Shown piece by piece: positions 1 through 37,311 of a stretch of DNA of 37,311 bases. The number at the start of each line of letters is the position of its first letter. The first letter of the stretch is position 1. Under the pieces are notes generated by a model, which ran no database searches, was not told the origin of the DNA, and saw only the letters and a list, made by a program, of their open reading frames with translations. A program made the position numbers and the translations under genes. Source of the DNA: a virus; the IMG/VR virus record IMGVR_UViG_3300037487_001237, positions 1 through 37,311 of that record, one strand, 5' to 3'.

Positions 1-346
1 TCGCCGAACACTTTGTATCCGTTGTCTCGCAACTGTTCGATCATGTCGTCTATGCTCTGCTCCTCGACGCCCTCGCCCTTCTCCTCAAGCGCATCGCGCA
101 GAGATTCGACACAGCACGTTTCCGCGAACACGCTGACGAGTTCGTGGTAATTGACTTCGCCGCGCATGGCGTGGGCGAAGTTCGCGATCCCTTCTTTCCC
201 GATTGCGGTTTTGACGCGATTGATCGCCCACTCATAGAACAGCGCCGGGTCTGCCGGGAAGCTCTCGATGCTCGCCTTCTCGATGCCCGCCTTCTTGAGC
301 AGCGCCTCGTCCTCGTCGCTGCTGAGGTTGCTCAGGTAGTCGATGA
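1..346. repeat. Left copy of 346-bp terminal direct repeat (contig closure)
   Basis: The first 346 bases match bases 36966-37311 with two substitutions: A at 128 versus G at 37093, and C at 229 versus A at 37194. The open frame of one leftward gene continues correctly across the join, so the unit genome is about 36,965 bp. This shows a circular or circularly permuted molecule, or one with true terminal repeats; the sequence alone cannot tell which. Confidence 0.95.
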
Positions 347-494
347 CCGCCTGCTCTCCGATCTGCTTCGTGAGGCCGAACCGCTCGATTAACGCCTGAC
401 GGCACTCCTCGTCAATGGCGACTTCGGGGGCGGTGCGGATCTCCTCGGCGCTGAACTCGAACTCGATCGGGCGTATGGCGGTGATCTTCAACAT
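1..494 (-). CDS. Acidic repeat-containing protein, N-terminal part (continues across contig ends)
   Basis: Starts at an ATG at 494 behind a strong AAAGGAGAAC ribosome site and stays open through base 1. After joining base 1 to base 36965 the frame runs on to the stop at 36287, giving 390 aa. This part holds residues 1 to about 164: a charged, helical-looking N-terminus followed by a segment containing FYEWAINRVKTAIGKEGIANF and a Cys-Cys pair. I do not recognise the family. It is the second gene of a leftward block that begins at 943. The C-terminal part, at the other end of the contig, carries four imperfect repeats of about 27 residues. Phage accessory protein of unknown role; the reading frame is very likely real because of its start signal, length and conserved join. 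Confidence 0.8.
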   Translation of the reverse strand, partial: MLKITAIRPIEFEFSAEEIRTAPEVAIDEECRQALIERFGLTKQIGEQAVIDYLSNLSSDEDEALLKKAGIEKASIESFPADPALFYEWAINRVKTAIGKEGIANFAHAMRGEVNYHELVSVFAETCCVESLRDALEEKGEGVEEQSIDDMIEQLRDNGYKVFG

Positions 495-574
495 GACCGT
501 TCTCCTTTGTGACGACACAAACGTGGCCGCTCACGGAACTGCAAGCGACCGTCCTCCTCCGTCTCTGCGATCAT

Positions 575-943
575 CTACAGGTGCATCCCGATAGCGCGAA
601 GCGCGAGGTGGCGGCGCGTTCCCTTCACCTCGACCCAACGGCGGGCAAAAGCCAGAGCGGCGATGTCGCGGGCAACGGTATCTTGTGCGCCGGATCGTGC
701 GGAGAGCCTGTGCCATTCGTCCGCGAACTTACGCGCAGCCTCGGATAGATTGCTCTCCGCCCCGCAGGCCCGTGTCATTCGCAAAGCCAGCAGGCAGCTA
801 GCGCCGTCCGCTTCTATGACACCGTAGATCGCTCCCGCGAAGTCGGCGGGCATGAACCTCATGCACGGCATCGCCATGCGCGACCGCATCCGCCGCACCG
901 TCTTCTCCATGTCGGACTCCTCGGGCTTCGGTTTCTTCGTCAT
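575..943 (-). CDS. Hypothetical protein, 122 aa, first gene of leftward accessory block
   Basis: The ATG at 943 lies behind GCAAAGGAGAACGATC, nearly the same leader as the next gene (494) and the DUF932 gene (35290), which fixes this start over a longer frame at 967. The protein begins with a Lys/Glu-rich stretch (MTKKPKPEESDMEK) and then a basic MRSRMAMPCMRF segment. The rest is Ala/Arg-rich and probably helical. No known domain is recognised. It lies at the edge of the divergent region facing the recombination genes, so it is probably transcribed first in its block. Confidence 0.7.
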   Translation of the reverse strand: MTKKPKPEESDMEKTVRRMRSRMAMPCMRFMPADFAGAIYGVIEADGASCLLALRMTRACGAESNLSEAARKFADEWHRLSARSGAQDTVARDIAALAFARRWVEVKGTRRHLALRAIGMHL

Positions 944-1419
944 GATCGTTCTCCTTTGCTTGCGCATTGCTCCGCGTCGATTTCGTCAGGCGCTCAAGAC
1001 GCGATGCATTGATGGAGCGCTTCGCGCCGCCCATGCGGCGCGATTCAATCTCGGTGGTGACGCTCACACCGTCACCGTACTCGCGTCGCGTCGGGGTGTC
1101 TGAAGTTGCCCCCGATCAGGCGCGAGCTATGGGCAACAGGTTCGGTGCAGCACCCGCGCAAGGGTGCGAGCGCGTCGCGCCGTCGTGGGCGTACCCTCGA
1201 CGCGACAATCGCTCACCGGTCAGGGCGTCGCGCTGCGCCTCGCGCCCGCGTCACCCCTCCGGCGTCGTCGCCTGTTGCGTTGTCAATGAGCCGCCTACGG
1301 GGTCTGTGCCCCGCCCCTGCTGGTGGGTCCGGTGTCGCGCTGCGTCCCGTTCGCCTGCGCTCTGCCGGTGTCGCGGCACGCCGTCGCACCGCTGCCGTCC
1401 ACCATTACCGTCCGGGCTG

Positions 1420-1449
1420 TTCGGTTCGTATTCATGCATAAATTATAGT
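1420..1449 (+). promoter_or_regulatory. Candidate rightward promoter
   Basis: TTCGGT at 1420-1425 and TATAGT at 1444-1449 are separated by 18 bp and lie in the only AT-rich patch of the divergent region. The placement suits a sigma70-like promoter for the rightward genes starting at 1637. The -35 match is weak, so this is tentative. Confidence 0.25.
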
Positions 1450-1536
1450 CCTTTTATAGGGAATGTCTACCCCGATTTTCGCCCTTGTGCGGGGGTTTAG
1501 GGCGGGTTTTGAGCAGGTGGCGTTTCGATGCATCGT

Positions 1537-1585
1537 CCCTTCAGTATCGAAGGGCGCCCTCGTATCATGCAGGGCGAGGGCGTCC
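1537..1585. promoter_or_regulatory. Two adjacent hairpins in the leader of the early operon
   Basis: CCCTTC/GAAGGG (1537-1542 with 1549-1554) is followed at once by CGCCCTCG/CGAGGGCG (1555-1562 with 1575-1582), extendable by three pairs that would compete with the first stem. No T-run follows, so a simple terminator is unlikely. Because the stems can exclude each other and lie 50-100 bp upstream of the start at 1637, a leader control element or operator is possible. Confidence 0.35.
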
Positions 1586-1636
1586 CCGCGTCGATTCCCG
1601 CACGAGGACGCAGCACGTACAACAAGGAGGGCCGCG

Positions 1637-2710
1637 ATGAACGGACGAGGAGTGGCGCAACACAATCAACCGCCGACGGTCGAGCTTGAGCCGGGCGACC
1701 CGCGAATTGCAGAGCCGGACTTCGACGAATGGCGGCGCGGCGGCATCACCGGCACGGACGCGCCGAAGGTGCTCGGCGTGAGCCGCTACGGCGACGCTCT
1801 CGACGTCTACATCAGCAAGGTGAATCTCGCGCCGACGCGCATCGTCGCCGGTACGGGCTTCCAGCAGAGAGGCCGGGCATTGGAGGATGTCGCGGCCCGC
1901 GAGTTCCAGAGCGACCTCGGCGTTCGCGTCACTCGCGTGGCCCGCAGGGCTCATCCGGCGCGACCGTGGCAGAGGGCGCACCTCGACCGGCGCGTGCTCG
2001 GCACGATGGTCCATCCGACAGCCGGGCTCGAACTCAAGACCACGACACGCTCCCGCATGGAGACGATCAAGAGCGAAGGATGCCCGGAGGAGTTCGCGGC
2101 GCAACTCGCGCACGAGTGCGATGTGTGGGACTACTCGCTCGGCTACCTGTTCGTGCTCTGCCCCGAAACGTGGGAGCGCCGTGTGTTCGTTTATGACTGG
2201 ACGCAGTGCGCTACGCTCATGGACCTGCGAGCGCTTGAGGAGGCGCTCTGGACGAAGCACATCGTCCCTCGCGTGCCGCCGATGGAATGGGCCACCGTGG
2301 CAAAGCCTGTCGTCACGAAAGGAGCGGCGACAGACGAGGGCGACATCTTTGCCTTGACGGGAGACGTTGGCGAGCAGTTTATCGCTCGGATGTTCGAGTT
2401 GAAGGAAGCTCGGGCGCTGGCGGAGGAAGCGAAACTCATGCAGGAACTCGCTCGCGCAGAGATTGAAACGTTCATGTCTGGCAATGGATTCAGCGCGGTC
2501 GAGATCGACGCGATGGCGGACGGAGTGCTTCGGAGGTTGCGGTACTACTACCGCGAGACGGCGGCCCGCCGCACGCTCGATCAGGCGAAGCTCCTCAAGT
2601 TCGTGAAAGCGCATCACCCCGATGTCAACGTCGATGCCGAGTTCTACAAGACGGGCGAGCCCGGCATCTACTCTCGCGACTTCTGGATTCAGCCGAAGGC
2701 AGAAGCATGA
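1637..2710 (+). CDS. YqaJ-like (lambda exonuclease-type) viral recombinase nuclease
   Basis: The 357-aa protein has the layout of the YqaJ viral recombinase family, 5'-3' exonucleases of the PD-(D/E)XK fold that make single-stranded tails for annealing. Visible motifs are WRRGGITGTDAPKVLG (about 32-47), RGRALEDVAAREF (78-90), the catalytic-looking HLD (D117) and LELKT (E132, K134), and a Gln/His helix EEFAAQLAHE. The second half is helical with an Ala/Glu-rich coiled coil (about 255-290), an addition beyond the usual nuclease core. Start chosen at ATG 1637 behind AAGGAGG; the open frame extends further upstream but without a ribosome site. It is first in the rightward block and lies two genes before a probable single-strand annealing protein, the usual partner. 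Confidence 0.85.
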   Translation: MNGRGVAQHNQPPTVELEPGDPRIAEPDFDEWRRGGITGTDAPKVLGVSRYGDALDVYISKVNLAPTRIVAGTGFQQRGRALEDVAAREFQSDLGVRVTRVARRAHPARPWQRAHLDRRVLGTMVHPTAGLELKTTTRSRMETIKSEGCPEEFAAQLAHECDVWDYSLGYLFVLCPETWERRVFVYDWTQCATLMDLRALEEALWTKHIVPRVPPMEWATVAKPVVTKGAATDEGDIFALTGDVGEQFIARMFELKEARALAEEAKLMQELARAEIETFMSGNGFSAVEIDAMADGVLRRLRYYYRETAARRTLDQAKLLKFVKAHHPDVNVDAEFYKTGEPGIYSRDFWIQPKAEA

Positions 2711-2973
2711 ACGCGGCGGGCACGTGCATCGTCCTCGCGGTCAGCATCGTGAGCTTCGTGCTCGGTGTGCGGGCTGGCGGCAGGACGGCTCGCGTCTTCA
2801 ATCGCGAAGTAATCAAGGAGGGAGTCATCGTCACGTTGCGCCGACACCGCAAGAGGATGCTCGGAGCAGGGCGCTACGATTGCGCCACCTGCATGAACTC
2901 GATGATCGCAGACACGCAGCGGTCGATCATCATTTACGACTTCACGGACAAAGGAGAACGAGATGGCGAATGA
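2707..2973 (+). CDS. Small membrane-anchored protein with CxxC pair, 88 aa
   Basis: The ATG overlaps the stop of the nuclease gene (ATGA), indicating translational coupling. The first 25 residues form one hydrophobic segment (TCIVLAVSIVSFVLGVRAGG) that could be a membrane anchor. A basic stretch RRHRKRM and a CATC motif follow. The end overlaps the next start by 11 bases. No family recognised; its place between nuclease and annealing protein suggests co-expression, not a proven role in recombination. Confidence 0.7.
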   Translation: MNAAGTCIVLAVSIVSFVLGVRAGGRTARVFNREVIKEGVIVTLRRHRKRMLGAGRYDCATCMNSMIADTQRSIIIYDFTDKGERDGE

Positions 2974-4453
2974 CCTGACCACGACCGCTCGCGACGATGA
3001 GCCGGTCGGGATGTCGATGACCATGACCGGAGACGGGCCGACCGATCCGGCAATCGTCGCAGCAGCAGAGCGCGAGAAGGCGAGGTTGCAGATGGCGTTC
3101 ATGGTCGCCATGAGCAGGCCGCGCCATGAGGAGAACGCACGCGCACGCATCCTCGCGAACTGCCGCCGTCGCGAGTTCGCCGTAAAGGCGATTTACGAGA
3201 AGCCGATGGGCGGCGAGCGCGTGAAGGGTCTTTCGATTCGGTTCGTCGAGATGGCCCTGCGTGAATGGGGCAACGTGCTGACCGAGGCGAGCGTCGTCCA
3301 CGAGGACGAACGCGGTCGGCGCGTCCGCATCAGCGCGATGGACTTGCAGACGAACACCGCCTTCACTCGCGAGGTGTTCATCGCTCGCGTCACGGAGCGA
3401 TCGCGGCTGGACGAAGGCCGCGAGCTTCTCGGCACTCGCAAGAACTCGAAGGGAAGGACGACGTACAGGCTGGTCGCCACCGATGATGAGCTTGACCTCG
3501 CCACGAACTCCGCCGTGAGCAAGTGCCTGCGGAACGAGGGCGGTCGGCTGCTGCCGGAGGATCTCAAGTCGGAGTCGATGCACGCAATCGACGCAGCGCT
3601 TGACAGCGCAGGAGCGCAGGACATCGGGACGTATCGCCGGGCGATCCTCGATTCGTTCACGCGGCTCGGCATCCAGCCGGTCGAGCTTGAGAAGGTGCTC
3701 GGCCATTCGATCAGCACAAGCACCGCGAAGGAACTGACCTCGCTGGAGACGATCTATCACACGCTGAAGTCCGGCGAGGCGGTGTGGAACGACTACGTTC
3801 AGGCCGAGGAAGGAGCCGCCCCTTTGGCGGAACGGCTGGCCGAAATGAAAGCGAGGGCCGCGACCACAGCATCACCGGCGTCGCCTGCTTCGGCGGCAGC
3901 GCCTGTTGCGTCCATTTTTCCGGAGACAGCAGCATCTTCGGCTGGCACTTCACCGAGCACGACTGACCCCGCGCCTGCCACGAAGCGCAAGCGCCGCACC
4001 GCTGCCGAGAGTGTGGCCGAGGCATCACAGCCGAACGATCCGAAAGGGCCGCTCACGCAGGAGCCCGCACCGCCGCCGCCCGCGCCTGCGAGCGACCCCG
4101 AAGTGCTGACGCATTGCGATTACTGTCAGACGATGAAACCGGAGGAGGGCTTCGTTCAGGTCCATGCGACCAACGGCAAGGACTACGCACAATGCGCGGA
4201 CTGCTACGCGCAGGCACAGAAAGCGATTGATCGCGTGGCGGCTCATTCGGCAGGCATCGCCGAGGTGTGCTACTTCTGCAATCAGAACGCCGCCGGAGGC
4301 GACAAGTTCGAGATGCTGGACAAGACGAAGGTCAATCGTTGCCTGACCTGCAAAGGAAAACAGGAGGCGGCCCTTGCTGGCAACAACGCCAACGGATCGC
4401 GCACGGTCGATCAGATGAGGGCCGACCGAGACGCTGCGAGGACGGGAAGGTAG
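2963..4453 (+). CDS. Probable phage single-strand annealing/recombination protein with two C-terminal zinc ribbons
   Basis: Residues about 28-285 fit a phage protein family that I know from recombination cassettes: a PMGGERVKGLSIRFVEMALR segment (81-100), EWGN (101-104), an AMDLQTNT core (125-132), TNSAVSKCLRNEGGRLLP (181-198), then a helical FTRLGIQPVELEKVLGH and IYHTLKSGEA tail. Linkage to the YqaJ nuclease supports annealing activity, but the family assignment is from memory. A Pro/Ala/Ser-rich linker (about 300-380, with KRKRR) leads to two CxxC...CxxC units: C385/C388/C411/C414 and C436/C439/C460/C463. Such a double zinc ribbon on an annealing protein is unusual and may bind DNA or a partner. 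The start is ATG 2963 with AAAGGAGAACGAG. Confidence 0.65.
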   Translation: MANDLTTTARDDEPVGMSMTMTGDGPTDPAIVAAAEREKARLQMAFMVAMSRPRHEENARARILANCRRREFAVKAIYEKPMGGERVKGLSIRFVEMALREWGNVLTEASVVHEDERGRRVRISAMDLQTNTAFTREVFIARVTERSRLDEGRELLGTRKNSKGRTTYRLVATDDELDLATNSAVSKCLRNEGGRLLPEDLKSESMHAIDAALDSAGAQDIGTYRRAILDSFTRLGIQPVELEKVLGHSISTSTAKELTSLETIYHTLKSGEAVWNDYVQAEEGAAPLAERLAEMKARAATTASPASPASAAAPVASIFPETAASSAGTSPSTTDPAPATKRKRRTAAESVAEASQPNDPKGPLTQEPAPPPPAPASDPEVLTHCDYCQTMKPEEGFVQVHATNGKDYAQCADCYAQAQKAIDRVAAHSAGIAEVCYFCNQNAAGGDKFEMLDKTKVNRCLTCKGKQEAALAGNNANGSRTVDQMRADRDAARTGR

Positions 4454-4516
4454 CAGGGTCCGATCATCGCGCCCTGCACCTGCGGGGCGAACCAACACTC
4501 ACGAACGGAGAACGAC

Positions 4517-4894
4517 ATGACGATTACATGGACGCCAATCACGGACGCGATTGAAGCGAGCATCGCGACTGAGGTTGGCACGAAGATCGCCGCCGCTGCC
4601 GACGCCCTGAAGGTGGCGATTGACGCCTTCTTCGCTGTGTTTACCGGCACGCCAGATGACGACTTCGTGGAGATCCAGACGTTCCTTGAAGACCTCGCGG
4701 CTGCGATTGAGTCGTCCGAGCTTGCCCCGACATCTTCCGACATCGTTGCTGCCGTCACGACCAACATGGAGGCGTGGGTGCTGGCCGCCCACGAAACCAT
4801 CGTCACCGGAAGCACCGCCACCGAAATCTCCACCGAGGTTGTGCCGCGCCGCCACGAGGGCGACCTGCCTCATGCCGTGGAGGATCCAGAATGA
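4517..4894 (+). CDS. Hypothetical acidic helical protein, 125 aa
   Basis: The ATG follows CGGAGAACGAC, similar to other starts in this genome. The sequence is rich in Ala, Asp, Glu and Thr and looks mostly helical (for example ATEVGTKIAAAADALKVAID and TFLEDLAAAIESSELA). No Cys and no recognised domain. The stop overlaps the next ATG, so the two are coupled. Position among recombination and replication genes is the only clue to its role. Confidence 0.65.
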   Translation: MTITWTPITDAIEASIATEVGTKIAAAADALKVAIDAFFAVFTGTPDDDFVEIQTFLEDLAAAIESSELAPTSSDIVAAVTTNMEAWVLAAHETIVTGSTATEISTEVVPRRHEGDLPHAVEDPE

Positions 4895-5325
4895 CGTCAA
4901 TGCTTTCACTGGCCATCAAGGCCGAAATCTCTGCCACGGTCGCGAGGTTCAGAGGATCGTTTCCGAACCTCCAGACGGTCGCCAACGAGAGGCTCGTGCC
5001 TCCGGGGGCATGGTCGGCAGTTCTCGGTGCGCGGCGCTTCTCTGTTCGGTACGTCACGTTCAAGCGCGTGACCACCGACGAGCCCGACGTCCGGCACCTG
5101 TCGCCCTATTCGCAAATCCATTACTTCAAGAAGGAGGGTCGACCGGATCATGTCGTGCGTGATGATGTCGTCACGCTCTGCGGTTTGCAGTTCAGGGAAG
5201 GAGCCACGTTCTTCGATGAGCGCTCGAACTCGCGAGCGAGAGACTGCCCGTATTGCATCGGGCAGGCGAGAATCAACGGGCTCGTAATCATGGAGGAAGT
5301 CCGCGAATACGGAGGGACGTTGTGA
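4891..5325 (+). CDS. Small protein with C-terminal zinc-binding motif, 144 aa
   Basis: ATG at 4891 overlaps the upstream stop (ATGA); a longer frame upstream is ignored for that reason. The C-terminal half carries His, then LCGLQF and DCPYC, a spacing typical of short phage and actinobacterial zinc-finger proteins of the form H...TxCG...CPxC. The N-terminal half (FRGSFPNLQTVANERL) is not recognised. The stop overlaps the GTG start of the replisome organizer, so the two proteins are probably made together. Confidence 0.65.
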   Translation: MTSMLSLAIKAEISATVARFRGSFPNLQTVANERLVPPGAWSAVLGARRFSVRYVTFKRVTTDEPDVRHLSPYSQIHYFKKEGRPDHVVRDDVVTLCGLQFREGATFFDERSNSRARDCPYCIGQARINGLVIMEEVREYGGTL

Positions 5326-6218
5326 GCCGTTACAAAAGAATCGAGGTGATGATGTGGGGCGACGAGAAGTTCCGTTCGCTTTCGCCGATCCCACCGTGCG
5401 CGGCAGGGCTGTGGGTCTACCTGCTGACCGGCCCGCACAACGGCATCATCCCCGGCCTGTTCGCGACAGGAGAGCGGGCGCTGGCGGAGGCGCTCAGTTG
5501 GCCGCTGTATTCTGGAGAGCCGGGCGCTTTGTTCGACGACCATCCGTGCGGCTTCCGCGAGTGCTGGCGGGAGATCGCAGCGCAGAAGATGGCGTTCGCT
5601 GATTGGAAGGCGAGGATCGTCTACGTTCCTCGCGCCCTCATGCACAACAAGCCGAAGTCGCCGAACGTGGTGGTCGGATGGCGACACTCTCTTGCGGAGA
5701 TTCCAGAGTGCGCTCTCAAGCACCGGGCGATTGCAGAATTGAGGGCGGGGCTGGACCTGTTCGGCCCTTCCTTTGTCGCTGCATTTGATCGGGCCATGCG
5801 AGACGGAGCATCGAAGGTCGGCGAGGCGGACGAGGACGAGGACGATCCGAACGAGCCCGACCATGCTGCGGAGGGCGCTGCCAATGCGCTCATCGTTCAT
5901 CACACGCAGATCGTGAAGGAGGTGGTGGCATACCTGAACGAGATGGCAGGGACGAAGTTCATACCGACAACGAAAAGCACGCGCAGGTTGATCGTGGCCC
6001 GCATTGCGGAGGGGCGCACGGTTGACGACATGAAGCGTGTAATCGACAAGAAGTGCGCCGAATGGCTGACCAGCGACAAGATGAGGCCGTTCCTCCGCCC
6101 GGCCACGCTGTTCAATGCGGAGAAGTTCGAGTCATACATCAACGGCCACGAAGGAAGCGGCAGGGAGAGCGACGTATTCTCGCGCAATCGCGCCGCGATG
6201 AAAGGAGCATTGTCTTGA
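5322..6218 (+). CDS. Phage replisome organizer / replication initiation protein
   Basis: 298 aa from a GTG at 5322 that overlaps the previous stop (GTGA). The N-terminal half (RIEVMMWGDEKFRSLSP...) resembles winged-helix replication initiators of phages that recruit the host helicase. An acidic linker EADEDEDDPNEPD (about 168-180) separates it from a clear C-terminal conserved phage domain of the Phg_2220_C type: VVAYLNEMAGTKFIPTTKST, RRLIVARIAEGRTVDDMKRV, CAEWLTSDKMRPFLRPATLF and FESYIN. That domain is typical of replisome organizers. No phage polymerase or helicase was found, so this phage probably loads host replication proteins at its origin. Confidence 0.8.
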   Translation: MSRYKRIEVMMWGDEKFRSLSPIPPCAAGLWVYLLTGPHNGIIPGLFATGERALAEALSWPLYSGEPGALFDDHPCGFRECWREIAAQKMAFADWKARIVYVPRALMHNKPKSPNVVVGWRHSLAEIPECALKHRAIAELRAGLDLFGPSFVAAFDRAMRDGASKVGEADEDEDDPNEPDHAAEGAANALIVHHTQIVKEVVAYLNEMAGTKFIPTTKSTRRLIVARIAEGRTVDDMKRVIDKKCAEWLTSDKMRPFLRPATLFNAEKFESYINGHEGSGRESDVFSRNRAAMKGALS

Positions 6219-6589
6219 ACGAAAATGCCGCCATGAGGCAGCAGCAGGCGGTCCTTGCGCGACACGGCCTGCGGATTGACCCGACCCGCTGCGTGATGCG
6301 GATGTCGATGGAGGTGCCTCTGCCGCCCGATCCCGGCGATGTCATTGCGAAGGAAGGTGAGGCTGTTCCCCGCTCTGTGACCATCCCTGTCGGCTGCGTG
6401 CTGAGTGTCGTGGGATTCTCAAAAACGCTGCCGATGCAGGCGAAGCTCACGGTGCCGCTCGGTGATGGCAAGACGCTCGGGCTCGACATCGCAGCGGAGG
6501 TGCTTTACATCATCGCCGCACCGCTGGTCGAGAAAGCGAACGCGCCCTCCGACAACCCACGGGCGGCGGCGAAGGTGATACACCTGTGA
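6215..6589 (+). CDS. Hypothetical protein, 124 aa, TTG start
   Basis: Best start is TTG at 6215: it overlaps the upstream stop (TTGA) and has AAAGGAG seven bases before it, whereas the next in-frame ATG at 6233 has no ribosome site. The middle is beta-rich and hydrophobic (VTIPVGCVLSVVGFS, LPMQAKLTVPLG, LGLDIAAEVLYIIAAPL). No family recognised. It lies between the replisome organizer and a possible helicase loader and shares overlaps with both. Confidence 0.6.
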   Translation: MNENAAMRQQQAVLARHGLRIDPTRCVMRMSMEVPLPPDPGDVIAKEGEAVPRSVTIPVGCVLSVVGFSKTLPMQAKLTVPLGDGKTLGLDIAAEVLYIIAAPLVEKANAPSDNPRAAAKVIHL

Positions 6590-7113
6590 AGCAATTCATC
6601 GTCGCCCTGTTCGCCTGCGCCGAGGTGTTCAAGGAACTCGTGACAGAGGAACGAGCGCGGGCCTATTGCGCGGTGCTGTCAAACTACAACGAGGACGAAC
6701 TCGTGCGGGCGTGCTTCGTGCTGATGCGGACGGGGCAGCGCTTCCCGCTCCCTCGTGACTTCATCGCCACGATTGTGGGCGAAGGGCTGGACGTCGAGGC
6801 AGAAGCAAGCGCGACGTTCGCGCACCTTGCCGCGAGCGACTTCTCGTGGACGGTCGTAAAGGAAGCGAGCGACAAGGACGAGTGCGTGAGGATCGGGGTC
6901 GCCGCCTGCGGTGGCCCCCGCCTCATGCGCGAAGGAGAGGAGGGATTCACATGGAAGCGTCGCGCCTTCGTGCTTGCGTACAAGGGCGCGAGGCAAAGGG
7001 AGATCCGCGAACGCGAGCAGAGCGTCCTGCCCGCGCCCACCACGGCAGTCGGCAGCCTCATTGATCGAGTGACAAAAGCGCTGCCGTCAGTTCCAAAAGG
7101 AGGAAGCTCGTGA
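6586..7113 (+). CDS. Possible phage helicase-loader-like protein, 175 aa
   Basis: GTG at 6586 overlaps the previous stop. The N-terminal 65 residues have the pattern of small phage loader proteins (G39P-type inhibitors/loaders): an Ala/Glu helix VFKELVTEERARAYCAVLSN, EDELVRACFVLMRTGQ, then FPLPRDFIATIV. The rest (SDFSWTVVKEASDK, FVLAYKGARQREIREREQ) is helical and ends in a Ser/Gly tail. Position next to the replisome organizer supports a helicase-loading role, but the evidence is pattern-level only. Confidence 0.5.
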   Translation: MKQFIVALFACAEVFKELVTEERARAYCAVLSNYNEDELVRACFVLMRTGQRFPLPRDFIATIVGEGLDVEAEASATFAHLAASDFSWTVVKEASDKDECVRIGVAACGGPRLMREGEEGFTWKRRAFVLAYKGARQREIREREQSVLPAPTTAVGSLIDRVTKALPSVPKGGSS

Positions 7114-7370
7114 CGAGGTATCTGAAAATGACGGGATCGAACCGCCTCACAGTGAAGGAAGCCAAAGACCTCACGAGTCTCGTGTACGAGGCGGCGAGGT
7201 GGTGGCCCACTCTCAGCGACAAACATTCGCCTGTCGCCCATCGCGCCATCGAGAAGGTGGTGTTCTGTTTCGAGGCGGCTGCCCGTCGGCCCGCAGCGAA
7301 GATGCCCGATCAACTACGCAGCGCGCTGCACCCTGGCGGACGCGCTGTGGTGGAGATATCAGACCGTTAG
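7110..7370 (+). CDS. Hypothetical protein, 86 aa
   Basis: GTG start overlapping the upstream stop (GTGA), with AGGAGG just before it. The protein has a basic N-terminus (MTRYLKMTGSNRLTVKEAK) and a helical middle (DLTSLVYEAARWWPTL). No domain recognised. Kept as real because of its coupled start and position within a tightly packed operon. Confidence 0.55.
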   Translation: MTRYLKMTGSNRLTVKEAKDLTSLVYEAARWWPTLSDKHSPVAHRAIEKVVFCFEAAARRPAAKMPDQLRSALHPGGRAVVEISDR

Positions 7371-7381
7371 GAGGTCGTGAC

Positions 7382-7780
7382 ATGGGCGACGAGTTGAAGC
7401 CGTACCCGTTGGCGAGATGGGATGCCGTCAATGACGGAGTTGAGGGCGAAACGGGCTGCACGCGCTCTACCGAAATGGATGCGCCGCGAGATGGCGGGAG
7501 GGGAGGGGTAGCGATGGAAGGGTCGAGAAACTGCTACGAGTGCATGCATGGCCCAGAGTCTAAAGTGTGCCCAGCCTGCGGGGCGACGGGAGGGCTTGCG
7601 GGCAAGGTGTGGCCGAGCGTGGAGGGGGAGACAGTTATCAAGGGGATGCCGTTCGTTCTCGACGATCCCGTGCTGACGCAGGACCGCTTCGACGATGCCG
7701 TGGCTCAGGTCACAGAAGCAATCGAACACAACTGGCGAACGGGGTGCCGCATCATCGTCCAATCGCTGAAGGAGGGGTAA
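7382..7780 (+). CDS. Small zinc-ribbon-like protein, 132 aa
   Basis: ATG 7382 follows TAGGAGGTCGTGAC. The middle contains CYEC and CPAC, 13 residues apart, a four-cysteine zinc ribbon (CYECMHGPESKVCPACGATG). The C-terminal third is helical and acidic (DRFDDAVAQVTEAIEHNW). Unknown role; first of four adjacent cysteine-rich small genes. The stop overlaps the next ATG (TAATG). Confidence 0.6.
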   Translation: MGDELKPYPLARWDAVNDGVEGETGCTRSTEMDAPRDGGRGGVAMEGSRNCYECMHGPESKVCPACGATGGLAGKVWPSVEGETVIKGMPFVLDDPVLTQDRFDDAVAQVTEAIEHNWRTGCRIIVQSLKEG

Positions 7781-8040
7781 TGATCTGCTGGCAATGCTTG
7801 ACCGCCGTGGACTGGACGATAGCTCCCGGAGATTGTCATGTTTGCGGGGCTGAGAAGAGCGATTCCGATGTATTCCGCGCCGACCGCTTCATGGCGCTGG
7901 TGGCGGCGCTGTCTGCGCGAGATGGCTATGATCCAGGTGAGGCGGTCGTGCATGACGCTCTCTTCACCATGCGCGAGATCGAGCGCCGCGTGGAGGCGGG
8001 GGAATTGTTCTGGAGGTCAGGCCGTGAAGAAGGTGCATGA
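7780..8040 (+). CDS. Small zinc-ribbon-like protein, 86 aa
   Basis: Starts MICWQC at the TAATG overlap with the previous gene and has GGAGG upstream. CWQC and CHVC (14 residues apart) make a compact four-cysteine zinc site at the very N-terminus, followed by a helical tail (MALVALSAR..., MREIERRVEAGELFW). No known function. The ribosome site of the next gene lies inside its last codons. Confidence 0.6.
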   Translation: MICWQCLTAVDWTIAPGDCHVCGAEKSDSDVFRADRFMALVAALSARDGYDPGEAVVHDALFTMREIERRVEAGELFWRSGREEGA

Positions 8041-8164
8041 AATACGGATCATCGCCGCGATACTTGCGCTACTGATCGCCGTCGCGGTGGCCGTGTCGAT
8101 CCATGCAGATCGCGGATCACCGGGGCCATCGGCCCAACCAACGTGGCACGAAAGGACTGAATGA
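8024..8164 (+). CDS. Very small membrane protein, 46 aa
   Basis: GTG at 8024 behind TGGAGGTCAGGCC; the frame overlaps the previous gene by 17 bases and the next start by 4. A basic N-terminus (MKKVHEIR) is followed by a strongly hydrophobic run (IIAAILALLIAVAVAVSI) and a short polar Pro/Ser tail, so it is a single-pass membrane protein or has an uncleaved signal. No lipobox cysteine, so not a typical Rz1 lipoprotein. Co-expressed with the secreted protein that follows. Confidence 0.55.
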   Translation: MKKVHEIRIIAAILALLIAVAVAVSIHADRGSPGPSAQPTWHERTE

Positions 8165-8505
8165 TGCGTAAACTATTACTCGCACTGTCACTGGTCATGA
8201 TGCTCTCTGTCGGCAGCGTCGACGCGCAGGTACAGACCGTGCATTACTCGTGGACCGCGCCTACCACTGGCTCGGCCGTCCACCACTACATCGTGCAGCA
8301 CAAGATCAACGATGGCGCGTGGGTCTCGGTCGCGTCTGTCGTCATGCTGACGTATGACCTCGCCGCAACAAACCTCGACGAGCACCAGATCCGCGTGGCT
8401 GGAGTTGACGCACTCAATAGGCAGGGGATTTGGTCGGAGCCGTCGGAACCCTACACGCCTGACGCGGGCGCTCCGGGCGGATGCGGTCGGCCGGTGAGGT
8501 ACTAG
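8161..8505 (+). CDS. Secreted FN3-like protein with signal peptide, 114 aa
   Basis: Starts MMRKLLLALSLVMMLSVGSV, a basic residue pair and a hydrophobic core followed by DAQVQ, a good Sec signal peptide likely cut after VDA. The mature part reads as one fibronectin type III-like beta sandwich: VHYSWTAPTTGSAVHHYIVQ, a middle with Tyr-Asp-Leu, and IRVAGVDALNRQGIWSEPS. Two starts (8161 or 8164) are possible. An exported protein inside the early replication block is unexpected; superinfection exclusion or cell-surface change is possible, but not shown. Confidence 0.65.
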   Translation: MMRKLLLALSLVMMLSVGSVDAQVQTVHYSWTAPTTGSAVHHYIVQHKINDGAWVSVASVVMLTYDLAATNLDEHQIRVAGVDALNRQGIWSEPSEPYTPDAGAPGGCGRPVRY

Positions 8506-8507
8506 CG

Positions 8508-8759
8508 ATGGGTTATCTTCCGGCAGTATGCGCGGCGTGCGTCGGATGTCCGATGATGTTCGAGTGCTCGATATGCACGGACATGGCGGCGCGAGACATG
8601 AGGGCCAGCACGACAGACGCCAAAGAAGGAGAGCGCCGCGTCGCAAAGAACGCGGCGTTCATCAAGAGGATGGCCGACCGAGCCGACAAGAACGCCTGCC
8701 CGCCCGACGACTGCCCGATGGGATACAGGACGGCGGGAGAAGAGAGGGGAAAGGCATGA
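8508..8759 (+). CDS. Small cysteine-rich protein, 83 aa
   Basis: From ATG 8508 (MGYLPAVCAACVGCPMMFEC) the protein has nine cysteines: CAACVGC, CSIC near the start and CPPDDCP near the end, with a basic helical middle (ERRVAKNAAFIKRMADR). It may bind zinc or iron. A start at 8481 would overlap the previous gene by 25 bases. No family recognised. Confidence 0.5.
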   Translation: MGYLPAVCAACVGCPMMFECSICTDMAARDMRASTTDAKEGERRVAKNAAFIKRMADRADKNACPPDDCPMGYRTAGEERGKA

Positions 8760-8968
8760 CCGTCGCAGCCGCCATCGTGTGGTCTGCCAGGTCGAAGCAT
8801 GGCCCGCAAGTAGACGGAGAGCCGCTGTGCCTGCGTCACCTCCTGCCGCTCGGGTTCGGGAGTACGGTGCTTCATCAGTGGCTCGGCCCTCATGAAACAA
8901 TCGTCAGGCAATGCTCGATGTGTCAGGCGGCGCTGATGGATATGATCCCGCGAGACTGTCGACCATAG
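8756..8968 (+). CDS. Small protein with CSMC motif, 70 aa
   Basis: ATG overlaps the previous stop (ATGA) and has GAGGGGAAAGGC upstream. The sequence contains CLRHLLPL, HQWLGPHE and CSMC, so one or two Cys/His sites could bind a metal. Function unknown; the last of the run of cysteine-rich small genes. Confidence 0.5.
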   Translation: MTVAAAIVWSARSKHGPQVDGEPLCLRHLLPLGFGSTVLHQWLGPHETIVRQCSMCQAALMDMIPRDCRP

Positions 8969-8984
8969 AGAAAGGAGCCGCAAC

Positions 8985-9551
8985 GTGGTGATCGTGAACT
9001 TCGGGCCAGCACCGATCATCGTCGTTCTCAACGAGGACGAGATCGCAGAGGCCGTTGAGTGCGGCGCGGGGCGCTTCGGGCGCGTCGTGCGACGCGGGTC
9101 CGTGGACAAGCGCGATCCGCATGGCACCATGAGAATCAACGCAAAGGATCGTCACCTGCTAGGCGCTCGCGGAGAGAGGGCGTGCTGCAAGGCGTTCGAC
9201 ATTCCGTGGGTTGATGTTGATGGCTACCGTGTCAGGCCGGACATCGAGGTGAGCGTGGGAGTCGAAGTGCGAACGCGAACGAAGGGAGGAGACGAGCGGC
9301 TCATCGTCAGGGACGACGACCATGACGAGCGGATGTTCGTTCTCGTGGTAGGAGACACAACCTCGCCCGAGTACGAGGTCGTCGGTTGGCTGTTCGGATT
9401 CGAAGCGAAGCGTGCGGAGTGGCGAAAAGATCCCGGCGGGCGCGGCCCTGCGTTCTTCATCGAACAGCAGCACCTCAAGCCGATGTCCGCATTGCTCATG
9501 ATCGTAAGGACGTCAATGGCGACAAGACCGCCAGAAGGAGGAATGGTATGA
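8985..9551 (+). CDS. Possible PD-(D/E)XK-fold endonuclease-like protein, 188 aa
   Basis: GTG at 8985 behind GAAAGGAGCCGCAAC. After a short N-terminal section the pattern is LLGARGERACCKAFDIPWVD (with E64), RPDIEV (D86) and GVEVRTRT (E94-V-R96), then a hydrophobic strand MFVLVVGDT and GWLFGFEAKRAEW. This spacing (Glu helix, Asp, then E-x-K/R on a strand) fits a PD-(D/E)XK nuclease, with Arg in place of the usual Lys. A role in trimming or junction cutting during replication is possible. The assignment rests on motif pattern only. Confidence 0.5.
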   Translation: MVIVNFGPAPIIVVLNEDEIAEAVECGAGRFGRVVRRGSVDKRDPHGTMRINAKDRHLLGARGERACCKAFDIPWVDVDGYRVRPDIEVSVGVEVRTRTKGGDERLIVRDDDHDERMFVLVVGDTTSPEYEVVGWLFGFEAKRAEWRKDPGGRGPAFFIEQQHLKPMSALLMIVRTSMATRPPEGGMV

Positions 9552-9868
9552 CGGAGCACCTGCACTACGAGTTCGAGGCCACGGTGGACATGGCGCTGGT
9601 CGCGGACACGATGATCGACGCCGAGCTTGTAATCGAGGCGATCCACGGACGGGCCGCGATCAAGAATGGCGAGGCCGACTTCACCGTGAACCTGAAGGAG
9701 CGAAACGTGAAGGTCTATGCCGGGCCGTTCATGCGCGAGGCCGCCCGCGTGTTCACGCGCTTGCTCATGCACCGGATCGGAGAGACGGAGTTCGCGGTCG
9801 CTCACTTTGGCCGCGACGGGATCGTGCGTGCTAAGGATGAACGAAATACCGGAGTGCCGAAGGGCTGA
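9548..9868 (+). CDS. Hypothetical protein, 106 aa, last gene of rightward block
   Basis: ATG overlaps the previous stop (ATGA) with AGAAGGAGG upstream. Mixed alpha/beta sequence without cysteine: LHYEFEATVDMALVADTMID, DFTVNLKERNVKVYAGPF, VFTRLLMHRIGE. No domain recognised. It ends the rightward operon shortly before a hairpin. Confidence 0.6.
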   Translation: MTEHLHYEFEATVDMALVADTMIDAELVIEAIHGRAAIKNGEADFTVNLKERNVKVYAGPFMREAARVFTRLLMHRIGETEFAVAHFGRDGIVRAKDERNTGVPKG

Positions 9869-9886
9869 TTCGTAGGATCGCTCAGG

Positions 9887-9936
9887 ACGAACGATGAGGC
9901 GGGGTGCTGCGACACGGGCGGCGCCCCGTCGTTCGT
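9887..9936 (+). terminator. Possible terminator of rightward block
   Basis: ACGAACGA (9887-9894) pairs with TCGTTCGT (9929-9936), and inside it GGGGTGC pairs with GCGCCCC, leaving a small bulge. It follows the last rightward gene by about 20 bases. The downstream T-run is poor (TTCG), so a rho-dependent or weak terminator is also possible. Confidence 0.4.
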
Positions 9937-9994
9937 TTCGCCTGCCCCGGCCCCGGCCCTCGATTCATGCCTGCGAGGGCATGGGCGGAGGGCA

Positions 9995-10035
9995 AAAGGC
10001 GGCGGGGCGGCCCAAAGGAGGAAAGCCGCCCCGCC
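9995..10035 (-). terminator. Intrinsic terminator of leftward late block
   Basis: GGCGGGGCGG (10001-10010) pairs perfectly with CCGCCCCGCC (10026-10035), one extra C-G pair closing the loop. Read leftward, the hairpin is followed by a CCTTTTGCC tract. It lies just past the stop of the last late gene (10099), as expected for the end of the structural/lysis operon. Confidence 0.65.
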
Positions 10036-10098
10036 TTGCGCGGAGGAAGCGCATCGCTGACGATCCTGCGGCATGAGGCCGCAGAAGTCAAGCCCCGG

Positions 10099-10488
10099 TC
10101 AACCGGGCCGCCCGTCGCCGTCGATGTCAGGGCCGGTGCCGGGCTCACCGAGGGTCGGAGTCGTCGCGTTCGGCCCGATCAGACCGCCCCCGTCGCGCAC
10201 CGGGGCGGGGTGTCCGATCAGCGCCCTCAACGCCGCGAGCTTCTCGGTCACATCGACCGCCTCGGCAATCACGAGGTCCATCTCCTCAGCGGTAGCGACC
10301 CCATCACGCAGGGCTCCGGCAGCGGCACGCACAGTGTCGGTCGCCTCCTGCATGAGATCGGCCACGCCGTCGAGAACGGGAGCGGCGTCGTCCACCTTCG
10401 TCGGAATGTCCGGCCCGCCCATCGCCCTGACCATCGGATAGACGAGCGACTGAATCAGGGCCAGCAGGCTCACCACGTTCTGCGTCAC
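10099..10488 (-). CDS. Hypothetical protein, 129 aa, last gene of late block
   Basis: GTG at 10488 behind AGGAGGTGCCGAA. A hydrophobic N-terminus (VVSLLALIQSLVYPMVRAMG) is followed by Ala/Asp/Val-rich helices and a Gly/Pro/Asp tail ending PDIDGDGRPG, which resembles a calcium-binding DxDxDG loop. Position after the endolysin and holin candidates suggests a lysis accessory or a virion protein; no family recognised. Confidence 0.6.
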   Translation of the reverse strand: MTQNVVSLLALIQSLVYPMVRAMGGPDIPTKVDDAAPVLDGVADLMQEATDTVRAAAGALRDGVATAEEMDLVIAEAVDVTEKLAALRALIGHPAPVRDGGGLIGPNATTPTLGEPGTGPDIDGDGRPG

Positions 10489-10521
10489 TTCGGCACCTCC
10501 TGTACGGTTGAGTCCGTTCGG

Positions 10522-10818
10522 TCACTTCTTGCGGTATGCGGCCACGAGTTGAGCGGCGCTCTTGACCACCGACTGAATCGCGATGGCCGCACCACCGAGC
10601 GCGACGCCGCCGCTCCCTTCGCCGAGCAGTTCAGCGACAGGCAACTTCGCTCCGGTGATCTTCTCGTAGACGATGCCCGCCCCGACTGCGGCAGCGGGAG
10701 CGAGCACCTTCCCCCACGGCTTCGGCCCTGTCATTGGGCCATTGCCCACGGCCTTGCCGAGAGCTCCGATTCCCAACGACAGACCGACGCCGAGTAGCTG
10801 CACCAACATCGGGCTCAT
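10522..10818 (-). CDS. Small Gly/Ala-rich membrane protein, holin candidate, 98 aa
   Basis: Starts MSPMLVQLLGVGLSLGIGAL, a hydrophobic helix, and contains a second apolar stretch (VLAPAAAVGAGIVYEKI) and a third (GGVALGGAAIAIQSVV), with a basic end AYRKK. The ATG overlaps the stop of the endolysin gene by 4 bases. Size, membrane pattern and place next to the endolysin suggest a holin or pinholin, but no family motif proves it. Confidence 0.55.
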   Translation of the reverse strand: MSPMLVQLLGVGLSLGIGALGKAVGNGPMTGPKPWGKVLAPAAAVGAGIVYEKITGAKLPVAELLGEGSGGVALGGAAIAIQSVVKSAAQLVAAYRKK

Positions 10819-11282
10819 GTCTGGACCTCCTGTTTGCTCGCGTGAAGAACGGCGATCAACGGCTCGGGCTCTCCGTCAAGCTCGCCCCATCGTGCCGCCT
10901 TCGGCCTCACATCAACGTGCATGAAGTAGCTGCCGTGTCCGTAGTAGACCCCGATGCCGCCACCGGCGAACTCATGCACGACTGAGACGACGAGGTAAAG
11001 ATCGTTCAGCGTCAGACCCTTCGCCTGAATGTCTGCCGCCAGCGAGAAGCCGAGCCCGTTTCCTTTGGGCGATCCCTGCACGAGATGGAACGAGTGCGCC
11101 TTGCCTCCGACCTCTCGATTGTGCGCCTCGCAGCGCGATCCACTCAAGACCTTGATCGGCACTCCGACCGCCGACCTCACCTGCTCAAGCGCTTTGATGA
11201 GGACGGGAGACGGGCGAGAGAGCCCGCACCCGCAATGGCAAGCGAACTCCTTCGTGCTGAAATGAACGGAGAGATCACCCAT
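10815..11282 (-). CDS. Endolysin, peptidase M15 (D-Ala-D-Ala carboxypeptidase-like)
   Basis: A 155-aa zinc peptidase of the M15 family that cuts peptidoglycan cross-bridges. Visible features are the N-terminal FSTKEFACHCGCG, LSGSRCEAHNREVGG, the metal ligands SFH (H66), AADI (D84) and MHVD (H122, D124). Between H66 and D84 there are about ten more residues (VQGSPKGNGLGFSLA) than in the usual SxHxxGxAxD arrangement. The ATG at 11282 overlaps the upstream stop (TGATG); a GTG one codon earlier is also possible. No signal peptide, so export would need a holin, which fits the two small membrane proteins beside it. Confidence 0.88.
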   Translation of the reverse strand: MGDLSVHFSTKEFACHCGCGLSRPSPVLIKALEQVRSAVGVPIKVLSGSRCEAHNREVGGKAHSFHLVQGSPKGNGLGFSLAADIQAKGLTLNDLYLVVSVVHEFAGGGIGVYYGHGSYFMHVDVRPKAARWGELDGEPEPLIAVLHASKQEVQT

Positions 11283-11554
11283 CACTTCACCGCCTGTTCG
11301 ATGATGCCCCTGTTCTTTTGGATCGCTTCGAGGATCGTCAAGCCGAGGATCGTCGCCGGGATCATCGCTCCGAAGAACGCGGCGACGACCACGCGCCCGC
11401 TCGTCGCAATCTGCACTTCATGTCTGCCCACCGCAAGCTCGACCTTCTCGATGCGCTTGTCCTGCCGTTCGCAATTCGTCTCATGCCACAGGTCGATTGA
11501 TTCCTTGAGCGCACGGACCTCGACGGCGATGAGTTCTGCTTCGGTTGTTGTCAA
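11282..11554 (-). CDS. Holin-like protein with coiled coil and one membrane segment, 90 aa
   Basis: The N-terminal 50 residues are a charged coiled coil (ALKESIDLWHETNCERQDKR, IEKVELAVGRHEVQ), followed by one hydrophobic segment (VVVAAFFGAMIPATILGLTI) and a short polar end. This resembles the XhlA type of phage lysis/hemolysin proteins. It directly precedes the endolysin, with an overlapping stop/start. Holin function is likely but inferred. Confidence 0.65.
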   Translation of the reverse strand: MTTTEAELIAVEVRALKESIDLWHETNCERQDKRIEKVELAVGRHEVQIATSGRVVVAAFFGAMIPATILGLTILEAIQKNRGIIEQAVK

Positions 11555-12933
11555 ATCGGAACCTCCGTGAGTGTCGAGCGGACGCGCATCGTGCGGAAGT
11601 CGATGCTCTTTGCCACGCAGCGTAGGTCTGCAATCGTCTGGCCGTCTGCCGTCAGGGCGAAGTTCGTGATCTTGTGCCCGATGTCGAAATCAAGCCCGGC
11701 GATATTCTGCTCGATCTCGACCTGCCTGCGTTGCTTGTAGTGCTCTCCGACAGCCATCGTGCATATCTTTGTCCTCGGGGCGGAGTCCTTGAAGTACGGA
11801 AAATGGAAAGCTCGCACGGTTGCCTTGAAGGTGTTGCGGACAACCTCGATCTCCCTGCCGCCCTCCATCTGAATGTGGCTACCGTAAAGCGCTATCGCAC
11901 CGCTGTCGTAGGTGTGCGAGAGGTATTTACCTTTGCCGTCGCTTTCGAGCGCGGGCTCCCAATTCGCTTCGTAGCTGTGTGCCACCTGCGGTCGTTCTTC
12001 TCCTGTGTCCACATCCTGGACCGTAGCCGAATATCGAAAATCACCGCTGAACTTCACGACCTCGCCGAACGTTGACCACACAGACGAGAACAAGTGCTCG
12101 TTCGTGTAGCTCCACTCCACCTGCCCGACGATGCTTTCGAGAACGGAAGATCCGGCAACCGACCTCGGACGAAGCCGGGAGAACATCGCGAACTTCCCGC
12201 TCATGTCGAAGCCCACCATGTCAACGGAGTGCATCGCAATGTTCAGAATCGTCTCGCCGATCTTCTCTCCGAGCCTGCGGCATACGAACACGATAGGGCG
12301 ATCATCTACGGACGCACCGTAGTCGGTCGATCCCTCTTGCGAGTCGTAGCAAAGATCGAACTCGGTCATGTTGATGAAGTCGGTTGACAGCCCCTTGTGC
12401 CGCAGCAGCGCGGCAATCGCCTTCGCTGGCCCGCCCCAATAACAGTACGGCTGATAATGACGAAGCTCCCATGTCGTACTGTTGCTCGCCCCGAAGCGAG
12501 CGGGGAATTGAAAGAACAGTCGAATGGCGTACGGGGTCGTGTAGTTGAACGGTAGTTGATAGCGTGCGCTGAAATCCTGCGTGAGTTGAAACACAGGTTC
12601 GAGGTCGCCATGAATCCACGCTGGAGTCAGACCACGCGGAGCTTCGTAGGTTGATGCCTGCGCGAACCTGCAAATGATCGCGGCACGATCTTCTCCAGAG
12701 CCGCCGATCTGCCGAGCATAGAGCCGCCCGCGCTCCTTTGTGTTGTCGCCGTCTCTGTTGCGCGAGAAATTGGGTTGATAGATTGTGGTCGCGCCCGTGA
12801 CGACCCACGAGTTACAGGTCTGATTCTCGTGGTCCGTTTCAAGCGGACCCATCGCAATCGTGGCCGATGCCCAATTCTGCACGAATTGTGCGACCGTCCA
12901 GCCCGTTGCCCACCATGTCGATCCGAGCGGCAT
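11551..12933 (-). CDS. Phage tail/virion protein, probable tail tip component, 460 aa
   Basis: Large soluble protein rich in Tyr, Trp, Ser and Thr, typical of tail tip or receptor-binding proteins, but no family is recognised. ATG at 12933 has GGCGGGAAC upstream. It ends with a stop that overlaps the start of the holin-like gene. Being the last structural gene before lysis, after tape measure and fibre-like genes, it is probably part of the distal tail or baseplate. Confidence 0.65.
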   Translation of the reverse strand: MPLGSTWWATGWTVAQFVQNWASATIAMGPLETDHENQTCNSWVVTGATTIYQPNFSRNRDGDNTKERGRLYARQIGGSGEDRAAIICRFAQASTYEAPRGLTPAWIHGDLEPVFQLTQDFSARYQLPFNYTTPYAIRLFFQFPARFGASNSTTWELRHYQPYCYWGGPAKAIAALLRHKGLSTDFINMTEFDLCYDSQEGSTDYGASVDDRPIVFVCRRLGEKIGETILNIAMHSVDMVGFDMSGKFAMFSRLRPRSVAGSSVLESIVGQVEWSYTNEHLFSSVWSTFGEVVKFSGDFRYSATVQDVDTGEERPQVAHSYEANWEPALESDGKGKYLSHTYDSGAIALYGSHIQMEGGREIEVVRNTFKATVRAFHFPYFKDSAPRTKICTMAVGEHYKQRRQVEIEQNIAGLDFDIGHKITNFALTADGQTIADLRCVAKSIDFRTMRVRSTLTEVPI

Positions 12934-12941
12934 GTTCCCGC

Positions 12942-13517
12942 CTAGTAGTGAGGGACGAACGTCAGGCCGGTCGCAACATCATCGCCATCGGTTTCATCCC
13001 ATTCTTTGCGAATGATGTCAGCGGCCCCTGCCGCCTCCGTCTTGATTACCGCAAGGTACGGGAGCAGCGTCCCGTCGGCTCGCCTCGCGTCTATGTATGA
13101 AACATCAACGATCTTCCCGACATACATGCATGGGAGAAGCGACCACGCACCAGCTAGCTCGACAAGGAGCGCGTGGAACAGGTAGCAGGAACGCGCCGGA
13201 GCCTGCCACGCCCCGACTGAATTGTAAAAGAAGTTCCCCGCCGTTGATGGGTAGAACAGTCCGTCCGCGTTCGACACCTCAATGTCCTGCGTGACTGTCT
13301 CAAGCGGCTCTTTCGATTGATGGCTGAATCCAGCGGCCTTCCACTCTCGTTCGCCCGGATCAGTCACTCGTCGATCCGCGCCGAAGTCGGTGTGGATTGT
13401 TCGATAGGATATGATCGTAGAGACGGCTGACGTCGGCGTTCCGATCTGAAACACCGAGCGTATCCTCGCCCCTGCGTTGATGGCGTCGATTTGAGGCTGC
13501 GTCAAGAGCAGGGCCAT
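12942..13517 (-). CDS. Phage tail-associated protein, 191 aa
   Basis: Starts at ATG 13517 (MALLLTQPQIDAINAG), directly after the stop of the upstream gene; a longer frame would run back over that gene. Contains beta-like segments such as SVFQIGTPTSAVSTIISYRT and a central Gly/Trp-rich part. Not recognised. Gene order places it in the distal tail module. Confidence 0.6.
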   Translation of the reverse strand: MALLLTQPQIDAINAGARIRSVFQIGTPTSAVSTIISYRTIHTDFGADRRVTDPGEREWKAAGFSHQSKEPLETVTQDIEVSNADGLFYPSTAGNFFYNSVGAWQAPARSCYLFHALLVELAGAWSLLPCMYVGKIVDVSYIDARRADGTLLPYLAVIKTEAAGAADIIRKEWDETDGDDVATGLTFVPHY

Positions 13518-13519
13518 CG

Positions 13520-14026
13520 CTACAGCCTGTAACCGATCCCGACACGCAACATCGTGACAGCAGCGACACCAGTGAGAGACGAACACTCGTAGTTGATGAT
13601 GAGGTTCGATCCCATGATGCCGTCATTCTGTTCATTCAGCGGAGTGCCGGTGTCTCCCCACGGGCAGACGCGGAACATCGCGCCACTTGCGGAAAGGATG
13701 TTCGGACTGACCGTTCCACGCAGCCACGCATAGGTGGCTCCGGCGGCAGCGATGGACGCTCCGTTCGAGAAGAACCGACCACCGCACACGAACTCCCTCG
13801 GCACGTCTCCGAGTTGAACGTTGACTGAAAGGATTCCAGAGCCACCGGGCGTTGCTGTGTCGGTTCCGGCCATCTGAATCTGGAGGAAGTTCACGATTCG
13901 CCAATCAATCGGGATCGCGCACCGAATGAGGTTCCCGATGATGCTCTGCGTGCCAGCCCACAGATAGAACTCGTGCTGACTTGATGGTGTCGAGAGCTTC
14001 GCAAGGGTCAATGATACGGTCGCCAT
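13520..14026 (-). CDS. Phage virion protein, probable tail component, 168 aa
   Basis: ATG 14026 behind GAAGGAGTGATGAGCG. The sequence is beta-rich with many Gly, Ser and Thr (FYLWAGTQSIIGNLIRCAI, GGSGILSVNVQLGDVP, MLRVGIGYRL), compatible with a jelly-roll or decoration-like tail protein. No family recognised. It lies between the LamG-like fibre gene and two more tail genes. Confidence 0.6.
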   Translation of the reverse strand: MATVSLTLAKLSTPSSQHEFYLWAGTQSIIGNLIRCAIPIDWRIVNFLQIQMAGTDTATPGGSGILSVNVQLGDVPREFVCGGRFFSNGASIAAAGATYAWLRGTVSPNILSASGAMFRVCPWGDTGTPLNEQNDGIMGSNLIINYECSSLTGVAAVTMLRVGIGYRL

Positions 14027-14032
14027 CGCTCA

Positions 14033-15838
14033 TCACTCCTTCGTGCAGATGTCCGCAAGGGCCGGAACGTAATCGACCTGACGGAGCTTCAACGTGCCGA
14101 GCCAATGCGTACCGTCGCGGCTCGATCTGTGAGAGCCCGGTATCTCCACGATCTGGAACTTCCTGCCGCGAGCGGCGACGATCATGCCGGACGCGAGATT
14201 GTCTGCGGCAGTCGCATGAAGGTCGGCCATGCGGGACGCGCTGAATACCTCATTGTCTACTCTGATCGCGAGAGGCACGAATCCAGCCGACCCGTAACTG
14301 CCGTCTCCGAAAAAACTGAAAGTCGTCTCCGAGGTGGGAGGCTGGATGCTGCCGGTGCGTGTCGCAATGGCTACACCATTGCAATAAACAACAAGCCGCT
14401 CGTTGTTCCATGTGATGCCGAACGTCACCACTCGCCCCGGAGTCAGAACCGATGCTCCGACAGAGGCGGAGATGACGTCCGATCCACCACTTCCCCAGTA
14501 CATCACGAACGCGGCATTTGGATAGCTTCCGCTGCCTCCGCGCACGTCACAATGGAACGCATATCCTGACGCTGGAGAAATCAACTTCGCGCACCACGGA
14601 GAGGTTGTTTCGTAATACCAGCCGGACGGAATGTACATCGAAAACATTGCCGTTCCGCTGCGAGGGAATACAAACGAGGTAGCCCGGAAAAAATCACCCG
14701 AAGCTCGCGTATTGAGACGCCACTGCGGAAAGGCGGGAGCCTGCTGCGATGAGTCGGCTTGAATCACGCAAACGGACGGCCCGACCATGAGGTCGAAATC
14801 ATCAGTCGATCCGGTCGCAGGAGCGAGGTCGATCTTGATGTTCTGATTCGCTGACACCGCCGGCCAATTCGCGTGATATGCGTTGATCCAGCACATCGTC
14901 CATTCGCTGAGGTCAACGCTGGCGAGGCTGCGCGAAGTGAGCAGTCCGTTCGTGTTCACGAGTTGAAGTTTCAGGCCGGAGCCACCACGACCCTTCAGCA
15001 TGACGCCCACGCAAACCGAGCAGGCACCGGTCACGGCAGCCGGAAGTCCGCGTGCGAGGACGCGCCCGTTTGTGCCGTCGCCCGTGCGCCGCGTGGCGGA
15101 GTAGACGCGCAAAGCGCCCGGCGCTGCGGGCATCCCGAAACCGTGCGTGATGAACTCGCGGCTGACGTCAGCGGCCCACGAACCCCACGTTTCCCAACCG
15201 CTGTCAGCGTTGCTCGTCCCGACCGGATATGATCCCGGCGGGCTTCCGGTGTAGAACAAGTTTGAATGACCGGATTCCATGATCGCGCCCGCTCCGAAAG
15301 GAGTCTTGACGAGCCTCATGTATTCGCTCGAATAGAGCCGCATCACCCCTTGCGGGGAGTTGTAGTTGTCGAACGTGTAGCTGGTGGCCCGGTCGCAGAC
15401 GATCGTGACGGGCCAGCGGCCGGTCAGGTCCGTTATTGCAGCAACAGATGACGACATGGGGCGAAGCGCGAGTTCGGTCTTGACGCCAAAGCCCGGAGTG
15501 AAGTAGACAGAAGCGCGATCCGCCATCCATCGCAAGAGGCGTGCGTGCGTGTTGTTGCCGATGTAGTCGAGGGCGAGGTTGATCTCGACAGGCATTGCTC
15601 GCTTGTTAACGAGGATGCTTCCGTCGCTCATGTTGTGCTCGTAGTCCTCAAGCGACGGCGACATCTGCGGGATGGCGCACGGCTCTCCGAGCGGATCGAC
15701 GAGCAGGATCTCGTCGCGTGCATTGTCGATGGACGGGACGACCGGGCTTGTCTCTGCGGTCAAGTACGCTGACTCGGACAGGCGCAGGGAGTCGGCCCTG
15801 ACGAGCGAGAACAGCGGGGTCGGATTCGCTACGCTCAC
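14033..15838 (-). CDS. Tail fibre/receptor-binding-like protein with LamG-type domain, 601 aa
   Basis: GTG at 15838 overlaps the stop of the tape measure gene (GTGA), so the two are coupled. The N-terminal third (about 1-150) looks like a tail-attachment region. The C-terminal section about 400-560 has the pattern of a concanavalin/LamG beta sandwich: TAMFSMYIPSGWYY, FHCDVRGGSG, VVTFGITWNNERLVVYCNGV, and a closing RVDNEVFSASRMADLH. Such domains bind sugars or surface proteins. Directly after the tape measure is the usual place of the distal tail protein, so this may combine that role with host binding. Confidence 0.7.
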   Translation of the reverse strand: MSVANPTPLFSLVRADSLRLSESAYLTAETSPVVPSIDNARDEILLVDPLGEPCAIPQMSPSLEDYEHNMSDGSILVNKRAMPVEINLALDYIGNNTHARLLRWMADRASVYFTPGFGVKTELALRPMSSSVAAITDLTGRWPVTIVCDRATSYTFDNYNSPQGVMRLYSSEYMRLVKTPFGAGAIMESGHSNLFYTGSPPGSYPVGTSNADSGWETWGSWAADVSREFITHGFGMPAAPGALRVYSATRRTGDGTNGRVLARGLPAAVTGACSVCVGVMLKGRGGSGLKLQLVNTNGLLTSRSLASVDLSEWTMCWINAYHANWPAVSANQNIKIDLAPATGSTDDFDLMVGPSVCVIQADSSQQAPAFPQWRLNTRASGDFFRATSFVFPRSGTAMFSMYIPSGWYYETTSPWCAKLISPASGYAFHCDVRGGSGSYPNAAFVMYWGSGGSDVISASVGASVLTPGRVVTFGITWNNERLVVYCNGVAIATRTGSIQPPTSETTFSFFGDGSYGSAGFVPLAIRVDNEVFSASRMADLHATAADNLASGMIVAARGRKFQIVEIPGSHRSSRDGTHWLGTLKLRQVDYVPALADICTKE

Positions 15839-18228
15839 GCGGCCACCACCCTCTTGACGTACTGCTGGCTGGCGCGGTATGCGCTCCTGCCGAGATCCAT
15901 GACGTCGCTGTGCCGAACAGGACGGGCGATGTTGAAGTGATTGTGGATCGACATTCCCTGCCCGCCCCCCGCAGAACCGAACGGGCTGATAAAGCTCCCG
16001 CTCTCCGAGTTCGTCAAGAACCTTTCCAGCCGGGCCACCGTACTGCGGTCAACGACCACCTCTCCCGGCATGAGCAGGGCCGGAACGCTGTCATTGCCGC
16101 GAAGCCCGCGCCGAATGTCGTACCCTCCGGCAGCCCGCGTGAACATCCCGCCGCTTGCGCCCATTGACATGCCAGTGGATTCGACTCCAGACGGCAAACC
16201 GCCGCCGCTGCCGAATCCGATTGCGGCAGACAATATCCTTATCATGATGAGCTTTGCGATGATCGCTTCGAGTGCTTTCATCAAGACGTTCATCAAGAAC
16301 TCACCGAGCCTGAACGCCCCGTCCCTCATGCCGAGGAACGTAGTGACCGCCTGCGCCCCCATGTCGCCGAAGTCCTGAATGACGCCCATGCGGACGTCCT
16401 CAAACATTTCGCGAAGCTCTGCGGCCCGGTCCTTCGCTCGCTGTATCTCGGTCGTCATGCGTCGAATGTATTTCAGCGCTGCTGGCCACCCAACCTTGTC
16501 GGGGTCGAGCGTCATCAGCAGGTCGAGCTTCTCTTGCGTCGCTCCGAGGGATTCAGCGAGGCCGACGACCACGCGATGCCAGTCCTCGAACTTCTCCGCT
16601 CCGATTTCTGGAACGTCCTGAAAGTTGAGAAGTTCGCGCACCTCGTCTGCGAACTTCTCCTTCGCGTCGTTGTCGATGATGAGCCCGACCCTGACATCAG
16701 CTACATTGCCGATGAGGTCCGTCAATTCCTGTTTCGCGTCCGCGATCTTCGGAGATCCGGCCAGAGCGTGAAGCTCCTCTGCGAACTGTCGCTCCGATTC
16801 GGGACCGAACGTGAAGCCGACATCGACAGAATATGTCGTGCTCTTGCGGTCGAACTCCGACATGCCCTCGCGAAGCTCTTGATTGAACTTCCTGTACGCT
16901 TCTGCGCGCTGTTCCGCTGCCTTGATCGAGGCAGCAGCGGCGTCGGCCTCCGCCTTGCCCTGCGTGCCGAGCGCGGTGATTACGTCGGTGGCAACGTCCT
17001 TGAGCGAACGCTCTCCCTCGATGAGCGCGTTCGTCGTTTCGTCGAACTTCCATTCCTTCGTGGCGACCTTGAGATCTTCGGCGATCTGAAGAAGGTTCCC
17101 TTCGTTGACGATCTTCGCAATCTCATTGCCGAGGTCTTGAGCGCTCTGCGCCGTCGCCTTCACGCCATCCTTGCCTGCGGTGATCCCTTCGTACCAATCT
17201 TTGAACTCGGTCCTGAACTTCGCCCACCCGACCGGGCCAGCGCTGGCAAGCTGCAAGAGCGCCAAAGCCTCCGTCAATCGCTGGAGGTTGGTGTACGCCA
17301 GCGAAACGTCCTCGGTGTTCACGGCGGACATGAACTTCTGCATGTCGCCAGAGATCGAACCGAACCTGCCGGTGAGGGCATTGTCGAGCATACTGGCAGC
17401 AGCGCCCATGCGCGTGAGGTTGTCCGCAGCGGAGGTGGAGTCACGACTGTTTATCAAGGCGATGAATCGCGTGAGAATTTCGGTGTTGACGAGCTTCACC
17501 GGCATCCACGCTGCACCGATCTGATTCTTGAGCCGACCCTGCGCGGATTGGAGCCGGGCTGTCGCTTCAACGAGGCTCTCGCCCATCTCAAGCTGTGCTT
17601 CCTTGAATCCCTGCCCGAGCAGTTTCGCTTCGAGAGCGATTGCTCGCAGGCCGTCAGCGCCCTTCGCGAACACGGGGATCAGTTCGGTTGCATTGCGCCC
17701 CATGAGAGTCTGCAAGATGCTGACTCGCTCGGTGTGATCGCCGAGCTTCCAAATGGCGTCAGCAATCTCCATCGTCACGGTGTCGAGATTCTTGAGCGCA
17801 CCAGCCGTGGCGGTCACATCGACACCGAGGCGCTTGAAGGCGGTCGCCTGTTCCGCGCTTCCTTGTCGTGCTTCGTCGATAGAGCGATTCAGGCGCTTGA
17901 ATCCGAGTTCGAGCATCCCGAGATCCTGCCGCTCGTATGCAGCAGCAAGACGCCACTTGCCAACCTCGTCAGCAGCGAGCCCGGTCTTGCGGCGAAAATC
18001 AAGGATCGTATCGGCAGAGATCGACGCAGCGATGGCGAGCGAATTGAGTTCCTTCACGATCTTCGACAGACCAGCGGAAAAAGCGACGACGGTGCCAGCC
18101 ACCATCGCCGCCTTGATGAGCTTCGGGTCGAGAGCTTCGAGGAGTCGCTTCTTCATGCCATCGACAACATCCTTCGACTTGTCGGTGGCTTTGAGGACGA
18201 TCTCGATTTCGCGCTTGACGTCAGCCAT
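15835..18228 (-). CDS. Tail tape measure protein
   Basis: 797 aa, mostly long amphipathic helices (for example ALKNLDTVTMEIADAIWKLG and RLQSAQGRLKNQIGAAW), with hydrophobic segments near residues 40-70 and near 670-700 (LEAIIAKLIMIRILSAAIGF). This is the profile of tape measure proteins, which set the length of a siphovirus tail and help DNA entry. At roughly 1.5 angstrom per residue the tail would be about 120 nm. ATG 18228 is chosen over 18234 because GGAG lies six bases before it. It follows the tail tube gene and the chaperone with its -1 frame, the expected order. Confidence 0.88.
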   Translation of the reverse strand: MADVKREIEIVLKATDKSKDVVDGMKKRLLEALDPKLIKAAMVAGTVVAFSAGLSKIVKELNSLAIAASISADTILDFRRKTGLAADEVGKWRLAAAYERQDLGMLELGFKRLNRSIDEARQGSAEQATAFKRLGVDVTATAGALKNLDTVTMEIADAIWKLGDHTERVSILQTLMGRNATELIPVFAKGADGLRAIALEAKLLGQGFKEAQLEMGESLVEATARLQSAQGRLKNQIGAAWMPVKLVNTEILTRFIALINSRDSTSAADNLTRMGAAASMLDNALTGRFGSISGDMQKFMSAVNTEDVSLAYTNLQRLTEALALLQLASAGPVGWAKFRTEFKDWYEGITAGKDGVKATAQSAQDLGNEIAKIVNEGNLLQIAEDLKVATKEWKFDETTNALIEGERSLKDVATDVITALGTQGKAEADAAAASIKAAEQRAEAYRKFNQELREGMSEFDRKSTTYSVDVGFTFGPESERQFAEELHALAGSPKIADAKQELTDLIGNVADVRVGLIIDNDAKEKFADEVRELLNFQDVPEIGAEKFEDWHRVVVGLAESLGATQEKLDLLMTLDPDKVGWPAALKYIRRMTTEIQRAKDRAAELREMFEDVRMGVIQDFGDMGAQAVTTFLGMRDGAFRLGEFLMNVLMKALEAIIAKLIMIRILSAAIGFGSGGGLPSGVESTGMSMGASGGMFTRAAGGYDIRRGLRGNDSVPALLMPGEVVVDRSTVARLERFLTNSESGSFISPFGSAGGGQGMSIHNHFNIARPVRHSDVMDLGRSAYRASQQYVKRVVAA

Positions 18229-18403
18229 TACCATCTCCAGTCAGGGCAATCGCTCTCGCCATTGTGCTGTAGCAGAAGGCGAGTCGGTACGGGCTCATGT
18301 CCAGAAGTTCATCCGGCGTGCGACCGTACCTCCTCGCCATCTGGTCAAGCGCTACTGTCAGGTCTGCCCCGGCCCTGCCTGCGGGGCATGAACGAAAAGC
18401 TCC
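18221..18403 (-). CDS. Tail assembly chaperone -1 frameshift extension (G-T type)
   Basis: In the -1 frame relative to the 131-aa chaperone, the strand is open from 18403 to a stop at 18221, overlapping the tape measure start by 8 bases. Past the chaperone stop it adds about 47 residues (ADLTVALDQMARRYGRTPDE, LLDMSPYRLAFCYSTMARAI, ALTGDGNG). Candidate slip sites inside the overlap are GGGG at 18370-18367, CCCC at 18386-18383 and TTTT at 18398-18395. Siphoviruses usually make a longer chaperone by -1 frameshifting here, before the tape measure gene, so this is very likely the T part even though no canonical XXXYYYZ heptamer is present. Confidence 0.65.
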   Translation of the reverse strand, partial: GAFRSCPAGRAGADLTVALDQMARRYGRTPDELLDMSPYRLAFCYSTMARAIALTGDGNG

Positions 18404-18753
18404 TCACCGTCCTCGTCTCCGGTGATCTTCGACAGCAACGGCAGGGCGATGTCGCCGAGATCGTTGAACGAAATGATGTCGTGATCAGAGTCCGTGACGT
18501 CACCGATCCTCGGCTTGACCATCGTGACCTTGAGGAAGTCCTGCGCGTGCTTCATCACGGCAGCGGAGTCGATCTTCTCAAGGTCGAGCTGTCCATCTTC
18601 GCGCCGAGGAACGTCAGCACTTCCCATGCCGAGCACTCCCGACCCGATGACCTCCGCGACGACTCCAGCGGAGAGTCGCCGCACGATGAACTCGATGCCA
18701 TCGACAACGACCTTCCGCTGCGTCTTTGCAAGAATCTGATCTACGGCCCCCAT
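18358..18753 (-). CDS. Tail assembly chaperone (gpG-like), 131 aa
   Basis: ATG 18753 behind CGAGGAGGATCACTC. The protein starts MGAVDQILAKTQRKVVVDGI and includes a FIVRRLSAGVVAEVIG segment and an acidic C-terminal half, similar in size and position to gpG-like chaperones that coat the tape measure protein during tail assembly. It lies between the tail tube gene and the tape measure gene. A -1 frame extension overlaps its last 15 codons. Family is assigned by position, size and the frameshift frame. Confidence 0.7.
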   Translation of the reverse strand: MGAVDQILAKTQRKVVVDGIEFIVRRLSAGVVAEVIGSGVLGMGSADVPRREDGQLDLEKIDSAAVMKHAQDFLKVTMVKPRIGDVTDSDHDIISFNDLGDIALPLLSKITGDEDGEELFVHAPQAGPGQT

Positions 18754-18770
18754 GAGTGATCCTCCTCGGT

Positions 18771-19706
18771 TTAGGCGTTGGTCCTGATGATCGCTCCATC
18801 GAACTCGACGTTTAGAGTGAACTCCTGCGGCCCGTTTCCGGACAATCCGGGAGCGTCGCCCATGTAGCGACCGTTGGCGAGAGTGAACATGACGTTCGTG
18901 CCGTCGCTAATGTTGAGCGTGCCCATCGCGGTCCCGGCCATGAAGTCCGCGATCTCGGCCACCGTGTCGAGGCCGGTGTCGTCGGTGAGTTCGCATCCGA
19001 TGGCAGCGGTCACGCGGATCTGCCCGCTCGGCTCGGGCTCGCGCAGCGTGGTCGCGCCCATGATGTTCCTGCCAGCATCGGTTTTCGGCAGGTCGAGCGT
19101 GATGGCGATGTTCTTGAATCCCCACGCAGCCGCCGCGATGGTGATTACGTCGAAATCACCCGGAACTGCAATGGTCGAATCTGCGGCAGCCGTGATGGCG
19201 GTCGCCGTCCTGACGACACAGGAGCGACCGATCCAGCCAACGCTGATCTTCGGTTCGACATCCGCGCCCAACTCGAAGCGCACCTGCGTCGGCTTGAGCC
19301 CGCCGAAGCCGAGTTGATAGTGCGCGCCCCCGGTCCTCATCCCGTAGTCCACCAGCGCGAACAGCGAGTTCGTGGTCGGCGGGTAGCCGGTCGAGCCACC
19401 GTTGATCGTGTAGATGAACGGGGCGGAGGCTCCGGTCCTGATGCCGAGCGCCTTGAGCAGCACGCCAATGACGGCATCGGAGGAGGAGTAATTGAACACC
19501 GTCTCGCCATCGACGTAGGGGATGCCGATTGACTGTGCGGCCGGAGGCGACAGCCCGAGCCGCGACGGCACGATCCTCGGCATCCGCTTGCCGAGCGTGC
19601 TGCTGATTGCGTGCTGCCAAATGTAGCCGGTCGTCGGGTCCGTTCCGTAGGTCGCCTCCGTGGCGAGGGCGATGCCACCGAGCCCACCGAGATAAACGTT
19701 CGCCAT
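18771..19706 (-). CDS. Major tail tube protein
   Basis: 311 aa from ATG 19706 (MANVYLGGLGGIALATEATY), behind GGGAGGTCTGAA. Ordered Gly/Thr/Ala-rich beta sequence (FIYTINGGSTGYPPTTNSLF, VRFELGADVEPKISVGW, FTLNVEFDGAIIRTNA) is typical of siphovirus tail tube proteins. Located between the tail terminator and the chaperone, which is the conserved order in this module. Tube subunits stack into the hollow tail. Confidence 0.8.
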   Translation of the reverse strand: MANVYLGGLGGIALATEATYGTDPTTGYIWQHAISSTLGKRMPRIVPSRLGLSPPAAQSIGIPYVDGETVFNYSSSDAVIGVLLKALGIRTGASAPFIYTINGGSTGYPPTTNSLFALVDYGMRTGGAHYQLGFGGLKPTQVRFELGADVEPKISVGWIGRSCVVRTATAITAAADSTIAVPGDFDVITIAAAAWGFKNIAITLDLPKTDAGRNIMGATTLREPEPSGQIRVTAAIGCELTDDTGLDTVAEIADFMAGTAMGTLNISDGTNVMFTLANGRYMGDAPGLSGNGPQEFTLNVEFDGAIIRTNA

Positions 19707-19718
19707 TTCAGACCTCCC

Positions 19719-20195
19719 TTACCATGTAGCGCCCTGATCGGTCGCGAAGGAAACCGTCAACGTCCACGAGATGAGCCCGTCGTCGAGAGTGAGGTATGGC
19801 TCGTCAAACTCCACGCCGTCGAACGTGATGGTCACGCCACGGCCCATCGTTGTGCGAGCCTCTGCGTTCATTGCCGACAGCCGCGTGAGAACGTCTTGCA
19901 GCAGCGCCATGCTCTCCGTGTGCGGGTCGCTCTGCCCCGGTGAGGTCTGCCCCACCACGGAGAACAGGGCCGTGAGCTTGTAGCCGAGCGGTGCGCGTGA
20001 GAGGATCATCGACATCGACGATGGCGAAACGAACAGCATCGACTCGGTCTTGCCGCGCTCGTCGCTCAACACGCGGATGTCGTCCGTGATCGCGGGCTGT
20101 GATTGATAGCCGTTCGCGTTGGTGATGTCCGCGAGCGCAACGCAGAGCGCAGACAACATTCGCTTCGGGATGAACTCACTTACCGCCTGAACCAC
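19719..20195 (-). CDS. Probable tail terminator protein, 158 aa
   Basis: GTG 20195. The order connector, neck protein, this gene, tail tube is that of many siphoviruses, in which a small protein of 130-160 residues caps the tail. It has an alpha/beta pattern (MLSALCVALADITNANGYQS, LGYKLTALFSVVG, YLTLDDGLISWTLTVSFA). No strong motif; assigned from order and size. It overlaps the upstream gene by 20 bases. Confidence 0.65.
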   Translation of the reverse strand: MVQAVSEFIPKRMLSALCVALADITNANGYQSQPAITDDIRVLSDERGKTESMLFVSPSSMSMILSRAPLGYKLTALFSVVGQTSPGQSDPHTESMALLQDVLTRLSAMNAEARTTMGRGVTITFDGVEFDEPYLTLDDGLISWTLTVSFATDQGATW

Positions 20196-20841
20196 GGTCC
20201 ACCCTCCCGGTAAAGCCCTTGAGCGTCTCGTCAGCGATGAACTTCACCGTTGCCTGCGAGGTCGCCTTCAACGTGCGCGCAAGCGTCGGCCTGCCCTTGA
20301 TCTTGACCCGAGGCACGAGGTGGAACATCGGCACGAGATTGCTGCGCGTCTTGAGGGCGCGAACCTTGAACAGCGTCATGCCGATTCGGATGAGCGTGCC
20401 TTTGGGGTAATCCTTCGGCCACAGCGACGCGCCCTGCCCGACTCGTGCGAACTCGGTCGGGATGGCGAGGCAGCGGTGACCGGGCTTCGGCTTCACGATG
20501 CCGCCCTTCTCCAGCAGGCGGGCGCGTCCCTTCTGCTTCGGCGGCACGACCGCGCCGTAGTAACCCGTCAACTCGCCGTCCTTGTAGTCCACTCGAAACA
20601 TCTTGATGAGCTTGCCGCTGCGCCATGTGAGCTTTGTCGCGTGCGCCTTCGTCTTGCCCTTCTTGTCGCCGCGCACGAACTCGTTCTTCACATGATGCAG
20701 GGCGATGTTCGACAGCGCCAGCCTCATGCCCTTGCCAATGCCGCGCCTGCGGCTCTTGTGATCGGTGAGGAGAATCACCTGCTTGAGTTCGTCCGCACGA
20801 ACTTCGGCAGAGAGGAAGCCGCCCATGTCGAGTAGGCTCAC
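20176..20841 (-). CDS. Neck/head-closure or tail completion protein, 221 aa
   Basis: GTG at 20841 overlaps the stop of the connector gene (GTGA) and has TGGAGGATTTGGAA before it, so I take this start rather than the longer upstream frame. Features include SRRRGIGKGMRLALSNIALH, LTWRSGKLIKMF and LLEKGGIVKPKPGHRCLAIP, which resemble HK97 gp10-like and Mu virion-morphogenesis proteins (a helix, then 'SGxL', then a beta region with 'LEKGG'). It is basic. Position supports a role at the head-tail junction. Confidence 0.65.
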   Translation of the reverse strand: MSLLDMGGFLSAEVRADELKQVILLTDHKSRRRGIGKGMRLALSNIALHHVKNEFVRGDKKGKTKAHATKLTWRSGKLIKMFRVDYKDGELTGYYGAVVPPKQKGRARLLEKGGIVKPKPGHRCLAIPTEFARVGQGASLWPKDYPKGTLIRIGMTLFKVRALKTRSNLVPMFHLVPRVKIKGRPTLARTLKATSQATVKFIADETLKGFTGRVDRGSGGK

Positions 20842-21413
20842 TTCCAAATCCTCCACGGAGCCCACGCCTGCTCGACCGCCTTCACGACGCTGGCGACCTC
20901 GAACTGTGCGCTCTGGCCGCCGGCGCTGCGCGACTCCATGCCCACGAGTCCGTCGAGCTTCTGGCGCTCCCATCGCATCAGTTCCAACGCAGCAGCGACG
21001 ATGTCGCCCGGCAGGGAGCCCGCCGTCCACCCGCCCGTGTAGGCGACTTTGATGTTGCGCTCGTCGTCGGAAGGCGCGGGCCACGGCTCGCCGAAGCGCT
21101 GCACCACGCCGTCCGTGCCGTAGTAGGTGTAGGCGCTCGACGCGAGCGTGATCTGCGACAGCCCCGAGTCGTAGATGTCGATGGACGCGATGGCCGTGAC
21201 CGGCGTGGCGTGCAGGCTGATCTGCGCGGTGTCCTCGCCACGGACATACTCCGTCACGGAGCCCGACAAGATCCGCAGGCGGTTTGTGAAGCGCAGGAAC
21301 TTCGCGCTGACGCTGTTCAGGATGAGCGCCGCCCGCGTGTTATCGTTCTCGCCGAGGATGAGCTTCACATCCTCGATGGCAACGATGGGGTCGGTCGTGA
21401 GGGTGATCGCCAT
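20838..21413 (-). CDS. Head-tail connector/adaptor (gp6-like), 191 aa
   Basis: ATG 21413 overlaps the upstream stop (TAATG). The protein has the pattern of small phage connector proteins: DPIVAIEDVKLILGENDNTR at the N-terminus, LILNSVSAKFLRFTNR helix, then a beta part with TEYVRGEDTAQISL, TPVTAIASIDIY and a helix VAAALELMRWERQKL. These adaptors form a ring below the portal. It is followed by neck and tail genes, as expected. Confidence 0.8.
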   Translation of the reverse strand: MAITLTTDPIVAIEDVKLILGENDNTRAALILNSVSAKFLRFTNRLRILSGSVTEYVRGEDTAQISLHATPVTAIASIDIYDSGLSQITLASSAYTYYGTDGVVQRFGEPWPAPSDDERNIKVAYTGGWTAGSLPGDIVAAALELMRWERQKLDGLVGMESRSAGGQSAQFEVASVVKAVEQAWAPWRIWK

Positions 21414-21745
21414 TAGATCGCCTCCATGACGCGGATCGTGAACGCCTCAAGGAAGAACGTGACCGCAGGCGATCCGGCAACCACGCACTTCACCTGCGCG
21501 TCGTAGTCGCCCACGGTGAGGATCTGTGCAGCCGTGGGCGTGATCTCGAACTCGCCGCTGGCGGCAGTCGTGACCGTGCAGGCGACCGCGTTCATCATCA
21601 CCGTCGAACCGAGCTTTGCCCTCATCGTGAGAGTGTGCCCGGTGAGGTTGATGACTACCCCGGCCTTCGTCTTTGCGACGAACTGTAGCTTCTGCCCGTC
21701 GCTACCAGCGAAGGTTACGATCATCGGCCTGTGAGCTCGTTCCAT
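21413..21745 (-). CDS. Small beta-sandwich virion protein (BppU-like N-terminal fold), 110 aa
   Basis: ATG 21745 behind GAGGTGAACG. The pattern is one beta sandwich with IVTFAGSDGQKLQFVAKTKA, VVINLTGHTLTMRAKLGST, GEFEITPTAAQILTVGDYDA and VTFFLEAFTIRVMEA, much like the Ig-like N-terminal module of baseplate BppU proteins. In this place, between capsid and connector, it may be a head fibre or decoration protein. Function inferred from fold only. Confidence 0.6.
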   Translation of the reverse strand: MERAHRPMIVTFAGSDGQKLQFVAKTKAGVVINLTGHTLTMRAKLGSTVMMNAVACTVTTAASGEFEITPTAAQILTVGDYDAQVKCVVAGSPAVTFFLEAFTIRVMEAI

Positions 21746-21753
21746 CGTTCACC

Positions 21754-22305
21754 TCACGGCTGGCTGAAATAGTACACCGTCGTATCGTCCCCTTCTGCCG
21801 CTATCCACGTCATCCCCGTTTCCTTCCACCCCTCCGTGTAGCCCGTGACGTTGGGGATGCAGTCGAGCCAATACTGTAGCTTATAGGACGTGCCGGGCAC
21901 CAGCCCGGAGACGGTCATCGATGCGGCGTATGAAGTCGCGGCGGAAACCGGGCGGTACACCGTGTCCCCGGCCCACATATCTGAGCCGGTGTCCCATACT
22001 TGATACCTGATCTTGCCGAGGTGCGACCACACGCTGAGAGTCAGCGCCACCTGTGATGTTTCGTCTATCGTTTTGACCGTGATGGTGCAGGACAAAAGGC
22101 GAGGCATCGGAGAGGCGAATGGAATGGTCGCATCGCTCGCGACCAATCCGGTCCTCGTCCCTGCTGAATTGACAACGCAACGAACTCCAATTGCTTCGGA
22201 GAGTGACGTCACCGCTCCCGGTGCGCGTAGATCGACCCGTGCGCCGGAGGCTGCTGCCAGCCCACGGCGCACGTTCTCGACCTGCACAAGCGAGGTGCGG
22301 GGCAT
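21754..22305 (-). CDS. Virion-associated protein, 183 aa, beta-rich
   Basis: ATG 22305 follows the upstream TAG directly and has GGAG before it. After an Arg/Ala-rich N-terminus (MPRTSLVQVENVRRGLAAAS) the second half reads as a beta sandwich with LSCTITVKTIDETSQVALTL, IRYQVWDTG and VPGTSYKLQYWLDC, resembling FN3/Ig-like modules found in phage head decorations. No family recognised. Confidence 0.6.
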   Translation of the reverse strand: MPRTSLVQVENVRRGLAAASGARVDLRAPGAVTSLSEAIGVRCVVNSAGTRTGLVASDATIPFASPMPRLLSCTITVKTIDETSQVALTLSVWSHLGKIRYQVWDTGSDMWAGDTVYRPVSAATSYAASMTVSGLVPGTSYKLQYWLDCIPNVTGYTEGWKETGMTWIAAEGDDTTVYYFSQP

Positions 22306-22851
22306 CTACCACTCCATCGCGGGCCAGAGCTTCCGACCGCCTCCGGCTTCTCCGAGGGCAGCGGGCATAGTGAACGCGCCGAGCGTTGCGTCCGTGAACG
22401 CCCTCCACACCGTGTCGTCCCACCCGAGGATTGACGCCGGATCGGCGAGCACGATCCTCCAGAACAGGACGTACTCCTTCTCCGCTTCGAGCGTCCAGTT
22501 GAAGTCTTTGTCGGTGTCGTCTCCCCAATCGTACTCGTTCGCGAAGCCGGTGGCGGGCATCGGACCTTTGCCTGCGCTGTGCCAGTCATCGGCAAGGACA
22601 TCGAACACGCGAACGTAAAGCGCGCCCATCGGCTTCCACATCGCGCCGAGGAACGCGAAGGCCGCTGCGGTGGGCGAGGTCGTGTATTCGTATTCAAGCA
22701 CTTGCGGTTGATTGGCGGCCGTCGCGAATGATCCTCCCGAAGAAGCCGATGCTCCAGACATCACGACAGACGCACCGCCAACCCTTGCGATGCTGCCCGT
22801 CCTGATACTCTGCGAGCTTGCCCTTCCGCTTGAGCGTCCCATGTCGGTCAC
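22306..22851 (-). CDS. Virion-associated protein, 181 aa
   Basis: GTG at 22851 overlaps the previous stop (GTGA), but the ATG at 22842 is better spaced from AAAGGAG, so either start is possible. A Ser/Gly/Ala-rich N-terminus precedes a folded part with EYEYTTSPTAAAFAFLGAMW, ALYVRVFDVLADDWHS and WTLEAEKEYVLFWRIVLADP. Not recognised. Location between capsid and connector genes suggests a head protein. Confidence 0.6.
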   Translation of the reverse strand: MTDMGRSSGRASSQSIRTGSIARVGGASVVMSGASASSGGSFATAANQPQVLEYEYTTSPTAAAFAFLGAMWKPMGALYVRVFDVLADDWHSAGKGPMPATGFANEYDWGDDTDKDFNWTLEAEKEYVLFWRIVLADPASILGWDDTVWRAFTDATLGAFTMPAALGEAGGGRKLWPAMEW

Positions 22852-23057
22852 GCTCCTTTCGTCACGTTGCTCTTGCCGAGTGTCGTGAGGCGTTCGGCCT
22901 TCGGCGCGTCCACGCTCTCGACAATGCCCTTCGCGAGCAAGCGATCAAGCACCGCGTCCGCAATGCCGGAGGCCGTGCTGTCGATGAGATCGCCGGGGCG
23001 AACGTACTTGCCGTTAGGCAGGTTCGTCCCGGCGGGGTCGGTCACGCGGACACGCAT
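22848..23057 (-). CDS. Small head-module protein, 69 aa
   Basis: ATG 23057 behind AAGGAGTGACGCC; a longer frame upstream lacks a ribosome site. Sequence RVRVTDPAGTNLPNGKYVRP, then DLIDSTASGIADAVLDRLLA and KGIVESV, resembles small phage proteins encoded after the major capsid gene ('xDRLLAKGxxE' near the end). Exact role unknown. Confidence 0.6.
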   Translation of the reverse strand: MRVRVTDPAGTNLPNGKYVRPGDLIDSTASGIADAVLDRLLAKGIVESVDAPKAERLTTLGKSNVTKGA

Positions 23058-23061
23058 GGCG

Positions 23062-23295
23062 TCACTCCTTCTTGCTTGCCTTCGTCGCCGCCTTCTCAGC
23101 AGCGGGGTCGGGCGGTGGATCGGGAACGTCGATCTCCTGAACGCGGATCTTGTGCTTTGCGATCCGCATGGATACCTCGGCATCGGACAGGCCGTGATCG
23201 TCAGGAAGCTCGACCTCGTGACCGAGCACGTCGGGGTCGATGAACTTGCCGTGCATCACAAGCGGTCGCACGGCGATGAGAACCTGCTTCTTCAT
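23062..23295 (-). CDS. Small head-module protein, 77 aa
   Basis: ATG 23295 behind CCAAAGGAGCGGACG. It starts MKKQVLIAVRPLVMHGKFID and ends in a Pro/Ala/Lys-rich tail (PPPDPAAEKAATKASKKE). The KxVLIAxxPLxMHGxxxxP pattern looks like a small beta domain with a disordered end, perhaps a capsid-associated or decoration protein. Separated from the capsid gene by a strong hairpin. Confidence 0.6.
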   Translation of the reverse strand: MKKQVLIAVRPLVMHGKFIDPDVLGHEVELPDDHGLSDAEVSMRIAKHKIRVQEIDVPDPPPDPAAEKAATKASKKE

Positions 23296-23313
23296 CCGTC
23301 CGCTCCTTTGGTC

Positions 23314-23341
23314 GGGGCGCGAAGCCCTCGCCTCGCGCCCC
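23314..23341 (-). terminator. Strong hairpin just after the capsid gene, possible attenuator
   Basis: GGGGCGCGA (23314-23322) pairs perfectly with TCGCGCCCC (23333-23341), with a 10-base loop. It lies in the 75-bp gap between the major capsid gene and the next head gene. No T-run follows in the leftward direction, so partial termination, an mRNA stability element or a processing site is more likely than full termination. Confidence 0.45.
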
Positions 23342-23370
23342 CGTAAACATGAACTGACCCACCAGAGCGC

Positions 23371-24624
23371 CTAGGTGATGGCGGTCTTGCTCCAGTAGGT
23401 CGGGATGCCGATGCTCCACGCGGCGTGCGTGAAGACGCGCAGGTACGTCTCGTTGCTCGTCCAGCCCGCGCCGTAGGGGTTGAAGTCGATGGTGAAGCCG
23501 CCCGTCTCCGCGAGCGTGACCATGCCCATATCGCCAGCGATGCCGTAGTACACACCGCCGTAGAGGGCCGACGGGTGAGCGACGATCCGGCGACCGAGGA
23601 TGGTCGGCGGGATGCCCTTCACGATGTCGCCCCACGCGAGCAGGCCGAGCAGCGGCGTGGCGTAGGACAGCGTCGCGAGGTTGAGCAGGTCACGCGGGTG
23701 GACGATCACGCAGGTCTCGGCGGGGTTGAGCCCCGGCGGAACGAAGGCAGCGTGCTCCTTCAGGAAGGTGAGGAAGCCCGCCATCGTGAACGAACTGATC
23801 GCCGTTCGAGTGCCCGGCCCGGTGGCGACGAGGATGCCGTCGTTCGGGGCGGGCGCGCCAGCGGCGTCGTCGCCCTGCAATACGCCCTCCTCCATCTTGC
23901 GAAGGACAGCGCGAGCGAGGCGAGCCGCAGCGACGGCACCGAAGTTCACGCTCGGCTGTGCCAGCAGTTCGTTGGCGATGATGATGTACGAGCCGATCCA
24001 CGAGGTCACGAGCGAGTCCTGACCCCACTGCATCCCGGTCGCTTCCTCCGTGATCGGCTGCGCCTGCGTGCGCGAGGAAACGGTGGTGCGGTAGGTCGCC
24101 GTCGGCAGCACGGAGTCGCGATTGATCGCGATCTTCGAGCCGGGCGGGCATGTCACCTTGTTGCCGATCAGCGGGTAGATCGTGCCGTAGACGTCCTTCA
24201 TCTCGGTGATGCCCGGAATGACCTGCGTCGGCACGAGGTATCCCGCGTACTCGGCGGTCGGGCTCGTGATGAAGTCCTGCGCCGCCTTCTCCGTCACGGA
24301 AAGCTCGTCCATCGTCTTGCCGAAGAAGGTGCCCTTCGGCGTCATGCGGCCACCGCTGCGCTTGTGCCAGTAGGCCGCGTGGACGAACTTCGAGAACTCG
24401 GCGCAGTAGTCCTGCGCTCCGCTCGGGCCGTAGTTCGTGTTGAGGTTCGCCTTGAACGTTTCGACGTCAGCCCGCAGGCGGGTCGTCTCGTCGGCGAACT
24501 CCTGTCGAAGCTGCACGGCAGCCGCGTTCGCCTTCGTGAACTCCTTGTCGAGACGCTCGACGGTTTCCGCCGCCTTCTGCACGCTCTCAACGAGAGCTTT
24601 GTCGATTTTGAACTCCTCGGACAT
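23371..24624 (-). CDS. Major capsid protein, HK97 fold
   Basis: 417 aa from ATG 24624. The N-terminal ~60 residues form a coiled coil (LVESVQKAAETVERLDKEFT, ...LRQEFADETTRLRADVETF), the delta/scaffold domain that the prohead protease removes. The shell part starts near residue 110-120 and includes TSPTAEYAGYLVPTQVIPGI, SSRTQAQPITEEATGMQWGQ and SWIGSYIIIANELLAQPSVN, typical of HK97-type capsids (phage_capsid family). Position directly after the protease in transcription order supports this. It should be the most abundant virion protein. Confidence 0.92.
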   Translation of the reverse strand: MSEEFKIDKALVESVQKAAETVERLDKEFTKANAAAVQLRQEFADETTRLRADVETFKANLNTNYGPSGAQDYCAEFSKFVHAAYWHKRSGGRMTPKGTFFGKTMDELSVTEKAAQDFITSPTAEYAGYLVPTQVIPGITEMKDVYGTIYPLIGNKVTCPPGSKIAINRDSVLPTATYRTTVSSRTQAQPITEEATGMQWGQDSLVTSWIGSYIIIANELLAQPSVNFGAVAAARLARAVLRKMEEGVLQGDDAAGAPAPNDGILVATGPGTRTAISSFTMAGFLTFLKEHAAFVPPGLNPAETCVIVHPRDLLNLATLSYATPLLGLLAWGDIVKGIPPTILGRRIVAHPSALYGGVYYGIAGDMGMVTLAETGGFTIDFNPYGAGWTSNETYLRVFTHAAWSIGIPTYWSKTAIT

Positions 24625-24695
24625 GGCCGACTCCCTTCGATTCGTTTCGTAGGTTGCGCCGCGTTGCCGCTGCCGCCCGTGAGCGGCCCTGCCCG

Positions 24696-25427
24696 CTACG
24701 CCATTCGTTCAAGGGCTCGCATCAGCCTGTGCAGGCACTCGCGATGACTCGCCTCTGCCACCGCCGTCTTGATTGCGGCCCGTTCCTCGCGAAGCAACGC
24801 CAATTCCGCTTTGATGTCCAGCAGATTCTTCGCCTCGGCAGCAGCCGCAGCCCCGCCGTTCTCCTCGACCAGCCGTGCAGCGAACTCCGGGCTCCTGTCC
24901 ATCATGGATCGCACCACGACGCGGGCATCGGGGTTAGCGCCCCTCGTGCACCACGAGATTTCTTGAAGCTCGATCTCGTGAATCTCAAGCCCGCCCTCCG
25001 GGCGCTTCTCGTACTTGCCACGCGAGATGAGCGCACCGATGCTGAGGTCGGTCACGAAGCCCCGCTTGACCTTGCCGTGAATGAGCATGGCGTTCGGATC
25101 TTCGGTGTCGAACTCGGGACGGAAGAACAGCGCTCGGCTGAGAGCGGGGTGATTGCCGGTGAACGCCTCTCCTCCGCCGAGCGGGATGTCCTCGAAGGTC
25201 CGCGTGTAGCCATGCGACCACAGCATCGCGGGCGAGGCGTTGAAGCGGGCCAGCAGCCAGCCGTCGCCCTTTTCGCTGCGATCAACGCGGATGATGTCGC
25301 GGTCGCTGTCCTCGGTCGCGCTGCTGACCACGCACAGCATCCGGCCCTGTGCGTCCTCGGACTTGTCGAGCAGGTGCCCGCCCTTCACGACGAGAGCGCT
25401 GCCATCGGCAAAATCGAATCGGCTCAT
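24696..25427 (-). CDS. Prohead protease (HK97 family U35/S78)
   Basis: 243 aa from ATG 25427 behind GAGGAGGAATAGC. The catalytic pattern is present: WSHGY with His72, GFVTDLSIGALIS with Ser129 in the xSxG motif, and HEIELQEISWC at 150-160, followed by GANPDARV. The protease cuts the scaffold domain of the capsid and itself. The last ~75 residues form an extra Glu/Ala-rich coiled coil (LLDIKAELALLREERAAIKT) that may help scaffolding. It lies between portal and capsid, the standard order. The open frame extends upstream but without a ribosome site. Confidence 0.88.
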   Translation of the reverse strand: MSRFDFADGSALVVKGGHLLDKSEDAQGRMLCVVSSATEDSDRDIIRVDRSEKGDGWLLARFNASPAMLWSHGYTRTFEDIPLGGGEAFTGNHPALSRALFFRPEFDTEDPNAMLIHGKVKRGFVTDLSIGALISRGKYEKRPEGGLEIHEIELQEISWCTRGANPDARVVVRSMMDRSPEFAARLVEENGGAAAAAEAKNLLDIKAELALLREERAAIKTAVAEASHRECLHRLMRALERMA

Positions 25428-25428
25428 G

Positions 25429-27714
25429 CTATTCCTCCTCAACAGGGAACGACGAGCAGCGGCAGTTGATAGTGTTGCCCGCCTCTCCGCCATCTTCCAT
25501 CGGATACGCAAGGCCGCACGGGAACGGCTCGTCGATATTGCGGACCTCTCCATCGCATGTCACATGATCGAACTGATCGTTCTCGCCTTCGCCGCGCACG
25601 AGTTCATCCTGTGCCGTAAGCCAAACGTGCTTTCTGAATCCGGCGACCTTCATCTCCTCGAAGCGCGAGACGTTGTAGGCGCTGCCGACCTCCGTGCGTG
25701 CGATGGTCAGTGAGCGATTGATGCTTGTGTTGAAGCCGTTGCGTGCAAGGCGCTGGATCTCGCTGGCGATCTCGTAGTCACCGAGCCCGCTCTCAACGGC
25801 GTCGGCAACGTCCTCGATCAGTCGGTTGAAGACGCGCTTGCCCATGCCCTCGATCAATGGCGTGCGGCGCTTGATGGCCTCTCGGGCTCTGTCGCCAATC
25901 ACGCTCGGACCCTTGCGGACGAGCTCGACCTCCTCGCCCGTGAATGACTTGCCCTGCTTGATCTCCTGCACCGACAGAGCGCCTTCCAGCGCAGCCTCGT
26001 AGTGCACCGGCACGATCTCTGCCTTGAGCGCCTCGATGAGCTTCGGTGCGCGCTCCTTGCCCAATGCGGTCACAAGAGCGGGAAGCGCCATCAGGGTTGC
26101 CCTCGTGGGCTCGGCGGTCCACTTGTCGATGAGCGCGACGGCATGATCCTTCTCGTGACTGAAAGCGAGGCGCACGCTCTTGCCGACGGCACGCTCCATG
26201 CGGGCCAGCCTGCGATTGCGGTCGATCTGTCCGCGAGCGTCAAGCATCCGTGCGCGAGCTACATGAAGCGGGCTGGCTGATTTGGTCGCGAGCCTCTCGG
26301 GCTCACGGGCATCGCCTTGCGACCTGCCAGCCCGCAATGCTTTGGCGACATCCTCGAAGGCGTTCTTGCCGGGCGATGGCGTGGTGCCGCCCTCGGGATC
26401 GTCTTCGGCGGCAGCCTCGTCTTTGCCGGGGGGCGTCGGCTGCGACGGTTGCGGCTGCGTCAGCGACGATTCCCAATCCTGCACGAGCAGGGAGAGCGGC
26501 ACCTGTACGCTGGACACGAGCACATCGTCCGGCATCGGCAGGGCGTCAACGTCAATGCCGAGGTTGAGGCGCTCGTTCGCTTGCCTCCACGGCACGCCGT
26601 TGTTCACGAGCTTCGTCGCGATGTCCACCTGCTGCGACAATTCATCCTGAAGCGCCTCGATCTTCGACAGGTCGAAGCGAACATGGATGCCGGTGCGCGG
26701 AGGGCCATCGACGAAGTACGAATCGAAGGCGCTCTCGATGGAGTGCATGAGCGGGATGAGCGTCTGCGTCCAGTAGATTCGCAGGCGACCCTTGAACGTG
26801 GCGTAGTTGGGCTCATCGTCGCGCCCGATGAGCGACGGGCTCATGCCGAGCGCGGTGCAGATGCGTTGCTCTGCGATCTTCTGGTGCTCCGGCAGGAAGG
26901 ACGCTGAATCGGCGTCGCTCGCCTGTCCTTGTTTGATGCCGTTGGCGAGCAAGATGTCCTTCTGCGACCTGCCACCGCCAGAGCGACGGCTCATCAAGTA
27001 CGACAGAAGCTCCTCCTGCTGTTTCGGCATCATCTCCTTGTCGGTGCTGTAGACGTTGGGCGGGCCGCCTCGTTCGACCATGCTTGCGATGAGCGAGTCG
27101 CCGAGCCTCACGATCTTGTCAGGCGACATCACGCAATGCAGCGGCGAGAGCCCGCGCACGGGGTTGGATGGATTGACGAGCTTGTGATGCACGAGGTCGG
27201 TCGGCAGAACGACAGCCATCGCTCCGCCGCTCTGCACGTTCCAGCGGATCAGCGAGCCGTCAGGAGTCTTGTCCTCGCGGTAAAACTCCGGGTCGAGGTG
27301 GCCGTACATCATGCGCGGGGCTGCCGGATTGTCGAAGATCAGGAACGCCTCGCCCCGCGAGAGCGTCCATGTGACCACGAACTGAATCAGTTGCGAGGTC
27401 GAGATGCTGCCTGCGGGCCTACGGAACAGCATCCGTACCGGGTCATTCGGCGGCACATCGCTGTCCGCATCGTCGGGATCTGTCAGGAACAGCAGCGGAG
27501 CGCCAGCGATGTCGGTTGCCTGCCGCTTGATGCAGGCGTAGGCAATGACGTTCTCTTGATAGACGTTTCCGCCAGCGCCCGGCGTCCACGGCAAGGGCCA
27601 GCCGGAATAGAACAAGTCATTGAGCGTGTAGACTTTGGCGGCTTTTTCGATTGTGTCGGCGGGCGCAGGAACGGGAGCGGCGGCCCGGCTGCGAAGGAAC
27701 GGCAAGAGCTTCAT
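25429..27714 (-). CDS. Portal protein fused to a C-terminal Mu F-like head morphogenesis domain
   Basis: 761 aa from ATG 27714 (MKLLPFLRSR) behind GAGAGGAGTGCG. Residues about 30-410 match phage portal proteins: VYQENVIAYACIKRQATDIA, IQFVVTWTLSRGEAFLIFDN, LVHHKLVNPSNPVRGLSPLH, and ERICTALGMSP-like segments near residue 330. After a Pro/Gln/Glu-rich linker (about 445-500) the protein continues with long helices and a C-terminal MuF signature: LTIARTEVGSAYNVSRFEEM, a Thr-Cys-Asp-Gly loop and NTINCRC near the end. In most phages MuF is a separate gene. Portal forms the DNA channel; MuF domains are minor head proteins sometimes ejected with DNA. Confidence 0.85.
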   Translation of the reverse strand: MKLLPFLRSRAAAPVPAPADTIEKAAKVYTLNDLFYSGWPLPWTPGAGGNVYQENVIAYACIKRQATDIAGAPLLFLTDPDDADSDVPPNDPVRMLFRRPAGSISTSQLIQFVVTWTLSRGEAFLIFDNPAAPRMMYGHLDPEFYREDKTPDGSLIRWNVQSGGAMAVVLPTDLVHHKLVNPSNPVRGLSPLHCVMSPDKIVRLGDSLIASMVERGGPPNVYSTDKEMMPKQQEELLSYLMSRRSGGGRSQKDILLANGIKQGQASDADSASFLPEHQKIAEQRICTALGMSPSLIGRDDEPNYATFKGRLRIYWTQTLIPLMHSIESAFDSYFVDGPPRTGIHVRFDLSKIEALQDELSQQVDIATKLVNNGVPWRQANERLNLGIDVDALPMPDDVLVSSVQVPLSLLVQDWESSLTQPQPSQPTPPGKDEAAAEDDPEGGTTPSPGKNAFEDVAKALRAGRSQGDAREPERLATKSASPLHVARARMLDARGQIDRNRRLARMERAVGKSVRLAFSHEKDHAVALIDKWTAEPTRATLMALPALVTALGKERAPKLIEALKAEIVPVHYEAALEGALSVQEIKQGKSFTGEEVELVRKGPSVIGDRAREAIKRRTPLIEGMGKRVFNRLIEDVADAVESGLGDYEIASEIQRLARNGFNTSINRSLTIARTEVGSAYNVSRFEEMKVAGFRKHVWLTAQDELVRGEGENDQFDHVTCDGEVRNIDEPFPCGLAYPMEDGGEAGNTINCRCSSFPVEEE

Positions 27715-27724
27715 CGCACTCCTC

Positions 27725-29314
27725 TCACCCGAGGACCATCGCCGTCGGGATCGACTGTCGGAGCCCTTCCCGTGCAATCCACGCCGCCATGAGGCGGTCG
27801 CCGGTGTGCGCGTCCGGGCTCCATGACTTGCACTCCTCGATGAACTTGTCAATCTCTGAATGTTCAGGCAACCACATGCGGCCCATCTCAACGTCGGTGG
27901 CGAGGCCGGGGATGCCGAGTTCTTCGTGTCGTTTGCGGCGCGTGGTCGTGTGCCCGACCACGACGATCTCGCTGACATCATCCTCGGTCGCACCGAGCCC
28001 GCGAAGCACGGCAGCCTCGCGGATCATCTGCTGAATGTAGACCTGCGCCCCGTTGTCCTCGACGCGAAACGTAGCCAGCCCCGCGCCCTTGTGGAACCTC
28101 CTGTGGATGTCGAGGATGGCCCGCACGATGCCGCCCGCTTCGGCCCTGCACGACATGACATGGTGTGTGCGAAAGCACGAGCCGTCGTTAATCCGTTTGC
28201 TCATGGTCCACAGCACGGTTTCGTCGTGCTCCTCGCCTTTGCGCGTGGCAAGGTCCACGCCGGTGCAGACGATCTCCTGCGCCCATGTGTCCTCGTCGCC
28301 GTTGCCGTTGCCGGGATACGGGCGCGAGTTCAACCACTTCGTTTTGCCGACGCTCTCGCTGAGGGCCGTCTCGTTGAACACGCCGAGCGATTTCGACAAC
28401 GGAATGTTCCTGAACTGCCGGTTGTAGGCGATGGTGCCGAGTTCGGCGCGCTTCGCTTCGAGGCGCTTGCGCGGCCAACGGGCGGGCCAAAGCGTCGGGC
28501 GCTCCCCGCCGTCTTGAGGCTCCCCGCCATCTTCGGCGTCGAACTTCGCGCTGTGCCATGCAGCCCTGCGGGAGAGGACATGCAAGGCATCCTCCGCGTG
28601 CCATGAGGTGTCGAGGATCAGCACGAAGCCGCCCGGCAGGATTCGCGTGAACACCTCGTTCTCAAGGACGTCGAGCACCTTCGCCCTCATCACCGGCGAC
28701 GATGTGTTATCGCGGTCGAGGATGTTGTCGATCACGATGCCGTGCAAGCGAGCGCCGAGGATCTCGCCGTCGAGCCCGTAGGCCGCGAGCGAGGGATCGC
28801 GTGCGCTCGGAGGGCAGCCCTCGACGCGAAGCGCCGTGCTGCCCCATGTGTCCATTGCCCGGCTCGATGTGCTTTGCTGTGGGCGCAGGTTCGGGAACAC
28901 TCGAGCGATCCGCTCGTTGACCATGATCTCGCGAGCGACGCCGAGGACCGTCTTACGCGCCTGCGTGCTCTTGCTGGACAGGTATGCGTATTGCCGCGAG
29001 GGATGCTGGCCGAGCAGGTGGATGAGCTTGATCTTCGCCTGCGTGGTCTTGCCGTGCTCGACGGGATACCAAAATATGCAACGATCCTGCCTGTCTGCGA
29101 TCTCGTGAAGCTCGCGATGATGCCGCGCCTGAACGAGCGCAGCGCCGCTCTCGTTGTCGGTGAAGCAGTATTCGGCGAAGGCGTTCACGCTGGATCGAGC
29201 GCTCTCGATCAGCAGGCGCTCGGCTGCGGCGAAGCTCGGCTCGATTGTGAAGCGTGCTCGAAGTCGATTGGCGGCGACGGAGGCGATGGGCTCGCGTGCA
29301 AGCGCGGCCCTCAT
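27725..29314 (-). CDS. terL: Terminase large subunit
   Basis: 529 aa. The ATPase part has an unusual P-loop, YPVEHGKTTQ (GKT near 88-90), a STQARKTVLGVAREI helix, and a Walker B-like IVIDN (193-197) in place of the usual DD or DE. The nuclease domain shows TGVDLATRKGEEHDETV (D354), RVEDNGAQ (E419/D420) and GDRLMA (D506), the acidic triad expected of headful or cos terminases. It lies between the small subunit and the portal. The start at 29314 overlaps the upstream stop. This enzyme drives DNA packaging and cuts the genome. Confidence 0.9.
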   Translation of the reverse strand: MRAALAREPIASVAANRLRARFTIEPSFAAAERLLIESARSSVNAFAEYCFTDNESGAALVQARHHRELHEIADRQDRCIFWYPVEHGKTTQAKIKLIHLLGQHPSRQYAYLSSKSTQARKTVLGVAREIMVNERIARVFPNLRPQQSTSSRAMDTWGSTALRVEGCPPSARDPSLAAYGLDGEILGARLHGIVIDNILDRDNTSSPVMRAKVLDVLENEVFTRILPGGFVLILDTSWHAEDALHVLSRRAAWHSAKFDAEDGGEPQDGGERPTLWPARWPRKRLEAKRAELGTIAYNRQFRNIPLSKSLGVFNETALSESVGKTKWLNSRPYPGNGNGDEDTWAQEIVCTGVDLATRKGEEHDETVLWTMSKRINDGSCFRTHHVMSCRAEAGGIVRAILDIHRRFHKGAGLATFRVEDNGAQVYIQQMIREAAVLRGLGATEDDVSEIVVVGHTTTRRKRHEELGIPGLATDVEMGRMWLPEHSEIDKFIEECKSWSPDAHTGDRLMAAWIAREGLRQSIPTAMVLG

Positions 29315-29847
29315 GGTGCTGGCTCTGCCGTCCTCGCGTTGGCCTCTGATTCGATTGCGGCCAGCACGCGGGCGCGGTCGTCAGGGTCGCGGACGTTCTG
29401 AGCGATGATGTCCATGACATGCTCGATGTACGACTGCGCCGCCTCCATCGTGATCGTGATGCGCGGATTGTCGCTGGCGAGCTTGAGGCCGAGAGCGCTG
29501 GCAATCGTCTTGTCGATGTCGTGAGCGAGCCGGAAGTCGCGGCCCTTCACCCTGCCATCGGGATCGCGCCAGCCCTTCATCGCCGCACGACGGATCGCGT
29601 GAAGCCTGCCGATGAACTCGTCCTTTACCTCGACGCTCGCCTCGGTCGTGACTTCCTTTTGATTCTTGCGGATCTCCACAATGTCATTGCGGATCGTCCC
29701 CCTCGTGACAGGGAAGCGCTCCTTGAGCAGTATGTGAATCTGCTGCGGACGATAACCACCGTACAACATTTCTTCGACGGCTTGAAGTCGGCGCTGACGC
29801 TCTAGGGCGTCCGTTCGACGATGGCGCGGTTTGTCATTGCTTGTCAT
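29311..29847 (-). CDS. terS: Terminase small subunit with helix-turn-helix
   Basis: 178 aa. N-terminal segment RRLQAVEEMLYGGYRPQQIH, LLKERFPVTRGTIRND forms a helix-turn-helix that would bind the packaging site, followed by a long charged helix (IRKNQKEVTTEASVEVKDEF) and an oligomerisation part. The next gene is the large subunit, with a 4-base overlap. The assignment rests on the HTH and on gene order. Confidence 0.8.
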   Translation of the reverse strand: MTSNDKPRHRRTDALERQRRLQAVEEMLYGGYRPQQIHILLKERFPVTRGTIRNDIVEIRKNQKEVTTEASVEVKDEFIGRLHAIRRAAMKGWRDPDGRVKGRDFRLAHDIDKTIASALGLKLASDNPRITITMEAAQSYIEHVMDIIAQNVRDPDDRARVLAAIESEANARTAEPAP

Positions 29848-30493
29848 GGGCCGGAGCCTCGAAGAGCTTCAGCGACACCTTGAGGAGGGCGACGAAGCAC
29901 GCACTCGGCGAGGCGTCGGGCTGTTCTTTGTGGACATGATCCACCCACGCCTTCCACAGCGCAAGCAATTCCGCGTCGGTCGCGAAGAAGATCTGCTGTT
30001 GATGCTTCGGCGACACGCCGGGATCGTAGGTCCAGTCCGTGCCGGCCCGCTCGATCATGTCGGCGAGATCCTGCGCGGAGTCAGGCATGAAGTCTTCCAA
30101 CCCTTCGAGCGTGCCGTACTCGGGCAACACTACGTCGCGGATCAGGGCGGCTAGCGCGAACTCGTCGTCCTCGAACCATTGGTGATTGCGCCGACGGGCG
30201 ATCAACACAGCGTCGGCCTTCGTGATGGGGCCGAAGTTCTCGACCTTCACGATCTTCCAGCCGAGAACGTCGATGGCGTCTAGGCGGTGATTGCCGTCGA
30301 TGACCTCCAGTTTGCCCGCCTTGAGTTCGCGAACAGCCATCACCCCTGCGCTGCGGTCTTTGTCGATTGATGCCGCCAATTTTTTGAGCGCCTCGGGAGA
30401 CGCCGCACGCTTGTAGTTCCATTCGGCCGAGATCAGCAATTCGCGGGCGACCTCTTGCAGAAGCGGGTACTCGGGGGCGGGTTTCTTCGGCAT
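29834..30493 (-). CDS. ParB-like (ParB/Srx fold) protein, 219 aa
   Basis: ATG 30493 behind GAGGATCGACC. Residues about 20-100 show the ParB N-terminal fold: LISAEWNYKR, a SPEALKKLAASIDKDRSAGV segment, then VMAVRELKAGKLEVIDGNHR and LDAIDVLGWKIVKV. The DGNHRLDA loop is the nucleotide-binding ParB box. A C-terminal helical part (DAELLALWKAWVDHVHKEQ) has no clear match. ParB-like genes beside terminase genes are known in phages, and ParB-type proteins also occur in 7-deazaguanine systems, but neither role is shown. It overlaps the small terminase gene by 14 bases. Confidence 0.75.
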   Translation of the reverse strand: MPKKPAPEYPLLQEVARELLISAEWNYKRAASPEALKKLAASIDKDRSAGVMAVRELKAGKLEVIDGNHRLDAIDVLGWKIVKVENFGPITKADAVLIARRRNHQWFEDDEFALAALIRDVVLPEYGTLEGLEDFMPDSAQDLADMIERAGTDWTYDPGVSPKHQQQIFFATDAELLALWKAWVDHVHKEQPDASPSACFVALLKVSLKLFEAPAHDKQ

Positions 30494-30502
30494 GGTCGAT
30501 CC

Positions 30503-31423
30503 TCAATTCTGAGGTCCAGCGACCTGTTGGTACTTGCGGAGAAGCGTGCGGGCGATAATGACGTTGAGTGCGGTGTTTCGCGCCCCCGTATCCCCGTCGT
30601 TGAATCCGTTCGCCACGAGCCACGCCTTGACTTGTTCGATCAGCACGCGGGTAGCGTCCATCTCCATGATGTTGTCGGTCAAGACGATGCGGCTTTTGGT
30701 TTCGTCCCCGATGAACGCCTGCGCTCGACCGAACTTCGAAGCGTTGAGCCATGTGGTCGAATCACAAGAGGTGCACCAACGGCAACGACGCATGATCGCA
30801 GCGCGGTCGCAACCGAACAGGTGAATGTCGATTGATGGCTTGCGTTGTTTCGCCATCGCCGCCTGTCGCTCCACGCTGCGGGCGAGGTCGCTGACCCCGT
30901 GCTTGCGAAGCTCAAGCGGGGCAATGCCAACGTAGTCGCTGAACTCGATCAGGCGGTCAAACCCGCTCTGCCCGTCCTCAAGGTGCCAGACGTTCACGAG
31001 GCGATGATCGGGAAGTTGATCGCGCAGCCGACGGCGCAATGACCACGCCGCTTCGGGGTCGAGGATCTTCTGACAATCAACCTCGACGACCACGCCGCGA
31101 TAGTTCGACTCCTTCACGAACTCAACGATGCGGTCCTGCCATGCAGTCAGGAAACCGAGATCCCACGATCCTTTGCCGAAGTTCGTGTCCGAGCCTTTGC
31201 GCCCCCACATGAGCGTGAAAATGCCAGAGTCGAGCATGGTGGTGCGAAACAGCGCCTCGTAGATCGAAGGGGCGGGCGCGGTCGAAGCCGACGCCGCTCC
31301 CTTCAGTTTGAAATCGGGCGCGATGTAGCGATAGACCGAGAACAGGGCGTGCTTCACGCCGACGAAATGCTGGATGGCCCTCGCTTCGCGGAGTTTCTCT
31401 ACGCCTGCGAAATAGACCTTCAC
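30503..31423 (-). CDS. dpdA: DpdA-like DNA guanine transglycosylase (TGT family paralog)
   Basis: 306 aa from GTG 31423, which overlaps the queC stop (GTGA) and follows AAGGAGGCAAGGC. TGT-type enzymes swap guanine for a 7-deazaguanine base; DpdA acts on DNA. Visible features: MLDSGIF (D65), comparable to the DSGGFQ of TGTs, the strand VVVEVDCQKILDP (111-123), DYVGIAPLELRKHG (173-186), IDIHLFGCD (208-216) and RCRWCTSCDSTTW (223-235), in which the Asp before STTW could be the nucleophile. The close Cys224/227/230 may bind zinc. Genes for all steps to preQ0 lie directly upstream, so preQ0 is the likely substrate. Confidence 0.8.
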   Translation of the reverse strand: MKVYFAGVEKLREARAIQHFVGVKHALFSVYRYIAPDFKLKGAASASTAPAPSIYEALFRTTMLDSGIFTLMWGRKGSDTNFGKGSWDLGFLTAWQDRIVEFVKESNYRGVVVEVDCQKILDPEAAWSLRRRLRDQLPDHRLVNVWHLEDGQSGFDRLIEFSDYVGIAPLELRKHGVSDLARSVERQAAMAKQRKPSIDIHLFGCDRAAIMRRCRWCTSCDSTTWLNASKFGRAQAFIGDETKSRIVLTDNIMEMDATRVLIEQVKAWLVANGFNDGDTGARNTALNVIIARTLLRKYQQVAGPQN

Positions 31424-32124
31424 GCCTTGCCTCCTTGTTTCCACGCCGCAAAACCCGCAGACCGTTTCTTGCAGGCGGGGCAAGCGCCGCAGCCATAGCC
31501 CCATTCGTGAAACGGTTGCTCGCCGCCTTCGTAGCAGGTTCGGGTGTGATTGACGACGAGGTTCGTGACGTTGAGCGCCGACGCTTTCGCCCAAATCGCG
31601 GCCTTGCTAAGGGCGACCAGCGGCGCGTGGATTTCGAGGCACGGCATGTCGAGCCCGATCCTCAGAGCTTCCTCCATTGCGCGAACGAACTGCATCGAGC
31701 AGTCGGGGTAGGCGTCGGTCTTGCTCGTGGCTCGATGAGCGTCCAACCCGATGACCACGTTCGGGATGTTGAGCTTCTTCGCCATAGCGCCGGCCAACGC
31801 GAGGAACAGGATGTTCCTGCCGGGCACGAACGAAGTTGGCAAGTTGTCGGCACGAACTCCGAAGGCTTCGGAGTTCTTCACGAGCGAGGAGTCCCTCAAC
31901 TGCGCGAGGGCGTCACAGTCGAGCATCGTCCACGGCACCTCCGCTTCGCGACAGACCCGTTGAACGGCTCGCTGTTCCATCGACAAAGACCGTTGCCCGT
32001 AATTGACGAACAGGGCAAGGCAGTTCCACCTTTGATCCTTGTCCGCCCACAGCATCGCCGTCGTGGAGTCCTGACCGCCGGAAAGCAACACGAGTGCGTT
32101 CAACGATGGGCCGTATGCACGCAT
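31420..32124 (-). CDS. queC: 7-cyano-7-deazaguanine synthase QueC
   Basis: 234 aa. QueC converts 7-carboxy-7-deazaguanine to preQ0 using ATP and ammonia. The PP-loop LLSGGQDSTT (SGGxDS at 15-20), NYGQRSLSME, and the C-terminal four-cysteine zinc site (C197, then C212-x2-C215-x2-C218 in GYGCGACPACKK) are all present. ATG 32124 has GGAG upstream and overlaps the folE gene by 25 bases. No QueF or amidotransferase gene was found, so preQ0 seems to be the end product of this pathway. Confidence 0.92.
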   Translation of the reverse strand: MRAYGPSLNALVLLSGGQDSTTAMLWADKDQRWNCLALFVNYGQRSLSMEQRAVQRVCREAEVPWTMLDCDALAQLRDSSLVKNSEAFGVRADNLPTSFVPGRNILFLALAGAMAKKLNIPNVVIGLDAHRATSKTDAYPDCSMQFVRAMEEALRIGLDMPCLEIHAPLVALSKAAIWAKASALNVTNLVVNHTRTCYEGGEQPFHEWGYGCGACPACKKRSAGFAAWKQGGKA

Positions 32125-32657
32125 GACAGGAACTCCTTCCTCGTGTCCTCTTGATCCTTGAACAGGCCGCGAAGGGCGCTCGTGACCATCACGCTGTTCT
32201 GTTTCTCCACGCCTCGCGCCGTCATGCAAAAGTGTTGCGCCTCGAACATGACCGCGCAGCCTTTCGGGGCGAGGTGTTCCATGATCGAGTCGGCCACCTG
32301 CGCCGTGAGGCGCTCCTGCACCTGAAGGCGACGGGCGAAACATTCGACGAGGCGGGCGAGCTTGCTGATCCCGACCACCTTCTCCGTCGGAATGTAGCCA
32401 ACATGAGCCCGTCCAAAAAACGGGAGCATGTGATGTTCGCAGGTTGAATAGAACTCGATGTCCCGCAGCAGCACCATTTCGTCACAGTCAACGATGAATT
32501 GTTTGGAGAGGATCTGCGCGGGGTTTTGCAGGTAACCCGCGTAGATTTTCGCCCACGTTCCCACGACCCGCCTCGGCGTTTCCGCCAACCCTTCGCGAGT
32601 CGAATCTTCACCGATGGCTTCGATCAGGTTTCGGACAATCGTTTCGTTCGGCGTCAT
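32100..32657 (-). CDS. folE: GTP cyclohydrolase I FolE
   Basis: 185 aa. FolE opens GTP to 7,8-dihydroneopterin triphosphate, the first step towards preQ0. Conserved features: STCEHHMLPFFG (zinc ligands C73 and H76), KVVGISKLARLVECFARRLQ, QERLTAQVADSI, and QHFCMTARGV with the third zinc ligand C144. The length is near normal for a bacterial enzyme without a long N-terminal extension. ATG 32657 overlaps the queE stop (ATGA). It lies between queE and queC. Confidence 0.93.
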   Translation of the reverse strand: MTPNETIVRNLIEAIGEDSTREGLAETPRRVVGTWAKIYAGYLQNPAQILSKQFIVDCDEMVLLRDIEFYSTCEHHMLPFFGRAHVGYIPTEKVVGISKLARLVECFARRLQVQERLTAQVADSIMEHLAPKGCAVMFEAQHFCMTARGVEKQNSVMVTSALRGLFKDQEDTRKEFLSCVHTAHR

Positions 32658-33313
32658 CTCATCCCCGCGATCTTGTGCGTCTGGAGCGATAGTCGCCAGC
32701 CGCGATAATTCATCACGGCGCTGGCGGCGAATCGAAAGATCGACTCTCGCAAGAGTGGGTCGTCGCTCCAAATCGGCTGTAGGTATCGCTCGCGAACATG
32801 ACCCTTGAACCTCGACAGGTCTTGCCCTTGATGCAAGAGCTTGAGTTCGCTGGCGACGCCATCCCACTCCTCGACGGGATCGCCGTTCTTCTGCTTCGGA
32901 GAGCATGTGACCCACGCGCCTTCGTTGAGCAGCGCGAGTATCGCCTTCTCGTTGGAGCCGTTCGTCTCGACCTGAATCGAACGCCTCCCGCTGTCATAGA
33001 TGGCACGCACGAGCGGGATGATGTCGTGGATCGTCGGCTCGCCGCCCGTGATTACAACGTGCTCGTTCCATTCGAAGAACATGCTCATGGCGAGAACGAT
33101 CTCGTCGGTCGTGAGGCGTGACTCGATCTTCGTGAAGTCGGTATCACACCACGCGCATTTGAAGTTGCACCCGGCGAGTCGGATGAACGTGGCGGGCGTT
33201 CCGGCGAAATGACCTTCGCCCTGTACGCTCGCGAAGATTTCGACGATGGGCAGCCGCTTCGGATCGTCTACGACCGCCTCGGCTTCGACGGTCGGTTCAT
33301 GTTCGTCAGTCAC
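32654..33313 (-). CDS. queE: 7-carboxy-7-deazaguanine synthase QueE (radical SAM)
   Basis: 219 aa from GTG 33313, which overlaps queD by 8 bases. The enzyme rearranges carboxy-tetrahydropterin to 7-carboxy-7-deazaguanine. The SVQGEGHFAGTPATFIRLAG segment leads to CNFKCAWC, with the CX3CX2C radical-SAM cluster ligands C49, C53 and C56, followed by DTDFT. Further on are VVITGGEPTIHD and VETNGSNEKA, which bind SAM, and SPKQK. Its order in the operon, between queD and folE, is shared with many preQ0 clusters. Confidence 0.93.
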   Translation of the reverse strand: MTDEHEPTVEAEAVVDDPKRLPIVEIFASVQGEGHFAGTPATFIRLAGCNFKCAWCDTDFTKIESRLTTDEIVLAMSMFFEWNEHVVITGGEPTIHDIIPLVRAIYDSGRRSIQVETNGSNEKAILALLNEGAWVTCSPKQKNGDPVEEWDGVASELKLLHQGQDLSRFKGHVRERYLQPIWSDDPLLRESIFRFAASAVMNYRGWRLSLQTHKIAGMR

Positions 33314-33677
33314 GGGACCACACCGCGAGGTTGGTGTCGTTTTCGCTGACCGCGACGCGCTCGACATGAGCGCAGGGGCCACCGGATTCGCGGGCAGGCA
33401 TCTCGCCATTGACCTCGCTGGCGATCAAGTACGCGAGGTTCTCCGCCGTCGCCGGGATTCCGCCCATCGTCTCGTTGAGGTCGCGGTGGTCGTGGCGCTT
33501 CACGATGGCGCTGATCGCCGCGAAGTCCACGACCATGCCGTTCGGGTCGAGGCTGTCGGCGCAGACCGTCACGGCGATGTCGTAGTTGTGGCCGTGAGGC
33601 CGACGGCAGGGCGACTCGTAAGGGAGCTTCAGGCAATGCGCTGCTGCAATACTGATTCGCTTCGTAACCGTGAACAT
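33306..33677 (-). CDS. queD: 6-carboxy-tetrahydropterin synthase QueD
   Basis: 123 aa from ATG 33677 behind AAGGAGGAAGCC. QueD turns dihydroneopterin triphosphate into 6-carboxy-5,6,7,8-tetrahydropterin. Visible are ISIAAAHCLKLPY (His14), SPCRRPHGHNY (Cys24 and the metal ligands His28 and His30), MVVDFAAISAIVKRHDHRDL (the D-H-R-D-L-N-E motif) and the C-terminal VAVSEN. First gene of the late/modification block, downstream of a control region. Confidence 0.92.
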   Translation of the reverse strand: MFTVTKRISIAAAHCLKLPYESPCRRPHGHNYDIAVTVCADSLDPNGMVVDFAAISAIVKRHDHRDLNETMGGIPATAENLAYLIASEVNGEMPARESGGPCAHVERVAVSENDTNLAVWSRD

Positions 33678-33736
33678 GGCTTCCTCCTTTGCCAGCCCCG
33701 AGGATAGCCTGTCGAGCGCCGGGGCCGCAACCCGTA

Positions 33737-33784
33737 TTCTTGCTCTTGTTATTGTTCTTGTTATTGTTCTTGTTCTTGTTCTTT
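33737..33784. repeat. TTGTT-rich low-complexity tract
   Basis: Repeats of the units TTGTTATTGTTC and TTGTTC make up this stretch, in sharp contrast to the GC-rich surroundings. On the other strand it is AAC/AAT-rich. Such a tract melts easily; it may be part of a promoter or an origin. Confidence 0.7.
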
Positions 33785-33813
33785 AATTCGAGATGAATTC
33801 GCAAACGTTCAAT

Positions 33814-33852
33814 GAAGTCTTTCGTGAAGTCTTTCGTGAAGTCTTTAAGTCT
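33814..33852. repeat. 12-bp direct repeats, iteron-like
   Basis: GAAGTCTTTCGT occurs at 33814-33825 and 33826-33837, then a partial third copy (GAAGTCTTTA) and a further AAGTCT. The tandem layout beside an AT-rich tract looks like iterons or binding sites for a regulator, for example one of the two small HTH proteins. Confidence 0.6.
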
Positions 33853-33882
33853 CGCGACGGGGCGATCTTGCGGGCGCATAGC

Positions 33883-33919
33883 AAAAGAAAAGCCCCCGGC
33901 AGCGCGGGCCGCCGGGGGC
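33883..33919 (-). terminator. Strong intrinsic terminator of leftward accessory block
   Basis: GCCCCCGGC (33892-33900) pairs perfectly with GCCGGGGGC (33911-33919); read leftward the hairpin is followed by TTTTCTTTT (33891-33883). It starts 6 bases after the stop of the last gene of the accessory block at 33925, a textbook intrinsic terminator. Confidence 0.9.
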
Positions 33920-33924
33920 AATCG

Positions 33925-34161
33925 TCAATCCTTCGTCCTCAGCACGACTCGTCGAGGCTCCTTTTTGCGTTTCGCGGGGCCGCCCCGCTCCCGATCCTCG
34001 CCGATGATCTGAACGGCGAGCTTGCGCCATCCTCCGCTCATGCCGCCGCCGTGGAGCCACGCCCACACCGTCGGCTGCGTGCAGCCGAGCGCCCTTGCTG
34101 CGGCGCTCTGTGAGCCCGCCAGCCTGACGAGCTTCTCGGCAATCGTCTTTCCCGATCTCAC
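33925..34161 (-). CDS. Cro/YdaS-like helix-turn-helix protein, 78 aa
   Basis: GTG 34161 behind GAGGAGGTGAGGCC and overlapping a short ORF (GTGA). Residues 8-50 have the YdaS/Cro-like DNA-binding pattern: LVRLAGSQSAAARALGCTQP, TVWAWLHGGGMSGGW, then a basic tail (RERGGPAKRKKEPRRVVLR). It may control the divergent promoters. Together with the Xre protein at 35316 it gives two small regulators in this block. Confidence 0.8.
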   Translation of the reverse strand: MRSGKTIAEKLVRLAGSQSAAARALGCTQPTVWAWLHGGGMSGGWRKLAVQIIGEDRERGGPAKRKKEPRRVVLRTKD

Positions 34162-34220
34162 GGCCTCACCTCCTCACGGTCGATCGCTAACGCTTTGTCC
34201 GCCTTCATGGGCGTGCTCAT
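34158..34220 (-). CDS. 20-aa translationally coupled mini-ORF
   Basis: ATG 34220 overlaps the DUF932 stop (ATGA) and has GAGGAGGGCGGC in front; its stop overlaps the GTG start of the HTH gene (GTGA). Sequence MSTPMKADKALAIDREEVRP. The strong ribosome site and both overlaps argue that it is translated, either as a peptide or to pass ribosomes to the HTH gene. Confidence 0.45.
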   Translation of the reverse strand: MSTPMKADKALAIDREEVRP

Positions 34221-35290
34221 GCCGCCCTCCTCGCGCCAACCTTCACGTTGACCTTGATCGGTTCGACGCTGGCGACCTTGCAGATTGCGGCCAGCGCAGC
34301 ATCGCGCTCCTTGCGCCCGTTGCCGAGCCACGACTGTTCGATACGGCAGTCGGCCTGCCCGCGCTTGTGGTCGATGAACTCGCAGACCGCGTTGAACGCA
34401 GTCCACGCGGTGAAGCGATACTTCGTCGGGAGGAACTTGTCGCCGCCGATCATTTGCCCTTGCCACAGCGACGAGATCGCGGCACGCTTCTTCGCCGCCG
34501 CCTGCTGTTCGGGATCGACGCGCTTCTTCGCTCCCGCCTTCGGCACCGGATTCGGGAACAGGTCGATCAGCAGCGAATCCATGCTGCCGGTCGTCATCTG
34601 GAACTTCGCGAGGCTCTTGAACATCGTCACGTTCTCCTCGAACGATGCGAGCGACGGGCCGAACAGGTCGGCCAGCGCACGGACCCGCGCTTCGGCCTTC
34701 GCCGAATGTTTCACCTTGAGAGCGTAGCCGCCTGCTCCAGACATCGCCATGTTGAGTGTGTTCATGCAGACGGGACGAATCACGGTCGGCGCAAACGACG
34801 GAGCCTTCGCGCTGCTGTGAGCGTTCCAGAATACGAGCAGGTTCTTGACCGGATCGCCCGGCACGATCTCCCGCTCTCCGTTCACGCGCATGGCGATCCA
34901 CACAATCTGCCCATGCCGCAGCGAGCCCGCCGTCTCGTACTCGCAGATGCCCGCACGCTTGAGGTCGTCGAGCACCTCGAACGCTGTGCGGTTCTGGACA
35001 GGGTGCCAATCGTTTCCGACCACGGACAGGATGCGCCCGTCCGTTTCGCGCCTGACAGCCTTCCCCATCGGCACCGGCACGAGGTCGCTCTTGCCCGCGC
35101 CATCCGGCACCTCCGCCCACAACGGCACCACGCCGACGGGCCAGTTCAGTCCGGCGGCGTCCAGCGCGGCGTCCACGTTCTCTGGCTGCTCGCTCAATTC
35201 CATGACGCGCTCCCGCGTCTCGTTCATGTGCCATGCGCTGCTCTGGCCTTTGTCCTTGAGCAACATCATACGTTCCACTTCGTGCGCCAT
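34217..35290 (-). CDS. DUF932-type phage/plasmid protein, 357 aa
   Basis: ATG 35290 behind CACAAAGGAGAACCGATC, which rules out the longer frame. The features match DUF932 proteins (phage/plasmid-like, TIGR03299): SVVGNDWHPVQNRTAFEVLD, FWNAHSSAKAPSFAPTVIRP, VCMNTLNMAM, KVKHSAKAEARVRAL and the C-terminal KYRFTAWTAFNAVCEFIDHK. The family is common in phages and plasmids; its function is unknown. It is the longest gene wholly within this block. Confidence 0.8.
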   Translation of the reverse strand: MAHEVERMMLLKDKGQSSAWHMNETRERVMELSEQPENVDAALDAAGLNWPVGVVPLWAEVPDGAGKSDLVPVPMGKAVRRETDGRILSVVGNDWHPVQNRTAFEVLDDLKRAGICEYETAGSLRHGQIVWIAMRVNGEREIVPGDPVKNLLVFWNAHSSAKAPSFAPTVIRPVCMNTLNMAMSGAGGYALKVKHSAKAEARVRALADLFGPSLASFEENVTMFKSLAKFQMTTGSMDSLLIDLFPNPVPKAGAKKRVDPEQQAAAKKRAAISSLWQGQMIGGDKFLPTKYRFTAWTAFNAVCEFIDHKRGQADCRIEQSWLGNGRKERDAALAAICKVASVEPIKVNVKVGARRAA

Positions 35291-35315
35291 GATCGGTTCT
35301 CCTTTGTGTGCGACC

Positions 35316-35513
35316 CTACATCGCCTTCGGCTTGCCGCCGAGCGCGAGCATGAGCCTGTGGACTTCCTCATCGGTCGGCAATCGACCGACGCCTCTCTCC
35401 ATTCTTGAAACGTCCATGCGACTGACCTTCGCCTCCTTCGCAAGTTCTCCCTGCGTCATGCCGCGCACCTGCCGCATGGATCGCAGCAGCGCGGCGAACA
35501 TCAAGTCACCCAT
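35316..35513 (-). CDS. Xre-family repressor-like HTH protein, 61-65 aa
   Basis: A compact helix-turn-helix domain: MRQVRGMTQGELAKEAKVSR, MDVSRMERGVGRLPTDEEVH. Start either at 35513 (MGDLMF, ribosome site too close) or at 35501 (MFAALL, overlapping the stop of a 15-aa mini-ORF as TGATG). The second is more likely. Single-domain Xre proteins usually act as transcription regulators. Confidence 0.8.
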   Translation of the reverse strand: MGDLMFAALLRSMRQVRGMTQGELAKEAKVSRMDVSRMERGVGRLPTDEEVHRLMLALGGKPKAM

Positions 35514-35548
35514 CCCTCGGTCTTCGCAATCCAGCGCTTGATGTTCAT
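35501..35548 (-). CDS. 15-aa translationally coupled mini-ORF
   Basis: ATG 35548 overlaps the stop of the 87-aa gene (ATGA), is preceded by CGGAGGTGCTGGA, and ends in TGATG at the likely Xre start. Sequence MNIKRWIAKTEGWVT. Like the mini-ORF at 34158-34220, it sits between two genes with overlaps at both ends. Confidence 0.4.
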   Translation of the reverse strand: MNIKRWIAKTEGWVT

Positions 35549-35808
35549 TCCAGCACCTCCGGCAACAGAGCGTCCGCTTCGCGAGCGAGCATCCTCACGA
35601 CCTCGCCGTGACCGGCGACCATCTCGAGGGCAGCGTCCACCCCGCCGAAGCAGGCGTGCGGAGAGCCGACGACCGGAGTGAGCTTCGCCCTCTGCACCTC
35701 TGCGCGGGCCGCCTCAAGCGAACGCTGTGCTCGGTCAAGGGCAAGCTCCGCCGAGTTCAGGCGACCGTTGCGGTCGAGAACGCGTAAGTGTGCCATCGGC
35801 CCGTTCAT
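35545..35808 (-). CDS. Hypothetical coiled-coil protein, 87 aa
   Basis: ATG overlaps the upstream stop (ATGA). The central part (LNSAELALDRAQRSLEAARA, EVQRAKL) is a coiled coil, followed by a Gly-rich loop and an acidic helix ending LLPEVLE. No family recognised. Confidence 0.55.
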   Translation of the reverse strand: MNGPMAHLRVLDRNGRLNSAELALDRAQRSLEAARAEVQRAKLTPVVGSPHACFGGVDAALEMVAGHGEVVRMLAREADALLPEVLE

Positions 35809-36197
35809 GCCTCGTCCTTTCGTTTTGTGTTGGCAATGACTTCAAGCAAGAGAGCGTCAATGTCGAACTCGCCCTCCGTTCCATTCGTGACGCTCACGCC
35901 GTTGTCGTGCGCCTCCTTCGCATCGACCGCGTACCGGAGTAAGTGCTGCGCCATCTGGATCATCACGACCACGGCAGGCAGAAGCTCACCGCCGTCGCTC
36001 ATCTGCGCCTTGATTGCCTCGCCCATCGCCACCGCAACGTCGGACGCATCGGCAGCAGCAGCGGCCTTGTCGTCCTCGCTTTCGTTTTCCTTCTGGTAGA
36101 GTGACGCAGCGCCCTTGTTGATCGTGGTCGCGGCCAACGCGAGCAACCTGTCGGCGGTCACGCAGGCGTTCCGTGCGAAGTCGTAGTCCGGTTTCAT
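35805..36197 (-). CDS. Hypothetical protein, 130 aa
   Basis: ATG 36197 behind GGAAAGGGCTTTGC; a start at 36230 is less well spaced. Helical and acidic with an Ala/Asp run (NESEDDKAAAAADASDVAVA) and a hydrophobic helix (ELLPAVVVMIQMAQHLLRYA). Unknown function; follows the large repeat protein in the same block. Confidence 0.6.
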   Translation of the reverse strand: MKPDYDFARNACVTADRLLALAATTINKGAASLYQKENESEDDKAAAAADASDVAVAMGEAIKAQMSDGGELLPAVVVMIQMAQHLLRYAVDAKEAHDNGVSVTNGTEGEFDIDALLLEVIANTKRKDEA

Positions 36198-36259
36198 GCA
36201 AAGCCCTTTCCGGCAGGCCGCGCCGTTCATCCTCCCGGTGCCCGACGCGGCCCGCCTGT

Positions 36260-36278
36260 GGCGCGTGTGGTGCGCGCC
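36260..36278 (-). promoter_or_regulatory. Small hairpin between repeat-protein gene and next gene
   Basis: GGCGCG (36260-36265) pairs with CGCGCC (36273-36278) around a 7-base loop, just after the stop at 36287. There is no T-run, so it is an mRNA structure or weak pause, not a clear terminator. Confidence 0.3.
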
Positions 36279-36286
36279 GGTTTCGA

Positions 36287-37311
36287 TTACAGGTTCGTGC
36301 CCTCGCTCGACTCATTCACGGCCTCGACGATCTCAACGGCACCTTCGGCGCGGGCGAGAATGTCGCTCGCGGCCTGAAGCTCCTCGCCGCTGGCGCTGTC
36401 GGCGTCGTCCTTCAAGGAACGAGCCACCGCGACTGCCGTCCGGTTCGACTCGATCATTCTCTCCAGCACGCGGAAGTCGCTCATCGGCAGACCGTCCACG
36501 CCCGCGAAGCGCCGCAGCAGTTCGACCAGCAGCGAGGTCGAGGACGCCTCGGCGAGAACGGTGTCGCGCACGGCCTCCTCCGCGATGGCGGTGCAGATGG
36601 CGTCGTTGCGGCTCTTGAAGATGATGGCCTCGGGATTCGACAACAGCAGGTGCTCGGCGATCTGCTCGAAATCCGCATCGCCATCGAACACGTTGTCAAC
36701 GTTATCGAGGACATCGCTCAACGACTCGCCCACTATCCACCCTTCGTCCTCAAGGTGCGAGGCGATCTCGTCGTTTTTGATGAGGTTCAGCGCCTCGTTC
36801 GCGTCCTTCGACACGAAGAAGTCGTTGTCAGTGAGGTACTCGGCGATCTTGTCGTCTTCGATGCTGCTCAGGGCGTCGTCCTCGTCGTCGTACACAACGC
36901 TGCCGCGATCAACGATGTATTTCTTGATGGTACTGTCGTCGAGACAGTCGAGAATTTCTTCGTCGTCGCCGAACACTTTGTATCCGTTGTCTCGCAACTG
37001 TTCGATCATGTCGTCTATGCTCTGCTCCTCGACGCCCTCGCCCTTCTCCTCAAGCGCATCGCGCAGAGATTCGACACAGCACGTTTCCGCGAGCACGCTG
37101 ACGAGTTCGTGGTAATTGACTTCGCCGCGCATGGCGTGGGCGAAGTTCGCGATCCCTTCTTTCCCGATTGCGGTTTTGACGCGATTGATCGCCAACTCAT
37201 AGAACAGCGCCGGGTCTGCCGGGAAGCTCTCGATGCTCGCCTTCTCGATGCCCGCCTTCTTGAGCAGCGCCTCGTCCTCGTCGCTGCTGAGGTTGCTCAG
37301 GTAGTCGATGA
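36287..37311 (-). CDS. Acidic repeat-containing protein, C-terminal part
   Basis: This is the 3' portion of the gene whose start lies at 494; the frame is open from 37311 to the stop at 36287. The middle holds four successive units of about 27 residues that follow the same pattern: an acidic start, I..YL or I..HL, D, then VxxDxxDAL and an I or V before the next acid. Examples are IKKYIVDRGSVVYDDEDDAL and IAEYLTDNDFFVSKDANEAL. After the repeats comes a helical tail with LLVELLRRFAGVDGL and an Ala/Glu-rich end. The repeats look like a helix-strand solenoid, possibly a protein-binding scaffold or a DNA mimic given the acidity, but that is inference. An internal TTG at 37195 could be read as a start only because this copy has TTG where the left copy has TGG. 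Confidence 0.8.
   Translation of the reverse strand, partial: IDYLSNLSSDEDEALLKKAGIEKASIESFPADPALFYELAINRVKTAIGKEGIANFAHAMRGEVNYHELVSVLAETCCVESLRDALEEKGEGVEEQSIDDMIEQLRDNGYKVFGDDEEILDCLDDSTIKKYIVDRGSVVYDDEDDALSSIEDDKIAEYLTDNDFFVSKDANEALNLIKNDEIASHLEDEGWIVGESLSDVLDNVDNVFDGDADFEQIAEHLLLSNPEAIIFKSRNDAICTAIAEEAVRDTVLAEASSTSLLVELLRRFAGVDGLPMSDFRVLERMIESNRTAVAVARSLKDDADSASGEELQAASDILARAEGAVEIVEAVNESSEGTNL
36966..37311. repeat. Right copy of 346-bp terminal direct repeat
   Basis: Second copy of bases 1-346. Both differences from the left copy change an amino acid of the leftward gene that crosses the junction: Trp in the left copy versus Leu here at codon 89, and Phe versus Leu here at codon 123. 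An exact k-mer overlap at contig ends would be identical, so the mismatches suggest strain variation in the source population or read error. Confidence 0.95.

Follow-up and report, generated by a model that had tools for sequence, protein, structure and literature searches.

The closest described counterparts of the locus studied here are those of the mycobacteriophage Rosebush and of the Escherichia phage CAjan (Seuratvirus), in which mass spectrometry found about 28% and about 32% of G, respectively, as dPreQ0 (PMC6884629). Deletion of dpdA from CAjan abolished dPreQ0 (PMC6884629). In Godines, which belongs to the same genus as Rosebush, the genes run ParB-DpdA-QueC-QueD-QueE-FolE beside the terminase gene, and the same six families make up the cassette described below.

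The window, by which we mean the whole stretch of 37,311 nucleotides analysed, is the record of a tailed phage of 62% GC, with genes for the terminase, portal, major head protein, and tape measure. Its two ends carry a 346-bp repeat of 99.4% identity, so the stretch most likely represents a complete genome, about 36,965 bases in length. Between positions 30503 and 33677, its minus strand carries the run queD-queE-folE-queC-dpdA, in which adjacent genes share 4-25 bases (Table 1), and an AAGGAGG ribosome-binding motif lies just 5' of the dpdA start. The original prediction, made from the sequence alone, had read this run as a complete preQ0 synthesis and DNA transglycosylase cassette, and all five open reading frames are found on the minus strand where it had placed them; the five genes it named were right, and the adjacent ParB-like gene was left out. 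When we scanned for near relatives of the phage using its terminase and QueC, one contig only was obtained, 99.9% identical over 11.9 kb.

Table 1 Genes of the predicted DNA modification cassette, with positions in the window.
Gene	Position	Strand	Product and features
queD	33306..33677	-	6-carboxytetrahydropterin synthase, 123 aa; leads the run
queE	32654..33313	-	7-carboxy-7-deazaguanine (CDG) synthase; GTG start; radical SAM, CX3CX2C; 8-base overlap with queD
folE	32100..32657	-	GTP cyclohydrolase I, 185 aa; shares ATGA with queE
queC	31420..32124	-	preQ0 synthase, 234 aa; SGGQDS and C-x14-CxxCxxC
dpdA	30503..31423	-	Predicted DNA guanine transglycosylase, 306 aa; GTG start; DSG, VEVD, IHLFG, and CDSTTW motifs
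ParB-like gene	29834..30493	-	219 aa; 9 bases past dpdA; phrog_723, E = 4.6e-12

Each of the four synthesis enzymes matched its own family. FolE (Pfam, E = 4.8e-74; NCBIfam FolE, 2.4e-77) and QueC (family match, 6.6e-56; TIGR00364, 3.7e-49, at 167 bits where the cut-off is 150.3) scored above the curated cut-offs, and QueD (Pfam PTPS, 4.8e-25; TIGR03367, 2.4e-20) and QueE (radical SAM, 2.4e-11; phrog_2076, QueE-like, 1.4e-37; TIGR04322, 3.4e-27) scored under the cut-offs of their TIGR models. The His, Cys, and HGH motifs of QueD were read directly from the translation. The window QueC contains SGGQDS and four cysteines, the first of which is followed by a spacer of 14 residues versus 8 in E. 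coli. Alignment to the QueCs of E. coli and of phages showed that the enzymes of phages CAjan, K4PH164, and S0112 have the 14-residue spacer too, so it is no argument against function. The pathway proposed in the original prediction is therefore complete, with FolE, QueD, QueE, and QueC all present and their motifs intact; together they would convert GTP through CPH4 and CDG to preQ0.

The 306-residue protein had been called DpdA-like, and that assignment holds although the protein has no match in Pfam, including none to the Pfam TGT family, or in NCBIfam. It falls in phrog_887 (E = 1.9e-19), the same PHROG that CAjan DpdA matches at 8e-96. In hhalign comparisons, its profile matched the DpdAs of phi47:1 (1.3e-7), CAjan (1e-5), and the Rosebush type (6e-4), the H-x2-G and DS blocks lining up in all three, and gave nothing significant against E. 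coli TGT, HVTV-1 gp69, or a SE1Kor neighbour. Homology to DpdA2 of nt-1 was considered and rejected (hhalign E = 0.42), the nt-1 protein being a member of phrog_10773 instead. Searches of PDB sequences using the profiles of DpdA and of protein X (a neighbour of related dpdA genes, described below) returned no match, and fold comparison was therefore used for both. An AlphaFold2 model of DpdA built from a 22-row alignment (pLDDT 86.6) matched Z. mobilis TGT over the full length of the protein, with a Z-score of 16.4 and an rmsd of 3.8 Å for 258 residues, and its best 50 structural matches were all TGTs except for the TGT-like Cap10. The structural search that the original prediction had suggested thus recovers a TGT fold, and this match, like the family matches above, stands well beyond what chance would give.

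The protein also keeps the active-site motifs of a transglycosylase, the lack of which had been named as grounds for abandoning the assignment. Numbered from the Lys that follows the start codon, D64 (in DSG) and D220 (in CDST) are invariant in the 22-row alignment; both motifs align with those of the phi47:1 and Mufasa8 DpdAs, and the D220 motif aligns also with that of CAjan. Judged by position and motif rather than by superposed coordinates, these residues would be the counterparts of D102 and D280 of TGT, the aspartates that bind the substrate and act as nucleophile, respectively. Equally invariant is H200 in IHL(F/L)G, which lines up with KLHAFG of CAjan and may be the conserved His that DpdA2 lacks, at position 196 of the 9g protein. 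We place the window transglycosylase with CAjan DpdA in the superfamily of phage DpdAs. Identity to its nearest relatives is only about 37%, and the length of its branch (2.65 changes per column) makes its exact place in the tree unsure.

Relatives of this DpdA were found on 31 viral contigs, on 17 contigs in bacterial genomes, and in one isolate, Faecalibacterium phage Roos. Most have queD, queE, and folE and lack QueC; a QueC profile search of all 31 viral records recovered only two, L031 and a contig nearly identical to the window phage. In its place, a protein of about 110 residues, here called X (phrog_17812), ends where dpdA starts. Four loci (L006, L007, L010, and L018) are arranged queD-queE-folE-X-dpdA-parB, which is the order of the window with X in the QueC slot. 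When the DpdAs were clustered at 80% identity and flanking sequence was required, 22 clusters had X only, 3 (the window phage included) had QueC only, 2 had neither, and none had both (Fisher p = 0.0034). A hand count from the same table, confined to clusters with complete queD/queE/folE, gave 21 with X, 3 with QueC, and none with both or neither. The QueC carriers occupy three places in the DpdA tree, where a single clade was rejected (p-AU = 0.0014); it was rejected also in the QueC tree (p-AU = 0.00015), in which the Prevotella QueC groups with Rosebush-type QueCs. Because a clade of the window phage and a Cruoricaptor prophage was not rejected (p-AU = 0.18 in the DpdA tree and 0.33 in the QueC tree), the trees point to at least two switches between QueC and X rather than three. 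Several positions that are near-invariant in X-type DpdAs differ in the window and Cruoricaptor proteins, and not in the Prevotella protein; since the first two may share ancestry, we do not claim these shared changes as convergence.

The model of X (pLDDT 93.6) has a T-fold, with E. coli QueD (4ntk) as its nearest match (Foldseek E = 3.9e-6). The three zinc-binding histidines are kept in all aligned rows but one and the catalytic Cys of QueD is lost, while the C-terminal Glu that anchors the bicyclic substrate in T-fold enzymes is kept. Proteins of the same PHROG, which is listed as of unknown function, occur in Cellulophaga phage phiST and its relatives, Chryseobacterium phage MA9V-3, and Synechococcus phage BUCT-ZZ01, where their genes adjoin those for QueE, QueD, or FolE and no QueC is annotated nearby. 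With CDG as the product of QueE and no QueC to act on it, X is probably the enzyme that converts CDG, and we infer that the reaction is decarboxylation to 7-deazaguanine. This gives phrog_17812 a candidate role. Such a CDG decarboxylase was reportedly predicted by Cui et al. in 2023 and named DpdL; X may be this enzyme. On a rival account, QueC would come from the hosts and X would have another task.

We give a little less than an even chance to the wider proposal that this one branch of DpdAs is served by two interchangeable last enzymes, and so has two end products: preQ0 where the last enzyme is QueC, and another CDG derivative, probably 7-deazaguanine formed by decarboxylation, where it is the zinc-dependent QueD-fold protein of phrog_17812. 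With at least two switches, the mark on the DNA would have been changed by the swap of one gene. Such a natural single-gene swap should make the substrate choice of DpdA directly testable, and the alternatives have cultured carriers in Veillonella montpellierensis DSM 17217, for which a CDG-derived base is predicted, and Cruoricaptor ignavus DSM 25479, whose QueC lacks the zinc cysteines.

A ParB-like gene lies at most 1.2 kb from dpdA in 32 of 50 related loci. The window protein belongs to the family of the ParB gene that adjoins dpdA in phage Godines, and ParB-like genes stand next to DpdAs that differ greatly from one another (Godines, Mufasa8, and phi47:1). A functional link between the ParB-like gene and dpdA is likely, and the gene is a probable sixth member of the cassette, perhaps a helper of DpdA. 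Bacterial DpdA requires the ATPase DpdB, and the ParB-like protein could be a DpdB-like partner.

As to the base, the original prediction had noted no QueF, Gat-type amidotransferase, or ArcS, and searches of the whole, apparently complete genome bear this out: no QueF, GATase_6 (class-II glutamine amidotransferase), ArcS-type domain, or YhhQ preQ0 transporter was found. The sole QueF match in the genome was a sub-threshold cross-match within FolE. When ten more genes of the phage were scanned against Pfam, no candidate tailoring enzyme emerged, and an unrecognised one is possible because several open reading frames are without a family match. The best prediction for the modified base is dPreQ0, given the Rosebush-type gene content, the lack of an amidotransferase or reductase, and the dPreQ0 measured in Rosebush and CAjan. 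We therefore favour, with good confidence, a post-replicative DNA modification in which DpdA would cut guanine out of phage DNA through the nucleophilic Asp of its CDSTTW motif and put preQ0 in its place, yielding dPreQ0, and in which the ParB-like protein would probably assist, perhaps by helping to engage DNA or by acting as a partner driven by nucleotides. The base preference of the window DpdA may differ from that of CAjan DpdA, since the greater part of its branch does without phage QueC. Modified guanine of this sort is known to serve phages against the defences of their hosts. Like the inserted base, the chemistry, and the role of ParB, a protective effect of the modification is a prediction, and its degree should not be assumed because low-level dPreQ0 in plasmid DNA left EcoRI active, whereas dG+ blocked it (PMC6884629).

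Most of the remaining doubt concerns the identity of the base. The cassette might act on DNA and insert ADG (the QueC intermediate), CDG, the product of an unrecognised enzyme, or a mixture. The shortage of QueC among the relatives of the window DpdA indicates that the branch can evidently use something other than phage-made preQ0, several phage genes are without assignment, and dADG has been found in varying amounts in the Campylobacter phages CP220 and CPt10 and in 7-11, MED16, and nt-1 (PMC8306585; PMC6884629). Nevertheless, the slot filled by X in the relatives is held here by a QueC with intact motifs, which is sensible only if the product of QueC is wanted, and phages with matching gene content carry dPreQ0 with little or no dADG (PMC6884629), so we consider a base other than preQ0 unlikely.

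Two further readings would move the activity away from phage DNA. Given that the fold is that of a tRNA-guanine transglycosylase, and that certain phages with preQ0 genes but no DpdA may raise queuosine in host tRNA (PMC6884629), the genes could serve this purpose, with the TGT-like protein working on tRNA. We regard this as very improbable, as the protein groups with phage DpdAs in phrog_887 and not with cellular TGTs, from which neither the Pfam TGT family nor, in hhalign, the E. coli enzyme gave a significant match; CAjan DpdA, which shares that PHROG, is needed to modify the DNA (PMC6884629), and presumably DNA-binding ParB-like neighbours recur next to DpdA. Least probable of all, with only the slightest chance, is that QueC and the TGT-like protein attach a deazaguanine to protein in the manner of Cap9 and Cap10 of type IV CBASS. 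Cap10 (9ntn) is a close structural match to DpdA (Z-score 16.0), but PADLOC reported no defence-system match for either DpdA or the ParB-like protein and matched QueC to the plain QueC model alone. The window QueC also exceeds the QueC equivalog cut-off and keeps the phage QueC zinc site, the cassette would build its own CDG from GTP in a phage context with a ParB-like gene alongside, and no CD-NTase was seen among the assigned phage genes. The preferred reading remains the insertion of preQ0 into phage DNA.

Set against the named systems, the window phage offers a compact, apparently complete 37-kb genome whose modification cassette has six genes and whose DpdA is remote from the studied ones. 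Godines shares with it a compact overlapping run near the large terminase gene; however, the gene order differs, the DpdAs are barely alignable beyond the catalytic block, and the ParB proteins, which have no BLASTP similarity, are linked through phrog_723 only. CAjan is alike in the PHROG of its DpdA, the C-x14-CxxCxxC spacing of its QueC, and the lack of an amidotransferase. In contrast to the window, its genes are interspersed with others over about 6 kb and include a putative preQ0 transporter, and its DpdA is distant. The closest DpdAs, 33-37% identical to that of the window, are those of QueC-less IMG/VR phages and prophages (among them L006, L009, L016, and, in Veillonella montpellierensis, L042), which differ in having X directly before dpdA in place of QueC. 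The cluster of phiST comprises QueD, QueE, FolE, MazG, and gp040, the last in phrog_17812 like X, with QueC not annotated; unlike the window phage, phiST is larger, has its own DNA polymerase, and lacks a clear homologue of the window DpdA, gp042 being only weakly similar. The cassette as a whole belongs to a known kind, and what is new is the either-or relation between QueC and a QueD-fold protein within one branch of DpdA.

The ends of the window form a direct repeat of 346 bases with two mismatches, and the genome therefore appears complete. Just 5′ of queD, in the expected location of a promoter or regulatory site, lie purine-rich repeats (AACAAGAACAATAAC...) and a GACTTCACGAAA-like unit that occurs three times.

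In Faecalibacterium phage Roos and Clostridia contigs (L033, L044, L045 and L046), X, the QueD-fold protein, is paired with dpdA in the absence of queD, queE and folE from the examined stretch; X is therefore tied even more closely to DpdA than to the synthesis genes. In a Treponema MAG and in L051 and L052 (Thermoguttaceae MAGs), dpdA is in two pieces, owing to either a frameshift, decay or insertion.

The QueC of L031 and L047 scores over the QueC equivalog cut-off but has lost the zinc cysteines, with GDEDNNGSK where GCGxCxxC is expected; it is either a zinc-independent QueC or a QueC of altered function. The ParB-like neighbors in L003 and L009 matched a PADLOC type II methyltransferase model (4.5e-14 and 6.2e-8, respectively), probably due to a common ParB-like N-terminal domain. 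In one relative, a Vut_1 gene (YhhQ-type, preQ0 transporter family; E 1.7e-45) immediately follows dpdA.

Coordinates of features in the window and in the compared sequences (L-numbers)
Feature	Sequence	Positions
Terminal repeat	Window	1-346; 36966-37311
Repeats upstream of queD	Window	33725-33850
ParB-like gene	L003	4980-5534
ParB-like gene	L009	7073-7651
queC	L031	2127-2792
queC	L047 (Cruoricaptor ignavus DSM 25479)	8783-9436
Two-piece dpdA	L048 (Treponema MAG)	6994-7873
X-dpdA pair	L033	7989-9204
Vut_1 gene	L026	687-1349
Stretch with queE and X	L034 (Synechococcus phage BUCT-ZZ01)	2605-8372

A single stretch of Synechococcus phage BUCT-ZZ01 holds queE, a gene resembling guanine phosphoribosyltransferases, queD, folE and X, a set that may provide a nucleotide-level route to a 7-deazaguanine base.
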